From Mangrovicoccus sp. HB161399 (GTDB taxonomy: Bacteria > Pseudomonadota > Alphaproteobacteria > Rhodobacterales > Rhodobacteraceae), in assembly GCF_013184745.1 (NCBI RefSeq), contig NZ_JAATVU010000020.1:1-64000 (forward strand): DNA of 64,000 nt, given 5' to 3'. The position numbers and the translations under genes are program-made. The notes below the pieces were generated by a model. That model was not told the origin of the DNA and searched no databases. It was given only the letters and a program-made list of their open reading frames with translations. Of this stretch, positions 1 to 64,000 are shown one piece after another; position 1 is the first letter of the stretch, and each line of letters opens with the position of its first letter.

Positions 1-916
1 CCCGGCGGCGCGTTCCGCGCGGACCGCGGATCCCGGGGCGCGCCGGAGCCGCATCGAGGCATTCCTGCCGAACGCGGCTTCTCCGGATCCATGGGCCGCA
101 GCGGCAACCCGTGCGAGTTCAAGCCGGTCCGCGCCGGCGGAGCGTTCGAAGGCGCCGAACGCAAGGGCCGGGAGCTTCATGAAGACACTGGAGGTCGAGG
201 ACGCTTGCCTGGCGGAGCAGGAGTTTTCCGGCGGCGCCGCCACCGGCCTGCCCCGGGTCATCGAGGCCTGCGACAACCGCCGCCTGCATCCGGCACCGGT
301 CCATCTCAGCCCTGCCAAGTTCGCAGGCCGCCCCGCACGCGCCATGGTCAAAACCGCCGCCCGGCAATGCCCACCCGCGGGGGCGCACTCAAGCGGCGGG
401 ACGCAGACCGGTCCGAGGGAAGCTTCGGCACGCTCCCGCGCCCTTCGGGACGCGCAACATCCCACAATCTCGGCCAGGGGCTCTTTCCGCCCGGTTCTCC
501 CGCTCCCGCCCTGCCAAGGCGGAACCATCATCCGCGGCCCCAGCTCGTCCGAGACCCGCCGCGGAACCTAATGGCATGCAGCAGAAATCGACCCATGCCT
601 CAGATGCGTGTGCCCTAACCGCCGCACCCAGCATCCCCGGCCAAGAGGTCCGGGCTCGCGCCGTCTGTTGCAGCGCATTTTGGCCGGCGAGGCCCTCCGG
701 CGCGGCCTTCGGGCTCAGCCAGCCGAACCGCGAACGGGTCAGGCAGAGGGACGTGCCCATCCGGCCTGCACGGAAGTGCCGTCCTTCCGTCCGCTGGGGG
801 GCGCCGATGCTGCTCCCAGCGGAACCGGCCTCCGGCATCCCCGGAACCTGGGGCAAGCCGCTGTCAGCCGCAGAATAGACCCCGCCCGGTGGCGTGCCGC
901 CGCTGCCTGCGCCGCG
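1..916. other. gene-free GC-rich stretch
   Basis: No credible gene is seen. Open frames exist on both strands, but all are Arg/Pro/Ala/Gly-rich, match no family I recognise, and overlap one another as expected for random GC-rich DNA. No tRNA, rRNA or insertion sequence is visible. The stretch runs up to the stop codon of the RTX gene on the minus strand, so it includes that gene's 3' flank. Its left end is cut by the window edge, so a gene beginning to the left could extend into it. Confidence 0.6.
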
Positions 917-2644
917 TCATGCGAACCAGGCGGACTCGACCTCGGCCGGGGCCGTGCCCGCGATGAAGAGCTCGGTGCCGTTGCCGAAGCCTACCAGCGT
1001 GCCGCCAGCCGTCGAGAGCAGCGTCCAACCGGAGAAGTCTTCCGGAGAGCCGCCGACGAGCTGGATCACGTCGCCGTCGCCCGGCGCGAAATCGAGGATG
1101 ATCAGCCGCGTTCCGGTGCTGCCGTCGGGGTCCTGCACGGTGAAGACGAAGGTGTCGGCGCCGAGCCCGCCCCAGGCGGTATCGATGCCCGGACCGGTTC
1201 CGCCATCCAGCGTGTCGTCGCCGCCGCCGCCGTCGAGATAGTCCGACCCCGCCCCGCCCGAGAGGCTGTCGAAGCCGCGCAGCCCGAAAAGCGAGTCGTT
1301 GCCGCCGCCGCAGAGCGTGTCGAAGCCTGAATTTCCCTCCAGCCGGTTGTCCGCGTCATTGCCGATCAGCCGGTCGTTGCCGCTGGAGCCGCTGACCCCT
1401 TCGACATTGCGCAGCACATCCATGCCGCGGCCGGTATCCTGCGCGTAGAGCCGGTTGAGCGAGACGGTGACGCCGATGTCACCGGCATAGGAGACCATGT
1501 CGAAGCCGTCGCCGCCATCCATGACGTCGTCGCCATCGCCGCCGCGCAGGTAGTCGTCGCCGCCGCCGCCGCGCAGCGTGTCGTTGCCGTCGCGGCCCAG
1601 CAGCGTGTCGTCGCCGCCCTGCCCTTCGAGGATGTTGTCCCAGGAGGTACCGGCGAACCAGTCGGCGAAGGCGCCGCCGCGCAGGTTCTCGATCTCCTCG
1701 AAGAAATCCCGTCCCTGGCCGGTCTGCTGCGGCGTGTCGTCGAACAGGTCGACCCGCAGCGGCGCGCCGCCGAGCACCGCCCAGTCCGAGCCCGGCCCGC
1801 CGTAGAAGGCGTCGTCCCCGGCACCGCCGTCGAGCGTGTCGTCGCCATCCTCGCCCATCAGCAGGTCGTCATTGTCGCCGCCCATCAGCAGGTCGTTGCC
1901 GTCCCGCCCGTAGAGCCGGTCGTCGCCGCCGTTGCCGGACATGGTGTCGCCATAGGGCGTGCCGACGAAGGGGTCGTCCTGAACCGTGCCGATGAAGCCG
2001 AAATTCCCCAGATCGCCCGAGGCGGAGCCGGTGATGCGGTCGTAGGAACCGAGCAGCCCGGTCTCGTGGACCAGCGTTCCGGCATCGGCATCGTAGAGGA
2101 AGAACTGCGTCTGGCCCGAGCCCTGGATGACGGTGAGGCGCAGCACGCGGTCCTGGGCGCAGATCGCCTCCACCCTGCCTAGGCCGAGATAGATCAGCTC
2201 GCTGACCTCGCCGGTGCGGATGCTCATCACCGACAGCACGCCGGTCTGGCCCACTGCGAAGGCGAAGCCGCCGATCCGGGCGATGCCGCCCTCTATGCCG
2301 TCCGGGAACTGGCCGATCCGGGTCAGGCTTTCGTCCCGCTCCTGCCGCCAGACCAGCCCCGAGACCGTGCCGATCAGGATGCGGTCCGACCCGTCGACAT
2401 CGATCCCGGCGATCCCGCCGCCGGCGGTGACCGACGCCACCTGGGTCAGCCGCCTGTCGTCGCCGTCCCTGCCGGTCATGTCGAGAAGGAAGACCCCGGT
2501 TCCGGTGCTGCCGTAGACCCGTTCGCCCGAGGCGATGGCCAGCCCGGTCAGCGGCGTCCGGAAATCCGCCATCTCCACGGTCCGGCGCTGCGCCAGATCG
2601 GCCAGCAGCACGCGGCCGTCATCCGTGGACAGGAACACTGGCAT
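917..2644 (-). CDS. RTX calcium-binding secreted protein
   Basis: A 575-residue protein. Residues 1-225 have no RTX repeats; short beta-rich segments alternating with GSDRILIGT-like stretches resemble propeller or WD-like blades, which is an inference. Glycine/aspartate nonapeptides of the GGxGxDxLx type occur in three clusters, roughly residues 231-290, 340-400 and 430-500. There is no N-terminal signal peptide, which fits type I secretion through a C-terminal signal. Proteins of this family fold on binding calcium outside the cell. No type I secretion ABC transporter or membrane-fusion protein lies nearby, so it would need an exporter encoded elsewhere. Adhesin, enzyme or S-layer-like roles cannot be separated from sequence alone. 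Confidence 0.85.
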   Translation of the reverse strand: MPVFLSTDDGRVLLADLAQRRTVEMADFRTPLTGLAIASGERVYGSTGTGVFLLDMTGRDGDDRRLTQVASVTAGGGIAGIDVDGSDRILIGTVSGLVWRQERDESLTRIGQFPDGIEGGIARIGGFAFAVGQTGVLSVMSIRTGEVSELIYLGLGRVEAICAQDRVLRLTVIQGSGQTQFFLYDADAGTLVHETGLLGSYDRITGSASGDLGNFGFIGTVQDDPFVGTPYGDTMSGNGGDDRLYGRDGNDLLMGGDNDDLLMGEDGDDTLDGGAGDDAFYGGPGSDWAVLGGAPLRVDLFDDTPQQTGQGRDFFEEIENLRGGAFADWFAGTSWDNILEGQGGDDTLLGRDGNDTLRGGGGDDYLRGGDGDDVMDGGDGFDMVSYAGDIGVTVSLNRLYAQDTGRGMDVLRNVEGVSGSSGNDRLIGNDADNRLEGNSGFDTLCGGGNDSLFGLRGFDSLSGGAGSDYLDGGGGDDTLDGGTGPGIDTAWGGLGADTFVFTVQDPDGSTGTRLIILDFAPGDGDVIQLVGGSPEDFSGWTLLSTAGGTLVGFGNGTELFIAGTAPAEVESAWFA

Positions 2645-2887
2645 CTAGGACCTCATTCGCATCGGTTTGCGCGCACGGGCGGTGGTATACGGCGAATTCA
2701 CCATAACCGGCTTAACGCCGCCCCGCTGAATGTTTTGCATTTATGATTAATGCGGCCGATCCGGCGCGGGGCGCTCAGCCGCGGCGGCACGGCTTGACCC
2801 CGCCGGCTGCATCGGGCATGGCCCGGCATACGACCAATACCCGCAACCGGGCGTTCCGTGGGCGCCAGACCGACGAGGAGGACCTAG

Positions 2888-4834
2888 ATGTCCCAGATCA
2901 CCCTCACCTTCCCCGATGGCAATACGCGCGCGTTTCCGGCAGGCATCACCGCCGCCGACGTCGCTGCCGACATTTCCCCCTCCCTCGCCAAGAAGGCGAT
3001 CTCGGCGCAGCTCGACGGCGCGCACTGGGATCTGGCCTGGCCGATCGAGGCCGACGCGGCCATCGCGATCAACACGCTGAAGGACGACGCCCCGGCGCTG
3101 GAGCTGATCCGCCATGACCTGGCGCATATCATGGCCCGCGCCGTGCAGGAGCTGTACCCCGACACCAAGGTCACCATCGGCCCGGTCCGCGACCAGGGCT
3201 GGTTCTACGATTTCGACCGCACCGAGCCCTTCACGCCGGAGGATCTGGGCGCCATCGAGGCGAAGATGAAGGAGATCATCAACGCCCGCGATGCCGTGCG
3301 CACCGAGGTCTGGCCGCGCGAGGACGCCATCGCGCATTACGAGAAGACCGGCGAGCCCTACAAGGTCGAGCTGATCAACCGCATCCCCGGCAACGAGCCG
3401 ATCCGGATGTACTGGCACGGCGACTGGCAGGATCTGTGCCGCGGCCCGCACCTGCAGAATACCGGGCAGGTCCCGGCCGACGCGTTCAAGCTGACCCATG
3501 TGGCCGGCGCCTACTGGCTGGGCGATTCCACGCGGCCGATGCTGCAGCGGATCTACGGCGTGGCGTTCAAGAACCGCAACGACCTGAAGGCCCACATGCA
3601 GATGCTGGAGGAGGCCGCCAAGCGCGACCACCGCAAGCTGGGCCGCGAGATGGACCTGTTCCACATGCAGGAAGAGGCGCCGGGCCAGATCTTCTGGCAT
3701 CCGAACGGCTGGACCATCTACACGACGCTGCAGGACTACATGCGCCGCAAGCAGCGCGTCGACGGCTATGTCGAGGTCAATACGCCCCAGGTCGTCAACC
3801 GCGTGCTCTGGGAGAAATCCGGGCACTGGGACAACTACCAGGAAAACATGTTCATCGTCGAAGTCGACGAGGACCATGCCCGCGAGAAGACCGTCAACGC
3901 GCTGAAGCCGATGAACTGCCCCTGCCACGTGCAGGTGTTCAACCAGGGCCTCAAGTCCTACCGCGACCTGCCGCTGCGCATGGCCGAGTTCGGCTCGTGC
4001 AACCGCTACGAACCCTCGGGCGCGCTGCACGGGATCATGCGGGTGCGCGGCTTCACCCAGGATGACGCGCATATCTTCTGCACCGAGGAGCAGATCGAGT
4101 CCGAGACGAAGAAGTTCATCGAGTTCCTCGCGGGGATCTATGCCGATCTCGGCTTTCACGCCTGGTCGATCAAGCTCTCCACCCGCCCCGAGAAGCGGAT
4201 CGGGACCGAGGAAAGCTGGGACCATGCCGAGGAATCGCTGGGCAATGCCTGCAAGGCGGCCGGCTACGATTTCGAGATCCAGGAAGGCGAAGGCGCCTTC
4301 TACGGGCCGAAGCTGGAATTCGTGCTGACCGACGCGATCGGGCGGCAGTGGCAGTGCGGCACGCTGCAGGTCGACCCGAACCTGCCGGAGCGGCTGGACG
4401 CCAACTTCGTCGCGGCGGACGGCGCCAAGCACCGCCCGGTGATGCTGCACCGCGCCGTGCTGGGATCGTTCGAGCGCTTCATCGGCATCCTGATCGAGGA
4501 ACACGCCGGCAAGCTGCCCTTCTGGCTGGCCCCGCGCCAGGTGGTCGTCGCCTCCATCGTCTCGGACGCGGACGGCTACGTGAACGAAGTTGTGGCCGCG
4601 CTGAACGCGAAGGGCATCCGTGCCGAGGCCGACACCCGCAACGAGAAGATCAACTACAAGGTCCGCGAACATTCCGTGGGCAAGGTGCCGGTGATCCTCG
4701 CCTGCGGCATGAAGGAAGTCGAGGAGCGCACCGTGACCGTCCGCCGCCTCGGCGAGAAGCAGACCGCGCAGGCGACGCTCGGGCAGATCGTGGCCGACCT
4801 GGCCGCGGAAGCGACGGCGCCGGACCTGCGATGA
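2888..4834 (+). CDS. thrS: threonine--tRNA ligase
   Basis: Threonyl-tRNA synthetase of 648 residues, the usual bacterial length. It charges tRNA(Thr) in the cytoplasm. An N-terminal TGS-type domain (about 1-60) is followed by the editing/SAD domain, the class II catalytic core and an anticodon-binding domain (about 540-640). The class II core shows MNCPCHV with its zinc-ligand cysteine and the motif 2 region [19 protein letters not shown]. The ATG at 2888 follows a GAGGAGG Shine-Dalgarno sequence a few bases upstream. The stop codon overlaps the next start as ATGA. No T-box or other leader is apparent, and the 243 bases upstream to the RTX gene are the probable promoter region. Confidence 0.97.
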
Positions 4835-5370
4835 ACATGCTGGGAAGCGGCGCCACCGACCTGCTGACCGCCGAGCGCTTCCTGCGCTTCGGCGGGCTCG
4901 AGGCAGGGCCGGAATACGACACCGTCACGCTCTGGGTGGAATCCGCCGAGATCTCGGACGACGCGGACAGCACGGGCAGCGGCAATCCGCTGTTCGACCG
5001 GATCGTCGGCATCCCGAAGACCATCGAGACCGGCCCGGGCTGCCTGCGCTACTGCATCACCTTCCGGGACTGCCTGTCCTACGCCTGGCGCGACGAGGGC
5101 CATGCCCTGCCGGAGGACGAGTTCGAGGATGGCGGGCCCGAGGCCGGCGCGCCGCTGCTGCGGCAGCACGACAGCTCGCCCTTTCTCGACTATGTCGAGC
5201 AGTCCACGCGGGCCGGGGACGTCCTCGACGTGCCGATCCTGCATTTCGCGGTCTGCACGCTGGATGCCACGATCGACGTCGCCTGCCTGGCCCCGCCCGA
5301 GGTCACGGCCGAGATGATCGGCCCGGACGATCCCGGTCCGAAACCCGGGATCGGCAAGCCGGAGCGCTGA
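4831..5370 (+). CDS. conserved hypothetical protein downstream of thrS
   Basis: A 179-residue soluble acidic protein whose ATG overlaps the thrS stop (ATGA), so it is almost certainly translationally coupled to thrS. I do not recognise a named domain. It has no signal peptide or transmembrane segment. The N-terminal part contains alternating hydrophobic residues ([13 protein letters not shown]), followed by a cysteine-containing stretch ([11 protein letters not shown]) and an acidic, proline-rich C-terminus ending near the next, convergent gene. Codon use matches its neighbours, which supports a real gene. The function is unknown; association with thrS is positional only. Confidence 0.75.
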
Positions 5371-5372
5371 GC

Positions 5373-5696
5373 TCAGAGCAGCGCGGCCTGCACGGCCTTG
5401 TCCCAGCCCAGATGGAGCGCCTCGCCGTCCTCGATGACGGGGCGCTTGACCAGCGCGGGATGGGCCAGCATCAGATCGACCGGCGCGCCCGCGCGTTCGG
5501 CCTCGGACAGGCCGCGCCACGTGGTGGAGCGGGTGTTCATCAGCGCCGGACCGAGGCGGTCCAGCCAGGCCGCGATCTGCGCGCGATCGGGCGGCGTTTC
5601 GCGCAGATCCACGAAGGCGGGCTCCCGCCCGGCCTCGGACAGGGCGCGCCTAGCTTTTCGGCAGGTATCGCAGGTCTTCAACCCATACAGGATCAT
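5373..5696 (-). CDS. ArsC/Spx-family thioredoxin-fold protein
   Basis: A 107-residue protein of the arsenate reductase (ArsC)/Spx superfamily. The N-terminus has a CxxC pair at residues 9 and 12 (GLKTCDTC), as in the YffB/Spx-like branch; classical glutaredoxin-linked ArsC has a single catalytic Cys there. A conserved RPVI segment occurs at about residues 85-88. Members act either as small thiol reductases or as RNA polymerase-binding regulators, and sequence alone does not decide. No other ars gene lies nearby. It ends two bases from the stop of the thrS-linked gene on the other strand, with no space for a terminator. Confidence 0.85.
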   Translation of the reverse strand: MILYGLKTCDTCRKARRALSEAGREPAFVDLRETPPDRAQIAAWLDRLGPALMNTRSTTWRGLSEAERAGAPVDLMLAHPALVKRPVIEDGEALHLGWDKAVQAALL

Positions 5697-5838
5697 GTTC
5701 GGCAGATTCCTTCACTTTTGCTGCCTTGCGGCGAAAGATTTTCCAATATTCCTTGCCTTTTTTCACCCTTGCTTAACCCTGAGATGCAGGGAGCACCATC
5801 CCTGGCCCGGTAAGCGCGACCACCGGGTCCTCGACAGC

Positions 5839-5859
5839 GGGGCCAGTCCGCGCGGCCCC
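5839..5859 (+). promoter_or_regulatory. stem-loop in cold-shock gene leader
   Basis: A GGGGCC/GGCCCC inverted repeat with a 9-base loop lies just before the Shine-Dalgarno sequence (AAGGAG, about 5867-5872) of the cold-shock gene. The leader between 5697 and 5880 is long for this genome. Structured leaders are common in csp mRNAs; any thermosensing role here is inferred. Confidence 0.35.
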
Positions 5860-5880
5860 ACAAGTGCAAGGAGATACCGG

Positions 5881-6087
5881 ATGCCCACTGGCACCGTGAA
5901 ATGGTTCAACACCACCAAAGGATACGGCTTCATCGCCCCAGATGACGGCGGGAAGGACATTTTCGTCCATATTTCAGCCGTCGAAAGGGCCGGCATGACC
6001 GGCCTGGCCGACAACCAGCGGCTCGAATACGAGCTGCGAGAAGGCCGCGACGGCCGGGCCTCGGCCACCGAACTCAAGAACGCCTGA
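5881..6087 (+). CDS. cold-shock family nucleic-acid-binding protein
   Basis: A 68-residue CspA-type protein made of a single OB-fold cold-shock domain. Both RNA-binding motifs are present: KGYGFI (RNP1-like) and DIFVHIS (RNP2). It binds single-stranded RNA or DNA and probably acts as an RNA chaperone or antiterminator. The start at 5881 gives the canonical TGTVKWFN beginning and follows a good AAGGAG ribosome-binding site. It stands alone as a monocistronic unit with a long leader. It is not possible to say whether this paralogue is cold-induced or constitutive. Confidence 0.95.
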   Translation: MPTGTVKWFNTTKGYGFIAPDDGGKDIFVHISAVERAGMTGLADNQRLEYELREGRDGRASATELKNA

Positions 6088-6113
6088 CCCCCGGGCCTTC
6101 CGCTTCAGGCGCG

Positions 6114-7031
6114 TCAGTCCCTGATCAGCGCCTGAAACTCCCGCCATTCCCCGGCACTCATGCCGGAGCCTTCCTGGGACACGTCCTCGCCCTTCAGCAT
6201 GCGGCGCAGGCAGTCCAGACCCTTGCCCGAGAGATGCGCGCCGTTCATCCGGTAGTCCTCGAAGGCGGCATAGGCGGCGGGCACCCAGTCCTTGACGATC
6301 TCGCAGATGATGTCCGCGTAGACGCGGATCTCGTATTGCGCATGGGCGTCCGCGCGCAGGCGCAGGAAGTGGAACAGGTTGTGGAGATCCACCTTCCAGT
6401 ACCACTGGGTGTAGATGTTCGCGGGCAGGTTCATCCGCGCCAGCTCGCGCGCCAGCCCCTGCTGGCCGTCCTGGCTCAGCATCGCCTCGTAGCTGTCGTA
6501 GGACCGCATCGCGTCATGGCGCAGGGTCTCCAGCACGCGCTGCGCCTCCTCGCCCTCAAGAACCTGGCCGCGGCCCTGGTTGTTGGTGGTCGACTGCGCT
6601 GCGAGATGATCGGGCGCCGGGATGTAGAACTCCCGGTCGAGGATCGAGTAGCGGGCGGAGTATTCGTTGACGTTGGCAGTGCGGTGGCGGATCCACTGGC
6701 GGGCGACGAAGACCGGCAGCTTGACGTGCAGCTTCAGCTCGCACATCTCGAACGGGGTCGAGTGCCAGTGCCGCATCAGGTAGCGGATGAGACCCGCATC
6801 GTCGCGCGCCTTCTTGGTGCCTGCGCCGTAGCTGACCCGGGCGGCCTGCACGATCGCGCTGTCGTCTCCCATGTAGTCGACGACCCGCACGAAGCCATGG
6901 TCCAGCACCGGATGGATGTGGTAGAGCCGGTCCTCCATCGCGGGGACGGTGGCACGCAGCGTCTGGCGCGGGGTCGCGCGGCTTTCGGCGATGGCTTCCG
7001 AAATCGGATCGGTCACGGCATGGTCCTTCAT
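6114..7031 (-). CDS. thyX: FAD-dependent thymidylate synthase
   Basis: A 305-residue flavin-dependent thymidylate synthase. It makes dTMP from dUMP using methylene-tetrahydrofolate, FAD and NADPH. The diagnostic ThyX motif RHR-x7-S begins at residue 115 ([15 protein letters not shown]). An N-terminal extension of about 35 residues precedes the catalytic core, as in other alphaproteobacterial forms. It supplies the essential dTMP route and is chemically distinct from ThyA. The gene is monocistronic and its start faces a divergent glyoxalase. A possible -10 element, TATAGT, lies on the minus strand at 7075-7080. Confidence 0.96.
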
Positions 7032-7228
7032 CTGGCGCCCCCTTCAGCATCTGGCGGATCACTACCGCACAAACACTATATGCAGTAGGATGGCGGGGAG
7101 TCGCAACCTTATAGCGCAGGTTCCGGGGGATTTCTTCCCCTGCCGGTTTCCCCCTGCGGAGGGCTGGCATTTTCCGGCCGGACCGTTACCTGTTGGGAAC
7201 GCCAACACCGCGAAACGGGAAGACGCGC

Positions 7229-7657
7229 ATGCAAGTCAAGTATCTGCACACGATGGTCCGCGTTAAGGACCTCGACAAATCCATCGCCTTCTACAAGCTC
7301 CTCGGGCTCGAAGAGACCCGCCGGACCGAAAGCGAGAAGGGCCGCTTCACCCTGGTCTTCCTGGCGCCTCCGGGCCAGCCGGAATGCCCGGTGGAACTGA
7401 CCTACAACTGGGACGGCGACGACGGCCTGCCCTCGGACAGCCGCCATTTCGGCCATCTCGCCTATGGCGTGGAGAACATCTACGACATGTGCGCGGCTAT
7501 GCAGGCCGCGGGCGTGACCATCAACCGGCCGCCGCGCGACGGGCACATGGCCTTTGTCCGATCGCCGGACAACGTCTCGATCGAGCTGCTGCAGATCGGC
7601 GACGCGCTGCCGCCTGCCGAGCCCTGGGCGAGCATGGGGAATACCGGCCACTGGTGA
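7229..7657 (+). CDS. gloA: lactoylglutathione lyase (glyoxalase I)
   Basis: A 142-residue VOC-fold metalloenzyme that converts the methylglyoxal-glutathione hemithioacetal to S-lactoylglutathione. Expected metal ligands are visible: His7 (LHTMVRV), Glu in PVELTYN, His in FGHLAYG and Glu in VSIELLQ. The ATG at 7229 is preferred to an upstream frame start at 7193 because it gives the family's usual N-terminus (MxxxxLHTMxRV). It converges with a MarR regulator across a 198-base gap in which I see no clear terminator. Confidence 0.93.
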   Translation: MQVKYLHTMVRVKDLDKSIAFYKLLGLEETRRTESEKGRFTLVFLAPPGQPECPVELTYNWDGDDGLPSDSRHFGHLAYGVENIYDMCAAMQAAGVTINRPPRDGHMAFVRSPDNVSIELLQIGDALPPAEPWASMGNTGHW

Positions 7658-7855
7658 GCCGGACTCGTGCGGAAGCCGGCGGTCATCCCTGCGGATGGTC
7701 GTCGGTGCCAAGCGGATCTTCGGGAATGTGGGAGGGGGCTGTCGCGATCTTCCGTCGCTGCCGGGTCTGCGCCCGATGGCCTTCTGCCATGTTCGACACC
7801 GGAGATTGTCCCCGATGGCGGTCGTGCCTGAAGCGCGTATCGCTTCCAGAGCTTT

Positions 7856-8353
7856 TCAGTAGATGTAGCGGATCTGGTCGGTCCAGTACCGCTCCACCCT
7901 TCGGAGCGACGTGTTGATGTCGTTGATGCCGTCGGGGCCCAGGATGCCGCGGGCTTCCAGCCCTTCTGCGTGGCGCTGGAACAGGTCCTCGACGATGTCG
8001 CGGATCTGCTTGCCCTTCTCGGTCAGGCGCACGCGCACCGACCGCCGGTCGATTTCGCAGCGGTTGTGATGCATGTATCCCATCTCGACGAGCTTCTTGA
8101 GATTGTAGGATACATTCGAGCCCTGGTAGTAGCCGCGGGATTTCAGTTCTCCCGCCGTGACCTCGTTTTCGCCGATATTGAACAGCAGGAGCGCCTGGAC
8201 AGCATTGATCTCCAGGATGCCGACGCGTTCGAATTCGTCCTTGATCACATCCAGCAAAAGCCGGTGCAGACGCTCCACCAGGGCCAGCGAGTCGAGATAG
8301 GCGGATATGAATCCCCTCTCCTGCGTCTCGCCAAGTCCGGGGTGTACACTCAT
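7856..8353 (-). CDS. MarR-family transcriptional regulator
   Basis: A 165-residue winged-helix regulator. The HTH spans about residues 60-115: TAGELKSRGYYQGSNVSYNL is the recognition region, followed by the wing DRRSVRVRLTEKG. Long helices at both ends form the dimer interface. The sequence recalls the LdtR-type MarR group of alphaproteobacteria, which controls L,D-transpeptidase and stress genes, but this subgroup assignment is tentative. A 5-2-5 inverted repeat lies in its own leader (8374-8385), consistent with autoregulation. There is no obvious target gene adjacent. Confidence 0.88.
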   Translation of the reverse strand: MSVHPGLGETQERGFISAYLDSLALVERLHRLLLDVIKDEFERVGILEINAVQALLLFNIGENEVTAGELKSRGYYQGSNVSYNLKKLVEMGYMHHNRCEIDRRSVRVRLTEKGKQIRDIVEDLFQRHAEGLEARGILGPDGINDINTSLRRVERYWTDQIRYIY

Positions 8354-8373
8354 ACATTTCCCTCCATGATGAA

Positions 8374-8385
8374 CTTCACATGAAG
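8374..8385 (-). promoter_or_regulatory. inverted repeat upstream of MarR gene
   Basis: CTTCA-CA-TGAAG, a near-perfect palindrome 21-32 bases before the MarR start and inside an unusually AT-rich gap. It is a candidate autoregulatory operator; this is inferred from position and symmetry. Confidence 0.35.
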
Positions 8386-8401
8386 GGAATGTGATCAGAA
8401 T

Positions 8402-8441
8402 ACGGAAAAAAAGCTTTAATGGATACGGTAGCTTATTCCGT
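8402..8441 (-). terminator. possible terminator after sdhE
   Basis: Read on the minus strand after the sdhE stop, two nested inverted repeats (ACGGAA/TTCCGT and AAGCT/AGCTT) surround a seven-base T run. The stem is short and AT-rich for this genome, so it may instead be part of the MarR promoter. Confidence 0.3.
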
Positions 8442-8458
8442 TATTTTCTTGAACTTGG

Positions 8459-10410
<1,952 letters not shown>

Positions 10411-10466
10411 GCCGCACCCGCCGGGCCGCCATCGGGCCGCCCGGCGCAAGGCATGGCGCAAACGGA

Positions 10467-10494
10467 AAACGCCCGGCCTTTCGGCCGGGCGTTT
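10467..10494. terminator. bidirectional intrinsic terminator
   Basis: A perfect 12-bp stem (AAACGCCCGGCC / GGCCGGGCGTTT) with a TTTC loop lies between convergent aspC and the flavodoxin gene. A/T-rich ends on both sides let it serve either direction. Confidence 0.8.
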
Positions 10495-10516
10495 CCGATT
10501 CAGGACGGGACGGTCA

Positions 10517-11083
10517 TCAGGCGGCAGCGGCCGGAGCGAAGCGGCCCGCGATCTCGGCGACGCGCGCGCCGTAGGCCTTGGCGGTTGCCAGGTCGCCCGA
10601 CGGGATCGCGTCATTGCCGGCATCCGACGGCGACTGCACCAGCACGCCGACCGAACCGCCGAGATTGTTCATGTCCTCGCGGGTGGAGGCGAGGGTGTTG
10701 GCCGGCAGCATGCCCAGAGAGACCCAGATGCCGCCATGCTGCGACGCCAGGGTCTGCAGGTAGGTCAGGGTGATCTGCTTGTCGCCGTTCAGCGATGCGG
10801 AGTTGGTGAAGCCGCCGAAGATCTTGTCTTTCCAGCCGCCGCCGAACCACACCTTGGAGGTCGCGTCGGCGAATTTCTTGAACTGCCACGGAACCCCGCC
10901 CATGTAGGTCGGCGCGCCGAAGATGATGGCGTCGGCGGCAGCCAGCGCATCCCAGTCGCCCTCGGCGATGTTGCCCTCGGCATCGACGGCGATCAGCTCG
11001 GCACCGGCACCCTCGGCGACGGTCTCTGCAACCAGTTTCGTGTGGCCGTAGCCGGAGTAGTAGACGACGACAGTCTTGGCCAT
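10517..11083 (-). CDS. flavodoxin-family NAD(P)H:quinone oxidoreductase (WrbA-like)
   Basis: A 188-residue flavodoxin-fold protein. The FMN phosphate-binding loop is at residues 9-15 (YSGYGHT), and the isoalloxazine-contacting loop is GAPTYMGGVPWQFKKF. The WrbA-like insertion and the C-terminal GDLATAKAYGARVAEIA helix are present. The family carries out two-electron reduction of quinones, limiting semiquinone radicals. The start at 11083 is chosen because MAKTVVVYYSGYGHT is canonical; a frame extending further upstream overlaps the MATE gene and is not supported. Confidence 0.88.
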   Translation of the reverse strand: MAKTVVVYYSGYGHTKLVAETVAEGAGAELIAVDAEGNIAEGDWDALAAADAIIFGAPTYMGGVPWQFKKFADATSKVWFGGGWKDKIFGGFTNSASLNGDKQITLTYLQTLASQHGGIWVSLGMLPANTLASTREDMNNLGGSVGVLVQSPSDAGNDAIPSGDLATAKAYGARVAEIAGRFAPAAAA

Positions 11084-11208
11084 GTCATACCTCTTACAAT
11101 TGGATGTTGCTTCGTTGCGGAAACAGATAGTCCAACCGCGGAAGGTTTGCAGGTGCAAAGACAGGCCGCCGGCGCACGGCAGCTGTGCACAGGCGCGGAG
11201 AGCCGCGC

Positions 11209-12555
11209 TCAGGCGGCGAGCTGCACCCGCCAGAGCCTGCGCCACAGCAGCGCCGCCGCGCAGCTCAGCCCGCCTGCCAGCCCCGCCCAGACGCCCGCCG
11301 CGCCGACGCCTGCCGCGATGCCCAGGAGGAATCCCAGCGGCGCGCCGACGATCCAGTAGGAGAAGGCCGCCATCCACATCGGCACGCGGGTGTCCTGCAC
11401 CCCGCGCAGGAGGCTGATGGCGATCACCTGCGCGCCGTCGGCCAGCTGGAAGATCGCCGCCATGTAGACCAGCCCCACGCCGGTGGCGAGGATCGCGTCG
11501 CGCATCGGGTCGGCCGCGTCGACGAACAGCCGGATCAGCGGCCGCGGAATCGCCGCCAGGATGGCGACCGTCACCAGCGCGATGCCCAGCGTCACGGCCA
11601 GCGAGGCCAGCGAGACGCCGCGCTTGGCCTCCATGTCGCGCTGGCCATGCGCCCGGCCCATCAGCACGGTGGCAGCCTGCGAGATGCCCAGATGCATCAT
11701 GAAGGTGACGGTGGCGAGCTGCAGCGCGATGCCATGCGCGGCCAGCTCCGCCACGCCGATCCAGCCGACCATGATCGCCGCCGCCGAGAACAGCGCCGTT
11801 TCTGCCAGCGTCGCCATGCCGATCGGCCAGCCCAGATGGAAGACCTGGCGCAGTTCCGCCCAGTCGGGCTTCCAGATCCGCACGAACAGCTGCTGGCCGC
11901 GGAAGCTGCGCTCGGCATAGAGCGCCAGCGCCACGGCCGAGGCCGCGTTCACCGCCACCGAGGCCGCCGCTGCGCCGCGGCCGCCGAGTTCCGGGAAGCC
12001 CCAGTTGCCGAAGATCAGCAGCCAGTTCAGCCCGGCATTGAGGAACACCGCCGCGACCGTGACCCACATCACGACCTGGGTCTTCGACTGTCCCGCCAGG
12101 TAGGCGCGCAGGGTCATGACGGCCAGCGCCGGGAACACGCCCCAGCCCGCCACGTCGAGATATTCGCCCGCGATCCGCGCCATCTCGGGCGTCTGGCCGA
12201 GCCAGACGAAGACGAGGTCGGCCTTGAGGAAGACCGGCAGCGCCAGCGCGCCGTAGCCCATCGAGGCCCAGAACCCCATCCGGGTCACCCGGCGCACCCG
12301 CACCAGGTCGCCCCCGGCCGCGGCCGCCGCCACCAGCGGGGTCACCGCCCAGGAGAATCCCGCGCCGACGATGAAGACCGAGAAGAACAGCGAGGTCGCC
12401 AGCACCACGGCCGCCAGCACCTCGAGGTCGTAGCGGCCCAGCATCAGCGTGTCGATGATCTGGATCGAGACCTGCGCGATCTGCCCGCCGACGAGCGGCA
12501 GGCCGAGCACGAGAAGGGAGCGGACATGGGGGCGGAGTGCGGCAATCTGGACCAT
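11209..12555 (-). CDS. MATE-family multidrug efflux transporter
   Basis: A 448-residue inner-membrane protein with about 12 transmembrane segments in two similar halves, of the NorM/MATE type that exports cationic compounds using a Na+ or H+ gradient. The N-terminal half begins VLGLPLVGGQIAQVSIQIIDTLMLGRYD, with the usual Gln/Asp pattern of helix 1-2. Length is typical. It sits alone on the minus strand, 125 bases from the flavodoxin gene, and no regulator is adjacent. The substrate cannot be predicted. Confidence 0.92.
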   Translation of the reverse strand: MVQIAALRPHVRSLLVLGLPLVGGQIAQVSIQIIDTLMLGRYDLEVLAAVVLATSLFFSVFIVGAGFSWAVTPLVAAAAAGGDLVRVRRVTRMGFWASMGYGALALPVFLKADLVFVWLGQTPEMARIAGEYLDVAGWGVFPALAVMTLRAYLAGQSKTQVVMWVTVAAVFLNAGLNWLLIFGNWGFPELGGRGAAAASVAVNAASAVALALYAERSFRGQQLFVRIWKPDWAELRQVFHLGWPIGMATLAETALFSAAAIMVGWIGVAELAAHGIALQLATVTFMMHLGISQAATVLMGRAHGQRDMEAKRGVSLASLAVTLGIALVTVAILAAIPRPLIRLFVDAADPMRDAILATGVGLVYMAAIFQLADGAQVIAISLLRGVQDTRVPMWMAAFSYWIVGAPLGFLLGIAAGVGAAGVWAGLAGGLSCAAALLWRRLWRVQLAA

Positions 12556-12632
12556 GCAGGCCGCTTAGACCATTCGCGCGCAAACGGGAATGCCCTGCCG
12601 CCCGCGCCCCGGCAGGTGGTTGCCCCCGGGCC

Positions 12633-13589
12633 TCAGCCCGGGCCCGGCGCTTCCGCCCGGCGGTGATCGGGATGCAGCGAGGTGCCGAGGATGTGCTCGG
12701 AGCGGTCGACTACATGCGAGGCATGGCCGACGATCAGCGGATCGGGCCGCCCGACGACCGTCTCGTCCTTGCCGGGATAGTCCAGCCCGGACAGGAAATG
12801 CCGCATGCAGTTCAGCCGCGCGCGCTTCTTGTCGTCGGACTTCACGATCACCCAGGGCGCGTCGGCGGTGTCGGTGTAGAAGAACATCGCCTCCTTCGCC
12901 TCGGTATAGTCGTCCCACTTGTCGAGGCTGGCGAGGTCCATCGGCGACAGCTTCCACTGCTTCAGCGGATCGGTCCTGCGCGCGGCGAAGCGCACCCGCT
13001 GCTCCTTGCGGGTCACCGAGAACCAGTACTTGTAGAGCCGGATGCCCGAGCGCACCAGCATCCGCTCCAATTCCGGCGTCTGGCGCATGAATTCCAGGTA
13101 CTCGTTCGGCGTGCAGAAGCCCATCACCCGCTCCACGCCCGCGCGGTTGTACCAGGAGCGGTCGTAGAACACCATTTCGCCGCTGGTCGGCAGATGCTCA
13201 ACATAGCGCTGGAAGAACCACTGGCCCTTCTCTTCCTCGGTGGGCTTGTTCAGCGCCACGACCCGCGCGCCGCGGGGGTTCAGGTGCTCCATGAAGCGCT
13301 TGATCGTGCCGCCCTTGCCGGCCGCGTCGCGCCCCTCGAACAGGATGACGAATTTCTGTCCCGACTGCTGCGCCCAGAGCTGCACCTTCAGCAGCTCCGC
13401 CTGCAGCGCCCCCTTGTCGGCCTCGTAGGCCTTGCGGGCCAGCTTGCGGGCATAGGGATAGGCGCCGGTCTCGAAGGCATGGCGGATCGCGTCGGCCTGC
13501 ACGCGGGGAAAGCCGCGCACCAGCGGCGGACCGGCGGGAACGGGAGCCGGAGCGGCTTGCGCCGCATCGGGGCGGTCGTCGAAACTCAT
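12633..13589 (-). CDS. ppk2: polyphosphate kinase 2
   Basis: A 318-residue PPK2-family kinase that transfers phosphate between polyphosphate and nucleotides. Walker A is at residues 86-94 (GRDAAGKGG) and Walker B/catalytic DRSWYNR at 143-149. The lid RKEQRVRFAARR and the W/K/P-rich segment after it are present. A Pro/Ala-rich tail of about 20 residues at the N-terminus is probably disordered. The single-domain architecture matches class I PPK2 (NDP phosphorylation), though class is uncertain without structure-based comparison. It is monocistronic. Confidence 0.94.
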   Translation of the reverse strand: MSFDDRPDAAQAAPAPVPAGPPLVRGFPRVQADAIRHAFETGAYPYARKLARKAYEADKGALQAELLKVQLWAQQSGQKFVILFEGRDAAGKGGTIKRFMEHLNPRGARVVALNKPTEEEKGQWFFQRYVEHLPTSGEMVFYDRSWYNRAGVERVMGFCTPNEYLEFMRQTPELERMLVRSGIRLYKYWFSVTRKEQRVRFAARRTDPLKQWKLSPMDLASLDKWDDYTEAKEAMFFYTDTADAPWVIVKSDDKKRARLNCMRHFLSGLDYPGKDETVVGRPDPLIVGHASHVVDRSEHILGTSLHPDHRRAEAPGPG

Positions 13590-13708
13590 CGGCAGGGTCC
13601 TCTCTGCATGGCGCTCGTCCCGGACCTAGCGGCCGGGCAGCGGCTCTGCCTTGATCCCTGTCATGAAACCGTCATGTCCTGCCAAGCGTCAACCGCCAAG
13701 CGCGCGGG

Positions 13709-14752
13709 TCACTTCAGATTGTCCGACACGCGGAAGCCCTCGGGAATGCGGTCGTGGCCGTCGAGCACCAGATCGGCCATCACCCCGGCCACGGCAGGCG
13801 CCATGCCGAAGCCGATCTTGAAGCCGCCATTGGCGATGAAGGCGCCGTCCCGCCCCGGATGCGGCCCCAGCATCGGCGCCCGGCTGCGCGCCCGCGGCCG
13901 GACGCCTGCCCAGCGTTCGATCACCGGTGCCTCCGCAAGAAGCGGGCAGAGCCGGCGCGCCGCTGCGATCAGTTCCCCGCATTGCGCATCCGTCGCCGCA
14001 GGATCCTCGAACTCCCGCTCGGAAGTGGAGCCGACCGCGACGGTCCCGTCGGCATGCGGCACGACATGCAGCGCCTCGGCGAAAAGCTGCGGCAGCGCCC
14101 GCGCCTCCGCCCGGAACAGCGCCGCCTGGCCCTTGATCCCGGCGCCGACCGGCTGGCCCAGCTCCGCGTTCAGGTCGAGAAGCCCGCGCCACCCGGTCGC
14201 CAGCACCAGCCGCCCCGCCTCGGCGCCCTCCGCCAAGACCTCGCCGCCCAGCGCCGTCACGGCAGCGGCCAGCGCCTGCCCGGCCATGCGCGGATGCAGG
14301 CGGGCCGTCAGCGTGTCCTCGATCAAGAGCCCCGTCCGCGTCGGCGGCGCCCAGCCGCGATGGGCCTCCGCCTGGACAACGCGCCAGGCGGCGAAGCCCT
14401 GCCACAGCGTCTCCGCCTCGACCGCGCGCTCCCGCGCGAGCGCCAGCGCCGCCCCGTCCGCCACCGGCTGCAGCCGCCCCGAGCGCAGGTAGCCCGGATC
14501 GCGGCCGCCCGCCTCGGCCACGCCTGCCCAGAACTCCGGCGCCATGCGCAGGCTCTCGAACTGGAACGCTTTCTTCGGGTTCCAGCGTTCGGGCACATGC
14601 GGGGCCAGCGCGCCGACGATCCCGCCCGAGCTGCCCGCGCCGATCCCGCCGGGATCGATCACGCGCACCCTTGCGCCACGCCGCGCGCAGGCATAGGCGA
14701 TGGACAAGCCGAAGATCCCGGCCCCGCGGATGGTGACGTCGATTCCGGACAT
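13709..14752 (-). CDS. FAD-dependent oxidoreductase, MnmC oxidase-like
   Basis: A 347-residue DAO-type flavoprotein. The Rossmann FAD motif is at the N-terminus (IRGAGIFGLSIAYACARRGA) and the C-terminal GRDGAFIANGGFKIGFG segment is typical of DadA/MnmC oxidases. It lies divergently, 48 bases from a stand-alone MnmD methyltransferase. In E. coli MnmC these two activities are fused, the FAD domain removing the carboxymethyl group from cmnm5U34. The likeliest role is therefore the oxidase half of tRNA wobble-uridine modification; a D-amino-acid or glycine oxidase is the alternative. The ATG at 14752 is preferred over a GTG three codons upstream. Confidence 0.8.
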   Translation of the reverse strand: MSGIDVTIRGAGIFGLSIAYACARRGARVRVIDPGGIGAGSSGGIVGALAPHVPERWNPKKAFQFESLRMAPEFWAGVAEAGGRDPGYLRSGRLQPVADGAALALARERAVEAETLWQGFAAWRVVQAEAHRGWAPPTRTGLLIEDTLTARLHPRMAGQALAAAVTALGGEVLAEGAEAGRLVLATGWRGLLDLNAELGQPVGAGIKGQAALFRAEARALPQLFAEALHVVPHADGTVAVGSTSEREFEDPAATDAQCGELIAAARRLCPLLAEAPVIERWAGVRPRARSRAPMLGPHPGRDGAFIANGGFKIGFGMAPAVAGVMADLVLDGHDRIPEGFRVSDNLK

Positions 14753-14800
14753 GGATGGCACCTTTCGCGATTGCAGCCGGGTCGACCCTTAGGACATCCG

Positions 14801-15475
14801 ATGACTGATCACCAGCAGGCGGAGATCACCTGGCGCGACGGCGCCATCCCGGTCTCGCGCCGTTTCGACGACCCGTATTACTCGCTGGAAAACGGCTGGG
14901 CCGAGACCGCGCATGTGTTCCTGGCCGGAAACGGCCTGCCGGAGCGGCTCCGCCCCGGTTTCCAGGTGGCGGAACTGGGTTTCGGCACCGGGCTGAACCT
15001 GCTGGCCTTCTGCCGGATGGCGGCCGAGGCGAACCTTGCCGGTCCGGTGCGCTATGCCAGCTTCGAGCTGTTCCCGATGTCCGCAGACGACATGGTCAAG
15101 GCACTGGCGCATTTCCCGGAGGCGGCGGAACTGGCCGCGCCGATGATTGCCGCGCGCGAGCAGGACATGCGGGTCTGGACCATGGGCGAGGTCGAAGTCG
15201 AGCTGATCCTCGGCGATGCGCGCGGGACCGTGCCGGACTGGAACGGCAGGGCCGATGCCTGGTTCCTCGACGGCTTCGCTCCGGCGCGCAATCCCGAGCT
15301 CTGGGAACCGGCGCTGCTGGCGGAGGTCGCGCGCCATACCGCGCCGGGCGGCAGTTTCGCCACCTACACCGCGGCAGGTGCCGTGCGCGCCGCGCTGGCG
15401 GAGGCAGGCTTCGCAGTGGAACGCGTCCAGGGCTTCGGCCGCAAGCGCCACATGACGGTCGGAACGCTCGCATGA
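14801..15475 (+). CDS. mnmD: tRNA 5-methylaminomethyl-2-thiouridine methyltransferase
   Basis: A 224-residue SAM-dependent methyltransferase equivalent to the N-terminal domain of MnmC. The SAM-binding motif is AELGFGTGLNLL, and the family signature DAWFLDGFAPARNPELW is present. The C-terminal GFGRKRHMTVG is also typical. It methylates nm5U34 in a subset of tRNAs. It is divergent from the probable oxidase partner and its stop overlaps the next gene's start (ATGA). Being a free-standing MnmD, it depends on the separate FAD enzyme for the oxidase step. Confidence 0.92.
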   Translation: MTDHQQAEITWRDGAIPVSRRFDDPYYSLENGWAETAHVFLAGNGLPERLRPGFQVAELGFGTGLNLLAFCRMAAEANLAGPVRYASFELFPMSADDMVKALAHFPEAAELAAPMIAAREQDMRVWTMGEVEVELILGDARGTVPDWNGRADAWFLDGFAPARNPELWEPALLAEVARHTAPGGSFATYTAAGAVRAALAEAGFAVERVQGFGRKRHMTVGTLA

Positions 15476-16353
15476 ACCAGAACACCGCCCTTGGCATCGG
15501 GATCATGATCGCCGCCTGCTTCGTCTTCTCGACGCAGGACGGCTTCTCTCGGCTGCTGGCCAGCCAGTACAGCGTGCTGATGATCGTAATGATCCGCTAC
15601 TGGGCGCATGCCGCCTATGTGCTGGTCCGCGCCGCGCGCCAGCCCGGCGGCATCCGCGCCGTGGCCCGCACCCGCCAGCCCGGGATGCAGATCCTGCGCA
15701 GTTCCGTGCTGACCGCCGAGATCTGCCTCGCCATCGCCAGCTTCACCCTTGTGGGGCTCGTCACGCATACCGCGCTGTTCTCCGCCGGGCCGCTGCTGGT
15801 CACCGCGCTGTCGGGGCCGATCCTCGGCGAGAAGATCGGCTGGCGGCGCTGGACCGCCGTGGCCGTCGGCATGTGCGGCATCCTGGTGATCATCGGCCCG
15901 GGCAGCGAAATGTTCGGGCCGCTGGCGCTGATGCCCCTGGGCTCGGCCTTCCTCTTCGCGCTCTACGGCGTGATGAACCGCTATGTCGCGCGGCAGGACA
16001 ACACCGATACCAGCTTCTTCTGGACCGGGATCACCGGCGCGGCGGTGATGACGCCGATCGGGCTCTGGGCGTGGCAGCCGATGGATGCGGCCGGCTGGGC
16101 GGTCATGGCGGTGCTGTGCTGCACGGCGATCCTCGGCCACTGGCTGTACATCCGCTGCTACGAGGTGGCGGAAGCCAGCGCGATCCAGCCCTTCGCCTAT
16201 TTCCACCTGCTCTTTGCCTCGATCGTCGGCATCGTCTTCTTCGCCGACCCGCTGGTGCCGCGGCAGGTGCTGGGCGCGGCGGTCGTGGTGGGCGCGGGCA
16301 TCTTCACCTGGTGGCGCGAACGCCAGCGCGCCGCCCTGCCCCGCCGCCTCTGA
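15472..16353 (+). CDS. DMT-superfamily EamA permease
   Basis: A 293-residue inner-membrane transporter with ten predicted helices formed by two EamA repeats. The second repeat begins near residue 150 (LGSAFLFALYGVMNRYVARQ). The C-terminus is basic, as usual for the family. The start overlaps the mnmD stop (ATGA), so it is translationally coupled, but a functional link to tRNA modification is unlikely. The substrate is unknown; relatives export amino acids or metabolites. Confidence 0.9.
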   Translation: MNQNTALGIGIMIAACFVFSTQDGFSRLLASQYSVLMIVMIRYWAHAAYVLVRAARQPGGIRAVARTRQPGMQILRSSVLTAEICLAIASFTLVGLVTHTALFSAGPLLVTALSGPILGEKIGWRRWTAVAVGMCGILVIIGPGSEMFGPLALMPLGSAFLFALYGVMNRYVARQDNTDTSFFWTGITGAAVMTPIGLWAWQPMDAAGWAVMAVLCCTAILGHWLYIRCYEVAEASAIQPFAYFHLLFASIVGIVFFADPLVPRQVLGAAVVVGAGIFTWWRERQRAALPRRL

Positions 16354-16386
16354 CCCGGCCTCTCCGCCCGCACGGGGGAGGGGCCC

Positions 16387-16409
16387 GGGGAGGGGGCATC
16401 CCCCTCCCC
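16387..16409. terminator. bidirectional terminator hairpin
   Basis: A perfect 10-bp stem (GGGGAGGGGG / CCCCCTCCCC) with a three-base loop between the convergent EamA and lytic transglycosylase genes. It lacks a T tract. Confidence 0.55.
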
Positions 16410-16418
16410 GCCCGGCCG

Positions 16419-18356
16419 TCAGCGCGCCTTCAGCGCCTCGGCAAGGCCCAGCGGCTGCGCCTTGCCCGACAGCCGCGCGCGGTAGGGCGCCATCGCCTCC
16501 ATCACCCGCATCACGTAGTTGCGGGTCTCGCGGAACGGAATGTGCTCGATCCAGTCCACGGCATCGACCGACGGGTCGCGCGGATCGCCGTAACGCTCCA
16601 TCCATTCCCGCGGCCGCCCCGGCCCGGCATTGTAGCCCGCCGCGACCAGCGCGGTATTGCCGCCGAACTCGTCGCGCAGGTGCTGCAGATAGGCGCTGCC
16701 GAGCTTGGCGTTGTAGACCGGATCGGTGGTCAGCCGCGCGGGCTGGTACTGCTCGCCCGCCTCGGGCGCCATCATCTTCGCCGTGCCCGGCATCAGCTGC
16801 ATCAGCCCGCGCGCGCCGGCATGGCTGATCACGGTATGGTTGAACTCGCTTTCCCGCCGCGCGATCGACAGTGCCAGCTCGGGCTCCACGTCCGGCGTGC
16901 GCCGCGTGTCGAGCCGCATCACCGGGAACAGCGCCTTGTGCAGGTCGTAGCCCATGGTCTGGGCCCGCTTGCCGATCTCCAGCTCGACATGCGGCGAACG
17001 CAGGAGTTCCAGCCGCGCGGCCATCGACCCGATATCCTCGCGGCTCAGGCTCTCGGCCAGATGCGAGAAGAACCGCGCCGCCAGCCGCAAGTCGCCAGCC
17101 TCGAAGATCGTCACCCCGGCCTGGTAGACCGGCGAGGCGCGGAAGGGCGCGCGCACCCCGTCGGGAAACGCCTCGCCCCCCGCCAGGCGCGGATCGGGCG
17201 CGATGCCGCCGCGCTCGGCGGCGAGCTGGCCGTAGAAGGTCGTCTGGTACTGCGCGCCGAAGGCATAGGCCTCCTTCGCCTGGTCCGGCTCGCCCAGCGC
17301 TTCGTAGGCACGGCCTTCCCAGTACCCCGCGCGGCCGAGCGAGATCGGCGTCGAGACCGCCGCCTTCAGTCGCTGGAAATGGTCGAGCGCCGCGCCGGCC
17401 GAATCAAGATAGCGCAGCGCGATATAGCCCGAGAGCCATTCGAGATCGGCATAGTCCCCGCCCGCCTTCAGCTGGTGGCCGGAGGCGACCAGATAGGCGT
17501 CGCGGTAATCCTTGTCGCGCATCAGCTGCCGCGCCAGCCGCCGCCGGTAATCCGCCCATTCGTCGGGATGGCCCAGGGTGGCGGCGGTCTTAGACTGCGC
17601 CCGCATCAGTTCGGCCGTCTCGGCATAGCGCCCGCGCCGCATCCGCCAGGCCATCCGCTCGAAGGCGAGGCCGGGATCGGATTGCAGCTCGTCCGGCACC
17701 CGCGCGATCAGCCCGTCCACCCCCGGCACGTCCTGGCGCAGCCCCTTGCGCGCCTCGGCCAGCCGCTGCCAGCCGGGCCCGACCAGCGGCATCATCCGTT
17801 CCGCCTCGCCCCAGGACCCGCGCCACAGCAGCGAGTCGAGACGCTCGGCGTGATGCGGCGCCAGCAGCGACCGGAACCGCCCGAGCCAGAGCGCCTCCTG
17901 CTCCTTCGAGAAGCTGAGCTCCGTCCAGGCCCGCACCAGCGTGTCCTCGGCTCCCTGCTCGCGCCCGGCCCCGGCCAGCGCCAGTGCCAGCCAGTAGGAG
18001 CCGTTCGCGGTCTGGGGATCCTCGCTGGCGAAATATTCCAGCACCTGCGCCTGCGGCACCTGCGCATCGATCGCCGTCTCGCCGCGCGCCCGCAGGAACG
18101 GGATGCCGGGCCAGTCGGCATGCTGCTCCAGGAAGCTGCGGTATTCCCCGAAGCTGGCCCCCGAGGTCGGGGAGCGCAGCTTCTGCCATTCGATCACCGC
18201 CGGCGCATAGGTGCCCTCGCCGCGCGCAAGCCGCGCCGCCTCGTCCCACTGGCCCCTTGCGGACGCGTCCAGCGCATCCTTGAACGATGCCCAGCCCGGC
18301 CCTGCCGTCGCCACAGCCGCGACCAGGGCCAGCGCCAGCGCCCATGCCCGTGCCAT
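16419..18356 (-). CDS. soluble lytic murein transglycosylase
   Basis: A 645-residue periplasmic Slt-type enzyme. It has a Sec signal peptide (residues 1-22, ending PGWA), a long helical superhelix of TPR-like repeats (about 30-460), and a C-terminal SLT catalytic domain. The catalytic Glu lies in ARRESEFN at about residue 500, followed by [10 protein letters not shown] and AGYNAGPGR. It cleaves glycan strands to 1,6-anhydroMurNAc products. The start at 18356 is chosen for its clean signal peptide, although the frame stays open upstream. It is divergent from dapA, an arrangement I recall as common in Rhodobacterales. Confidence 0.94.
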
Positions 18357-18537
18357 TTCTGCACCCCTGTCCGTGATTTCCTTCCGCGCGCACCCTACCG
18401 CGCCCGGTGCCGGAGGCAAGTCACGTTTCATTCCTGCCGCGCCCGGACATGTTCCTCTGCCGCCCGCCTTGGCATTGGCGGACGGGACGGCTAAAGCACG
18501 GGCGGATTCGACACACCGCAACGCAAAGGAGCGCATC

Positions 18538-19410
18538 ATGATCAAAGGGTCCATTCCAGCCCTGGTGACGCCGTTCAAGGACGGCAAACTGGATCTGGAT
18601 GCGCTGAAGAAGCTGGTCGAGTGGCATATCGCCGAAGGCTCTTCGGGCATCGTTCCCGTGGGCACCACCGGGGAAAGCCCGACGCTCAGCTATGACGAGC
18701 ACTACACCGTCGTCGAGGAGGTCACCAGGGCCGCCGCCGGGCGCGTGCCGGTGATTGCGGGCGCAGGCTCGAACAGCACCGACGAGGCGATCGAGTTCTC
18801 GCGCCATGCCGAGAAGGTCGGCGCCAGCCACCTGCTGATCGTCACGCCCTACTACAACAAGCCGACCCAGGCGGGCATGATCGCGCATTTCGCGGCGATC
18901 CACGACGCCTGCGGCCTGCCGATCATCATCTACAACATCCCCGGCCGTTCGGCCGTGGACATGACGCCCGAGACGATGGGCGAGCTGGCCAAGCTGCCGC
19001 GGATCATCGGCGTCAAGGACGCGACCGGCGATCTCAGCCGCGTGCCGAAACAGCGCATCACCTGCGGCAAGGACTTCGTCCAGCTCTCGGGCGAGGACGC
19101 GACCGCGCTCGGCTTCAACGCCCATGGCGGGACCGGCTGCATCTCGGTCACCGCGAACGTGGCGCCGAAGCTCTGCGCCGAGTTCCAGGCGGCGACGCTG
19201 GCGGGCGACTATGCCCGCGCGCTGGAGCTGCAGGATCTGCTGATGCCGCTGCATATCGCGATCTTCCTGGAGCCGGGCGTGGCCGGGGCGAAATACGCGA
19301 TGCACCGGCTCGGCCTCTGCAGCGAGGAGGTCCGCCTGCCGCTGGTCCCGGTGACCGGCGGCGTGCGCGCGAAGATCGACGCCGCGCTGGAGCATGCGGG
19401 GCTGCTGTGA
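18538..19410 (+). CDS. dapA: 4-hydroxy-tetrahydrodipicolinate synthase
   Basis: A 290-residue TIM-barrel class I aldolase that condenses pyruvate with aspartate semialdehyde in lysine/diaminopimelate synthesis. [10 protein letters not shown], the Tyr-containing TPYYNKPTQ and the Schiff-base lysine in [10 protein letters not shown] are present. An AAGGAG ribosome-binding site precedes the ATG. lysA, a later step of the same pathway, lies about 33 kb away at 52220-53497. The dapA stop overlaps the GTG start of trmO. Confidence 0.96.
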
Positions 19411-19898
19411 GCGACGAGATCCGCCCCGGCGAGGAACAGCTTCCCTTCGATCCGGCCGACCGGATCGAGGCGGGGCTTAGCTTCGTCGGGACGATCCGCT
19501 CGCCCTGGTCCAAGGGCGGCTGTCCGCGCAACATCTCGCGCGCCCGCGAAACCGGCAAGGGCGCGCGGATCGAGCTGTGCCCGGGCTACGGGCGCGCGCT
19601 TCTCGGCCTGAAAGTCGGCCAGCCGGTGATCGCGGTCTACTGGATGCACCGCTCGCGCCGCGATCTGGCGGTGCAGGCCCCGGGCCATGCCGACGGCCCG
19701 CGCGGCACCTTCGCGCTGCGCTCGCCGGTGCGGCCGAACCCGCTGGCCATGTCCACGGTGATGATCACCAGCCTTGACGCCGAAGCGGGCGTGATCGGCA
19801 TCGACGCGATCGACGTCTTCGACGGCACGCCGCTGATCGACCTGAAGCCCTGGCTGTCCACCGTCGACCTGCCGCCGGGCTGGACACCGGACACCTGA
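19407..19898 (+). CDS. tRNA (m6t6A37) methyltransferase TrmO-like
   Basis: A 163-residue TrmO/YaeB-family protein, a SAM-dependent methyltransferase with a beta-barrel fold that N6-methylates t6A37 of tRNA(Thr). The signature [16 protein letters not shown] is present, as are the conserved IGTIRSP-like start (FVGTIRSPW) and a C-terminal [11 protein letters not shown] segment. Translation probably starts at the GTG overlapping the dapA stop (GTGA), implying coupling. It is at the short end for the family, consistent with the single-domain form. Confidence 0.88.
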
Positions 19899-20004
19899 CA
19901 CCGGCAGGACAGCGCCCGCTTGCGCTCGGAAGGACCGGCGGAGACGCGGCTGCGGCGTCCCGCGGCGTGGCGGACCGCTCCACCGGCCGCCTGCCCCTGC
20001 AGCA

Positions 20005-20793
20005 TCAGCCCCGCAGCGCCGCCCATGTCAGCGCGCCCGCGATGCCGTCCGTGTCCAGGCCCGCAGTCCGCTGGAAGGCCTTCAGCGCCGTCTCGGTGGC
20101 CGGGCCGAATTCGGCGTCGATGGTGATCGCAGCGCCCTGCGCGATCAGCAGCTGCTGAAGTTCTATCACCGGCGAGCCGAAGGAGCCGCGGCGCAGCACC
20201 GGATCGGTTCCGCCCTGCCGTGCAGCCACCATGATCGCCTGCCGCTTCGCCAGCGCCGTCTTCGCCTTGCGCAGGTAGCCCGCCCGGTCCTGCAGCCCGC
20301 GCCTGCCGCCGTTGACCAGTTCGGTCACCGCGATCAGGTCGTCCGCGTCGCAGCGGGCGTTGATGTCCCGGCTCTTCCAGTATTCGCAGGCGATCCGCAG
20401 CGAGGTCACCGGCCGTGCCGCGACATGCGGTTCGTCTTCCAGCGGCAGCCCCAGGCGCTCGCCCATCTGGCGGTAGTTCGCCCGCCCGGTCAGCTGGATC
20501 AGCCCCCGCCCCTTGTAGCGGCGGCCGTCGCCCTTTTCGGAATTGCCCAGATCCTTGCGCCCCTCATAGGCCGCGCCTGAGGCGAATTCCTCGGTCGTGC
20601 GGAAGCCGGCGCATTCATGCGTCACCTGCCCCATGAAATGCGCGATGCGCAACGGGGTGTCGATGGCATAGTCCCGCAGCACGGATTCGAAATCCCCGGA
20701 GATCGCGCCGACGATCTCCTTCTGGCGCTGCGCGAATCGCCCCGAGAAGTTCGGGGCGACCTCCAGGATGAAATCTCCGTCCACCGGGATCAT
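20005..20793 (-). CDS. GH19-type peptidoglycan hydrolase with PG-binding domain
   Basis: A 262-residue protein combining a GH19 chitinase/endolysin-like domain (about 1-185) with a C-terminal peptidoglycan-binding domain 1 (about 200-262). The family signature YKGRGLIQLTGRANY is clear and a catalytic-type Glu lies in QVTHECAGF. There is no signal peptide, as for phage endolysins that need a holin. No phage structural genes are nearby, so it is probably a domesticated or stranded phage lysis gene. It sits between dapA-trmO and smpB. Confidence 0.85.
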   Translation of the reverse strand: MIPVDGDFILEVAPNFSGRFAQRQKEIVGAISGDFESVLRDYAIDTPLRIAHFMGQVTHECAGFRTTEEFASGAAYEGRKDLGNSEKGDGRRYKGRGLIQLTGRANYRQMGERLGLPLEDEPHVAARPVTSLRIACEYWKSRDINARCDADDLIAVTELVNGGRRGLQDRAGYLRKAKTALAKRQAIMVAARQGGTDPVLRRGSFGSPVIELQQLLIAQGAAITIDAEFGPATETALKAFQRTAGLDTDGIAGALTWAALRG

Positions 20794-20881
20794 GGCCTGC
20801 TCCTCCGCCTCCCTGTCCGGGAGCCAGAGGACGCCAGGCCCGGGCGGAAATCAAGCGCCGGCGTCAGCCCAAGCGCCAGCG

Positions 20882-21313
20882 TCAGCCGCTGACGCGCAGG
20901 ATCCGCTTGACCGGCTGGCGCGGCCTGGCCCCGGCCGCTGCGGCGGCGGCAGCGCCTTCCGCGCCCGGCTTTGCGGTCTGCAGCAGGCGGCGGGCCGCCA
21001 TGCGGGCGGCTTCGGACCGCGCCGAGGCTGGCGGCCGCATCAGCGAGAATTGCTTGCACGGATGCCGGATCTCGCTGATGTAGCGCATTTCCGCAGGGTA
21101 ATCGACGCCGACCAGCATGTCGCGCGGATCGTGGTCGATATGGATCGTGGCAAGCTTAGCCTGGCGCACGGCCTTGACCATGTGGCCGGTGACCATGCCC
21201 TGGCCCAGGACAAGCACGCCGAATTGGACCTTGCACCTGATGGCTTCGTCGAGGAGCCGCTGGGGCCAGTCCTCCATGGGCGGAAGCTCGCGCCCGTATA
21301 CCTGATCAATCAT
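20882..21313 (-). CDS. hypothetical protein
   Basis: A 143-residue protein with no family I can name. The N-terminal 95 residues look globular, with alternating hydrophobic strands (CKVQFGVLVLGQGMV, then KLATIHIDHDPRD) and a short YISEIRHPCKQF motif. The C-terminal 45 residues are Ala/Arg-rich and basic (for example RPRQPVKRIL), possibly nucleic-acid-binding. There is no signal or membrane segment. It is divergent from smpB across a promoter region with conspicuous repeats. Confidence 0.65.
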   Translation of the reverse strand: MIDQVYGRELPPMEDWPQRLLDEAIRCKVQFGVLVLGQGMVTGHMVKAVRQAKLATIHIDHDPRDMLVGVDYPAEMRYISEIRHPCKQFSLMRPPASARSEAARMAARRLLQTAKPGAEGAAAAAAAGARPRQPVKRILRVSG

Positions 21314-21364
21314 GTCCAGCCTCGCTCAATCGTCATGAGACATGGGGGCTATCGCAGGACAAGG

Positions 21365-21434
21365 TTGAGAATAGCTCAATTTCTCGGGCCTCACCTAGGC
21401 CGAAACATGGCGGATTTTACCGAACCATGGCGGA
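21365..21434. promoter_or_regulatory. repeat-rich divergent control region
   Basis: TTGAG-AATAG-CTCAA is a perfect inverted repeat at 21365-21379. Two 15-bp direct repeats, CCGAAACATGGCGGA (21400-21414) and CCGAACCATGGCGGA (21420-21434), are spaced exactly 20 bp apart. The region is AT-richer than its surroundings and lies between a hypothetical gene and smpB. The repeats are candidate operator sites; no cognate regulator is known. Confidence 0.4.
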
Positions 21435-21512
21435 ATGCCGGCGGAAATGCGGCGGCCGCGGCGCGCGAGACTCCTTTTCAACCGGCCCCGGGCAGCCTAT
21501 ATCCCGCTTCCC

Positions 21513-21986
21513 ATGGCAAAACCGAAATCAGACCCGAACTACAAGGTGATCGCGGAGAACCGCCGCGCGCGCTACGACTATGCGATCGAGGACGACATCG
21601 AGGTCGGCATCATGCTGCTCGGCTCCGAGGTCAAGTCGCTGCGCCAGGGCGGGTCGAACATCGCCGACAGCTATGCCAATGTCGAGGACGGCGAGCTGTG
21701 GCTGATCAACGGCTACATCGCCCCCTACGAGCAGGCCAAGACCTGGGGCCACGAGGAGCGCCGCAAGCGCAAGCTGCTGGTCTCCAAGCGCGAGCTGGCG
21801 CGGCTCTGGTCGGCGACCCAGCGCGAAGGCATGACGCTGGTGCCCCTCGTGATGTATTTCAACCACAAGGGCATCGTGAAGATGAAGATCGGCATCGCCA
21901 AGGGCAAGAAGACCCAGGACAAGCGCGCCACCGAGGCCAAGCGCGACTGGGACCGCCAGAAGCAGCGGCTGCTGCGCCACGGCTAG
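21513..21986 (+). CDS. smpB: SsrA-binding protein SmpB
   Basis: A 157-residue OB-fold protein that binds tmRNA and directs trans-translation of stalled ribosomes. [15 protein letters not shown], the [10 protein letters not shown] core and the basic C-terminal tail ([19 protein letters not shown]) that acts in the A site are all present. The ATG at 21513 gives the canonical start; the frame extends upstream through the repeat region without support. tmRNA itself is not seen in the window. Confidence 0.97.
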
Positions 21987-22187
21987 GCCCCGACGCGCGG
22001 GACCGGCCGGTGCGGCACGGCAGACCGGTCCGGCCGGAAAAATGCCCGCAAGTTCGGCGCTCTGCCCGGGAATGGCCGCCGTGCCGCAGGATAGCGGTCC
22101 GTTTCTGCGATGCAGCGACTCCGGGGCCTTGTGCGCGGCGGGCCATGCCGGTACCCCTTTGCGAGAGGCGGAGTGTGGAAGGCGGAC

Positions 22188-23039
22188 ATGGCTGAGAGCG
22201 ACCCCAAGACCCTGGTGACCACGGACTGGCTGGAGGACCATCTGCGCGATCCGGATCTGAGGATTCTGGACGCTTCCTGGTACCTGCCCGGCGACGAGCG
22301 CAACGGCCGCGCCGAATACGAGAAGGCGCATATTCCCGGGGCGCGGTTCTTCGACATCGACGAGGTCTCCGACCTGCGTTCGGAGATGCCGCACATGGCG
22401 CCGCCGATCGAGAAATTCATGTCGCGGATGCGCAAGATGGGCGTCGGCGACGGGCATCAGATCGTGGTCTATGACGGCTCCGGCCTGTTCTCGGCGGCCC
22501 GCGTCTGGTGGCTGTTCCGGCTGATGGGCAAGTCCGACATCGCGGTGCTGGACGGCGGCTTCCCGAAATGGCTGGCAGAGGGCCGCGAGGTTGAGGACCT
22601 GCCGCCGATCGTGCGCGACCGCCACATGACCGTCAGCCGCCAGAACCACCTGATCAAGGACGTGACCCAGGTGGCCGCGGCCTCCAAGCTCGGCGATTAC
22701 GAGATCGTCGATGCCCGCGCGCCCGCGCGGTTCGAGGGCAAGGAGCCCGAGCCCAGGCCCGGCCTGCGCTCCGGGCACATCCCGAATTCGAAGAACCTGC
22801 ACTACCGCCTCGTCCTCAACGAGGACGGCACCATGAAGGACCCGGCCGCGCTGCGCGCCGCCTTCGAGGCGGCCGGGGTGGACCTGTCGAAGCCCGCGAT
22901 CACCACCTGCGGCTCGGGCGTCACCGCCGCGATCCTCAGCCTGGCGATGGAACGGATGGGCAAGACCGACCATGCGCTCTATGACGGTTCCTGGGCCGAA
23001 TGGGGCATGTATGACGGGCTCGCCGCGGCCACCGGCTGA
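22188..23039 (+). CDS. sseA: 3-mercaptopyruvate sulfurtransferase
   Basis: A 283-residue two-domain rhodanese. The catalytic loop CGSGVTA in the C-terminal domain is the mercaptopyruvate-type active site (CGSGV), unlike the CRKGVT loop of thiosulfate sulfurtransferases. The N-terminal rhodanese domain is inactive but structural. It transfers sulfur from 3-mercaptopyruvate to thiol acceptors. ATG at 22188 is used; a GTG five codons earlier is also possible. A hairpin after the gene separates it from the aminotransferase-like gene. Confidence 0.94.
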   Translation: MAESDPKTLVTTDWLEDHLRDPDLRILDASWYLPGDERNGRAEYEKAHIPGARFFDIDEVSDLRSEMPHMAPPIEKFMSRMRKMGVGDGHQIVVYDGSGLFSAARVWWLFRLMGKSDIAVLDGGFPKWLAEGREVEDLPPIVRDRHMTVSRQNHLIKDVTQVAAASKLGDYEIVDARAPARFEGKEPEPRPGLRSGHIPNSKNLHYRLVLNEDGTMKDPAALRAAFEAAGVDLSKPAITTCGSGVTAAILSLAMERMGKTDHALYDGSWAEWGMYDGLAAATG

Positions 23040-23079
23040 TCCGGCTGTCCGGGCAAAATCCTTAGACTTCTAGGCATCG

Positions 23080-23099
23080 GGGCGGGGCTACACCCGCCC
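23080..23099 (+). terminator. hairpin after sseA
   Basis: GGGCGGG / CCCGCCC with a six-base loop, followed by TTAA, lies 41 bases beyond the sseA stop. It has no T run beyond two bases, so termination would be weak. Confidence 0.35.
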
Positions 23100-23155
23100 T
23101 TAACGCCCGCCCGCCAGATTGCGGCCGTATTGTGGCAGTAAGCGGTTGGTCTTGA

Positions 23156-24550
23156 ATGGGCAGGTTGCTGGGGACCTGGAACGGTCCCTACAGGCATTTG
23201 GACGATCCCGTGCGGATCGCCTTCGACGGCGGGTTCCGCAAGGACGCGCTCGACCTGTCCGGCGCCCATGTCCTGACGGAGGCCCGCCAGCTGCGCGGCT
23301 TCGATTCCGTGGCCGAGATGCGGCGGCGGCTTGCCCGGCGGGACGGCTTCCTGCGCCGGGCTGACGACCCTCTGGGCGACGGGGCCTTCCATGTCGCGCT
23401 CCATGACTACCTGATGACAGACAACCTGCTGGAAACGCCGCGCAGCGCAACCGCGACCACAGCGGGCGGGCGCGGCGCGATCGGCCTTGCCCTGGAGATG
23501 CTCCGCCGCCTGCATCCCGAGACCACGATCTGGCTGCCGGATCAGGGACGCCGCTGGCAGGCCGACATGGTGCGCCGGGCGGAGCTGAACCTGCGCTTCT
23601 ACCCCTATTCAGACGGCAGCACGCTGCTGCGCGAGCGGATGCTGCAGGTGCTGGAGGCGGCCGCGCCGGGCGACGTGCTGCTGCTGCAGGCCTGCGGCCA
23701 CGACCCGACCGGCCTCGACCTGACGGAGGAGCTCTGGGCCGCGCTGACGGCGCTGTGCATCGAAACCGGAACGGTGCCGCTGATCGACCTCGCCTATGCG
23801 GGCCTCGCCGCCGGGCCGGAAAAGGACGTGGACGGGCTGCAGGGCATGCTGATGGCGGTGCCCGAGGCCTTCCTGGCGGTCAGCTGCTCCTGGAGCTTCG
23901 CGCTGCATGGCGACCGGACGGGGATGCTGCTGGTCCAGGCGGAGACGCCCTCCGAGGCGGAGGAGGCGCAGGCGTTGATGGCCGAGCTGAATGCCGCCGC
24001 GATCGGCGCCCCGCCGCGGGGCGGCGAGCTGATCGTGACCGACCTGCTCTTCAGCATCGAGCTGCGCGCCGGCTGGGAGGCCGAGGCAAGGAAGCTGCGG
24101 ATGTCGCTGGGAGAGACCCGGGCAAGGCTTGCCGACGCGCTGGCCGGTGCGACCGGCGAGGACCGCTGGGGCGCGCTGGCCACCGGCAGGGGGCTCCATG
24201 CCCAGCTCCCCCTGGCCGGTCCGCGGCGGCTGCGGATGTGGACCGGCCACGGGATCATGATCGCGGAGGACGGGAGGATCAATCTCTCGGGACTGGACGC
24301 GGCAGCCATAGACCGGATCGCGGCCGCGGTCGCCGACTGCCTCGCCGCCGCGGAAGAGGAGCTGGAAAGCGGCGGGGAAACAGGGATCCCGGAGCTCGAC
24401 GCCTTGCTCGTTGAGGAGCCCTTGCCGGAAGACGAAGCTGCACCGGAGAGCGGGGCCGATGGCGCGCCCGAACCGGAGGCAAAGCGCGGCTTCCGCCTCC
24501 GGCCGCGATGGCTGCCCGGATTCCGCGGCGGCCGCAAGAAGAGCGCCTGA
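23156..24550 (+). CDS. class I aminotransferase homologue lacking PLP lysine
   Basis: A 464-residue protein related to the AspC/TyrB (subgroup Ia) aminotransferases. Landmarks align well: ATTAGGRGAIG (GGSGAL region), ACGHDPTGLDLT (CCHNPTG), LIDLAYAG (DxAY, D211/Y214), SCSWSFALHGDRTG (SKNFGLYxERxG) and DGRINLSG (R374, substrate-carboxylate Arg). However, the Schiff-base lysine position is Trp246, the Asn of HNPTG is Asp183, and the equivalents of AspC Tyr70 and Trp140 are Pro72 and Arg132. It should not perform transamination. A C-terminal extension of about 65 residues is acidic and then basic. The frame is intact with normal codon use, suggesting a retained pseudoenzyme. Confidence 0.85.
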   Translation: MGRLLGTWNGPYRHLDDPVRIAFDGGFRKDALDLSGAHVLTEARQLRGFDSVAEMRRRLARRDGFLRRADDPLGDGAFHVALHDYLMTDNLLETPRSATATTAGGRGAIGLALEMLRRLHPETTIWLPDQGRRWQADMVRRAELNLRFYPYSDGSTLLRERMLQVLEAAAPGDVLLLQACGHDPTGLDLTEELWAALTALCIETGTVPLIDLAYAGLAAGPEKDVDGLQGMLMAVPEAFLAVSCSWSFALHGDRTGMLLVQAETPSEAEEAQALMAELNAAAIGAPPRGGELIVTDLLFSIELRAGWEAEARKLRMSLGETRARLADALAGATGEDRWGALATGRGLHAQLPLAGPRRLRMWTGHGIMIAEDGRINLSGLDAAAIDRIAAAVADCLAAAEEELESGGETGIPELDALLVEEPLPEDEAAPESGADGAPEPEAKRGFRLRPRWLPGFRGGRKKSA

Positions 24551-26905
24551 CGCGAAACCGCCGGACCGGTGAAATTGGCAGGACCCGCCGGCGGAGGTCG
24601 CCTGCGGGGGCGAGGCGCCCGGAGCAGCCCCACTCGGACCCGGATGGGACGCCGCTGGCGTCCACCGGAAGACAAGCGGCATGTGCAATCACCGGCATGG
24701 CGCCCAGCCCAGAGCCACTGCGATGAGCCGGGATCACGCTTGGCACGGGAAGACCTGTCCGGCCGACCCATGGACCTTTCTGCACGCCTGCCCGCACGGG
24801 CAATCGATATGCAGGGCGCGGCGACGTTGCAGATGATGGTGGCGTCCGCGGCCGTGGAGCAGCTCATGATATGTCCCGCGCTGGCTGTCTGGCTGCGCCG
24901 GCCGGACCCGCTGCGCGGCAGGCAGGACGGCGCGGCTCGCTGGCCAGCGCAAAGGGGTCGGGCGCGCCGGACCGTCCGGTCCCGGCCTGCGCCATCGGGA
25001 TCGCTCCGGCTGGCCGACGGACCGCCGCCACACCGGAGAGCTAGGGCAGGACGGCCGGGGCGCGAAGGGCGCTCCGGACGCAGGCAGCGTCGCCGTGCCG
25101 TCCGCGCACGCAGCCAGGCTTGCGCCCCGCAGCCTTGGCCGCTGCCGAGCCGGGATAGCCTTGCGGGCCGACACATCCTCCCCCGCCGCGTCCCTGAGTA
25201 CGGCCAGATTCGGGCGCATCCGGTCGTCCGCCAGCAGCCGGGCCCTTGCCGTGCCGCGGTCCGGCCGGGCGAAGGCGGCAAGGGCCGGGAAGCGATCCAA
25301 GGGTTCCCTCTTCCGGCCGCCACGGTGGCGGTTCCCGCCGGCATATGCCGGGGCATTGCGCAGAATATGCAGTGGCGCATGGCCACCACCGGTCCCGGAC
25401 CAAGGCCCGCTGCAGCGCTGCAAAGTCGCGGAGAGCATGCGCGCCGCCGGCCTGATGCCCTCGCGGGCGGCGGACGTCGCCAGTTTGCACGCCGGACCGC
25501 GGCTGCGGAGATCGCGCAGGAGGGAACTGGGACCGAGGTGCCAGTGGCGCCGCGAAGGTTCTGCAGGGGCCCAGCTTCGGAAGCGCCGACGGCCATGCCC
25601 GGCACCCCGCGCCAACTATTCCTGTCAGCGCCCGCCACCAGCGCAGCGGCGACGCTCGCGCTCCGGCTGCTCCGGCACAGCTCGATATGGGCGGCGCCGA
25701 TCCGTGGCCGAATCCTCCGCCTTCGGTCAACCGCGCCGGTGCACCCGCCATGAGCCATTCTTCCGGGCCGACGGCGGAGGATGGCCCGGTTCCCGCACAG
25801 GCAGCTGGCCCGGATCTCCGGGATCACGGTCCCGCCCATGGCCCGGACCGGGCCACCGCGCGCGCCGCGAAGCCATGAGCTCAGGCCTCGCGGATCCCCG
25901 CCGCGGGAGGCCGCCTGCCTTGCCGATCCCGTGGCGGCCGCAGACGCATGCCCTGCGGCGCGCCGCGGCCCGGGGGCGGACTGGCCCGGACGCAGGCGCG
26001 GGATGCGGCGCCGAGCGCAGCCTGTCCGGGCCTGCCGGTCCCTGCCGCAGCCGCCGTTCCGCCTCAACCGGCACCGGTGCCTCGCCGCCGATCCGCCGGA
26101 CCAGCCGGACCAGCCGGACCAGCCGGACCAGCCGGACCAGCCGGACCAGCCGGGAAAGGCCGGAGTCCGTCGGGCGCCCAGCGGCAAGGCGTCGGCCGCA
26201 TGGGGCGGCCACCCCGCCCGGCGGGCCGCCGTCGCGCCGTCTCTGCGAGCGCTCGCAGCGCCGTAATGAAGCTAGAGACGGGGCGCCGTCCCGGGGTCAG
26301 GCTGGCCCAGCGATCCGCCCCAGACGCCAGGCCCGGTGACAGCCGCCAGCTCTCCAGGACCCGGCACTTCGCGCGAGTGGCAGAGAACCGCTGGAAGGCG
26401 CGCAGGCTTCGCGGCAGCAGGGCTCGTTCACGGTGCTTTTTCCGCGCCCATGCCGAAACATCCGGGAGGATGCGCGGTCAGGCGCATGGCAGGTTCCCCC
26501 AACCGTTCCGGGCGGCGAGGATCAGGGGACACAGAATCGATTCCGGACGCCAGGTCCTGCGGACAAGATGCCCTTGCCGACAGTGGGGAGCGTCGGCGCC
26601 CTTCGGCGGTCCGCATGGCTGGGAAAGGGGCAACGGCTGTCCTTGCTCCCGAAGACCGCCAGACGCACCGCTTGCCGGTGGCAACGTCCGGAACGCCCCC
26701 CTCCCCGCACGTTCGGGCGGCCCGCTCTTAAGGCATGGCATCTGGCTGAAGGCGGGAAAGGCGCCGCCGCCGCGAGGCGGCCGCAGGATGGCGGCAGAGA
26801 CCGCGCGCGCCTCCGGCAAATCGCGCGCTGCCCTTCGGGACCGGCCTCCGCCGGAGGCCGCCGCTGCGGGCGGCGCCGTTTCCGGCCCCGCCCGCAGAGC
26901 CGCGG
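24551..26905. other. 2.35-kb gene-free GC-rich stretch
   Basis: No believable gene is seen in 2355 bases. Open frames run through on all strands, but their products are low-complexity Arg/Pro/Ala/Gly mixtures without hydrophobic cores, domains or plausible ribosome-binding sites, and three or more overlap at most positions. No tRNA, rRNA or transposon ends are found. It includes the 9-bp tandem repeat at 26096-26149 and a GGCCTCC/GGAGGCC hairpin (26843-26859) downstream of the PBP gene. It could be decayed coding sequence, an ncRNA locus or a structural spacer. Confidence 0.6.
26096..26149. repeat. six-copy 9-bp tandem repeat
   Basis: CCGGACCAG is repeated six times perfectly in head-to-tail array, with a degenerate start of a seventh copy. 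It lies in the gene-free stretch. Every frame yields a tripeptide repeat (for example GPA or PDQ), but no surrounding gene supports translation. Confidence 0.95.
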
Positions 26906-29143
26906 TCAGTTCCGGCCGAACAGGCCGCGCACGTCGCGCATGATGCGCTCGGCGATGCCCTGGGCCTTCTCCGGCAGGTCGGAAAGGTCGGGCACCGGAA
27001 CCTTCAGGCCCGGCTGCCCGCTGCCCTGCCCCTGCGTGCTGCGCGGGCCGTCATTGGAGACCATGCGCTCGGACGGCTGGTCGCTCGGCGTGATCATCGG
27101 CAGCGGCGTCACCGGACGGCCGTCGTTGATCCGCACCATGACCTCGTGCCAGATCTCGGCCGGGAGCCCGCCCCCGGTCACCCCGGTCAGCGGCGTGTTG
27201 TCGTCATAGCCCATCCAGACGCCGACCACGAAATCGCCGGTGAAGCCCATGAACCAGGCATCCCGCGCCGAGGTCGTGGTGCCGGTCTTGCCCGCTGCCG
27301 GACGGCCGTCGAGCTTGGCCCGGTGGCCGGTGCCGTGCTCGATCACCTGGTTCATCATGTAGACCAGCTGCCGCGACGCATCGCGCGAGATCACCCGCTC
27401 GCCGATGCCGCCCTCCTTCTGCATGACCGGCGCGCTCTCGCCGCGCACCGCCAGCGAGGTCAGCCCGTAGGGCGCCACCGACTGGCCGCCGTTGAGGATG
27501 CCGGCATAGGCGCCGGTCAGCTCCAGCAGCGAGGCCTCGGACACGCCGAGCGCCAGGGACGGCCCGTCGAACAGCGTCGAATCGATGCCGAAGTCGGTCG
27601 CCACGCGGATCACGTTCTTGCGCCCCACCGCTTCGGAGACCTTCACCGCCGGGATGTTGAGGCTGTCCTCCAGCGCCGTGGTGAGACTGACCCAGCCATG
27701 GAAGTTGCGCGAATAGTTCTGCGGCGTCCACGGTCCCGAGCCCGGCACGTTGATCGTCAGCGGCGCGTCCTCGACCATGTCGTTGTAGCTGTAGCCCAGA
27801 TCCAGCGCGGTGGCGTAGACGAAAGGCTTGAAGGCCGAGCCGGTCTGGCGCTTGGCCTGAACCGCGCGGTTGAACCCGCCCGGCACGTCGGCATCGCGGC
27901 CGCCGACCATGGCGCGCACCGCACCGTCGGCGCCCATCACCACGATCGCCGCCTCGGCCTCGGACCCGGCCTTCACCTTGGTGCGGAACACCTCGGCCAG
28001 CGCGGACTCGGCCTGCTGCTGCATCTTCATGTCGAGCGTGGTGCGGATCGTCACGTCCTCGGTGGTGCCCTTGCCGTAGTATTCCGGCACGACGCCCATC
28101 ACCCAGTCGGCGAAATAGCCGCCCGTCCGGTTGGCCGCTGCGGCCGAAAGCGTGGCGGGATGCGCGCGGGCATCCTCGGCCTCCTCGCGGGAGAGATAGC
28201 CCTGCTCCTCCATCAGGCCGACGATCACGTTGGCGCGCTCCTGGCTGCGGGCGAGGTTGGCGGTCGGCGCGAAGCGGCTCGGCGCCTTCAGCAGACCGGC
28301 CAGCATCGCCGCCTCGGCCGGGTCGACCTCGCTGGCGGGCTTGCCGAAATAGAGCTGGCTGGCGGCCTCGAAGCCGCGCGTGCCCGCGCCCAGATAGGCC
28401 CGGTTCATGTAGATCGTCAGGATCTCGTCCTTGGAGTATTTCACTTCCATCGCCAGCGCGTAGATCGCCTCGCGCGCCTTGCGCGCCAGCGAGCTTTCGC
28501 GGCACTCGGCCTCGTACTGCGCCTCGGTCTGGCCCGAGGTCGGATCGTAGGCACGCCCGACGCAGAGCAGCTTGGCGGTCTGCTGGGTGATGGTAGAGCC
28601 GCCGTTGCCCGAGAGCGGCGAGCGCCCCTCGGACATGTTGATCCGCATCGCGCCGATGATGCCGATCGGATCGACCCCGGGATGCATGTAGAAGCGGCGG
28701 TCCTCGGTGGCGACGATCGCGTGCTTCAGATCCGGCGACACCGAGTCGGCATGGACCCCGCCGCCATACTGGTCTCCGCGCCAGGCGAAGGTCTCGCCCT
28801 CGCGGTCGAGCAGCGTGACGGACCCTCGCACCCGGCCGTCCATCAGCTGCGAGACCGGCGGAAGGGTGGAATAGACCACGGCCACCCAGCCCGCGAGAAT
28901 CAGACCCGCGAACACCGCCAGGCGCCAGCCGACGCCCCAGATGGCGCCGAAGACGCCCCGCACCAGCCGCACCGGCCAGGGCGCGCGCCTGCGGCCGCCG
29001 CCGCCTCCGCTGCTGCGCTTGCGGGCCGGAGCCGCCTTCTTCGGACCGGGTTTCTTCTGCGCTGCTCCGGGCTTGGCCCGCTTGGCCGCGGGGCGCTCTC
29101 CCGTGGCGCGCACGGGGCGCCGCGGCGTGGTTGGCCTGCTCAT
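26906..29143 (-). CDS. class A penicillin-binding protein (PBP1A family)
   Basis: A 745-residue bifunctional peptidoglycan synthase. A cytoplasmic tail of about 55 residues is rich in Lys/Arg/Pro/Ala, followed by one transmembrane helix (about 68-92). The glycosyltransferase GT51 domain carries the catalytic Glu in ATEDRRFY at about residue 148 and GGSTITQQ. The transpeptidase domain has SxxK as SAFK at about residue 435, SxN as SLN, and KTG at about residue 619. It polymerises and cross-links glycan strands at the periplasmic face. The long basic tail may bind cytoplasmic partners; this is inference. Confidence 0.93.
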   Translation of the reverse strand: MSRPTTPRRPVRATGERPAAKRAKPGAAQKKPGPKKAAPARKRSSGGGGGRRRAPWPVRLVRGVFGAIWGVGWRLAVFAGLILAGWVAVVYSTLPPVSQLMDGRVRGSVTLLDREGETFAWRGDQYGGGVHADSVSPDLKHAIVATEDRRFYMHPGVDPIGIIGAMRINMSEGRSPLSGNGGSTITQQTAKLLCVGRAYDPTSGQTEAQYEAECRESSLARKAREAIYALAMEVKYSKDEILTIYMNRAYLGAGTRGFEAASQLYFGKPASEVDPAEAAMLAGLLKAPSRFAPTANLARSQERANVIVGLMEEQGYLSREEAEDARAHPATLSAAAANRTGGYFADWVMGVVPEYYGKGTTEDVTIRTTLDMKMQQQAESALAEVFRTKVKAGSEAEAAIVVMGADGAVRAMVGGRDADVPGGFNRAVQAKRQTGSAFKPFVYATALDLGYSYNDMVEDAPLTINVPGSGPWTPQNYSRNFHGWVSLTTALEDSLNIPAVKVSEAVGRKNVIRVATDFGIDSTLFDGPSLALGVSEASLLELTGAYAGILNGGQSVAPYGLTSLAVRGESAPVMQKEGGIGERVISRDASRQLVYMMNQVIEHGTGHRAKLDGRPAAGKTGTTTSARDAWFMGFTGDFVVGVWMGYDDNTPLTGVTGGGLPAEIWHEVMVRINDGRPVTPLPMITPSDQPSERMVSNDGPRSTQGQGSGQPGLKVPVPDLSDLPEKAQGIAERIMRDVRGLFGRN

Positions 29144-29260
29144 GTTCTGCTCGCTCTGTCTTCGGGCATTCGCTGCCTTTTTAGCCTTTTCGCAGGCGCA
29201 GCGGTACCCCGCCCCAAGGCGCTCCCGGAGTTTTCATATCGCCTAAAATATATCGCTATT

Positions 29261-29282
29261 CTGTTTTTTGCACACAAAACAG
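29261..29282. promoter_or_regulatory. inverted repeat upstream of glnK
   Basis: CTGTTTT / AAAACAG with an eight-base spacer lies in an AT-rich gap between the divergent PBP and glnK genes. It is a candidate operator or promoter element of the nitrogen-regulated glnK-amtB operon. It does not match the NtrC consensus I know. Confidence 0.35.
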
Positions 29283-29430
29283 GCATACACCCCATCGGAA
29301 AGACGCTGAATCCACAGGTGATCGCTTGTGTCACCTACCGCAAGAGCGGCAGATCCGGCCATCAGCGTCTCGGACCTGCCTTCGGCTGATCCATGCCGAT
29401 CGCGGGCACGCATACTGGAAGGGGACAATC

Positions 29431-29769
29431 GTGAAACTGATCATTGCTGCAATCAAGCCGTTCAAGCTGGAGGAGGTCCGCGAGGCGCTGACCGCCATCG
29501 GCGTTCGCGGCATGATGGTCACCGAAATCAAGGGCTTCGGCTCGCAGTCGGGCCACACGGAGATCTACCGCGGCGCGGAATACGCGGTGAACTTCGTCCC
29601 GAAGGTGAAGCTCGAGATCGTCGTCAAGGCAGACATGGCGGACCAGGTGGTGAAGACCATCGAGGAAACCGCCCGCACCGAGAAAATCGGCGACGGCAAG
29701 ATTTTCGTCCTCGATGTCGCGCAGGCCGTGCGCGTGCGGACCGGCGAAGAAAACGAAGACGCGCTCTGA
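29431..29769 (+). CDS. glnK: nitrogen regulatory protein P-II (GlnK)
   Basis: A 112-residue PII trimer subunit. It senses 2-oxoglutarate and ATP/ADP and is uridylylated at Tyr51, seen here in YRGAEY. The B-loop GDGKIFVLDV and the T-loop are intact. GTG is the likely start at 29431, preceded by a GGAAGGGG ribosome-binding site; a longer frame from upstream is rejected. It lies 31 bases before amtB, which identifies it as GlnK rather than GlnB: it plugs AmtB when nitrogen becomes sufficient. Confidence 0.95.
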   Translation: MKLIIAAIKPFKLEEVREALTAIGVRGMMVTEIKGFGSQSGHTEIYRGAEYAVNFVPKVKLEIVVKADMADQVVKTIEETARTEKIGDGKIFVLDVAQAVRVRTGEENEDAL

Positions 29770-29800
29770 CGGTAAGAGTGAAGTGAGGGACCTTTACAAC

Positions 29801-31156
29801 ATGAAACTCAACAAGACCCTGCTGGCGGCGGCCGCTGTCGCGCTCGTCCTGCCCGCGCTCGGTTACGCCCAGGAGGCCGAGGTTGCGGCTCCGACCGGCG
29901 AAGCGACCGACCAGGTCAAGTTCATCCTGACCTCCGTCCTCTTCCTGGTCGGCGGCTTCCTGGTGATGTTCATGGCAGCGGGCTTCGCGATGCTCGAGGC
30001 CGGCCTCGTGCGTTCGAAGAACGTGACGATGCAGTGCCTCAAGAACGTGGCGCTCTTCGCAATCGCCGCGGTCATGTACTACCTGATCGGCTACAACCTG
30101 ATGTACCCGCTCGGCTCCTGGGCCATCGAGGGCTACTTCTCGGCGCTGTTCCCGGCCGTTGCCGTGCTCGAGCCCGTCGGCGTCGCAGTCGATGCCGTGG
30201 ACGACCTGTCCTACGCGGCGACCGGCTCGGACTACTACTTCCAGCTGATGTTCTGCGCCACCACCGCGTCGATCGTCTCCGGCACCCTGGCCGAGCGCAT
30301 CAAGCTGTGGCCCTTCCTGATCTTCACCGCAGTCCTGACCGGCTTCATCTACCCGCTGACCGCGTCCTGGCAGTGGGGCGGCGGCTTCCTGTCCGAGATG
30401 GGCTTCTCCGACTTCGCCGGTTCGACCGTCGTGCACGCCTGCGGCGGTGCGGCAGCCCTGGCGGGCGTCCTGATCCTCGGCCCGCGCATCGGCAAGTACG
30501 ACTCCGCCGGCCGCGTGATCCCGATGCCGGGCAACAACCTGACCCTGGCGACCCTCGGCACCTTCATCCTGTGGCTCGGCTGGTTCGGCTTCAACGGCGG
30601 CTCGCAGCTGGCGATGGGCACCGTCTCCGACGTCGCCGACGTGTCGCGCATCTTCTCGAACACCAACACCGCGGCAGCGGGCGGCGCCCTGGCGGCCCTG
30701 TTCCTGACCACGATCCTGTACCGCAAGCCGGACCTCACCATGGTGCTGAACGGCGCGCTGGCAGGCCTGGTGTCGATCACCGCGGAACCGCTGGCCCCGG
30801 GCCTGGGCACCGCCACCCTGATCGGCGCCGTCGGCGGCATCATCTGTACGCTGGTCGTTCCGATGCTCGACAAGATGAAGATCGACGACGTGGTCGGCGC
30901 CATCCCGGTGCACTTCTGCTGCGGCTTCTGGGGCACCCTGGTCGTTCCGTTCACCAACGGCGACGCCAACTACGTGACCCAGATCATCGGCTTCCTCTGC
31001 ATCACCGTCTTCACCTTCGTGTCCTCCGGCATCGTCTGGCTGATCCTGAAGGGCGTGATGGGCATCCGCGCGCCGGAAGAGGACGAGATCGAGGGCCTCG
31101 ACATGGCGGAACTGGGCATGGAAGCCTATCCGGAATTCGGCCGCGCCGGCGCGTAA
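29801..31156 (+). CDS. amtB: ammonium transporter AmtB
   Basis: A 451-residue Amt/Rh channel with a signal peptide (residues 1-24, ending GYAQ) and 11 transmembrane helices. The conserved pore histidines are visible as VVHACGG and PVHFCCGFWG. It conducts ammonium across the inner membrane and is blocked by the co-transcribed GlnK. ATG at 29801 is chosen for the signal peptide and family fit. A strong terminator follows. Confidence 0.96.
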   Translation: MKLNKTLLAAAAVALVLPALGYAQEAEVAAPTGEATDQVKFILTSVLFLVGGFLVMFMAAGFAMLEAGLVRSKNVTMQCLKNVALFAIAAVMYYLIGYNLMYPLGSWAIEGYFSALFPAVAVLEPVGVAVDAVDDLSYAATGSDYYFQLMFCATTASIVSGTLAERIKLWPFLIFTAVLTGFIYPLTASWQWGGGFLSEMGFSDFAGSTVVHACGGAAALAGVLILGPRIGKYDSAGRVIPMPGNNLTLATLGTFILWLGWFGFNGGSQLAMGTVSDVADVSRIFSNTNTAAAGGALAALFLTTILYRKPDLTMVLNGALAGLVSITAEPLAPGLGTATLIGAVGGIICTLVVPMLDKMKIDDVVGAIPVHFCCGFWGTLVVPFTNGDANYVTQIIGFLCITVFTFVSSGIVWLILKGVMGIRAPEEDEIEGLDMAELGMEAYPEFGRAGA

Positions 31157-31182
31157 GCGCAAGGCAATGCCACCCGAAATGG

Positions 31183-31210
31183 AAAGGGCCGCCCATGGGG
31201 CGGCCCTTTT
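31183..31210 (+). terminator. intrinsic terminator of glnK-amtB
   Basis: A perfect 12-bp stem (AAAGGGCCGCCC / GGGCGGCCCTTT) with an ATG loop ends in TTTT, 27 bases after amtB. Confidence 0.85.
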
Positions 31211-31230
31211 CCGTTCGTGCCTGCGGCGGT

Positions 31231-32415
31231 TCAGGCGAGGCGGCGCACCTCCTCCGCCAGGATGCCGCCGATCACCCGGCAGTCCTCCAGGCTGAAGGTC
31301 AGCGGCAGCCGCATGTCCAGCAGCCCCGCCAGAACCCGGTCGGTCCGCGGCAGCGCCCCCGGCGCGGCATAGCGCCAGTGGTCGTAGCGCGAGGTGAAGC
31401 CCGCAGGCTTGTCGGCGCCGAACCATTTCAGCTCCACGCCGCGCGCCGCGCAGGCGGCCACGAAAGCCTGCAGCTCCGCCCCGCTGCGATCCGGCAGAAG
31501 GAACTGGATCGACGATCCGACGAAGGCCTCCGCCTGCGGCCGCCCGGGCAGGACGAGGCCGGGGATGCCGGCGAGGCAGCGCTCCACCTCGCGGTAGCGT
31601 TCGGTCCAGGCCGCGCATTGCGCATCCAGCCGCGCAAGCTGCGGACGCAGGATCGCCGCGCGCAGGTGGTCCATCCGGCCCGAGATGTTCGGCGTGTCGA
31701 GCACGATCCCCTCGAAGGCCTCCGGCCCCGGCGCCGCGCCGTGGCGGGGGTACAGCATGTAGCTGCCCGACAGCAGCACCGCCTTCGCCATCAGATCGGC
31801 ATCGTCCGAGACCAGCAGACCGCCTTCGCCCGAATTCATGTGCTTGTAGGTCTGGGTCGAGTAGCATGCCATCGCCCCGTGCCGCCCCGACAGCACCCCG
31901 CGCCAGCGCGCGCCCATCGTATGGGCGCAGTCCTCGATCACCCCGATGCCCGCGCCGTCGCAGATCTCCATCAGCCGGTCCATGTCGCAGAGATGCCCGC
32001 GCATGTGCGACAGCACCAGCACATCCGCCTCCCCTGCCTTGGCCGCCAGATCGTCGAGGTCGATCACAAGATCTTCGGTCACCTCGACCAGCACCGGCAC
32101 GGCACCGACCGAGGCGATGGCGCCGGGCACCGGGGCCAGGGTGAAGGCATTGGTCAGCACCCTGTCGCCATGGCCCACGCCCATGGCCCGCAGCGCGGTG
32201 CAGATCGCGTACCCGCCCGAGGCCACCGCGAGGCAGTAGCGCGATCCCATGTAGTCCGCGAATTCGCGTTCCAGCGCCGAGACCTCGCCTTCCTCGCCAT
32301 CGGCGAGGTTGTAGCGGTGCAGCCGCCCCGAGCGCATCACGGCAACGGCCGCCTCGATGGCGTCCTCCGGGATCGGCTCCTGCTGGGTGAAACTGCCTGT
32401 GAAACGCGTGGTCAT
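31231..32415 (-). CDS. DegT/DnrJ/EryC1-family aminotransferase
   Basis: A 394-residue PLP enzyme of the sugar-aminotransferase (DegT/ArnB) family. The Schiff-base lysine is K191 in the conserved context TQTYKHMNSGEGG. The ED of the PLP-pyridine site is in GVIEDCAHTMG. Family members aminate keto-sugars for antibiotics, LPS or capsule, but here no glycan genes lie nearby, so the substrate is open. ATG at 32415 gives MTTRFTGSFTQQEPIP; a longer upstream frame is not supported. It is divergent from a lower-GC membrane-protein pair. Confidence 0.9.
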   Translation of the reverse strand: MTTRFTGSFTQQEPIPEDAIEAAVAVMRSGRLHRYNLADGEEGEVSALEREFADYMGSRYCLAVASGGYAICTALRAMGVGHGDRVLTNAFTLAPVPGAIASVGAVPVLVEVTEDLVIDLDDLAAKAGEADVLVLSHMRGHLCDMDRLMEICDGAGIGVIEDCAHTMGARWRGVLSGRHGAMACYSTQTYKHMNSGEGGLLVSDDADLMAKAVLLSGSYMLYPRHGAAPGPEAFEGIVLDTPNISGRMDHLRAAILRPQLARLDAQCAAWTERYREVERCLAGIPGLVLPGRPQAEAFVGSSIQFLLPDRSGAELQAFVAACAARGVELKWFGADKPAGFTSRYDHWRYAAPGALPRTDRVLAGLLDMRLPLTFSLEDCRVIGGILAEEVRRLA

Positions 32416-32555
32416 GCCGGGGCTCCGCCTGTTTGCGCTTGGGTGACTCACGCTGCGCAGGAGGTCAACGACAAGCCGCACCGCTGCAGGGCTGGCCAAA
32501 TCACCTGCCGTATGGTTAGCTAAAGGTATATTCCACAGCATTTCATGGGTTCGCC

Positions 32556-34109
32556 TTGCTGGAGCTCTGCGATTCACTATGCAATATTCCGGAGAATATT
32601 GCCGCGTTGTTTGGGGACCCCGGGTCGCGCGAAGTCTGGATGGCAGCGGCGAACTTGCTTGCAATAAGTTTCATCCTTTGCGGCACTTGGCTGACGGGCT
32701 GCCTTTCGAAGGAACGCTCTCGGCAGCGGGTACTGGACAGTTTGCGCACCGATCGGGCCTCGGAGCTTTACAGGGCGCGGCTGAAGGGGATCATGAAAGC
32801 GCTGGAGCGCTGGCTTACACCGCAGGACATTGAACGATATCCGTGCGGGAAATGGCCCTCACTCAGGTGGCACATGACGCCCCGATCGGCGAATCTCGAG
32901 GCAGCCCGGCTTGCAGCCTCGCGCTCGTTCGGCTGGCCGATCTTTGACCGGGCCCTTCTGCTCGCCATGATCTATCCGCTGATAACGGTCCTGGTGTACT
33001 GGACCTTTTCAGGCGAAGACGGAGGCATGGCAGACGCATTGATCCTGCCAGGCGAAGACAGCTCGTCGAGGCGCACCTTGGCGATAGGCATCATTGTTCT
33101 CACAATTCTTGCTTTCCCGACTTTCAGAAAGATATCGGTCCGCGTGACGGGAGCCATAGGCAAGTATTGGAACTTGTTGGGCATTTGCGCCGCAACAGCT
33201 GCGTTCGCGATCGCATTTCCATCCGCTCTGATCTTTGCCTTCGCGGGGTCGTCCGGGATAGAAGCGGCCTTTGCGGGAACTGGCGGCGTCGCGTATTCGA
33301 TCGCATTTGCATTGTCTTTCGCAGGTGCGGTCGCGATCGCAGGCAGTTCGACCCTCGCTGCCGCGGTCGCAAGCACGGTTGCACTAACGGCAATAGCATT
33401 TTCACTTCCTGCCGCAGTTGGAGACGTAACGGCCCTGCCAAGCGACAGCTTGGACGGTATAGCCGATTATGCCCGCGAACAGAACAACAGGAATTTCGTC
33501 AATTTGGCTGTCTCCTATGCGACAATCTTCGCCATCGCGATCTTTGTTACAGTCGCGGGCGCTGTGCTTGGGGCAGTTGCCTTTGCTGCCAGTGCAAGAC
33601 GCGGTTTCGGCAGCGTGGGATATGGCGTGCTGACCGTCACCTTCCTCGCCATTGCAATAATGGCAGCCGGGAACCCTTTTTCGGAAAGGCAGCTTGGCGA
33701 ACAGCCCTCCGGCATAGTTCTGGGGCTCGCGATCCTGCCGCTCTGCAATGGGCTATTCGATTTTCTCTCCTATGGCTGTACGCTCAGCCTGATACGCCGC
33801 GGCATGAAATGGGGTCGCGCTTGGCCCTACATTCTTGCAATTCTCGACCTTGTGGTTGCGCTGTTTCTCTTCACCGGTCTCGGCGTGTTGCTGCTCCTAT
33901 CCATCTCTGCCGTAAACACCGTCTCCACCATGGAGATCGGTAATTTCAATCAAGATGTATATGACGTCGAAGGCTTTTTTGCCGAAATAGGAAGCGGTGA
34001 AGGGATGCGCGCCCATGCCTGGCTGCCCTTCGTCCTGTTCACCACCGCGATCCCGACGCTGGTGCATTACCTGATCGCCGCCACCAGCCTGCAGGCTTGG
34101 GCCCCATGA
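32556..34109 (+). CDS. uncharacterised polytopic membrane protein
   Basis: A 517-residue protein with about ten predicted transmembrane helices. An N-terminal helix (about 30-50) is followed by a soluble segment of about 75 residues containing ELYRARLKGIMKALERWL, then clustered helices from about residue 130 to 290 and about 325 to 510. I do not recognise a named family. The FDRALLLAMIYPL segment resembles hypothetical membrane proteins I recall from other proteobacteria; this is a weak impression. Base composition is visibly lower in GC than neighbours until about 34000, after which the last 35 codons look like the host. It overlaps the next gene by ATGA. Confidence 0.75.
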   Translation: MLELCDSLCNIPENIAALFGDPGSREVWMAAANLLAISFILCGTWLTGCLSKERSRQRVLDSLRTDRASELYRARLKGIMKALERWLTPQDIERYPCGKWPSLRWHMTPRSANLEAARLAASRSFGWPIFDRALLLAMIYPLITVLVYWTFSGEDGGMADALILPGEDSSSRRTLAIGIIVLTILAFPTFRKISVRVTGAIGKYWNLLGICAATAAFAIAFPSALIFAFAGSSGIEAAFAGTGGVAYSIAFALSFAGAVAIAGSSTLAAAVASTVALTAIAFSLPAAVGDVTALPSDSLDGIADYAREQNNRNFVNLAVSYATIFAIAIFVTVAGAVLGAVAFAASARRGFGSVGYGVLTVTFLAIAIMAAGNPFSERQLGEQPSGIVLGLAILPLCNGLFDFLSYGCTLSLIRRGMKWGRAWPYILAILDLVVALFLFTGLGVLLLLSISAVNTVSTMEIGNFNQDVYDVEGFFAEIGSGEGMRAHAWLPFVLFTTAIPTLVHYLIAATSLQAWAP

Positions 34110-34351
34110 AGCTGCGCCATTGGCTGGCGGATCAGGCCGAAGAGCGCGACCTCGACTTCCACGCCAGGGCAAAGTTCCTCGGCGGCGTCACGGCGATCTG
34201 GACCCTGTCGGTCTGGTTCTTCGCCGTCGCCGTGATCGGCCTGGGAGCCCTCATCTGGCATCTCGCGCCGGACGCACTCGACTGGTACCGCCGGTTCTTC
34301 GAGTGGATCGCGCAGCGCCTCGGCCAGATCCCGCCCGCCAGCTCGATCTGA
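34106..34351 (+). CDS. small membrane protein coupled to upstream gene
   Basis: An 81-residue protein. An acidic/basic N-terminal helix (DQAEERDLDFHARAKF) precedes one transmembrane segment (about 28-53, TAIWTLSVWFFAVAVIGLGA) and an amphipathic C-terminus containing WYRRFFEWIAQRLG. The ATGA overlap suggests translation is coupled with the 517-residue membrane protein, so the two may form a complex. Its GC is host-like, unlike most of its partner. The function is unknown. Confidence 0.7.
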   Translation: MKLRHWLADQAEERDLDFHARAKFLGGVTAIWTLSVWFFAVAVIGLGALIWHLAPDALDWYRRFFEWIAQRLGQIPPASSI

Positions 34352-34437
34352 ACCGGACGGTGCGGCCAATTGCGGGCAGGCCGTGAACCTTTTTCCATGT
34401 TTAGATGGCAACAATTCAGTTCAAGACGGCGAGACCG

Positions 34438-35574
34438 ATGACCAAGACGTTTTCCATGGCCTCCCGGGCAGCGCTCGCGGGGCTCTTCGTGACACTTGCC
34501 GCAGGGATCGCCCCGGCACAGCAGCAGCAGCGCCCTGCCCCGGCCGTGGTCGTGGCCCCGGCGACGATGCAGTCCCGCGCAGACGAGGTCAGCTTCACCG
34601 GGCGGCTGGTCGCCGCGCAGGTCGTGGATATCCGCGCCCGCGCCACGGGGTTCCTCAAATCGGTCGATTTCACCGAGGGCAAGCGCGTCTCCGTGGGAGA
34701 TCCGCTGTTCCATATCGAGGATGACAGCTACCAGGCGGCGCTGCAGCAGATCGACGGGCAGATCCAGTCGGCCCAGGCCGACCGCGACCTCGCCGCGCTG
34801 GAGCGCGACCGCCAGGCCGAGCTGGTCAAGCGCCAGGCCACCCCGCAGCGCAATCTCGACCAGGCGGAGGCCTCGCTCGGCAAGGCCGAGGGCCAGCTGG
34901 TCACCCTGCAGGCGCAGAAGCGCGATGCCGAGCTGAACCTCGGCTACACCGTGATCACCGCCCCGTTCGACGGCATCACCGGCCTGTCGCAATTCGACAT
35001 CGGCGCGCTGGTCGGCCCCGACTCGGGATCGCTGATGACGCTGACGCGGAGCGACCCGATCTATGCCGAGTTCTCGGTGCCCTCGCGGGTGCTGCAGGAT
35101 TACCGCGAGGCGGTCGACCGCGGCACCGCGCCGACCGAGGCCGTGGTCAGCCTGACCCTCGCCAACGGCAGCACGCCCGAGGACCAGGGCACGGTGACCT
35201 ATCTCGACAGCCGCATCTCCGAGGGCACTGACACCGTGCTGGCCCGGGCGCGCTTCGACAACCCGCAGGGCCGCCTGCGCGACGGCGAATTCGTGGTGGT
35301 GACGCTGATGTCCACCGAGGCCGACCAGGTGCTGACCGTGCCCGCCCAGGCCATCAGCCGCAACCTGGCGGGCAGCTTCGTCATGGTGGTGGACCAGGAC
35401 GGCACCGTCGAGCAGCGCAGCGTCCAGGCCGGCGGCACCCGCCAGGGCGTGACCGAGATCACCGGAGGGCTGAAGGAAGGCGAGATGGTAGTCACCGAGG
35501 GGCTGAACAAGGTCCGCCCGGGCATCAAGGTCGATGCCGCCCCGGCCGCTGCCGCCCCCGGCAAGGAAGGCTGA
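34438..35574 (+). CDS. RND efflux periplasmic adaptor
   Basis: A 378-residue membrane-fusion protein with a signal peptide (residues 1-24). The biotinyl-lipoyl half-motifs flank a short helical hairpin (about 95-145, rich in Gln/Ala/Glu: [18 protein letters not shown]), followed by beta-barrel and membrane-proximal domains. It links the inner-membrane pump encoded next to an outer-membrane channel. No TolC-type channel gene lies nearby. ATG at 34438 is preferred because it places the signal peptide at the N-terminus; an ATG at 34405 is the alternative. No lipobox is seen. Confidence 0.92.
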
Positions 35575-35578
35575 GGCG

Positions 35579-38500
35579 ATGATCTCCCAGGTCTTCATCG
35601 ATCGGCCGCGCTTCGCCGCCGTGATCTCCATCGTGCTGACGCTGGCGGGCCTGATCTCGCTGACGCGGCTGCCGATCGAGCAGTTCCCCGACATCGTGCC
35701 GCCGATGGTCAGCGTCTCCGCCTACTACCCCGGCGCCGATGCCGAGACCGTCGAGGCCACCGTCGCCCAGGCGATCGAGGAACAGGTCAACGGCGTCGAG
35801 AACATGCTCTACATGAAATCGACAAGCGGCTCGGACGGGTCCTATTCGCTGGCCGTGACCTTCGCGGTCGGCACCGATCCGGACCTGAACACGGTCAACG
35901 TGCAGAACCGCGTCTCGCTGGCCGAAAGCTCGCTGCCCGACGAGGTGACCCGCAGCGGCGTGAGCGTCAAGAAAGCCTCCAACGGCATGCTGCTGGCGCT
36001 GTCGGTCTATTCGCCGAACGGCACCTATGACGACCTCTTCCTGTCGAACTACACCACGATCAACATCCTCGACGCGGTCAAGCGCGTGCCGGGGGTGGGC
36101 GACGCGACGCTGTTCGGCACGCGCGACTATTCCATGCGGATCAGCCTGGATGTCGACCGCCTGACCCAGCTGGGGCTGACCCCCGCCGACGTCACCGCGG
36201 CGATCCGGGCGCAGAACACCCAGGCGGCGATCGGCCGGATCGGCGCCCAGCCGATGACCGACGATCCGCTGTTCCAGCTGAACCTGACCACCAAGGGGCG
36301 GCTCGCCGATCCGGACGAGTTCGGCAACATCGTGCTGCGCGCCAACCAGGACGGGTCCTTCCTGCGGGTGCGCGACGTCGCGACGGTCAGCCTCGGCGCG
36401 CAGAGCTACGACACCTCGGCGCGGCTGAACGGCGCCCAGACCGTGATGATCGGCATCTACCAGAGCCCGGGCGCCAACGCGCTTTCGGCGGCCGAGGCGG
36501 TGATCGCCGTGATGGAGCGCGCCGCGCAGGATTTCCCCGACGACGTCGCCTACAACGTCACCTACGACACGACCGAGTTCATCAAGGACTCGGTCCACGA
36601 GGTGCAGAAGACGCTGTTCGAAGCCTTCGTGCTGGTCGTGCTGGTGGTCTTCGTCTTCCTGGGCAATTGGCGCGCGACGCTGATCCCGATCGTCGCGGTG
36701 CCGGTCTCGCTGGTCGCCACCTTCGCGGTGATGCTGGCGATGGGCTTCACGCTGAACACCGTGTCGCTGCTGGCGCTGGTGCTGGCAATCGGCATCGTGG
36801 TCGACGACGCCATCGTGGTGGTGGAGAACGTCGAGCGGATCATGGAGGAAAACCCCGGCATGTCCGGGCATGACGCCGCTTCCATCGCGATGCGGCAGAT
36901 CACCGGGCCGATCCTGGCGACGGCGGCGGTGCTGCTCTCGGTCTTCGTGCCGGTGGCCTTCATCCCCGGCATAACCGGCGCGCTGTTCCAGCAATTCGCC
37001 GTGGCGGTCTCGGTCTCGATGGTGATCTCGGCGGTGAACGCGCTGACGCTCTCCCCGGCCCTCGCCGCGATCCTGCTGAAGCCGCACAAGGGGCCGAAGC
37101 GGGGCGTGATGGCCTGGATCTCGGCGAGGATCGACAATGCGCGCGACGGCTATGCCAAGGTCGCCCATGCCATCGCGCGGCGCGCAGTGCTGGGGCTGAT
37201 CCTGCTGGCGGCCGCCCTCGCCGGCACGGGCTGGATCATGACCAAGGTGCCGGGCGGCTTCCTTCCGGCAGAGGACCAGGGCGCGTTCTTCGCCGAGGTC
37301 CGCCTGCCAGAGGGCGCCTCGCTGAACCGCACCGAGGTGGCGCTGGCCGAAGTGCAGGAAATCCTGTCCGGCCTGCCCGGCGTGAAGGACGTGATCTCGA
37401 TCGGCGGCTATTCGATGCTCGACGGCGCGGCGAAATCCTCCTCGGGCTTCCTGATCGCCCGGATGGCGCCCTTCGCGGAACGGCCCGATCCGTCGCAGAG
37501 CGTCTTCGCGGCGATCCAGTCGGCGATGGTGCAGAGCTATCCGATCCGCGAGGCGCAGGTCTTCGCCTTCAACCTGCCCCCCATCATCGGGCTCGGCACC
37601 GGTTCCGGCTTCGAATACATGCTGCTCGACACGCAGGGGAGAACCCCGCAGGAACTGGCGCAGGTCGCCACCGGCCTGACGCTGGCCGCCGCGCAGGACC
37701 CGCGGCTGGGGGCGACCTACACGACCTTCTCGGCCAACACCCCGCAGCTCTTCCTCAATATCGACCGCGAGAAGCTGCAGTCCCTCGGGGTCTCGGTCTC
37801 CGACCTGTTCTCGGCGCTGCAGGGCACGCTGGGCTCGGTCTACGTGAACGACTTCACCCTGTTCGGCCGGTCCTGGCAGGTGACGATGCAGGCGCAGGAA
37901 GGCAACCGCGCCAGCGTGGCCGACATCGGCAAGATCCACGTCCGCAACAGCTCGGGCGGGATGGTGCCGGTGGCCGCCGTGGCGCGCGCCGAATACATCA
38001 CCGGCCCCGCCGCCATCGTGCGCTACAACAACTTCCGCGCGCTGACGATGAACGGCGGGCCGGCCGCGGATGTCTCCTCGGGCGAGGCGCTGGCCGCGAT
38101 GGAGGAGATCTCCGCGCAGACCCTCCCGCAGGGCTACAGCTACGACTGGACCGGCACCGCACTGCAGGAAAAGGAGGCCGCGGGCCAGACCACGGCGATC
38201 CTCGTGCTGGCGCTGCTCTTCGCCTACCTGTTCCTGGTCGCGCTCTACGAAAGCTGGACCATCCCGGTGCCGGTGCTGCTGTCGGTCTCGGTCGGCGTCT
38301 TCGGCGCGATGGCGGCGCTGCTGGTGACCGGCCTGCCATTGGATGTCTACGGACAGATCGGGCTTGTCGTGCTGATCGCGCTGGCGGCCAAGAACGCGAT
38401 TCTGATCGTCGAATTCGCCAAGGAGCGGCGCGAAAACGACGGCATGCCGATCCTCGAGGCGGCGGTCACCGGCGCCCGCACCCGGTTCCGGGCGGTGATG

Positions 38501-38731
38501 ATGACCTCGATCGCCTTCATCGTCGGGCTCTGGCCGCTGGTCAACGCCACCGGCGCGGCGCAGCTCACGCGCCGCGGCGTCGGCACCGGGGTCTTCGGCG
38601 GCATGCTGGCGGCGGCGCTGATCGGCATCTTCTTGATCCCGTCGCTCTACGTGATCTTCCAGACCGCGCGGGAATGGGCGAAGGCCAAGCTGGGGATGAC
38701 GCCTGCCAGGAAGGCGCCGCAGGCCGAATGA
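35579..38731 (+). CDS. RND multidrug efflux permease (AcrB family)
   Basis: A 1050-residue inner-membrane HAE1-type drug/proton antiporter with 12 transmembrane helices and two large periplasmic loops. The proton-relay aspartates appear in [16 protein letters not shown] of TM4, and the lysine of TM10 in [15 protein letters not shown]. It starts four bases after the adaptor stop, so the two form an operon. The substrate range is not predictable; typical substrates are amphiphilic drugs, dyes or detergents. No local repressor is adjacent. Confidence 0.95.
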
Positions 38732-38740
38732 TCCCCGAAC

Positions 38741-38770
38741 GCCCCGCCGGAAAACCGGCGGGGCTTTTTT
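38741..38770 (+). terminator. intrinsic terminator of RND operon
   Basis: A perfect 10-bp GCCCCGCCGG / CCGGCGGGGC stem with an AAAA loop, followed by six T. Confidence 0.92.
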
Positions 38771-38799
38771 CCGTGCCGCCCGCAAGCGCGCGGGGAGCG

Positions 38800-40023
38800 T
38801 CAGACCAGGAAGTCCTCGGCCACGAAGACCAGCGAGTCGAGCACGCGCCCGTCCGCGTCGCGGATGATGATCTGGTCGCGGTCGCCGCCATCCAGCACGA
38901 TCCGGAAATCGTCGCCGTCCTGCGCCGTGCGCCGGATGCCGATGCCCTGCTCCAGCGCGATCACGTCCTCCGCCAGGTCGAAATCGGTGATCACGTCGCG
39001 CTCGCGGCTGCCGTTCCCGGCCTCTGCGCCGAAGACGAACACATCCGCGCCGCCTTTGCCGGTGAGCACATCGTTGCCTGCCCCGCCGAAGAAGATGTCC
39101 TCGCCCCCGGTCCCCTCCAGGAAGTCCCGACCCGCCGTCCCGGAGATCACGTTCGCGATCTCTTCCGGCGCGGGCACTGGCACCGGATCGCCGCCCTGCG
39201 CAGCGCTCCTGACCGGCTCGAACCCGACTTCGGCATAGCTCAGGTCATGGCTGGCGAGCGCCTGGAACTCGGCCCCGGCGATATCGCCCAGCGTGTGTCC
39301 CGAAGCCTCGACCGCCGCCACTTCGACCGCAAAGGCGCGGGTGTCGATCACCTGGTTGTTGACGAAGGAAATCCCGCCGGTCTGATAGGCCTCGACGCCG
39401 CGCAGCGTGGTCCCGTCGGAGAAGCTGACCGTCACCAGAACCTCGGCATTGAACGGGTCGATCTCGGTGCTTTCGCCGGGATTGAACGCGATGCCGTCGC
39501 TGTCGATCACCGTTCGGGTCAGCCCTAGCCCCGGCGCATCGATCGCCCCGCTGCCGAAGACAAGCCCCTCGAAAGCGGTCGCCCCGGGCGGCAGCAGGCC
39601 GAAATCGAGCTGGTCGAAGGAGACGCCATTGGCGCGGATCTGGGAGTCGCCGGTGACCTCGCCCAGCCCAGCGGAGGGGAAATCGTTGCGCGGCAGGAAG
39701 TAGGTGTCGCCCCCGGCCGAGAAGGTGATGCCGAAGACGATGCCGACATCCGTTTCGAGGCTGACGAATTCGTAGCTGGGCGAGCGGTCGGCGATCTGCA
39801 CGCCATCGGCGAAGAAGGCGATTTCCTCGGCCTCGGACAGCACGGTTTCGTTGACCGTGCCCTCGAAGATCACCGAGCGCGGGGTGACGATGAAATCGCT
39901 CGCATCCGGATCGACCGAAGTGAATTCGACCGCGGTCAGCGCCGTGCCGGCGGAAATGACGTCGTTCGGGCCGAACTCGACGCCGTCTATGCGGTAGGCG
40001 GTACCGACAAGGGTAGTGGGCAT
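38800..40023 (-). CDS. RTX-type calcium-binding protein
   Basis: A 407-residue protein with a large N-terminal beta-rich region (about 1-290) lacking recognisable domains. A short RTX block follows (about 300-345: FLEGTGGEDIFFGGAGNDVL), then a serralysin-like C-terminal segment (DVITDFDLAEDVIAL). No signal peptide is present; type I export is expected, but no exporter is adjacent. ATG at 40023 is used because the upstream 15 codons look non-coding. It converges with the RND operon terminator. Confidence 0.8.
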   Translation of the reverse strand: MPTTLVGTAYRIDGVEFGPNDVISAGTALTAVEFTSVDPDASDFIVTPRSVIFEGTVNETVLSEAEEIAFFADGVQIADRSPSYEFVSLETDVGIVFGITFSAGGDTYFLPRNDFPSAGLGEVTGDSQIRANGVSFDQLDFGLLPPGATAFEGLVFGSGAIDAPGLGLTRTVIDSDGIAFNPGESTEIDPFNAEVLVTVSFSDGTTLRGVEAYQTGGISFVNNQVIDTRAFAVEVAAVEASGHTLGDIAGAEFQALASHDLSYAEVGFEPVRSAAQGGDPVPVPAPEEIANVISGTAGRDFLEGTGGEDIFFGGAGNDVLTGKGGADVFVFGAEAGNGSRERDVITDFDLAEDVIALEQGIGIRRTAQDGDDFRIVLDGGDRDQIIIRDADGRVLDSLVFVAEDFLV

Positions 40024-40146
40024 GTGGAGAACCTTTTGGTTGCCGGCGGCGCGTCTTTCGCCGCCCACACCCCACCTAAGCCCTTGTCGTGTTTCATTAA
40101 ATTAACGCATTTTCACGAGGCGTAGTGAAACCTGCAACACTCCGCC

Positions 40147-40434
40147 CTACTCGGCCGATGCCGGGGGCGGGCCCATCCGGTGCATGACGTCGATGTCCCG
40201 CACCGTGATCATGCCCGACAGGATGATCCCGGCGATCACCGCCCAGAGCGCGAAGGCGACGCCGGTGGTGATCAGCGCCTTCTTCTTCAGCTGGGGATTC
40301 GCCGGGGCCGATTGCGGGGTGCCCTCGACCACGTGGCCGGTCTCTCCCTGGGTCTTCAGCCGCAGGGGAAGCACCACGAAGAAGGTCAGCCACCACAGCA
40401 CCGCATAAAGCACGATGGCAGATGTGATGCCCAT
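40147..40434 (-). CDS. DUF1467 family membrane protein
   Basis: A 95-residue protein with two transmembrane helices (about 5-25 and 55-77) and a cytoplasmic loop. The N-terminus MGITSAIVLYAVLWWLTFFVVLPLR is strongly typical of DUF1467. The function is unknown. It lies directly after methylmalonyl-CoA epimerase, three bases from its stop, an arrangement I recall as common in alphaproteobacteria; the two are probably co-transcribed. Confidence 0.88.
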   Translation of the reverse strand: MGITSAIVLYAVLWWLTFFVVLPLRLKTQGETGHVVEGTPQSAPANPQLKKKALITTGVAFALWAVIAGIILSGMITVRDIDVMHRMGPPPASAE

Positions 40435-40437
40435 GGC

Positions 40438-40842
40438 TCAGACCTGCTCCAGCTCCACGAGGCAGCCGTTGAAATCCTTCGGATGCAGGAACAGGACCGG
40501 CTTGCCATGTGCGCCGATCTTCGGCTCGCCCGAGCCCAGCACCCGCGCGCCGGTTTCCTTCAGATGGTCGCGCGCGGCGATGATGTCGTCGACCTCGTAG
40601 CAGACATGGTGGATCCCGCCCGAGGGATTCTTGTCGAGGAAGCCCTTGATCGGGCTGTCTTCCCCCAGCGGATAGAGCAGCTCGATCTTGGTGTTGGGCA
40701 GCTCGATGAAGACGACGGTGACGCCGTGGTCCGGCTCGTCCTGCGGCGCGCCCACCTTCGCGCCGAGCGCGCTGCGGTACTGCTCGCTGGCCGCCTCCAG
40801 ATCCGGAACGGCGATGGCAACGTGATTCAGACGGCCGATCAT
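40438..40842 (-). CDS. mce: methylmalonyl-CoA epimerase
   Basis: A 134-residue VOC-fold metalloenzyme converting (S)- to (R)-methylmalonyl-CoA in the propionyl-CoA pathway. Metal ligands are suggested by His7 (LNHVAIAV), the His pair in GGIHHVCYEV and Glu in CLVELEQV. ATG at 40842 follows a GGAGGAG ribosome-binding site. The mutase and carboxylase genes are elsewhere. Confidence 0.94.
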   Translation of the reverse strand: MIGRLNHVAIAVPDLEAASEQYRSALGAKVGAPQDEPDHGVTVVFIELPNTKIELLYPLGEDSPIKGFLDKNPSGGIHHVCYEVDDIIAARDHLKETGARVLGSGEPKIGAHGKPVLFLHPKDFNGCLVELEQV

Positions 40843-40992
40843 GGCAACTCCTCCTGTCGATTCAAGGCTGCCTAGCCGCTGCGCCGCAGCCTGGCAATGA
40901 GACCCATGGCGCATCCCGAATTCGAGGCAGGCGTTTACGGCTCCTTCACCCTTCCCTGCGGAAATGTCGGGCAACTGGAGGAGGAGGAGACC

Positions 40993-41712
40993 ATGACCGA
41001 TCCGGTGGAGTCCTATCTGATACGGCGCCAGCCCACCGCTTCGCGCCCGCTTCTCGGCCTGACCATCCTGCTGGTGGAGGACAGCCGCTTCGCGTCCGAG
41101 GCCGTGCGCCTGATGTGCCTGCGATCCGGCGCCCGCATCCGCCGCGCCGACTGCCTGGCCTCCGCCCACAAGCACCTGTGCACCTACCGGCCCTCGGTCG
41201 CGATCGTCGATCTCGGCCTGCCCGACGGCCATGGCGAGGACCTGATCCGCGAATTGCGCACCGGCACCAGCCCGGTGCAGGTCGTGCTGGCCACCTCGGG
41301 CGATCCGGACGGGGCGGAACGCGCCTTCGCCGCCGGGGCGCAGGATTTCCTGGAAAAGCCGGTCCGATCGCTCGGCGAATTCCAGCAGGCCATCCTGCGC
41401 CACTTGCCGGCCGAATCCCGCCCGCTGGGCCTGCGCCCCATGCCGGAGGACCGCGTCGACCCCGACATGCTGGCCTTCCGCGACGACCTCGCGCATGTCG
41501 CCGAACTGATGACGGTGGCGGAATCCGAGCAGCCGATCGACTATATCGCGCAGTTCATCTCGGGCGTCGCCCGCTCGGCCGAAGACGGCCCGCTCTGCGC
41601 CGCGGCAGAGGCGATCCTGCGCGCCGAAGCCCGCGGCGCGGCAAATCCCACGGCGCTTGCGCGGCTGCGCAACATGGTGCAGAGCCGTCTCGACCAGCAG
41701 ATCGCCATCTGA
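40993..41712 (+). CDS. orphan response regulator with helical C-terminus
   Basis: A 239-residue protein. The N-terminal receiver domain (about 23-140) has the acidic pair at E29/D30, phospho-acceptor D73 (VDLGLPDG) and K122 (EKPV). The C-terminal 100 residues are helical and match no output domain I know; they are not a DNA-binding HTH. No histidine kinase is adjacent, so it may work in a phosphorelay or as a single-domain-type protein-protein switch. The GGAGGAGGAG sequence just before ATG 40993 fixes the start. Confidence 0.88.
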   Translation: MTDPVESYLIRRQPTASRPLLGLTILLVEDSRFASEAVRLMCLRSGARIRRADCLASAHKHLCTYRPSVAIVDLGLPDGHGEDLIRELRTGTSPVQVVLATSGDPDGAERAFAAGAQDFLEKPVRSLGEFQQAILRHLPAESRPLGLRPMPEDRVDPDMLAFRDDLAHVAELMTVAESEQPIDYIAQFISGVARSAEDGPLCAAAEAILRAEARGAANPTALARLRNMVQSRLDQQIAI

Positions 41713-41762
41713 GGCCGCCCGGGCGGGATGAAAGCGTTGCCTTGGATCCGATGTTCGCTTAG

Positions 41763-41784
41763 TGTTCGTGAAGACCCACGAACA
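41763..41784 (+). promoter_or_regulatory. palindromic operator before restriction-modification operon
   Basis: TGTTCGTG and CACGAACA form a perfect 8-bp inverted repeat with a six-base spacer, 21 bases before the first methyltransferase start. A partial -35/-10 pair (TTGCCT at 41737, TAGTGT at 41760, 17-base spacing) overlaps its left arm. It could be an operator for autoregulation or a leader hairpin. Confidence 0.45.
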
Positions 41785-41804
41785 GGCAGGACGATATCTG
41801 GCGC

Positions 41805-42437
41805 ATGACCAACGAAGCGGCCCTAGATTTATGCAAATTTCTCGGGAATGACCGCTTCGGCACCGTTCTCGCGGATCCTCCCTGGCGCTTTGCGAACCGC
41901 ACCGGGAAGGTCGCGCCCGAACACCGGCGCCTGACCCGCTATCCCACGATGGAGCTGAAGGACATCTGCGCGCTGCCGGTGGCAGACTTCCTCGCGGACA
42001 CGGCGCATTGCTACATGTGGGTGCCCAACGCGCTGCTGCCCGAGGGGCTGCAGGTGCTGGCGGCCTGGGGCTTCGAGTACAAGTCCAACATCGTCTGGCA
42101 CAAGGTGCGCAAGGATGGCGGCTCGGACGGGCGCGGCGTCGGATTCTACTTCCGCAACGTGACCGAACTGCTGCTGTTCGGCACCCGCGGCAGCAATGCC
42201 CGCACCCTGCCCCCGGCGCGCAGCCAGGTGAACATGCTGCAGACCCGCAAGCGCGAACATTCGCGCAAGCCCGACGAGCAGTACGAACTGATTGAATCCT
42301 GCTCCCGGGGGCCGTATCTGGAACTCTTCGGCCGCGGCGTCCGGAATGGCTGGACGGTCTGGGGCAACCAGGCCGATGCAGACTACAAGCCGGACTGGAA
42401 GACCTACGCCCATAATTCGGCGATCGCGGCGGAGTGA
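41805..42437 (+). CDS. MT-A70 family adenine N6-methyltransferase
   Basis: A 210-residue methyltransferase with the catalytic DPPW at residues 24-27 and a C-terminal YLELFGRG segment typical of MT-A70 DNA m6A enzymes. It is single-domain and shorter than eukaryotic METTL3. It overlaps the following cytosine methyltransferase (GTGA) and leads a three-gene restriction-modification operon. It may add a second methyl mark protecting the host, or methylate a different site; the specificity is not readable from sequence. Confidence 0.9.
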   Translation: MTNEAALDLCKFLGNDRFGTVLADPPWRFANRTGKVAPEHRRLTRYPTMELKDICALPVADFLADTAHCYMWVPNALLPEGLQVLAAWGFEYKSNIVWHKVRKDGGSDGRGVGFYFRNVTELLLFGTRGSNARTLPPARSQVNMLQTRKREHSRKPDEQYELIESCSRGPYLELFGRGVRNGWTVWGNQADADYKPDWKTYAHNSAIAAE

Positions 42438-43420
42438 CGGAGATGGATGGCAGCCCCCCGATGCATTGCGACATCGCCTCTGTAGAGGTCTGCGCCGGAG
42501 CCGGCGGACAGGCGCTCGGCCTGGAACGCGCGGGCTTCGCCCACGAAGCGCTGGTGGAGGTCGAGGCCGTCTGCCGCAAGACGCTCAGCTTCAACCGGCC
42601 GGACTGGCGGGTGCTGTCCGGCGACCAGTCGAACCTGAAGACCTTCGACGCCCGCCCCTATCGCGGCATCGACCTGCTGGCCGGCGGGCTGCCCTGCCCG
42701 CCCTTCTCCAAGGCCGGAAAGCAGCTCGGCGAGAATGACGAGCGCAACCTCTTCCCCGATTTCCTGCGCGCCGTGGACGAATGCCGCCCGCGCGCGATCA
42801 TGGTGGAGAACGTCCGCGGCTTCCTCGACCCGACCTTCGAAGAGTTCCGCAACGGCTTCCGCAAGGCGCTGGAAAAGCTGGGCTATACCGTCGGCTGGCG
42901 GCTCTACTCGGCCTCGGATTTCGGCGTCAGCCAGCTGCGCCCGCGCGTGGTGATTGTCGGCATGTCCAAGGGCGCGGAGTTCGACTGGCCCGAGCCGCAG
43001 CAGGAAACCCCGCCCTCGGTGGGCGAACTGCTGCGCGACCAGATGGCCGAAGGCGGCTGGGAAGGCGCCGCTGCCTGGGCGGAGAAGGCCGACCAGATCG
43101 CGCCGACCATCGTCGGCGGCTCGCTGAAGCATGGCGGCCCCGATCTCGGCCCGACCCGCGCCCGTGCCGCCTGGGCCAAGCTAGGCGTCGACGGCCGCAG
43201 CCTTGCCGACGCCCCGCCCGCGCCCGGCTTCAACGGCATGCCTCGGCTGACCGTGCCGATGGTGGCGCGCGTCCAGGGCTTCCCGGACGACTGGACCTTC
43301 GTCGGGCGCAAGACTCCCGCCTACCGCCAGGTCGGCAATGCCTTCCCGCCCCCCGTATCGGCCGCAGTCGGCCGCCGCATCGCCGAGGCGCTGATCCGCA
43401 CCAGCATCCTGATCGCCTGA
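42434..43420 (+). CDS. DNA C5-cytosine methyltransferase
   Basis: A 328-residue m5C methyltransferase. Motif I is VCAGAGGQALGL, motif IV PCPPFS with nucleophile C88 (PCQPFS is more usual), motif VI ENV at 125-127, motif VIII QLRPR and motif X QVGNAFPPPV. The target-recognition region spans about 190-265. It is the likely cognate protector for the downstream NgoMIV-like nuclease, whose site GCCGGC is cytosine-methylated in the known system. The start is the GTG overlapping the previous stop; ATG at 42443 is equally possible. Confidence 0.94.
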   Translation: MTEMDGSPPMHCDIASVEVCAGAGGQALGLERAGFAHEALVEVEAVCRKTLSFNRPDWRVLSGDQSNLKTFDARPYRGIDLLAGGLPCPPFSKAGKQLGENDERNLFPDFLRAVDECRPRAIMVENVRGFLDPTFEEFRNGFRKALEKLGYTVGWRLYSASDFGVSQLRPRVVIVGMSKGAEFDWPEPQQETPPSVGELLRDQMAEGGWEGAAAWAEKADQIAPTIVGGSLKHGGPDLGPTRARAAWAKLGVDGRSLADAPPAPGFNGMPRLTVPMVARVQGFPDDWTFVGRKTPAYRQVGNAFPPPVSAAVGRRIAEALIRTSILIA

Positions 43421-43421
43421 C

Positions 43422-44264
43422 ATGGCCGCCCTGCTGGCCCAGGCGCGCACCGCGTTCCACGCGGCGCTTCTCGCCGGTCCGCTGACCGTCTCCGAGCGCG
43501 GCATTCCCTCGAATGCCGACAGCTCCTCCGCCCCGAGCAAGCGCATTGCCAACGGCATCCTGATCCGGCTGGGACCCTCCCGCACCGCGGTCAAGCTGCC
43601 CGGCCAGACCGCGGGGGCGAATTTCGAGACGCTCTGCGCGGGCTTTCTCGAGGACATCCTGCCGCGTCTCTCGCATCTGCGCCCGGGGCGGTTCGAGATC
43701 GCCAAGGGCGGCGCCATCGCGCGCTTCGAGCAATACGCCCATCTCGACGAGCTGGAGGCGATCGCGCGCTCGAACCGCGACATCGCCACGGCGCTCGGCT
43801 CCGACTACCTGATCAAGCCCGACATCGTGATCGCCCGCCGCCCGGAATCCGACCGGGTGATCAACGCGAAGGAGGAGCTGGTCGACCAGAGCGTCGCCCG
43901 CTACGCCTCGATCCGCGCCTGGGCGCAGCCGCTGGACCTGCTCCACGCCTCGATCAGCTGCAAATGGACCCTGCGCTCGGACCGGGCGCAGAATGCCCGC
44001 TCAGAAGGGCTGAACCTGGTGCGCAACCGCAAGGGCCGCCTGCCGCATATCGCGGTGGTCACCGGAGAGCCCCTGCCTTCGCGCATCGCCTCGCTGGCTC
44101 TGGGGACCGGTGACATCGACTGCGTCTACCATTTCGCCCTGCCGGAGCTGCGGGACACCCTGGAGGACACCGGCGACGAGGGCTATCTCGACACGCTCGA
44201 CATGATGGTCGAGGGCAAGCGGCTGAAGGACATCTCGGACCTGCCGCTCGACCTGGTGGCCTGA
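43422..44264 (+). CDS. NgoMIV-like type II restriction endonuclease
   Basis: A 280-residue nuclease close in length to NgoMIV (286). The active-site pattern PD-x-SCK-x-E is present with Asp134, Ser179-Cys180-Lys181 and Glu195; the Asp-Lys (47) and Lys-Glu (14) spacings equal those of NgoMIV D140/K187/E201, and Glu69 matches E70. The recognition motif RSDR (185-188) sits where NgoMIV has R191/D193/R194. It is therefore expected to be a tetrameric enzyme cutting GCCGGC; specificity is inferred by homology. It starts one base after the methyltransferase stop. Confidence 0.92.
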   Translation: MAALLAQARTAFHAALLAGPLTVSERGIPSNADSSSAPSKRIANGILIRLGPSRTAVKLPGQTAGANFETLCAGFLEDILPRLSHLRPGRFEIAKGGAIARFEQYAHLDELEAIARSNRDIATALGSDYLIKPDIVIARRPESDRVINAKEELVDQSVARYASIRAWAQPLDLLHASISCKWTLRSDRAQNARSEGLNLVRNRKGRLPHIAVVTGEPLPSRIASLALGTGDIDCVYHFALPELRDTLEDTGDEGYLDTLDMMVEGKRLKDISDLPLDLVA

Positions 44265-44332
44265 TCTTCCGGACTTGACCTATTCTGGCCTTGCGTCACA
44301 CTGGGTGCAACCCTGCGTTGACGGACAAGGCC

Positions 44333-46696
44333 ATGTCCCGCGACCTGAATCTCCGCCGCACCCGCCACCGCCCAGGGCCACCAGCCCCGGAGGAAAGGAG
44401 CGCCGAGCAGCGCATCGCCCGGATCAACGAGCTGACACAGGCAGGCCGGACAAATTGGTTCAGCCTGCTGGCCTACTTGACTTTCATGATGATCACCGTG
44501 CTGGGCGTCGAGGACGCGGATTTCTTCATCCCCTCCCGCCAGACCCAGCTGCCGCTGGTCGGCGTTTCCATTCCGACAGCCAGCTTCTTTGCCTTCGCCC
44601 CGATCCTCGCCGCCGCGCTGCATGTCTACCTGCATCTCTTCCTGCGCAAATGCTCCGAGGAGCTTGCCCATGCCCCCGCCCGATACAAGGGCGACCCGCT
44701 GGAGCGCGCCATCCATCCCTGGCTGGTGAACGACCTGATCCTGCGCGCCCGCCGCCGTTACGGCGAGGAAACGATCGCCCGCCGCCCGATGGACTGGCTC
44801 TCCGGCGTCACCGCGATGCTGCTGGTCTGGTGGGCGGCGCCGCTGATCCTGATCTACACGTGGATCCGCTCGCTGCCTGCCCATGACGAGGCGATGTCCG
44901 CGCTCATCGCGGTCTGCACCTTCTTCGTGATCTATGCCAGCCTGTCGAGCTGGGTGAAGATGTGGGGCGACCTCCGCCACCCGTGGCTGCTTGACCAAGC
45001 GGCTACTTCCGGAGTCTTCGTCGTCTCCGCGCTATTGCTCTCCGCCCATCTGGTCTTGACCGTCCTGACCACCGAGGGCGGTATGGACCGCCTGACCGGA
45101 CAAAGCAAATTCACTTTCGCACGCGCGGCGGACAAGCTGGAAACAACGGTCGTCAGCGACAATCGACCAGATTGGTCTAAGTCGCCATGGATAGAAAAGG
45201 CGTTGGCCACATTCGACCCTCATATCACTGCATCCTGGTTGCGCAGCGATCGCTGGCTTGTTGCCGCAAACCTAGCTGGAGTCCAGTTCTCCGCCTTGCC
45301 ACCTGAGGCCGCCGATCTCTCTGCAGCCCGCCACCGGTTCCGAGAGGAATGGTGCAAACGGCACGGGCTTTCCCCCGATGTCTGCGGGCGTTCGCGTGGA
45401 TCAAAGGTCGCGCAGATCCCATCCCAATGGACCGACCGTAACACGTGGTGCGAAGCGCACGGCATCAAAAGAAATCGAAGCTGCGAAACTTGGTTTGCCG
45501 ATCTAGATGACGCATTCGACGCCGAGTGGTCTGACTTGAGGCGTCGCATCACTGATGCCCTCGACAAGCCGAACTTAGGGTCGATGGACTTGCGTGGCGC
45601 AGATTTGCGTTCTGCCGCCCTTGTCGGGGTGAACCTGTCCAACGCCCAGATGGAGGGGGCGATCCTCTACAGGGCATCATTGGAAAATGCCGACTTAGCC
45701 GAAGCGCGTCTGCAAGGCGCAATCTTTTCCCTCGCACGAATGCCGGGAGCAGACCTGCGCGGCGCATACCTGGAAGGCGCACGCCTCGACTTTGCTGAAT
45801 TGGATGGAGCCATCCTCCGCGACGCAAGAATGCAGGGAGCAAGACTGCAAAGCGCGCAAATGAAGGGCTCAGATATCCGTCAAGCCTCTATGCCGTGGAC
45901 GAACCTCTATTCCGCGGACATGGAGGGAGCCGACCTGCGCGACACGGAAATGCGTGGGGCAATCCTTCGCCGCGCGAGACTGGATGGCGCAAGGTTGGAA
46001 GATGCAAAGCTGCAGGGTGCAGTGCTCAAAGGAGCCTACCTGCAGGGAGCAGCGCTCAGACATACGCACCTGCAAGGGGCCGTAATGGAAGGAGCTTTCT
46101 TGGAGGGAGCAGTGCTCACAGGAGCTTATCTGCAAGGTGCAGTGCTCAGTGGAGCGCACCTAAAGGAAGCAGTGCTCGATAGCGCGCACCTGCAGGGCGC
46201 AGTGCTCGAAGGCGTTCGGATGCAAGAAGCAGATCTCAGCGAGGCAAACATTCAGAATGCAAAACTCCGCGAAGCCGAGTTGGAAAGAGCTGACCTAAGC
46301 CGCTCCTTGCTGACAGGAACCGGCGAGACCAGTAGTTCGCTGCATTCCGCAAACTTGAAGTCGAGTGTGAACCAAGGAGGCGCGGCAAGGTTCGCCGACT
46401 TGTCTCGGGCGGCATTCAATGATCGGACGGATTGGAGGAACGCTTTCATTGACGGTTCTGTTGACCTTCCAAGCGGCTTCCCTATCCCGATAGTACGCGC
46501 TTGCGGCTGGATCACGCAGGCAATTGAAGACGATCTCGAGTTTTACGGCAAATGGCGGGGATGGCATGAGGCTGGACCGCTTTCGCGTATCTGGTGGGAT
46601 CTTTTCGCCCCTGACGCCTGGCGCGACGCGCCGGCCATTCCACCGCCTCCCGGATGCGACTGGGACACCTCTCCGCTTTCTGGTGCTGCAAAGTGA
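44333..46696 (+). CDS. membrane-anchored pentapeptide-repeat protein
   Basis: A 787-residue protein. The N-terminal 250 residues contain about five transmembrane helices. A soluble linker (about 255-415) with a Cys/Trp-rich segment follows, then about 50 pentapeptide repeats of the A(D/V)LxG type (about 416-662), predicted to fold as a quadrilateral beta-helix. A unique C-terminal tail of about 120 residues carries W-rich segments (YGKWRGWHE). The first third is host-like in GC, while the rest is visibly lower. ATG at 44333 is preferred over an upstream TTG. It lies beside the restriction system but on its own promoter. The function is unknown. Confidence 0.85.
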   Translation: MSRDLNLRRTRHRPGPPAPEERSAEQRIARINELTQAGRTNWFSLLAYLTFMMITVLGVEDADFFIPSRQTQLPLVGVSIPTASFFAFAPILAAALHVYLHLFLRKCSEELAHAPARYKGDPLERAIHPWLVNDLILRARRRYGEETIARRPMDWLSGVTAMLLVWWAAPLILIYTWIRSLPAHDEAMSALIAVCTFFVIYASLSSWVKMWGDLRHPWLLDQAATSGVFVVSALLLSAHLVLTVLTTEGGMDRLTGQSKFTFARAADKLETTVVSDNRPDWSKSPWIEKALATFDPHITASWLRSDRWLVAANLAGVQFSALPPEAADLSAARHRFREEWCKRHGLSPDVCGRSRGSKVAQIPSQWTDRNTWCEAHGIKRNRSCETWFADLDDAFDAEWSDLRRRITDALDKPNLGSMDLRGADLRSAALVGVNLSNAQMEGAILYRASLENADLAEARLQGAIFSLARMPGADLRGAYLEGARLDFAELDGAILRDARMQGARLQSAQMKGSDIRQASMPWTNLYSADMEGADLRDTEMRGAILRRARLDGARLEDAKLQGAVLKGAYLQGAALRHTHLQGAVMEGAFLEGAVLTGAYLQGAVLSGAHLKEAVLDSAHLQGAVLEGVRMQEADLSEANIQNAKLREAELERADLSRSLLTGTGETSSSLHSANLKSSVNQGGAARFADLSRAAFNDRTDWRNAFIDGSVDLPSGFPIPIVRACGWITQAIEDDLEFYGKWRGWHEAGPLSRIWWDLFAPDAWRDAPAIPPPPGCDWDTSPLSGAAK
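46010..46219 (+). repeat. seven-copy 30-bp repeat inside pentapeptide gene
   Basis: Seven tandem 30-bp units beginning CTGCAGGG or close variants, each encoding two pentapeptides (LQGAVLxGAx). The DNA similarity between units is higher than elsewhere in the repeat domain, which suggests recent duplication. Confidence 0.8.
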
Positions 46697-46813
46697 CGGC
46701 CTTCACGACGCAAAGCCAGATGCCGTTCCCGCGGCAGACACGCATTCTTGCCAAAACTTGGCGACAGTCCAACACTAATGAAAGCGTCCCCGAAAGAACC
46801 TTTCCCGCGGTAT

Positions 46814-46837
46814 TGCCGCAGGATCACTCCTGCGGCA
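46814..46837 (-). terminator. hairpin overlapping aspS stop
   Basis: TGCCGCAGG / CCTGCGGCA, a perfect 9-bp inverted repeat with a six-base loop, covers the aspS stop codon. It has no T tract, so a role in mRNA 3'-end stability or weak termination is inferred. Confidence 0.4.
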
Positions 46838-48599
46838 CGACCCGAATGTTCAGCTCGCGCAGCTGCTCGTTGGTGGGCTCGTTCGGGGCGCCCATCATCA
46901 CGTCCTCGGCGCGCTGGTTCATCGGGAAGAGCATCACCTCGCGGATGTTCTGCTCGTCCGCCAGAAGCATCACGATCCGGTCAATCCCCGCCGCGCAGCC
47001 GCCGTGGGGCGGGGCGCCGAAACGGAAGGCGTTGACCATGCCGCCGAAGCGCTTGCGCACCTCGTCCTCGCCGTAGCCGGCGATTTCGAAGGCCTTGAAC
47101 ATGATCTCCGGCTTGTGGTTCCGGATCGCGCCAGAAACCAGCTCGTAGCCGTTGCAGGCCAGGTCGTACTGGTAGCCGAGCACGTCCAGCGGGTTGCCGT
47201 TCAGCGCGTCCATCCCGCCCTGCGGCATGGAGAAGGGGTTGTGCTCGAAGTCGATCTTGCCGGTTTCCTCGTCCTTCTCGTAGACCGGGAAGTCGACGAT
47301 CCAGGCGAAGGCGAAGCGATCCGTCTCGGTCAGGCCGAGCTCCTCGCCGATCACGGTGCGCGCCTTGCCCGCGACCTTGACGAAGCTCTCCGGCTTGCCG
47401 CCGAGGAAGAAGGCCGCATCGCCGATGCCGAGGCCCAGCTGCTGGCGGATAGCCTCGGTGCGCTCGGGGCCGATGTTCTTCGCGAGCGGGCCCGCGGCCT
47501 CCATCTCGCCATTCGCTTCGCGCCAGAAGATGTAGCCCATGCCCGGCAGGCCTTCCTTCTGGGCGAAGGCGTTCATCCGGTCGCAGAATTTGCGGCTGCC
47601 GCCCTTCGGCGCCGGGATCGCGCGGATCTCGGTGCCCTCCTGCTCCAGCAGCTTGGCGAAGATCGCGAAGCCCGAGCCGCGGAAATGCTCGGAGACCTCT
47701 TCCATCTTGATCGGGCAGCGCAGGTCCGGCTTGTCGGTGCCGTACCATTTCATCGCGTCGCGGTAGCCGATCTGCGGCCACTCGCTGTCGACCGCGCGGC
47801 CCTTGCCGAATTCCTCGAAGATGCCCTGGATCACCGGCTGGATCGTGTCGAACACGTCCTGCTGGGTGACGAAGCTCATCTCCATGTCGAGCTGGTAGAA
47901 ATCGGTCGGCGAACGGTCGGCGCGCGGGTCCTCGTCGCGGAAGCAGGGCGCGATCTGGAAGTACTTGTCGAAGCCCGACACCATCAGCAGCTGCTTGAAC
48001 TGCTGCGGCGCCTGCGGCAGCGCATAGAACTTGCCCGGATGCAGGCGCGACGGCACGAGGAAGTCGCGCGCGCCTTCCGGCGAGGACGCGGTGATGATCG
48101 GCGTCTGGTGCTCGCGGAAGTCCTTGTCCCACATGCGGCGGCGGATCGAGGCGACCACGTCCGAGCGCATCTTCATGTTCTCCTGCATCTTTTCGCGGCG
48201 CAGGTCGAGATAGCGGTACTTGAGGCGGGTTTCCTCCGGGTATTCCTGCTCGCCGAAGACCATCAGCGGCAGTTCTTCGGCGGCGCCCAGGACTTCGAGG
48301 TCGCGGACGAAGACCTCGATCTCGCCGGTCGGGATCTTGGGGTTCACCAGCTCGGCATCGCGCGCCTTAACGGTGCCGTCGATGCGGATGCACCACTCCG
48401 AGCGGACCTTTTCCACGTCCTTGAAGGCCGGGCTGTCCGGGTCGGCGAGGACCTGGGTCATGCCGTAATGGTCGCGCAGGTCGATGAAGAGGATGCCGCC
48501 ATGGTCGCGCACCCGGTGCACCCACCCGGCAAGGCGAACGGTCTGACCGACCTCGGCAGAGGTCAGGGCGGCACAGGTATGGGTGCGAAAGGCGTGCAT
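46824..48599 (-). CDS. aspS: aspartate--tRNA ligase
   Basis: A 591-residue class II synthetase of the bacterial type. The N-terminal OB anticodon-binding domain ([18 protein letters not shown]), the inserted GAD domain (about 290-420) and the motif 3 GxDRIV segment (GIDRIVMLL) are present. Many alphaproteobacterial enzymes are non-discriminating and also charge tRNA(Asn); no evidence here settles it. The promoter must lie in the gene-free stretch upstream (48600 onward). Confidence 0.97.
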
Positions 48600-49538
48600 G
48601 TGATCCTCGGGCGGATTGGAGGCAGGAATTCTGGGTTCGCGGCGTTCAAGCCCGCCAGCGCCCCGGTGTCAAGCCTTGCCCGTTCCGCAGGGCCTTTGCA
48701 GCCTCGGCCAGCGGCGCCTTGCGCAGCGCCGCGGCGACAGCTTCTGCCTGGCACCGGAGGAAACGCAGCCGCCTTCGACCGATTGCGGACATCCGGGAGG
48801 GAGCGGCGGCCGCGCTGTGTCTCGGGAGCTAGCACATGGAGGCTCTCAGGCGGCCCCGCTGCTTGTGCGCAAGGTGATGGCCCGGACCCTGCATTGCTCG
48901 TTCCCGGCGGAAAGGCCATGGGCGGGTCGCGGCGCGGCCAGCGGCTCAGCCGTCCGCTTCGTCCGGATGCCGCCTCCAAGATTGCGCCGCAAAGGGTTCA
49001 GCATGCCGGAGCCGTCGGGACGCACCGCACATCCGGGCGGCGAACGGGATAGACCTCCGGCGACCCAGCCATCCGAAGGCTGCCCCAATGAGCGTCACGG
49101 GGAGAGGACGGGTCGGGAACAGGGTGGCCGGCAAACCCCGCGGGCCGGCCTTGCCGGTGCGGCAGAGCTACCGCGCGGCTCAGCGGATCGCCGAATGCCC
49201 GTCACGCGCCCATCGCCGAGGCAGTGGCAACTGCGATCCACGTCCAGCCGGCTGCAGAGATTCTGGAGGATCCCCGCCACGGCATTGCCGGAGTTCCGGC
49301 GACCCGGGCCGCCCGGCGTGTCCCCGGGACCAATGCCAATCCCTCTGGCGCGCCCCTGCCCGGCACGGAGCCACCGGATGGCCGGTCCCGGCGGCACGCG
49401 CGTTCCGCCGCAAGCCAGCCACTCCGAACGCAAGAGCCCGCAGGCGCATCACCGGAGCCGGATGGCCAGACTCGCCGGACATCATCCAGCTAAGCGCTGC
49501 TGCCGGGCGCAGGCCCGCCGCAGCCGCAGCAGGCCCGG
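48600..49538. other. gene-free GC-rich stretch upstream of aspS
   Basis: A 939-base region between the aspS start and the TIGR02302 stop. Only low-complexity overlapping frames are seen and no family, tRNA, rRNA or repeat is recognised. It must contain the aspS promoter. Its texture resembles the stretches at 1-916 and 24551-26905. Confidence 0.6.
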
Positions 49539-52073
49539 TCAGAACCGGTCGAGCAGGCGGTTGAGGTAGTCGCGCTCGGACTCGGGGCGGTCCTGCTCGG
49601 TGGAGCGGCGGCGGATCTCGTCCTGAAGGTCGCGGGCGCGGCCTGCGGGCGTCTCCTCGGGCAGCAGCCCGCGCGACGTCTGCGGATTGCCGTCCTCGCC
49701 GGTCAGGCGGCCCAGCGGATCGCGGCCCGAACCTTCCGCCGACTGTCCCTGCTGCCCGCCCGGCTGGCCCTCGCCGTTCATCTGGTTCTGGGCCATTTCC
49801 TCCTGCATCGCCTGCATGCCGTCGCGCAGCGCGTCCATCGCCTCGGCCTGCTGGTCGAGCGCGCCGGCCATGTCGTTGTCACGCAGCGCCTGCTCGGCGC
49901 CCTCCATGGCCCGGCCCGCGCGGTCCAGCGCCTCGTCGGCCGAACCGCTGCCGGGCATGTTCTGCTGCTGGCGGTTCAGCTCGTCGCGCAGCGCCTGCTG
50001 GCGGTCGGCAAGCCCCTGGCTGCCGCCCTGCCCGCCCGGCTGGCCCTGGCCCTGCTCGCCCGACGGACCCTGGCCCTGCTGGCCGGATTCGCCTTGCCCC
50101 TGCTGGCCGGACTGGCCCTGCTGTCCGTCCTGGTTGAACTGGTCCTGCAGCTCGCGGAAGCTCTCGTCCGAAAGGTCCTGCTGGTCGCGCAGCATCTCCT
50201 GCAGGTCGTTCATCGCCTGCTGGCCGGGGCTCGGCTGGCCCTGCCCCTGGCCCTGCGCGATCTGCATGTTCTCCATCATCCGGCTCAGCATGTCGAGGAG
50301 CTGCTGCGCCTCGGCCATCCGGCCTTCCTCCATCAGCTGCTGCAGCCGGTCCAGCATGTCCTGCAGCTGGTCGCCGGTGATCTCCATCGACTCCTGGTTC
50401 TGCGCCTGCTGCTGGCCCTGGTCCTGCTGCTGCTCGGCAAGCTGGCGCATGTAGTCCTGCATCGCCTCGCGCAGTTCCTTCATCAGGTCGGCGATTTCCT
50501 CCTCGGAGGCGCCGTTCTTCATCGCCTCGCTCAGGCGCTCCTGCGCGCGGCGCAGACGGTCCATGGCGTTGGACAGGTCGCCATCCTCGATCCTCAGCGC
50601 CAGATCCCACAGCGCGTCGGCAATCTCGTCGCGGGTCTCGGCCGACAGGCCCGGCCCGTGCCGCAGCGAGGCCTCGAGCCCGCGCACCGCGAAGCGCAGC
50701 CGCAGGTAGTCGGTCTCGGCCTTGAACAGCCCCTCGGGCCGGTGCGAGATCGCCCGCAGCACCATCGCCACCTCGGCGGCATTGGAGCGGTTCCACAGCA
50801 GCGCCTGGCGCTGCTCGATGATCGCCTTGGCCAGCGGCACGAAGAAGCGGCGGCCCGGCAGCACGGCCGAGAGCGGCTCGGACCGGCCGGCCTGGCCGAC
50901 AGCGTCCTCGACCTCCAGCCGCAGCGCGACGGGCAGGTTGGCCCAGGGATGCTTCGACAGGTTCTCGGCGAGAACCTCCTCGAAATCCGCGCGGTTGCCG
51001 GAAATCGGCATCGGCAGGTCGATCACCAGGGGCTCGCGCGGCTCCGGGTCCACCGCGCGGCCGTAGCGGCGGTCGACCGCGCCCAGATCCAGCGTCACCA
51101 GCGCACGGCCGCGCTCCACGCCGAAATCGTCGGAGGCGGCGAAGGGCAGCGACATCTCGCCGGCCGCATCGGCGTCCAGCGCGCCGCGCACCGACACCGC
51201 GGGCGGCGCGTCGGGCGTCACCTCGAAATGCCAGCGGCGGCCGCCGGGACCGTCGATGGCGATGGCCCCGGACTGGGCGACCTCGAAATCCTGTACCGGA
51301 TCGGTGACGCTGCCGATGCCGTCGGTGCGGCCCGAGACGGTCTCGGACAGGGTCAGCGCACCGACTTCGCCATAGAGCCGGACCATCACCTTGGAGCCGC
51401 GCGGCACCGACACGCCCTCTTCGGGCAGGTCGGAGAGATACAGGCTCGGCTGGCCGGTATAGCGCGGCGGCTCGATCCAGCCTTCCCAGGTCGGCCCGAC
51501 CGCCAGCGCGTCGGCCTGGCCCGGCGCCATCCCCGCGATCGTGTCGGCCTTCCAGATGGAGCCGAAGAGCAGCCCGGTCGCGAAGAGCATCAGAGCGACA
51601 TAGCGCAGGCCGAACGGGTCGAAGCGGTTGAGATTGACGTCCGGACGGACCGGCTTCGCGCCGCGCAGCCGTTCGGACATGCGGGCGCGGTGGGCCTCCC
51701 AGACCGCGCGGGAGGATTCGTCGTCCGCCCCGATCGCCTGGGTGTCGCGCAGCGCGGCCAGCGGACGCCCGGGCAGGGTCGAATCGAGCCGCGCCCGGGC
51801 CTCGGCCGCCGTCGGAATGCGGAACTTGCGCAGGCCGTTGACCAGCGCCGCGACCGCCGCCAGCGGCGCCGCGACCAGCCCGACCCAGACGACTTCGATC
51901 GCCGCGACGTCGTGCAGCCCCAGCATCACGACCGCGCTGGCCGCGAGGCAGACCGCCCAGAACGGCCAGAAGCAGCGCAGGATGCGCTCCGCCAGCAGCC
52001 CCGCGCGGGTCAGCGCCAGCGTTCCCCGCAGGCGGTCCGGGATCGGCTCGGATTCGGGTCTGTCGTCGGACAA
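49539..52073 (-). CDS. TIGR02302/DUF4175 family membrane protein
   Basis: An 844-residue protein. Two N-terminal transmembrane helices (about 30-75) and one near residue 160-180 precede a large periplasmic-like domain. From about residue 540 to 740 a helical Gln/Gly/Met-rich region contains low-complexity GQQGQ repeats. It is a family of unknown function conserved in alphaproteobacteria. The TTG at 52073 with GGAG eight bases upstream is preferred; a TTG at 52112 would add 13 residues. It follows lysA in the same direction. Confidence 0.85.
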   Translation of the reverse strand: MSDDRPESEPIPDRLRGTLALTRAGLLAERILRCFWPFWAVCLAASAVVMLGLHDVAAIEVVWVGLVAAPLAAVAALVNGLRKFRIPTAAEARARLDSTLPGRPLAALRDTQAIGADDESSRAVWEAHRARMSERLRGAKPVRPDVNLNRFDPFGLRYVALMLFATGLLFGSIWKADTIAGMAPGQADALAVGPTWEGWIEPPRYTGQPSLYLSDLPEEGVSVPRGSKVMVRLYGEVGALTLSETVSGRTDGIGSVTDPVQDFEVAQSGAIAIDGPGGRRWHFEVTPDAPPAVSVRGALDADAAGEMSLPFAASDDFGVERGRALVTLDLGAVDRRYGRAVDPEPREPLVIDLPMPISGNRADFEEVLAENLSKHPWANLPVALRLEVEDAVGQAGRSEPLSAVLPGRRFFVPLAKAIIEQRQALLWNRSNAAEVAMVLRAISHRPEGLFKAETDYLRLRFAVRGLEASLRHGPGLSAETRDEIADALWDLALRIEDGDLSNAMDRLRRAQERLSEAMKNGASEEEIADLMKELREAMQDYMRQLAEQQQDQGQQQAQNQESMEITGDQLQDMLDRLQQLMEEGRMAEAQQLLDMLSRMMENMQIAQGQGQGQPSPGQQAMNDLQEMLRDQQDLSDESFRELQDQFNQDGQQGQSGQQGQGESGQQGQGPSGEQGQGQPGGQGGSQGLADRQQALRDELNRQQQNMPGSGSADEALDRAGRAMEGAEQALRDNDMAGALDQQAEAMDALRDGMQAMQEEMAQNQMNGEGQPGGQQGQSAEGSGRDPLGRLTGEDGNPQTSRGLLPEETPAGRARDLQDEIRRRSTEQDRPESERDYLNRLLDRF

Positions 52074-52219
52074 GGCACATGCTCCGGTCTGTCCTGCCCA
52101 GAGTTCGGGCAAGAGGTTCCGGAAACGATAACGCGGATTTGTCCACCGTCAAAGAGGCCGCTTGGCCGCCCCCTCTGACAGGCGCGTGAACGGGCGGTGA
52201 TCCGCCCGCCGCCCTGAAT

Positions 52220-53497
52220 TCAGGCGTCGCCGTCCAGCCACGCCGGCACCGCGTCGCGGGCGATGATCTCCTCGAAGCTGGGGCGGCGGCGGATCACCGC
52301 CCAGTCGCTGCCCTGGACCAGGACTTCGGGAATCAGCGGCCTGGTGTTGTATTCCGAGGCCATGACGGCGCCATAGGCACCCGCCGAGCGGAAGGCGACC
52401 AGGTCGCCCGGCGCGCAGGGCGCGAGGTCGCGGCCGCGGGCGAAGGTGTCGCCGGTCTCGCAGACCGGACCCACCACGTCGTAGCGCGCCTGCTCGGAGG
52501 CCGGCGCCGGCTCCGCCAGCGGCACGATGTCGTGATGGGCGTCATACATCGACGGCCGCACGAGGTCGTTCATCGCGGCGTCGAGAATCAGGAAGGTGCG
52601 GTCCTCGCCCTCCTTCACGTAGATCACCTCGGAGACCAGCACCCCGGCATTGCCGGAGATCAGCCGGCCGGGCTCGATCTCCACCTCGCAGCCGAGATGG
52701 CCGACCTCCTCCTGCACCATCGCGCCGTAGTCGAGCGGCAGCGGCGGCGCGGCGTTCGAGCGGGTGTAGGGAATGCCCAGGCCCCCGCCCAGGTCGAGCC
52801 GCCGGATGTCGTGGCCCGCGGCGCGCAGCTCCTCCGTCAGCGCGGCAACCTTGCGGTAGGCCAGGCGGAACGGCTCCAGGTCGGTCAGCTGGCTGCCGAT
52901 ATGGACGTCGATGCCGACCACCTCCAGCCCCGGCAGCGAGGCGGCCAGCGCATAGACCTCCTTCGCGCGGGAGATCGGGATGCCGAACTTGTTCTCCGAC
53001 TTGCCGGTCGCGATCTTGGCATGGGTCTTGGCGTCCACGTCGGGATTCACCCGCACGGCGATCGGCGCGGTCACGCCCAGCGAGACGGCCACCTCGGACA
53101 GCGCGCGCATCTCGGGCTCGCTCTCGACGTTGAACTGGCGGATGCCGCCCTCGAGGGCGGTGCGCATCTCGCCGCGGGTCTTGCCGACGCCGGAAAACAC
53201 GATCCGGTCTCCGGAAACACCCGCCGCCCTGGCGCGCGCGTATTCGCCGCCCGAAACCACGTCCATGCCCGCGCCCGCCTGGCCCAGCAGCCGCAGGATC
53301 GCCTGGTTGGAATTCGACTTCACCGCGAAGCAGACAAGGTGCGGCATGCCCGACAGCGCCTCGTCGAACAGCCGGTAATGGCGCAGCAGCGTCGCCGCGG
53401 AATAGCAGTAGAAGGGCGTGCCGACCTCGGCCGCGATCGCTTCCAGCGGCACGTCTTCGGCATGAAGCCTGCCGTCGCGGTAGAGAAAATGGTCCAT
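52220..53497 (-). CDS. lysA: diaminopimelate decarboxylase
   Basis: A 425-residue fold-type III PLP enzyme making L-lysine from meso-diaminopimelate. PLP lysine is K60 (CFAVKSNSN); the glycine-rich GGGLGIPY and C-terminal CETGDTFARG (with the cross-subunit Cys) are present. ATG at 53497 follows a GAGGG site; a TTG seven codons earlier is rejected. It is the terminal enzyme of the pathway started by dapA at 18538. Confidence 0.96.
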   Translation of the reverse strand: MDHFLYRDGRLHAEDVPLEAIAAEVGTPFYCYSAATLLRHYRLFDEALSGMPHLVCFAVKSNSNQAILRLLGQAGAGMDVVSGGEYARARAAGVSGDRIVFSGVGKTRGEMRTALEGGIRQFNVESEPEMRALSEVAVSLGVTAPIAVRVNPDVDAKTHAKIATGKSENKFGIPISRAKEVYALAASLPGLEVVGIDVHIGSQLTDLEPFRLAYRKVAALTEELRAAGHDIRRLDLGGGLGIPYTRSNAAPPLPLDYGAMVQEEVGHLGCEVEIEPGRLISGNAGVLVSEVIYVKEGEDRTFLILDAAMNDLVRPSMYDAHHDIVPLAEPAPASEQARYDVVGPVCETGDTFARGRDLAPCAPGDLVAFRSAGAYGAVMASEYNTRPLIPEVLVQGSDWAVIRRRPSFEEIIARDAVPAWLDGDA

Positions 53498-53573
53498 GGG
53501 CGCGCCCTCGTTGTCCAAGCCGCGCGCTTGATAGCAGGGACGGCGGCGGATGCAATCGCCGCCGTCCCGGGCG

Positions 53574-54296
53574 TCAGGCTTCGTTGGTGGTCAGCTTGAA
53601 ATCCGCCGCCGAGGTCACGACCTTGCGCGGATAGGGCCCGTCCTCCAGCGGTAGCCGCGCGCCGAGCAGCCGGTCCTTCTTGATCGACGACACGCTAACC
53701 TTGTTGGACTGGTTGCCCCCCAGCACGTGATAGGTGTCGGCGTCCTCGGAATAGTAGAACCCGACATGGCCCGAGGTGCCCGAGCGCGTGCCGCGCCAGA
53801 AGACCAGGACCGATCCGAAGCAGGGATCGACGTCATGGCCGAATTTCATCCAGTTGCGCGCCAGATACGGGTTCGCCGGCAGGCCGGCCTCGGGCAGCGC
53901 GACCGCGATGCATGTCTCCACGAAATCGCCGCACCAGGGCAGCTGCGCCGGATCTCCCAAGGTCTTCCCGTCCGATTTCAGGAACTTGCGCAGCTCGGCA
54001 TTGTCCAGCCCCTCGTGCAGCCCGCGCTTGCGCAGCGCCAGCTCCATCCAAGGGAACCGGTCCAGCAATTCCGGGCTCGGCTCCTTGGGGCCCTCGGCCG
54101 CCGCCGCCGCGCCGCCCGGCCCGCCGCGCAGCATCGCGACCGTCGCTGCGTTCAGCGTTCCGGTCGCGGGCAGCCCCCGCGCGTTCTGGAAGGCAACCAC
54201 CGCCCGGCGGGTGTTGCGCCCCCAGAGCCCGTCCGGCTGTCCCGGATCGAACCCATGGGCCACGAGGCGGCGCTGGGACCATTCGATGAAGTTCAT
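53574..54296 (-). CDS. TIGR02594 peptidase-like protein with PG-binding domain
   Basis: A 240-residue protein. An N-terminal peptidoglycan-binding domain 1 (about 5-60: GFDPGQPDGLWGRNTRRAV) is followed by a TIGR02594-type CHAP-like domain (about 80-225). The predicted catalytic Cys is in LPWCGDFV and His in SGHVGFYYS; the LGGNQSNKV segment is typical. The family is often phage-borne and probably cleaves cell-wall peptides. There is no signal peptide. It sits between the LptM-like gene and lysA, where Rhodobacterales usually have nothing (from memory). Confidence 0.85.
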   Translation of the reverse strand: MNFIEWSQRRLVAHGFDPGQPDGLWGRNTRRAVVAFQNARGLPATGTLNAATVAMLRGGPGGAAAAAEGPKEPSPELLDRFPWMELALRKRGLHEGLDNAELRKFLKSDGKTLGDPAQLPWCGDFVETCIAVALPEAGLPANPYLARNWMKFGHDVDPCFGSVLVFWRGTRSGTSGHVGFYYSEDADTYHVLGGNQSNKVSVSSIKKDRLLGARLPLEDGPYPRKVVTSAADFKLTTNEA

Positions 54297-54483
54297 CTTC
54301 TCCCCCTTTCCGCGGCATTCCGTCCGCGTGAACCCAGTCTGCCAGCCGGGGGAGCACCGGGCCAGTCAGATTTTCCCTTCGTCGACCTTGGGAAGGGACG
54401 GGAACGCCTCCATGGCGGACGGACCGCGCGGCGCCCATATTGGCAGGCATCCCTGTCCCGTTGCCCCGATCCGGAGCCTGCCG

Positions 54484-55143
54484 ATGCCCCGCCTTCTGTC
54501 CCTGCCCTTCCGCCTCCTCGGCAGCCTCCGCCGGATGGTCCTGCTCTGCCTGCTGCTCCTGTCGCTGGCGCTCAACGTCGCCACCGTCACATCGACGGCG
54601 GTGTTCACCGCGGTTTCGGGGGCGGTTTCGGCGGTGAGCGGGGTCTCGACCGTGGCGGCCCGGGCCGCTGCCGAGCGGCAGGCACGGCGGCAGGCCGTGA
54701 AGCGCACGAGCCGAACCGTCACCAAACGGCTTGCCCGCACGGCGGCGCGCAGCTCCGCCTCGGCCTTCGGCGAGGCGATCCCCGTGGCAGGCGCAGCGGT
54801 GGTGGCGGCCGCGCTGGCCTGGGAGATTTCCGATGCCTGCGCCATGGCGCGTGACATGGCGGTTCTGGAAGCGCAGCTCGACGATCCGGCGGTCGATCCG
54901 GCAACGGTGGCCTTCTCCTGCGCGGATCTGATCCCCGAGGCCGAAGACCTGCCCTCGGCGTCCGAGCTGATGGCAGGTGCCGCAGCTGCCCCGGGCAAAG
55001 CCTGGGAGGCCGCGCAGGCGGCGTATGGCGGCCTGCCGGATCTGACGGCGGCCGCGGGTCTGATGTACGATGCGGCCGCGGAGTCGTCCGGCAAGGCCTG
55101 GGAGGCCATGCGCGGCTATCTCCAGAAGCTGTTCAGCGACTGA
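54484..55143 (+). CDS. hypothetical membrane protein
   Basis: A 219-residue protein with one strong N-terminal transmembrane helix (about 18-40), an Arg/Lys-rich stretch (about 65-90) and a second hydrophobic segment (about 95-115). The C-terminal half is acidic and Ala-rich with repeated AxxxxGKAWEA motifs. It runs opposite to its neighbours and its 3' end overlaps the LptM-like gene by 11 bases. A holin-like or envelope role alongside the neighbouring cell-wall hydrolase is possible but only inferred. Confidence 0.6.
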   Translation: MPRLLSLPFRLLGSLRRMVLLCLLLLSLALNVATVTSTAVFTAVSGAVSAVSGVSTVAARAAAERQARRQAVKRTSRTVTKRLARTAARSSASAFGEAIPVAGAAVVAAALAWEISDACAMARDMAVLEAQLDDPAVDPATVAFSCADLIPEAEDLPSASELMAGAAAAPGKAWEAAQAAYGGLPDLTAAAGLMYDAAAESSGKAWEAMRGYLQKLFSD

Positions 55144-55303
55144 AGCTGCTGCCGGCAACGCCCATCGAGGCGCTGCCGCTGACGGTCACGCCCGGGCGCC
55201 TGGCCGCGGTCTCTTCCTGCTGCTGCGGCTGCGGCTTCAGCGGCGGGCCGTCGACGCCGCAGGCGGCCAGCAGCGCCAGCGCGGCAAGCGCCAGGAGCCG
55301 CAT
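55133..55303 (-). CDS. LptM-like small lipoprotein
   Basis: A 56-residue lipoprotein. The signal ends in a lipobox LLAAC at residues 11-15, followed by GVDGPPLKP, which matches the CGxKGPLYxP pattern of LptM (YifL), a factor assisting LptD maturation. The start overlaps the stop of the upstream lipoprotein gene (ATGA). Position between argH and lysA is also typical of LptM in proteobacteria. Confidence 0.75.
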   Translation of the reverse strand: MRLLALAALALLAACGVDGPPLKPQPQQQEETAARRPGVTVSGSASMGVAGSSFSR

Positions 55304-55596
55304 CAGAAGCCCACCCGCCAGCCGCCGCGGCCGATGCCGACCCGGACCGGCGTGTTGCCGACATGCACCGAGGCCGAAGGACCGCCGGTGCCGACGGAGA
55401 CATCGACATTGCGGGTGTCGATCACGTCGACCGAGGCATAGGCGCCGTTGGTCGAGACGCCCGCATTGACGCGTCCCGATTCCACTCCGGCCCGCGCCGA
55501 GGCGCCGCCGGAGCCGACCGAGCCGCCGACATCCGGATGCACCGGCGCACAGGCGGCCGTCGCTGCCAGCAGCAGGGCCGCCAGGATTGCTCTCAT
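55303..55596 (-). CDS. hypothetical lipoprotein
   Basis: A 97-residue lipoprotein with a signal peptide and lipobox TAAC near residue 16. The mature part is Gly/Ser/Val-rich with alternating polar residues ([15 protein letters not shown]) suggesting a beta structure, and ends in a basic GRGGWRVGF. It overlaps argH upstream and the LptM-like gene downstream (ATGA on both sides), so it is part of that operon. I do not know the family. Confidence 0.75.
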
Positions 55597-56984
55597 CCCA
55601 GAATCTCCTTCCAGCGGGCGATCTGGATCCGCACCTGGTCAGGCGCGGTCCCGCCGTAACTCTGGCGGCTGGCAACCGAGTTGTGAACCCCGAGGACGCC
55701 GAAAACCGCCTCCGTGATGCCCGGATGGACCGAGTGCATCTGCTCGAGGCTCAGCTCCGGCAGGTCGATGCCCGCGTTTTCGGCAAGCGCGACGAGGCTG
55801 CCGGTGACATGATGCGCCTCGCGGAAGGGCAGGCCCAGCTCGCGCACCAGCCAGTCGGCCAGATCGGTCGCGGTCGAGAAGCCCGCCGAGGCGGCCTTTT
55901 CCAGCGCGGGCGTGTTCGCGGTCATGTCGCGGACCATGCCCTCCATCGCGGCCAGCGCCAGCATCAGCGTGTCGGCGGCATCGAAGACCTGTTCCTTGTC
56001 CTCCTGCATGTCCTTCGAATAGGCCAGCGGCAGGCCCTTCATGACGGTCAGCAGGGCGACCATCGCGCCGGTGATCCGCGCGACCTTGGCACGGATCAGC
56101 TCGGCCGCGTCCGGGTTGCGCTTCTGCGGCATGATCGAGGACCCGGTGGAGAAGCGGTCGGACAGCTTGACGAACCGGAACTGCGCCGAGGACCAGATGA
56201 CCAGCTCTTCGGCGAAGCGCGACAGGTGCGTCGCGCAGATCGACGAGGCCGCCAGGAATTCCAGCGCGAAGTCGCGGTCCGACACGGCGTCGAGCGAGTT
56301 CGCCATCGGCCGGTCGAAGCGCAGCGCCTCGGCGGTCATGTGGCGGTCGATCGGGAAGGACGTCCCGGCCAGCGCGGCGGCGCCCAGCGGGCATTCGTTC
56401 ATCCGCTTGCGCGCGTCGCGGAACCGGCTGAGGTCGCGGGCGAACATTTCCACATAGGCCATCATGTGATGGCCCCAGGTCACCGGCTGCGCGGTCTGGA
56501 GGTGGGTGAAGCCCGGCATCACCCAGCCCGCCCCGGCCTCGGCCTGGGCGACGAGCGCCTTCATGAGCGCCAGCAGCCCGATTTCGGCGGCGTCGCACTG
56601 GTCGCGGACCCAGAGACGGAAGTCGGTCGCGACCTGGTCGTTGCGGCTGCGCGCGGTGTGCAGCCGGCCGGCAGCCGGACCGACGATCTCGGTCAGGCGG
56701 CTTTCAACATTCATGTGGATGTCTTCCAGCGCGGTGGAAAACACCAGTTTCCCGGCCTCGATTTCTGACAAGACGGTGAGCAGGCCTTCCCGCATGGCCT
56801 CGGCCTCGCTAGGGTCCACGATGCCCGTGGCCGCCAGCATGGCCGCATGGGCGCGCGACCCTTCGATGTCCTGGGACGCCAGCCGCTGGTCGAAACCGAT
56901 CGAGGCGTTGATCGCCTCCATGATCGCATCCGGTCCGGCGGCGAAGCGTCCGCCCCACATGGCGTTCTGGGTCTTGTCAGTCAT
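55593..56984 (-). CDS. argH: argininosuccinate lyase
   Basis: A 463-residue fumarase/aspartase-superfamily enzyme performing the last step of arginine synthesis. The superfamily signature [12 protein letters not shown], with the catalytic Ser, is at about residue 277, and HTARSRNDQ is present. The stop overlaps the lipoprotein start (ATGA). It is divergent from a TlpA-type gene, 31 bases apart. Confidence 0.97.
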
Positions 56985-57015
56985 CGGGTCCGTCCCTCGG
57001 GAGAATAAGGTCGCA

Positions 57016-57576
57016 ATGAAGCTCGTCTGGTCCGTCGCCCTCTACACCGCGCTTGCCGCCAGCGCAAATCCGGGTCTCGCCGATCCGGGTATCGAGGCGC
57101 TGCGCGAGGGCAGCCTCAAGAAGCTGGTCGTGCATTCGGAGCCCAAGCCCGCCTCGCTGACCGCCTTCGAGACCTTCGACGGCGCGCCGGTCTCGCTGGA
57201 GGACTACCGCGGCCAGGTGGTCCTGCTGAACTTCTGGGCGACCTGGTGCGCGCCCTGCCGCAAGGAAATGCCCGCGCTCGACGCGCTGCAGAAGGACCTG
57301 GGCGGCGAGGACTTCCAGGTGGTGACCGTGGCCACCGGCCGGCAGCCCCCGGCGGCGATCCGGCGGTTCTTCGAGGAAACCGGGGCGACGTCGCTGCCGA
57401 TGCACCGCGACCCGAAGATGGCGCTGGCCCGCGACATGGCGGTGCTGGGCCTGCCGGTGACGGTGCTGCTGGACCGCGGCGGCAACGAGATCGCCCGCCT
57501 GCAGGGCGATGCCGAATGGGACGGCGAGAGCGCCCGCGCCATCATCGCCGCGGCAACCGGCGACGGAGAAAGCTGA
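57016..57576 (+). CDS. TlpA-like thiol:disulfide oxidoreductase
   Basis: A 186-residue periplasmic thioredoxin-fold protein. A signal peptide (about 1-22) precedes the redox motif WCAPC (77-81) and the cis-Pro loop GLPVTV. It probably reduces apocytochrome or other exported thiols. It is separated from the next operon by 228 bases that contain two palindromes. Confidence 0.92.
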
Positions 57577-57673
57577 CTCCCTCCGCTTCCTCAAGCCTCT
57601 GAAAACCATTGTGCCGGACCGGCCTGGCCAGCGCCGGGCGGGCGCATTCGGCCGGAAACTTGCCTCCGCAGGC

Positions 57674-57702
57674 ATAAGCGCGCGCTTATAAGCCCCGGCT
57701 TA
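57674..57702 (+). promoter_or_regulatory. tandem palindromes before PepSY-cytochrome b-LuxR operon
   Basis: A perfect 16-bp palindrome, ATAAGCGCGCGCTTAT (57674-57689), abuts TAAGCC-CC-GGCTTA (57689-57702); the two share a base. The shared half-site is TAAGC. They lie 103 bases before the PepSY gene and are candidate operator sites, perhaps for the LuxR protein encoded in the operon. Confidence 0.55.
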
Positions 57703-57804
57703 AGCGGCAAGCCAATGGGAAACCTGCCCCGGCACCGGCAGATGGGCTGCAGCCGACAGCGATGTCCGCTTCGGCTCTTACCGATTTCAAAACCGGAGCT
57801 TCCC

Positions 57805-58059
57805 ATGAAAGTCTACGCAGCCGCCCTCCTAGCCACTCTCGCCGCCGGTGCAGCCTTCGCCGGGGACCTGACCCCGCAATCGATGCTGGGCCACACCGAG
57901 GACGAGGTGAAGGCCACGCTCGTGTCGATGGGCTACGAAGTCCGCAAGATCGAGGACGAAGACGGCAAGATCGAAGCCTACATCGTCAAGGACAAGCAGA
58001 TGGGCGAGGTCTATGTCGACCCGGCCTCCGGCGTGGTCTCCAAGCTCAGCATGAAGTGA
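57805..58059 (+). CDS. PepSY-domain periplasmic protein
   Basis: An 84-residue protein with a signal peptide (about 1-19, ending AFA) and a small PepSY-type domain. TEDEVKATLVSMGYEVRKIE and the VYVDPASGVVSK strand pair are visible. It lies seven bases before a cytochrome b gene, suggesting a shared redox or metal-related role. The family is often coupled to membrane reductases. Confidence 0.85.
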   Translation: MKVYAAALLATLAAGAAFAGDLTPQSMLGHTEDEVKATLVSMGYEVRKIEDEDGKIEAYIVKDKQMGEVYVDPASGVVSKLSMK

Positions 58060-58066
58060 TCCGGCC

Positions 58067-58639
58067 ATGGCCGCGACAGGCACAACTCTCGGGCGCTCCG
58101 GCGCCCGCGACGTGAAGGTGTGGGATCCGCTGGTTCGGATCGTGCACTGGAGCGTCGCGCTGATCGTCCTCGCGAACGGCTATCTCGACAATCCCGAGAA
58201 GGACCTCCACCACTGGCTGGGCTACACGGCCGCGGGGCTGGTCGCGCTGCGGCTGGTCTGGGGGCTGGTCGGCACCCGCCATGCCAGGCTCTCGTCCTTC
58301 CCGCCAAGCCCCGGCCGTGCGCTGCGCCACCTGCGCGACCTCCGCCAGGGCAGCCGCGACACCCACCTGTCCCACAATCCGCTGGGCGCCTTCATGGTCT
58401 ACAACCTGTGGTTCACGCTGGCCGCGCTGGCCGTCACCGGCTACATGATGGGCATGCTCCGCTTCTTCGGCATGGACTGGGTGAAGGAAATGCACGAGCT
58501 GGCCTTCGACTGGCTGATCTTCTCGGTGATCCTGCATCTCGCGGGCGTCGCCTTCGACAGCTGGCGCACGCGCGTGCCGCTGATCCGCGCCATGATCACC
58601 GGCCGGAAATCGATTCCCCACGGGATCGAGGCCGAATGA
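58067..58639 (+). CDS. cytochrome b561-type membrane protein
   Basis: A 190-residue four-helix cytochrome b of the Ni/Fe-hydrogenase/cytb561 type. Candidate haem histidines are His27 (RIVHWSV), His48/49 (LHHWLG), His in KEMHELAF and His in VILHLAG. It would pass electrons across the inner membrane. Its stop overlaps the LuxR gene (ATGA), so the two are translationally coupled, and the PepSY gene precedes it. Confidence 0.9.
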   Translation: MAATGTTLGRSGARDVKVWDPLVRIVHWSVALIVLANGYLDNPEKDLHHWLGYTAAGLVALRLVWGLVGTRHARLSSFPPSPGRALRHLRDLRQGSRDTHLSHNPLGAFMVYNLWFTLAALAVTGYMMGMLRFFGMDWVKEMHELAFDWLIFSVILHLAGVAFDSWRTRVPLIRAMITGRKSIPHGIEAE

Positions 58640-59145
58640 TCCGCGCCCTAGTCACCAGGCTCGGCAGCGACCGGCGGGCGGCAACGCTCGCCGCGATCAT
58701 CATCCTGCAGGCGCTCTGCGCCGCCTACTTCCTCAGCGACGTGGTCATCGACCTGCTGACCGGCACCGAGGAATCGCGCGAACCGGTGCAGATGGCGCTG
58801 GAAACCATTGCCTCGCTGGCGATGTGCGCCGGGGTGACGGCGCTTTGGCTGCAGCTGAAGCGGCTTCTGGCCGAGCTCGACGCGCTCGACCGCGGCATCC
58901 GCATGGCCCGCGGCGAGGTCGCCCAGCTGGTGGATTCGCATTTCGACCGCTGGACGCTGACCAAGTCCGAGCGCGACGTGGCGCTGCTGCTGCTCAAGGG
59001 GCTCGACAACAAGGCGATCGCCGAGATGCGCGGCACCGCCCCCGGCACGGTCCGCGCCCAGACGGCGGCGATCTATTCCAAGGCCGGGGTCGAGGGACGC
59101 GCCGACCTGTTCTGCCATTTCATGGAAGAGCTGATGGCGGAGTGA
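58636..59145 (+). CDS. membrane-anchored LuxR-type regulator
   Basis: A 169-residue protein. Two N-terminal transmembrane helices (about 15-37 and 50-71) are followed by a short amphipathic linker (about 75-100) and a LuxR-type HTH (about 105-162: LTKSERDVALLLLKGLDNKAIA). It has no receiver or autoinducer domain, so the signal probably arrives through the membrane part. The ATGA overlap with cytochrome b suggests it senses that protein's state. Confidence 0.88.
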   Translation: MIRALVTRLGSDRRAATLAAIIILQALCAAYFLSDVVIDLLTGTEESREPVQMALETIASLAMCAGVTALWLQLKRLLAELDALDRGIRMARGEVAQLVDSHFDRWTLTKSERDVALLLLKGLDNKAIAEMRGTAPGTVRAQTAAIYSKAGVEGRADLFCHFMEELMAE

Positions 59146-59160
59146 ACCGCCGGCCGGAAA

Positions 59161-59205
59161 CGGAAAGGGCCGCCCGGAGTTTCCTCCGCGCGGCCCCGGT
59201 TTCCG
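59161..59205. terminator. bidirectional terminator-like hairpin
   Basis: A long imperfect hairpin: outer CGGAAA/TTTCCG, then GGGCCGC/GCGGCCC and CGGAG/CTCCG with a TTTC loop. It lies between the convergent LuxR and CbiM genes. Confidence 0.55.
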
Positions 59206-59220
59206 TCCGTCCGCCTGCGC

Positions 59221-59892
59221 TCAGGCGAAGAGGCGCTTGTTGAAGAGCGGGGTCGAGGCAGCGCCCCGTGCCGATTTCGCGGCGCCCAGCACGGCCAGGT
59301 CGGCCAGCGGCTCGAGCAGGATGACCGACATGTAGGCGACGCCGAAGGAGGCGACATTGGCGATGTTCGCCGCGCCGAAGCCCTGGCCGTAGAAGGCCCA
59401 GAAGGCGACCCAGGCGACCACGCCGCCCTGGTAGGCGGTCGAGAGCTTCAGCGCCTGGCCGTAGGTCAGGTCGACATAGGCGGTATCCGGCGCGATGATG
59501 CGCTTGGCCAGCGCCGAGACGGCCCAGAGCGGCACCAGCAGCGTCGTCACGTTCATGCCGTATTGCGGCAGGTCGAACTGCGCGAAGAACATCCCCTGCA
59601 GCAGCAGCGCCATGGCGAGGCCGATCGAGGCAGCGCCGCCGCCGAACATCAGGAACAGCGTGGAGCCGAGGATGAAATGGACCTCGGAAACGCCGACCGG
59701 AAAATGCGGCAGGATCTGGAAGAAGGAGAAGGCCAGCGCGGTGGTCGCAGCCGAACGGCCCGCCAGCGCGGCGGCGCCGCTTTCCTTCGCGGTCTGCCAG
59801 GCCATCTTCGCCGTCAGGCCGAGGCCGCCGAGGGCCGTCACCACCGAAAGACCGAGTTTCGCGCCGGTCACGACGCCAGGTTCGATATGCAT
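59221..59892 (-). CDS. CbiM-family ECF-type cobalt transporter permease
   Basis: A 223-residue polytopic membrane protein of the CbiM family. The N-terminal Met-His (MHIEPG) that coordinates metal in CbiM is present, and FQILPHFPVGVSEVHFILGS is a family signature. About six transmembrane helices are expected. It transports cobalt or a related metal for cobalamin synthesis; the upstream cobalamin riboswitch supports this. CbiN, CbiQ and CbiO are not adjacent. ATG at 59892 is chosen because it starts the conserved MHIEPG. Confidence 0.85.
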   Translation of the reverse strand: MHIEPGVVTGAKLGLSVVTALGGLGLTAKMAWQTAKESGAAALAGRSAATTALAFSFFQILPHFPVGVSEVHFILGSTLFLMFGGGAASIGLAMALLLQGMFFAQFDLPQYGMNVTTLLVPLWAVSALAKRIIAPDTAYVDLTYGQALKLSTAYQGGVVAWVAFWAFYGQGFGAANIANVASFGVAYMSVILLEPLADLAVLGAAKSARGAASTPLFNKRLFA

Positions 59893-59955
59893 GTCTCTGT
59901 CCTTTCCGCACCACCCGTGCGGCTTGAGTTTGCGCCCCTCGCGGGGCCTTCCGAT

Positions 59956-60100
59956 GGCAGGTCTCCTGACTCGCGGCACTCGCCTTCCCCGCCTTCCCGG
60001 ACCTCCGCGGGTCCAGTGGCTTCATGGGGTCGGCCGCCGCCTACAGTTGCGGGGGCAGTCACGGATTCGGTCCCTGATGGGTACGCCTGACCGTGTTCCC
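59956..60100 (-). promoter_or_regulatory. cobalamin riboswitch
   Basis: Read on the minus strand it contains the conserved elements of the class I B12 riboswitch: GGGAACACGG at the 5' end, CTGCCCCCGCAACTGTA, GAAGCCACTGG, and the B12 box AGTCAGGAGACCTGCC near the 3' end. It lies 63 bases before the CbiM gene and would repress it when adenosylcobalamin is abundant. Confidence 0.95.
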
Positions 60101-60197
60101 TTTCTCATCCCGCTTGCCTGGGGCGCGCGGGAACCATCGGGGCGTATAATTGCGCGAATCCGGCCGCGGAGTAAAGCTGTCTCTGCGCCGCAGCGCG

Positions 60198-60776
60198 TCA
60201 GCGTCCGCCCAGGTCGCGGTGGCGCGGACAGGTGGCGACATGGTCGTTCACCAGCCCGCAGGCCTGCATCCAGGCATAGGTGATGGTCGGCCCGCAGAAG
60301 CGGAATCCGCGCTTCTTCAGGTCCTTGGACAGCGCGCGGGACTCGGCCGTCTCGGCAGGGACATCGGCCATCGTCGCCCGCCCCGGCTGCAGCACCTGCC
60401 CGCCGGTGAAGCTCCAGCAATGGTCCGAGAAGGCCTCTGCGCTTCCGAACTCCAGCCAGGCGCGGGCATTGCCGATCGTCGCCTCGATCTTGCCGCGGTG
60501 CCGCACGATCCCGGCATTGCTGAGGAGCCGCTGCACCTCCGGTTCGCCCCAATGCGCGATGGTTCCGGGATGGAACCCCTCGAAGGCCTCGCGGAACGCG
60601 TCGCGCTTCCGCAGGATGGTGATCCAGCTCAGCCCGGCCTGGAAGCCGTCGAGGACCAGCTTCTCCCACAGCGCGCGGCCGTCGCGTTCGGGCACGCCCC
60701 ATTCCGTGTCGTGATAGGCCACGTAGAGCGGATCCTCGCCGCACCAGCCGCATCTTCCGTCCATCCGCGCCTCCAT
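60198..60776 (-). CDS. tag: DNA-3-methyladenine glycosylase I
   Basis: A 192-residue helix-hairpin-helix-type DNA repair enzyme that removes 3-methyladenine. The zinc-binding Cys near the N-terminus (RCGWCGEDPLY) and His/Cys near the C-terminus (NDHVATCPRH) are present, as is YHDTEWGVP. ATG at 60776 is used; ATG at 60764 gives the typical MDGRCGW start and is equally likely. Confidence 0.94.
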   Translation of the reverse strand: MEARMDGRCGWCGEDPLYVAYHDTEWGVPERDGRALWEKLVLDGFQAGLSWITILRKRDAFREAFEGFHPGTIAHWGEPEVQRLLSNAGIVRHRGKIEATIGNARAWLEFGSAEAFSDHCWSFTGGQVLQPGRATMADVPAETAESRALSKDLKKRGFRFCGPTITYAWMQACGLVNDHVATCPRHRDLGGR

Positions 60777-60860
60777 AGCTGCGGAAGGATTAGAACATTC
60801 GCGGAACTTAAGTCAAAATTAAAGACACGGGCGCAGGCTTTTGCGCGGAAGGAGCGCGTC

Positions 60861-61688
60861 ATGGCTCAGAAGAACAGGGGACAGGCACAGGGGCAGGACC
60901 CGCTGGCCATTGCCGCGGCCGAACGAGACCGCAACACGCTGGCGATGGTCCGCCAGGCGCTGGAGCGGCGCAATGCGCTGCTCGCCTTCCAGCCGGTGGT
61001 GCAGGCCCGGCAGCCGGACAAGCCCGCCTTCTACGAGGGGCTGATCCGCATCCTCGACGAAACCGGGCGGATCATTCCTGCGCGGGACTTCATCGAGGTG
61101 GTGGACAGCCAGGAACTGGGCCGCAAGATCGACACGCTGGCGCTGGATCTGGGCCTGCAGGAACTGGCCAACGAACCCTCGCTGCGGCTGTCGATCAACA
61201 TGTCGGCCCGCTCCATCGGCTACCGGCCCTGGATCGAGACGCTGGAACGCGGGCTGACCGCCCATCCCACCGTGGCGGAGCGGCTGATCCTGGAGATCAG
61301 CGAAAGCTCCGCCATGCTGATGCCCGATCTGATCGCCGCCTTCATGGGCGAGATCCAGGCCAAGGGCATCGCCTTCGCGCTGGACGATTTCGGTGAGGGC
61401 TACACGAATTTCCGCTACCTTCGGGATTTCTACTTCGACCTGGCGAAGATCAGCGGCGATTTCGTCCGCGGCGTCGCCGAAAGCCCCGACAACCAGGTGG
61501 TGATCCAGGCCATGGTATCGGTCGCGCAGCATTTCGACATGTTCACCGTCTGCGAAGCGGTGGAGAGCAGCACCGATGCCGCATTCCTCGCCGCGGCCGG
61601 GGTGGATTGCCTGCAGGGATACCATTTCGGCGCGCCCACCGTGCGCCCGCCCTGGCGCCCGGATCTGGAGCGCGCGGCGGCGGGCTGA
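60861..61688 (+). CDS. EAL-domain cyclic-di-GMP phosphodiesterase
   Basis: A 275-residue single-domain EAL protein. The signature is EGL (59-61, YEGLIR), with SINMSAR, EISES, DDFGEGYTNF and QGYHFGAP. Catalytic residues for metal binding appear intact, including the Lys of LAKISGDF, so it is probably active, lowering c-di-GMP. It has no GGDEF or sensor domain. The ATG follows an AAGGAG ribosome-binding site. Confidence 0.93.
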   Translation: MAQKNRGQAQGQDPLAIAAAERDRNTLAMVRQALERRNALLAFQPVVQARQPDKPAFYEGLIRILDETGRIIPARDFIEVVDSQELGRKIDTLALDLGLQELANEPSLRLSINMSARSIGYRPWIETLERGLTAHPTVAERLILEISESSAMLMPDLIAAFMGEIQAKGIAFALDDFGEGYTNFRYLRDFYFDLAKISGDFVRGVAESPDNQVVIQAMVSVAQHFDMFTVCEAVESSTDAAFLAAAGVDCLQGYHFGAPTVRPPWRPDLERAAAG

Positions 61689-61870
61689 ACCCGCAAACCG
61701 CGCCAGACGGCGTTAACCACGTTGCCGAGGCGGAATATCCGCCATGCGCAAGCCATTGTGACGCGACATGAGACCATCTGTCCGTTGCCCCTCCCCCGCC
61801 TCTCTCCCTAATCAGAATGTGTCGGTCCGGGCTTGGCCCGGGCTCAATCGGAGAAGGGGGAGACCTACTC

Positions 61871-63046
61871 ATGACCGGTATCGTAATCGCATCGGCTGCC
61901 CGCACCGCCGTCGGCAGCTTCCTGGGGTCTTTCGCCAACACCCCGGCCAGTGACCTCGGCGCTGCCGTGATCGAGGCCGTCGTCGCCCGCGCGGGCATCG
62001 ACAAGGCCGACGTGTCCGAGACCATCCTCGGCCAGGTCCTGACCGCCGCCACCGGCCAGAACCCGGCGCGCCAGGCCCATATCAAGGCCGGCCTGCCGCA
62101 GGAATCCGCCGCCTGGGGCATCAACCAGGTCTGCGGCTCGGGCCTGCGCGCCGTCGCGCTCGGCGCACAGCACATCATGCTGGGCGATGCCTCGGTCGTC
62201 GTCGCCGGCGGCCAGGAAAGCATGTCGCTGAGCCCCCATGCCGCCACGCTGCGCCAGGGCCAGAAGATGGGCGACATGAAATACATCGACACGATGATCA
62301 ATGACGGCCTGTGGGACGCGTTCAACAACTACCACATGGGCCAGACCGCCGAGAACGTCGCCGAGAAGTGGCAGATCAGCCGCGAGATGCAGGACGAGTT
62401 CGCGGTCGCCTCGCAGAACAAGGCCGAGGCCGCGCAGGCCGCCGGCAAGTTCGCCGACGAGATCATCCCGTTCCTGATCAAGACCCGCAAGGGCGACATC
62501 ACCGTCGATGCGGACGAGTACATCCGCAAGGGCGCCACGATCGAGGCCATGCAGAAGCTGCGCCCGGCCTTCATCAAGGACGGCACCGTGACCGCGGCCA
62601 ACGCCTCGGGCATCAATGACGGCGCGGCCGCCGTCCTGCTGATGACCGCCGCCGAGGCCGAGAAGCGCGGGATCGAGCCGCTCGCCCACATCAAGTCCTA
62701 CGCCACCGCCGGCCTCGACCCGTCGATCATGGGCGTCGGCCCGATCTACGCGTCGCGCAAGGCGCTGGACAAGGCAGGCTGGAAGGTCGACGATCTCGAC
62801 CTGATCGAGGCCAACGAGGCCTTTGCCGCCCAGGCCTGCGCGGTGAACAAGGACATGGGCTGGGATCCGGCGAAGGTGAACGTCAACGGCGGCGCCATCG
62901 CCATCGGCCACCCGATCGGCGCCTCCGGCTGCCGCGTCCTGAACACGCTGCTGTTCGAGATGAAGCGCCAGAACGCCAAGAAGGGCCTTGCCACGCTGTG
63001 CATCGGCGGCGGCATGGGCGTCGCGCTCTGCGTCGAGCGCCCCTGA
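61871..63046 (+). CDS. phaA: acetyl-CoA C-acetyltransferase (PhaA)
   Basis: A 391-residue thiolase. The nucleophile Cys is C88 (NQVCGSG), with His in GHPIGASG (about 349) and the second Cys in LCIGGGMG (about 378). It condenses two acetyl-CoA to acetoacetyl-CoA. Location before phaB indicates polyhydroxybutyrate synthesis. An AGAAGGGGGAG ribosome-binding site precedes the ATG. Confidence 0.96.
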
Positions 63047-63062
63047 CCTGAACAGCAAGACC

Positions 63063-63094
63063 CCGGCGCACCCGCTGGACAGCGGGTGCGCCGG
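63063..63094 (+). promoter_or_regulatory. perfect hairpin between phaA and phaB
   Basis: CCGGCGCACCCGCT / AGCGGGTGCGCCGG, a perfect 14-bp stem with a four-base loop, in the 116-base gap. It lacks a T tract, so it is more likely a processing or attenuating element than a full terminator. Confidence 0.6.
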
Positions 63095-63162
63095 GCTGCC
63101 GCCAACCGGACAAGACGCGACCGGGGCGCGGGACATACAACCCCGAGGAGAGAGGGACGAAT

Positions 63163-63885
63163 ATGGGACGTGTAGCACTGGTCACCGGCGGCGTGCGCGG
63201 CATCGGCGCGGCAATCTGCAAGGCGCTGACCGCCGAAGGATACACCGTGGCCGCCACCTATGCGGGCAATGACGCCGCAGCCAAGGAATTCAAGGAAGAG
63301 ACCGGCATCGCGGTCTACAAGTGGAACGTCCGCGACTACGAGGATTCCAAGACCGGCATCGAGCAGGTCGAATCCGAGCTGGGCCCGATCGACGTGGTCG
63401 TCGCCAACGCGGGCATCACCAAGGATGCGCCGTTCCACAAGATGACCCCGGAACAATGGCAGCAGGTGATCGACACCAACCTGACCGGCGTGTTCAACAC
63501 CGTCCATCCGGTCTGGCCGGGCATGCGCGAGCGCGGCTTCGGCCGGGTCATCGTGATCTCCTCGATCAACGGCCAGAAGGGCCAGTTCGGCCAGGTGAAC
63601 TACGCCGCCACCAAGGCCGGCGACCTCGGCATCATCAAGTCGCTCGCCCAGGAAGGCGCCTCCAAGGGCATCACCGCCAACGCGGTCTGCCCCGGCTACA
63701 TCGGCACCGACATGGTCATGGCGATCGACGAGAAGATCCGCGAGAAGATCATCGCCGGCATCCCGGTCGGCCGCCTCGGCACGCCCGAGGAAATCGCGCG
63801 CTGCGTCTGCTTCCTCGCCTCCGACGATGCGGGCTTCATCAGCGGCTCGACCATCTCGGCGAACGGCGCGCAGTTCTTCGTCTGA
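63163..63885 (+). CDS. phbB: acetoacetyl-CoA reductase (PhaB)
   Basis: A 240-residue short-chain dehydrogenase making (R)-3-hydroxybutyryl-CoA with NADPH. TGGVRGIG is the cofactor motif, with Ser in VISSING and the YxxxK as YAATK. It follows phaA. The polymerase phaC is not in the window. A terminator follows. Confidence 0.95.
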   Translation: MGRVALVTGGVRGIGAAICKALTAEGYTVAATYAGNDAAAKEFKEETGIAVYKWNVRDYEDSKTGIEQVESELGPIDVVVANAGITKDAPFHKMTPEQWQQVIDTNLTGVFNTVHPVWPGMRERGFGRVIVISSINGQKGQFGQVNYAATKAGDLGIIKSLAQEGASKGITANAVCPGYIGTDMVMAIDEKIREKIIAGIPVGRLGTPEEIARCVCFLASDDAGFISGSTISANGAQFFV

Positions 63886-63913
63886 CCGCCTTCCGCCGCA
63901 GCGGAACCCACAG

Positions 63914-63938
63914 GGCCAGCCTTCGGGCTGGCCTTTTT
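63914..63938 (+). terminator. intrinsic terminator of pha operon
   Basis: GGCCAGCC / GGCTGGCC with a TTCG loop and a five-T run, 28 bases after phaB. Confidence 0.9.
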
Positions 63939-64000
63939 CGCGGCCCGACCCCGCCTGCGGCTCCGCAGGGGATTTACCCCGCGGCCCGGCTCGCCTAGCT

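Follow-up and report, generated by a model that had tools for sequence, protein, structure and literature searches.

A probable pseudo-aminotransferase in the sseA-linked slot of Mangrovicoccus

Mangrovicoccus genomes carry, directly after sseA, a class I aminotransferase homologue that lacks the PLP lysine and is probably a genus-specific pseudoenzyme, occupying the ancestral sseA-linked slot under purifying selection that is relaxed but real. The name pAT is used here for the product of open reading frame 23156–24550 (+) of the window, by which the whole analysed stretch of 64,000 nucleotides from the 7.2 Mb genome of Mangrovicoccus sp. HB161399 is meant (Table 1). PLP-fold pseudoenzymes are already known; a genus-specific one of the AspC/TyrB lineage, sitting where relatives have their working enzyme and accompanied by a working copy at another locus, appears to be undescribed. 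A keyword search of open-access papers, which is weak evidence of absence, found LCB1 and general reviews and no AspC-lineage pseudoenzyme. pAT amounts to a natural before-and-after experiment, with hundreds of sister genera possessing a working enzyme that, among those sampled, mostly occupies this very slot. It allows the path from enzyme to non-enzyme to be tested by comparing sites that were freed (the lysine itself) with sites that were re-fixed (Asp183 and Arg132), and it lets one ask whether retention reflects a new function or slow loss.

Table 1. Features of the pAT locus (positions are those of the window)
Feature	Position	Strand	Basis or remark
smpB, upstream neighbour	21435..21986	+	
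sseA, 3-mercaptopyruvate sulfurtransferase, conserved upstream neighbour	22110..23039	+	PRK11493, 260 bits against a cut-off of 250
sseA–pAT spacer, candidate leader or promoter	23040..23155	+	69–84% identity in the genus
pAT, pseudo-aminotransferase gene, 464 aa	23156..24550	+	ORF, profile matches, alignments, model
Arg132 codon, Trp140 site	23549..23551	+	Arg in 4/4 orthologues
Asp183 codon, Asn194 site (HNPTG to HDPTG)	23702..23704	+	Asp in 4/4 orthologues
Trp246 codon, site of the PLP Schiff-base lysine (K258 of AspC)	23891..23893	+	Alignments with 31 and 28 catalytic relatives
C-terminal extension, residues 399–464, acidic then basic	24350..24547	+	Lacking in catalytic relatives; mostly low model confidence
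Penicillin-binding protein 1A-type gene, convergent downstream neighbour	26906..29143	-	Selection control

Results and discussion

Family assignment and predicted structure

The reading frame of pAT is intact over its 464 codons, and the full-length homology to AspC/TyrB-type aminotransferases that a preliminary description had claimed was borne out. The Pfam family Aminotran_1_2 (PF00155) was matched at 90.3 bits against a cut-off of 19.7 (residues 60–391), the NCBIfam aromatic/aspartate aminotransferase model PRK09257 (NF006719) matched nearly the full length of the protein, and the closest PDB match was the Paracoccus aromatic aminotransferase 1ay4 (E 2e-50). The PRK09257 match scored 229 bits, below the cut-off of 377. 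Pfam alone would label pAT an aminotransferase, and annotation pipelines would be misled accordingly; despite the Pfam match, it is almost certainly not one.

The AlphaFold2 model of the window protein (mean pLDDT 86.6) displayed the class I fold over residues 4–397 and superimposed on 1ay4 with a Z score of 50.9 and an rmsd of 3.2 Å over 391 residues, while the model of the most divergent orthologue (pLDDT 81.4) reproduced its core elements in unchanged order. Since the alignments supplied to AlphaFold contained many catalytic relatives, the modelled fold derives in part from these, and the retention of the enzyme fold, which is by prediction only, shows compatibility and is not proof. The acidic-then-basic C-terminal extension proposed earlier does exist, and from residue 439 onwards it is predicted to be disordered (pLDDT < 50). 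Its acidic part is found in each of the three copies whose 3' end is complete, the window gene and two orthologues, but the strongly basic end occurs only in the window protein, and the tail differs in length and sequence among orthologues.

Restriction to Mangrovicoccus

The genus set comprised four genomes, namely the window genome, Mangrovicoccus ximenensis T1lg56, Poseidonocella sp. HB161398 and M. algicola HB182678. One copy of pAT lies directly after sseA in each, all four without the lysine, and the three relatives are 70, 60 and 51% identical to the window protein, respectively. When 395 genomes of the family Rhodobacteraceae were scanned, the genus members listed scored 745–806 bits and the next genus 268. 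Mangrovicoccus alone scores as pAT among these genomes, and no other genus out of 394 does, so a spread across Rhodobacterales, the range over which orthologues were to be sought, was rejected within the family: the loss recurs in every genus genome and is confined to one genus. A single-protein query gave no match in a first scan of named genomes; the three named relatives were recovered once the four-sequence alignment served as the query. In a set of 72,556 plasmids, no match to pAT reached 60% identity, and one match covered 80% of the query.

Sequencing error was considered as the cause of the lysine loss and rejected, since three independent assemblies also lack the lysine and differ at many further active-site positions. 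Its absence from all four proteins means that the lysine was most simply lost before their split.

Changes in the active site

The window protein was aligned with 31 catalytic relatives (residue numbers such as K258 follow AspC). The replacement of the Schiff-base lysine K258 by Trp246 was confirmed, the motif SCSWSF standing opposite SCSKNF of 1ay4, as were the previously described changes of the HNPTG asparagine Asn194 to Asp183 and of Trp140, which stacks on the PLP ring, to Arg132. R292 is replaced by A280 and T109 by R106 in addition, so that pAT has neither the Schiff-base lysine nor the cofactor and substrate contacts N194, W140, R292 and T109 of PRK09257. Tyr70 is lost in all four pATs; its counterpart in the window protein, earlier given as Pro72, is Pro72, Arg68 or Ala depending on the alignment. 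The reported retention of D211, Y214, R254 and R374 holds for the window protein, but the site of Tyr214 (Tyr225 of AspC) is Y/H/H/Q across the four orthologues. Asp222, Arg266 and Arg386 are retained in the pATs, the last wherever sequence is present.

Comparison of the orthologues separated sites that became fixed anew from sites that vary. In all four proteins, Asn194 has been switched to Asp, Trp140 has become Arg and Arg292 has become Ala, and the Thr109 site reads R/H/R/R. The K258 site, which is lysine in all 31 and 28 catalytic relatives aligned, is W/R/S/Q: the loss of the lysine is conserved, the tryptophan is not, and Trp246 was rejected as a conserved functional residue. Over the whole alignment, pATs and catalytic relatives share one invariant residue in 42 columns. 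In 69 columns the residue is invariant among the catalytic relatives and variable among pATs, and in 21 the residue invariant among the catalytic relatives is switched to another one common to all available pATs. Loss of the essential catalytic residue is thus conserved among the orthologues, as in a pseudoenzyme. On these counts, switched sites are conserved in 23% of cases against 39% for other pAT sites; as they are no more often conserved than the rest, the pocket has not been singled out by selection.

As pAT has lost the lysine, the stacking Trp, Asn194, Arg292 and Tyr70 together, transamination by it is not credible. An enzyme of altered chemistry, in which another lysine serves or catalysis proceeds without a Schiff base, is very improbable in our estimation. 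The equivalents of D222, R266 and R386 are kept, as such an enzyme might need, and the structure 1aia, AspC K258H, mentions in its title the structural basis for catalytic activity, which, as far as a title goes, suggests that lysine loss alone need not abolish all chemistry. However, the K258 site is free to vary and none of the invariant columns of the pAT alignment holds a new lysine, and the stacking Trp, Tyr70, Arg292 and Asn194 are gone as well.

The sseA-linked slot and the origin of pAT

In the family, sseA and a catalytic aminotransferase were adjacent in 13 of the 13 other loci fetched with long flanks. Among the best 28 non-genus hits of the 395-genome scan, sseA lay within 1.5 kb in 26, and the lysine, Asn194, Trp140, Tyr70, Arg292 and Tyr225 were all present in 28. 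All four Mangrovicoccus genomes encode a lysine-bearing aminotransferase at another locus (88–96% identical among them), which nests among the sseA-linked enzymes of the family in the tree. Most simply, the activity would have been transferred to another locus or duplicated there, which freed the original slot. An ancestral AspC/TyrB-type enzyme at sseA would have become redundant as soon as its activity was supplied by another copy, and this redundant gene may then have been retooled with its slot and reading frame kept. A sister relationship of pAT with the catalytic copy of the genus was not recovered (p-AU 0.014, a mild rejection with long-branch attraction to be expected). As the pAT stem spans 5–8 changes per site and long branches attract, its placement is unreliable, and the origin proposed here rests on synteny and not on the tree.

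Compared with the AspC/TyrB subgroup represented by the Paracoccus denitrificans aromatic aminotransferase (1ay4/1ay5), pAT shares the full-length homology, an almost identical predicted fold, the D222/R266/R386 equivalents and the genomic slot of the family's sseA-linked enzymes. It differs in lacking K258, N194, W140, R292, T109 and Tyr70, in its tail of about 65 residues and in its sub-threshold PRK09257 score.

Some further features of these loci were observed. The true start of sseA in the window is probably near 22188. In three of the 13 family loci, sseA and the aminotransferase seem to be separated by an extra short gene, which by eye resembles an acetyltransferase. On contig C113, M. 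algicola carries a third class I aminotransferase with the lysine (43% identity to the common catalytic copy of the genus), and this search found such a gene in that one of the four genus genomes only.

Selection on pAT

The proposal that pAT is a selected pseudoenzyme and not a decaying gene was addressed by codon models, the kind of dN/dS test suggested earlier. Applied to 344 codons of the window and M. ximenensis copies, which form the closest pair, the pairwise model gave an omega of 0.18 and rejected omega = 1 (2dlnL 93); the corresponding controls were 0.04 for sseA, 0.07 for the penicillin-binding protein and 0.02 for the catalytic aminotransferase. The four-taxon model gave a 2dlnL of 351 against neutrality, and for distant pairs, where saturation makes omega uninterpretable, only the rejection of omega = 1 was counted. 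Third codon positions of pAT change at 1.72 times the mean of first and second positions, while the highest ratio in 900 neutral simulations at three GC equilibria was 1.26. The cores differ at 22–40% of bases between copies, with at most one 6-base gap per pair and no frameshift, and under random substitution alone the chance of both frames staying open is at most 0.002 in distant pairs. GC content by codon position stays gene-like.

Omega, the codon-position pattern and the preservation of the frame demonstrate that the purifying constraint on pAT is real. It is nevertheless several-fold weaker than that on the neighbours, compared with which pAT evolves several times as fast, and within the genus pAT is 51–70% identical compared to 87–96% for the neighbours and the catalytic copy (88–92% for the penicillin-binding protein gene). 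In M. ximenensis, moreover, homology ends at approximately codon 345 (window position ~24180), so that the last part of the conserved core is gone. When the missing 3' end was sought elsewhere in that assembly, which is 84% complete and contiguous at the break, only the catalytic paralogue and chance-level matches were found. The break appears to be a rearrangement breakpoint, and full pAT function has probably been lost in this lineage, unless the break is an assembly fault. The weaker selection and the core loss indicate that pAT is dispensable or changing in M. ximenensis. Beyond the break, around position 6814 of that locus, unrelated sequence including an RraA-like ORF was seen, and the penicillin-binding protein gene of M. 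ximenensis lies on a different contig from pAT.

A disrupted frame or neutral substitutions, the marks of a pseudogene, are accordingly present in the M. ximenensis copy and absent in the other three genomes. The earlier proposal thus stands as far as the rejection of neutrality goes, but has to be softened, as selection is relaxed and one copy in four is truncated. This leaves room for a slowly decaying gene, in which the sseA-linked copy became unconstrained once a second aminotransferase took over the activity and copies are now being lost singly. The relaxed rates, the freely varying lysine and Tyr225 sites, the variable tail and the M. ximenensis truncation are all in line with it, and the last shows decay to be under way in at least one lineage. 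We nonetheless regard this reading as unlikely, and are equally doubtful of its corollary, that the apparent purifying selection is a remnant of an early functional period. The lysine was most simply lost in the ancestor of the genus, yet the divergence that followed has been constrained, up to and including the latest pair. Three of the four frames are intact at divergences where neutral drift almost always produces stops, no indel shifts the frame, and the base composition by codon position is that of a gene.

Possible roles of pAT

If pAT is a maintained pseudoenzyme, it may work as a binding protein without catalysis, a role that we put forward tentatively from the residues lining the former cleft. 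These have re-lined it with positive charge: Trp140 has changed to Arg and Thr109 to Arg or His (Arg in three of four), and Arg266 and Arg386 remain in place, a pattern suggestive of a cleft that binds anions. With the PLP anchor absent, pAT would most likely bind either a small anion, such as a 2-oxo acid, a dicarboxylate or a phosphate compound, or a protein partner such as SseA, and in both cases it would modulate without catalysing a reaction. The regulatory or scaffolding role raised in the preliminary description likewise remains one we infer from sequence.

A different way for pAT to act is as a non-catalytic partner subunit, in the manner of LCB1/SPTLC1, that pairs with the catalytic aminotransferase of the genus and regulates it. 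Class I aminotransferases form dimers whose subunits share their active sites, and the catalytic copy and pAT co-occur in all four genomes, both of which would suit this arrangement. We consider it improbable, however, because the cross-interface residues are lost. Tyr70 and Arg292, the residues that one subunit lends to the active site of its partner, are missing from all four pATs, which would therefore be unable to complete a partner site, and only an inhibitory heterodimer would fit. The N-terminal region of pAT, residues 1–95, also belongs to its stretches of lowest similarity to the catalytic copy (8–17% identity). The precedent within fold type I is LCB1 of serine palmitoyltransferase, which has no PLP lysine and forms a pair with LCB2 (PMC3794620). 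Like pAT, it is a lysine-less homologue of PLP fold type I that is kept beside a catalytic homologue; unlike pAT, it belongs to the alpha-oxoamine synthase branch and is an established heterodimer subunit. Pseudoenzymes in general (reviewed in PMC5106787) resemble pAT in their retained fold, lost catalytic residues and maintenance by selection; pAT is set apart by its restriction to one bacterial genus.

For the binding role, the genomic context offers a candidate pathway. In E. coli, cysteine transamination by AspC supplies 3-mercaptopyruvate to SseA (PMC6401616), and an AspC-type aminotransferase beside sseA is usual in Rhodobacteraceae, which suggests that the original gene served the cysteine/3-mercaptopyruvate route. 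In Mangrovicoccus, by contrast, sseA stands next to a presumably dead copy, and the gene of the working enzyme lies at another locus. The pairing in the family, together with the E. coli route, makes a role near SseA or in sulfur amino acid metabolism the first to consider for pAT. In its most specific and rather speculative form, pAT would be a PLP-free ligand sensor or adaptor that evolved in place, with an arginine-lined pocket, and acts on cysteine/3-mercaptopyruvate metabolism via SseA or the displaced enzyme.

Flanking DNA

The interval from pAT to the penicillin-binding protein gene comprises approximately 2.3 kb of 74% GC DNA (24560–26880); in two relatives it measures only about 350–760 bp. 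No Pfam domains were found in the tested ORFs of this region, which contains a short tandem repeat near 26060–26140 and has 73%-identical partial copies elsewhere in the window genome and in genome G002. It is probably degenerate inserted DNA.

In the spacer upstream of pAT, no Rfam family was matched and no sigma-70 consensus promoter was found. Conserved blocks were observed within 23040–23173, namely TTCTAGGCA and GGCTACAC..CCCTTAA. Codons 1 to 6 of pAT (ATGGGCAGGTTGCTGGG) are nearly invariant across the genus, synonymous positions included.
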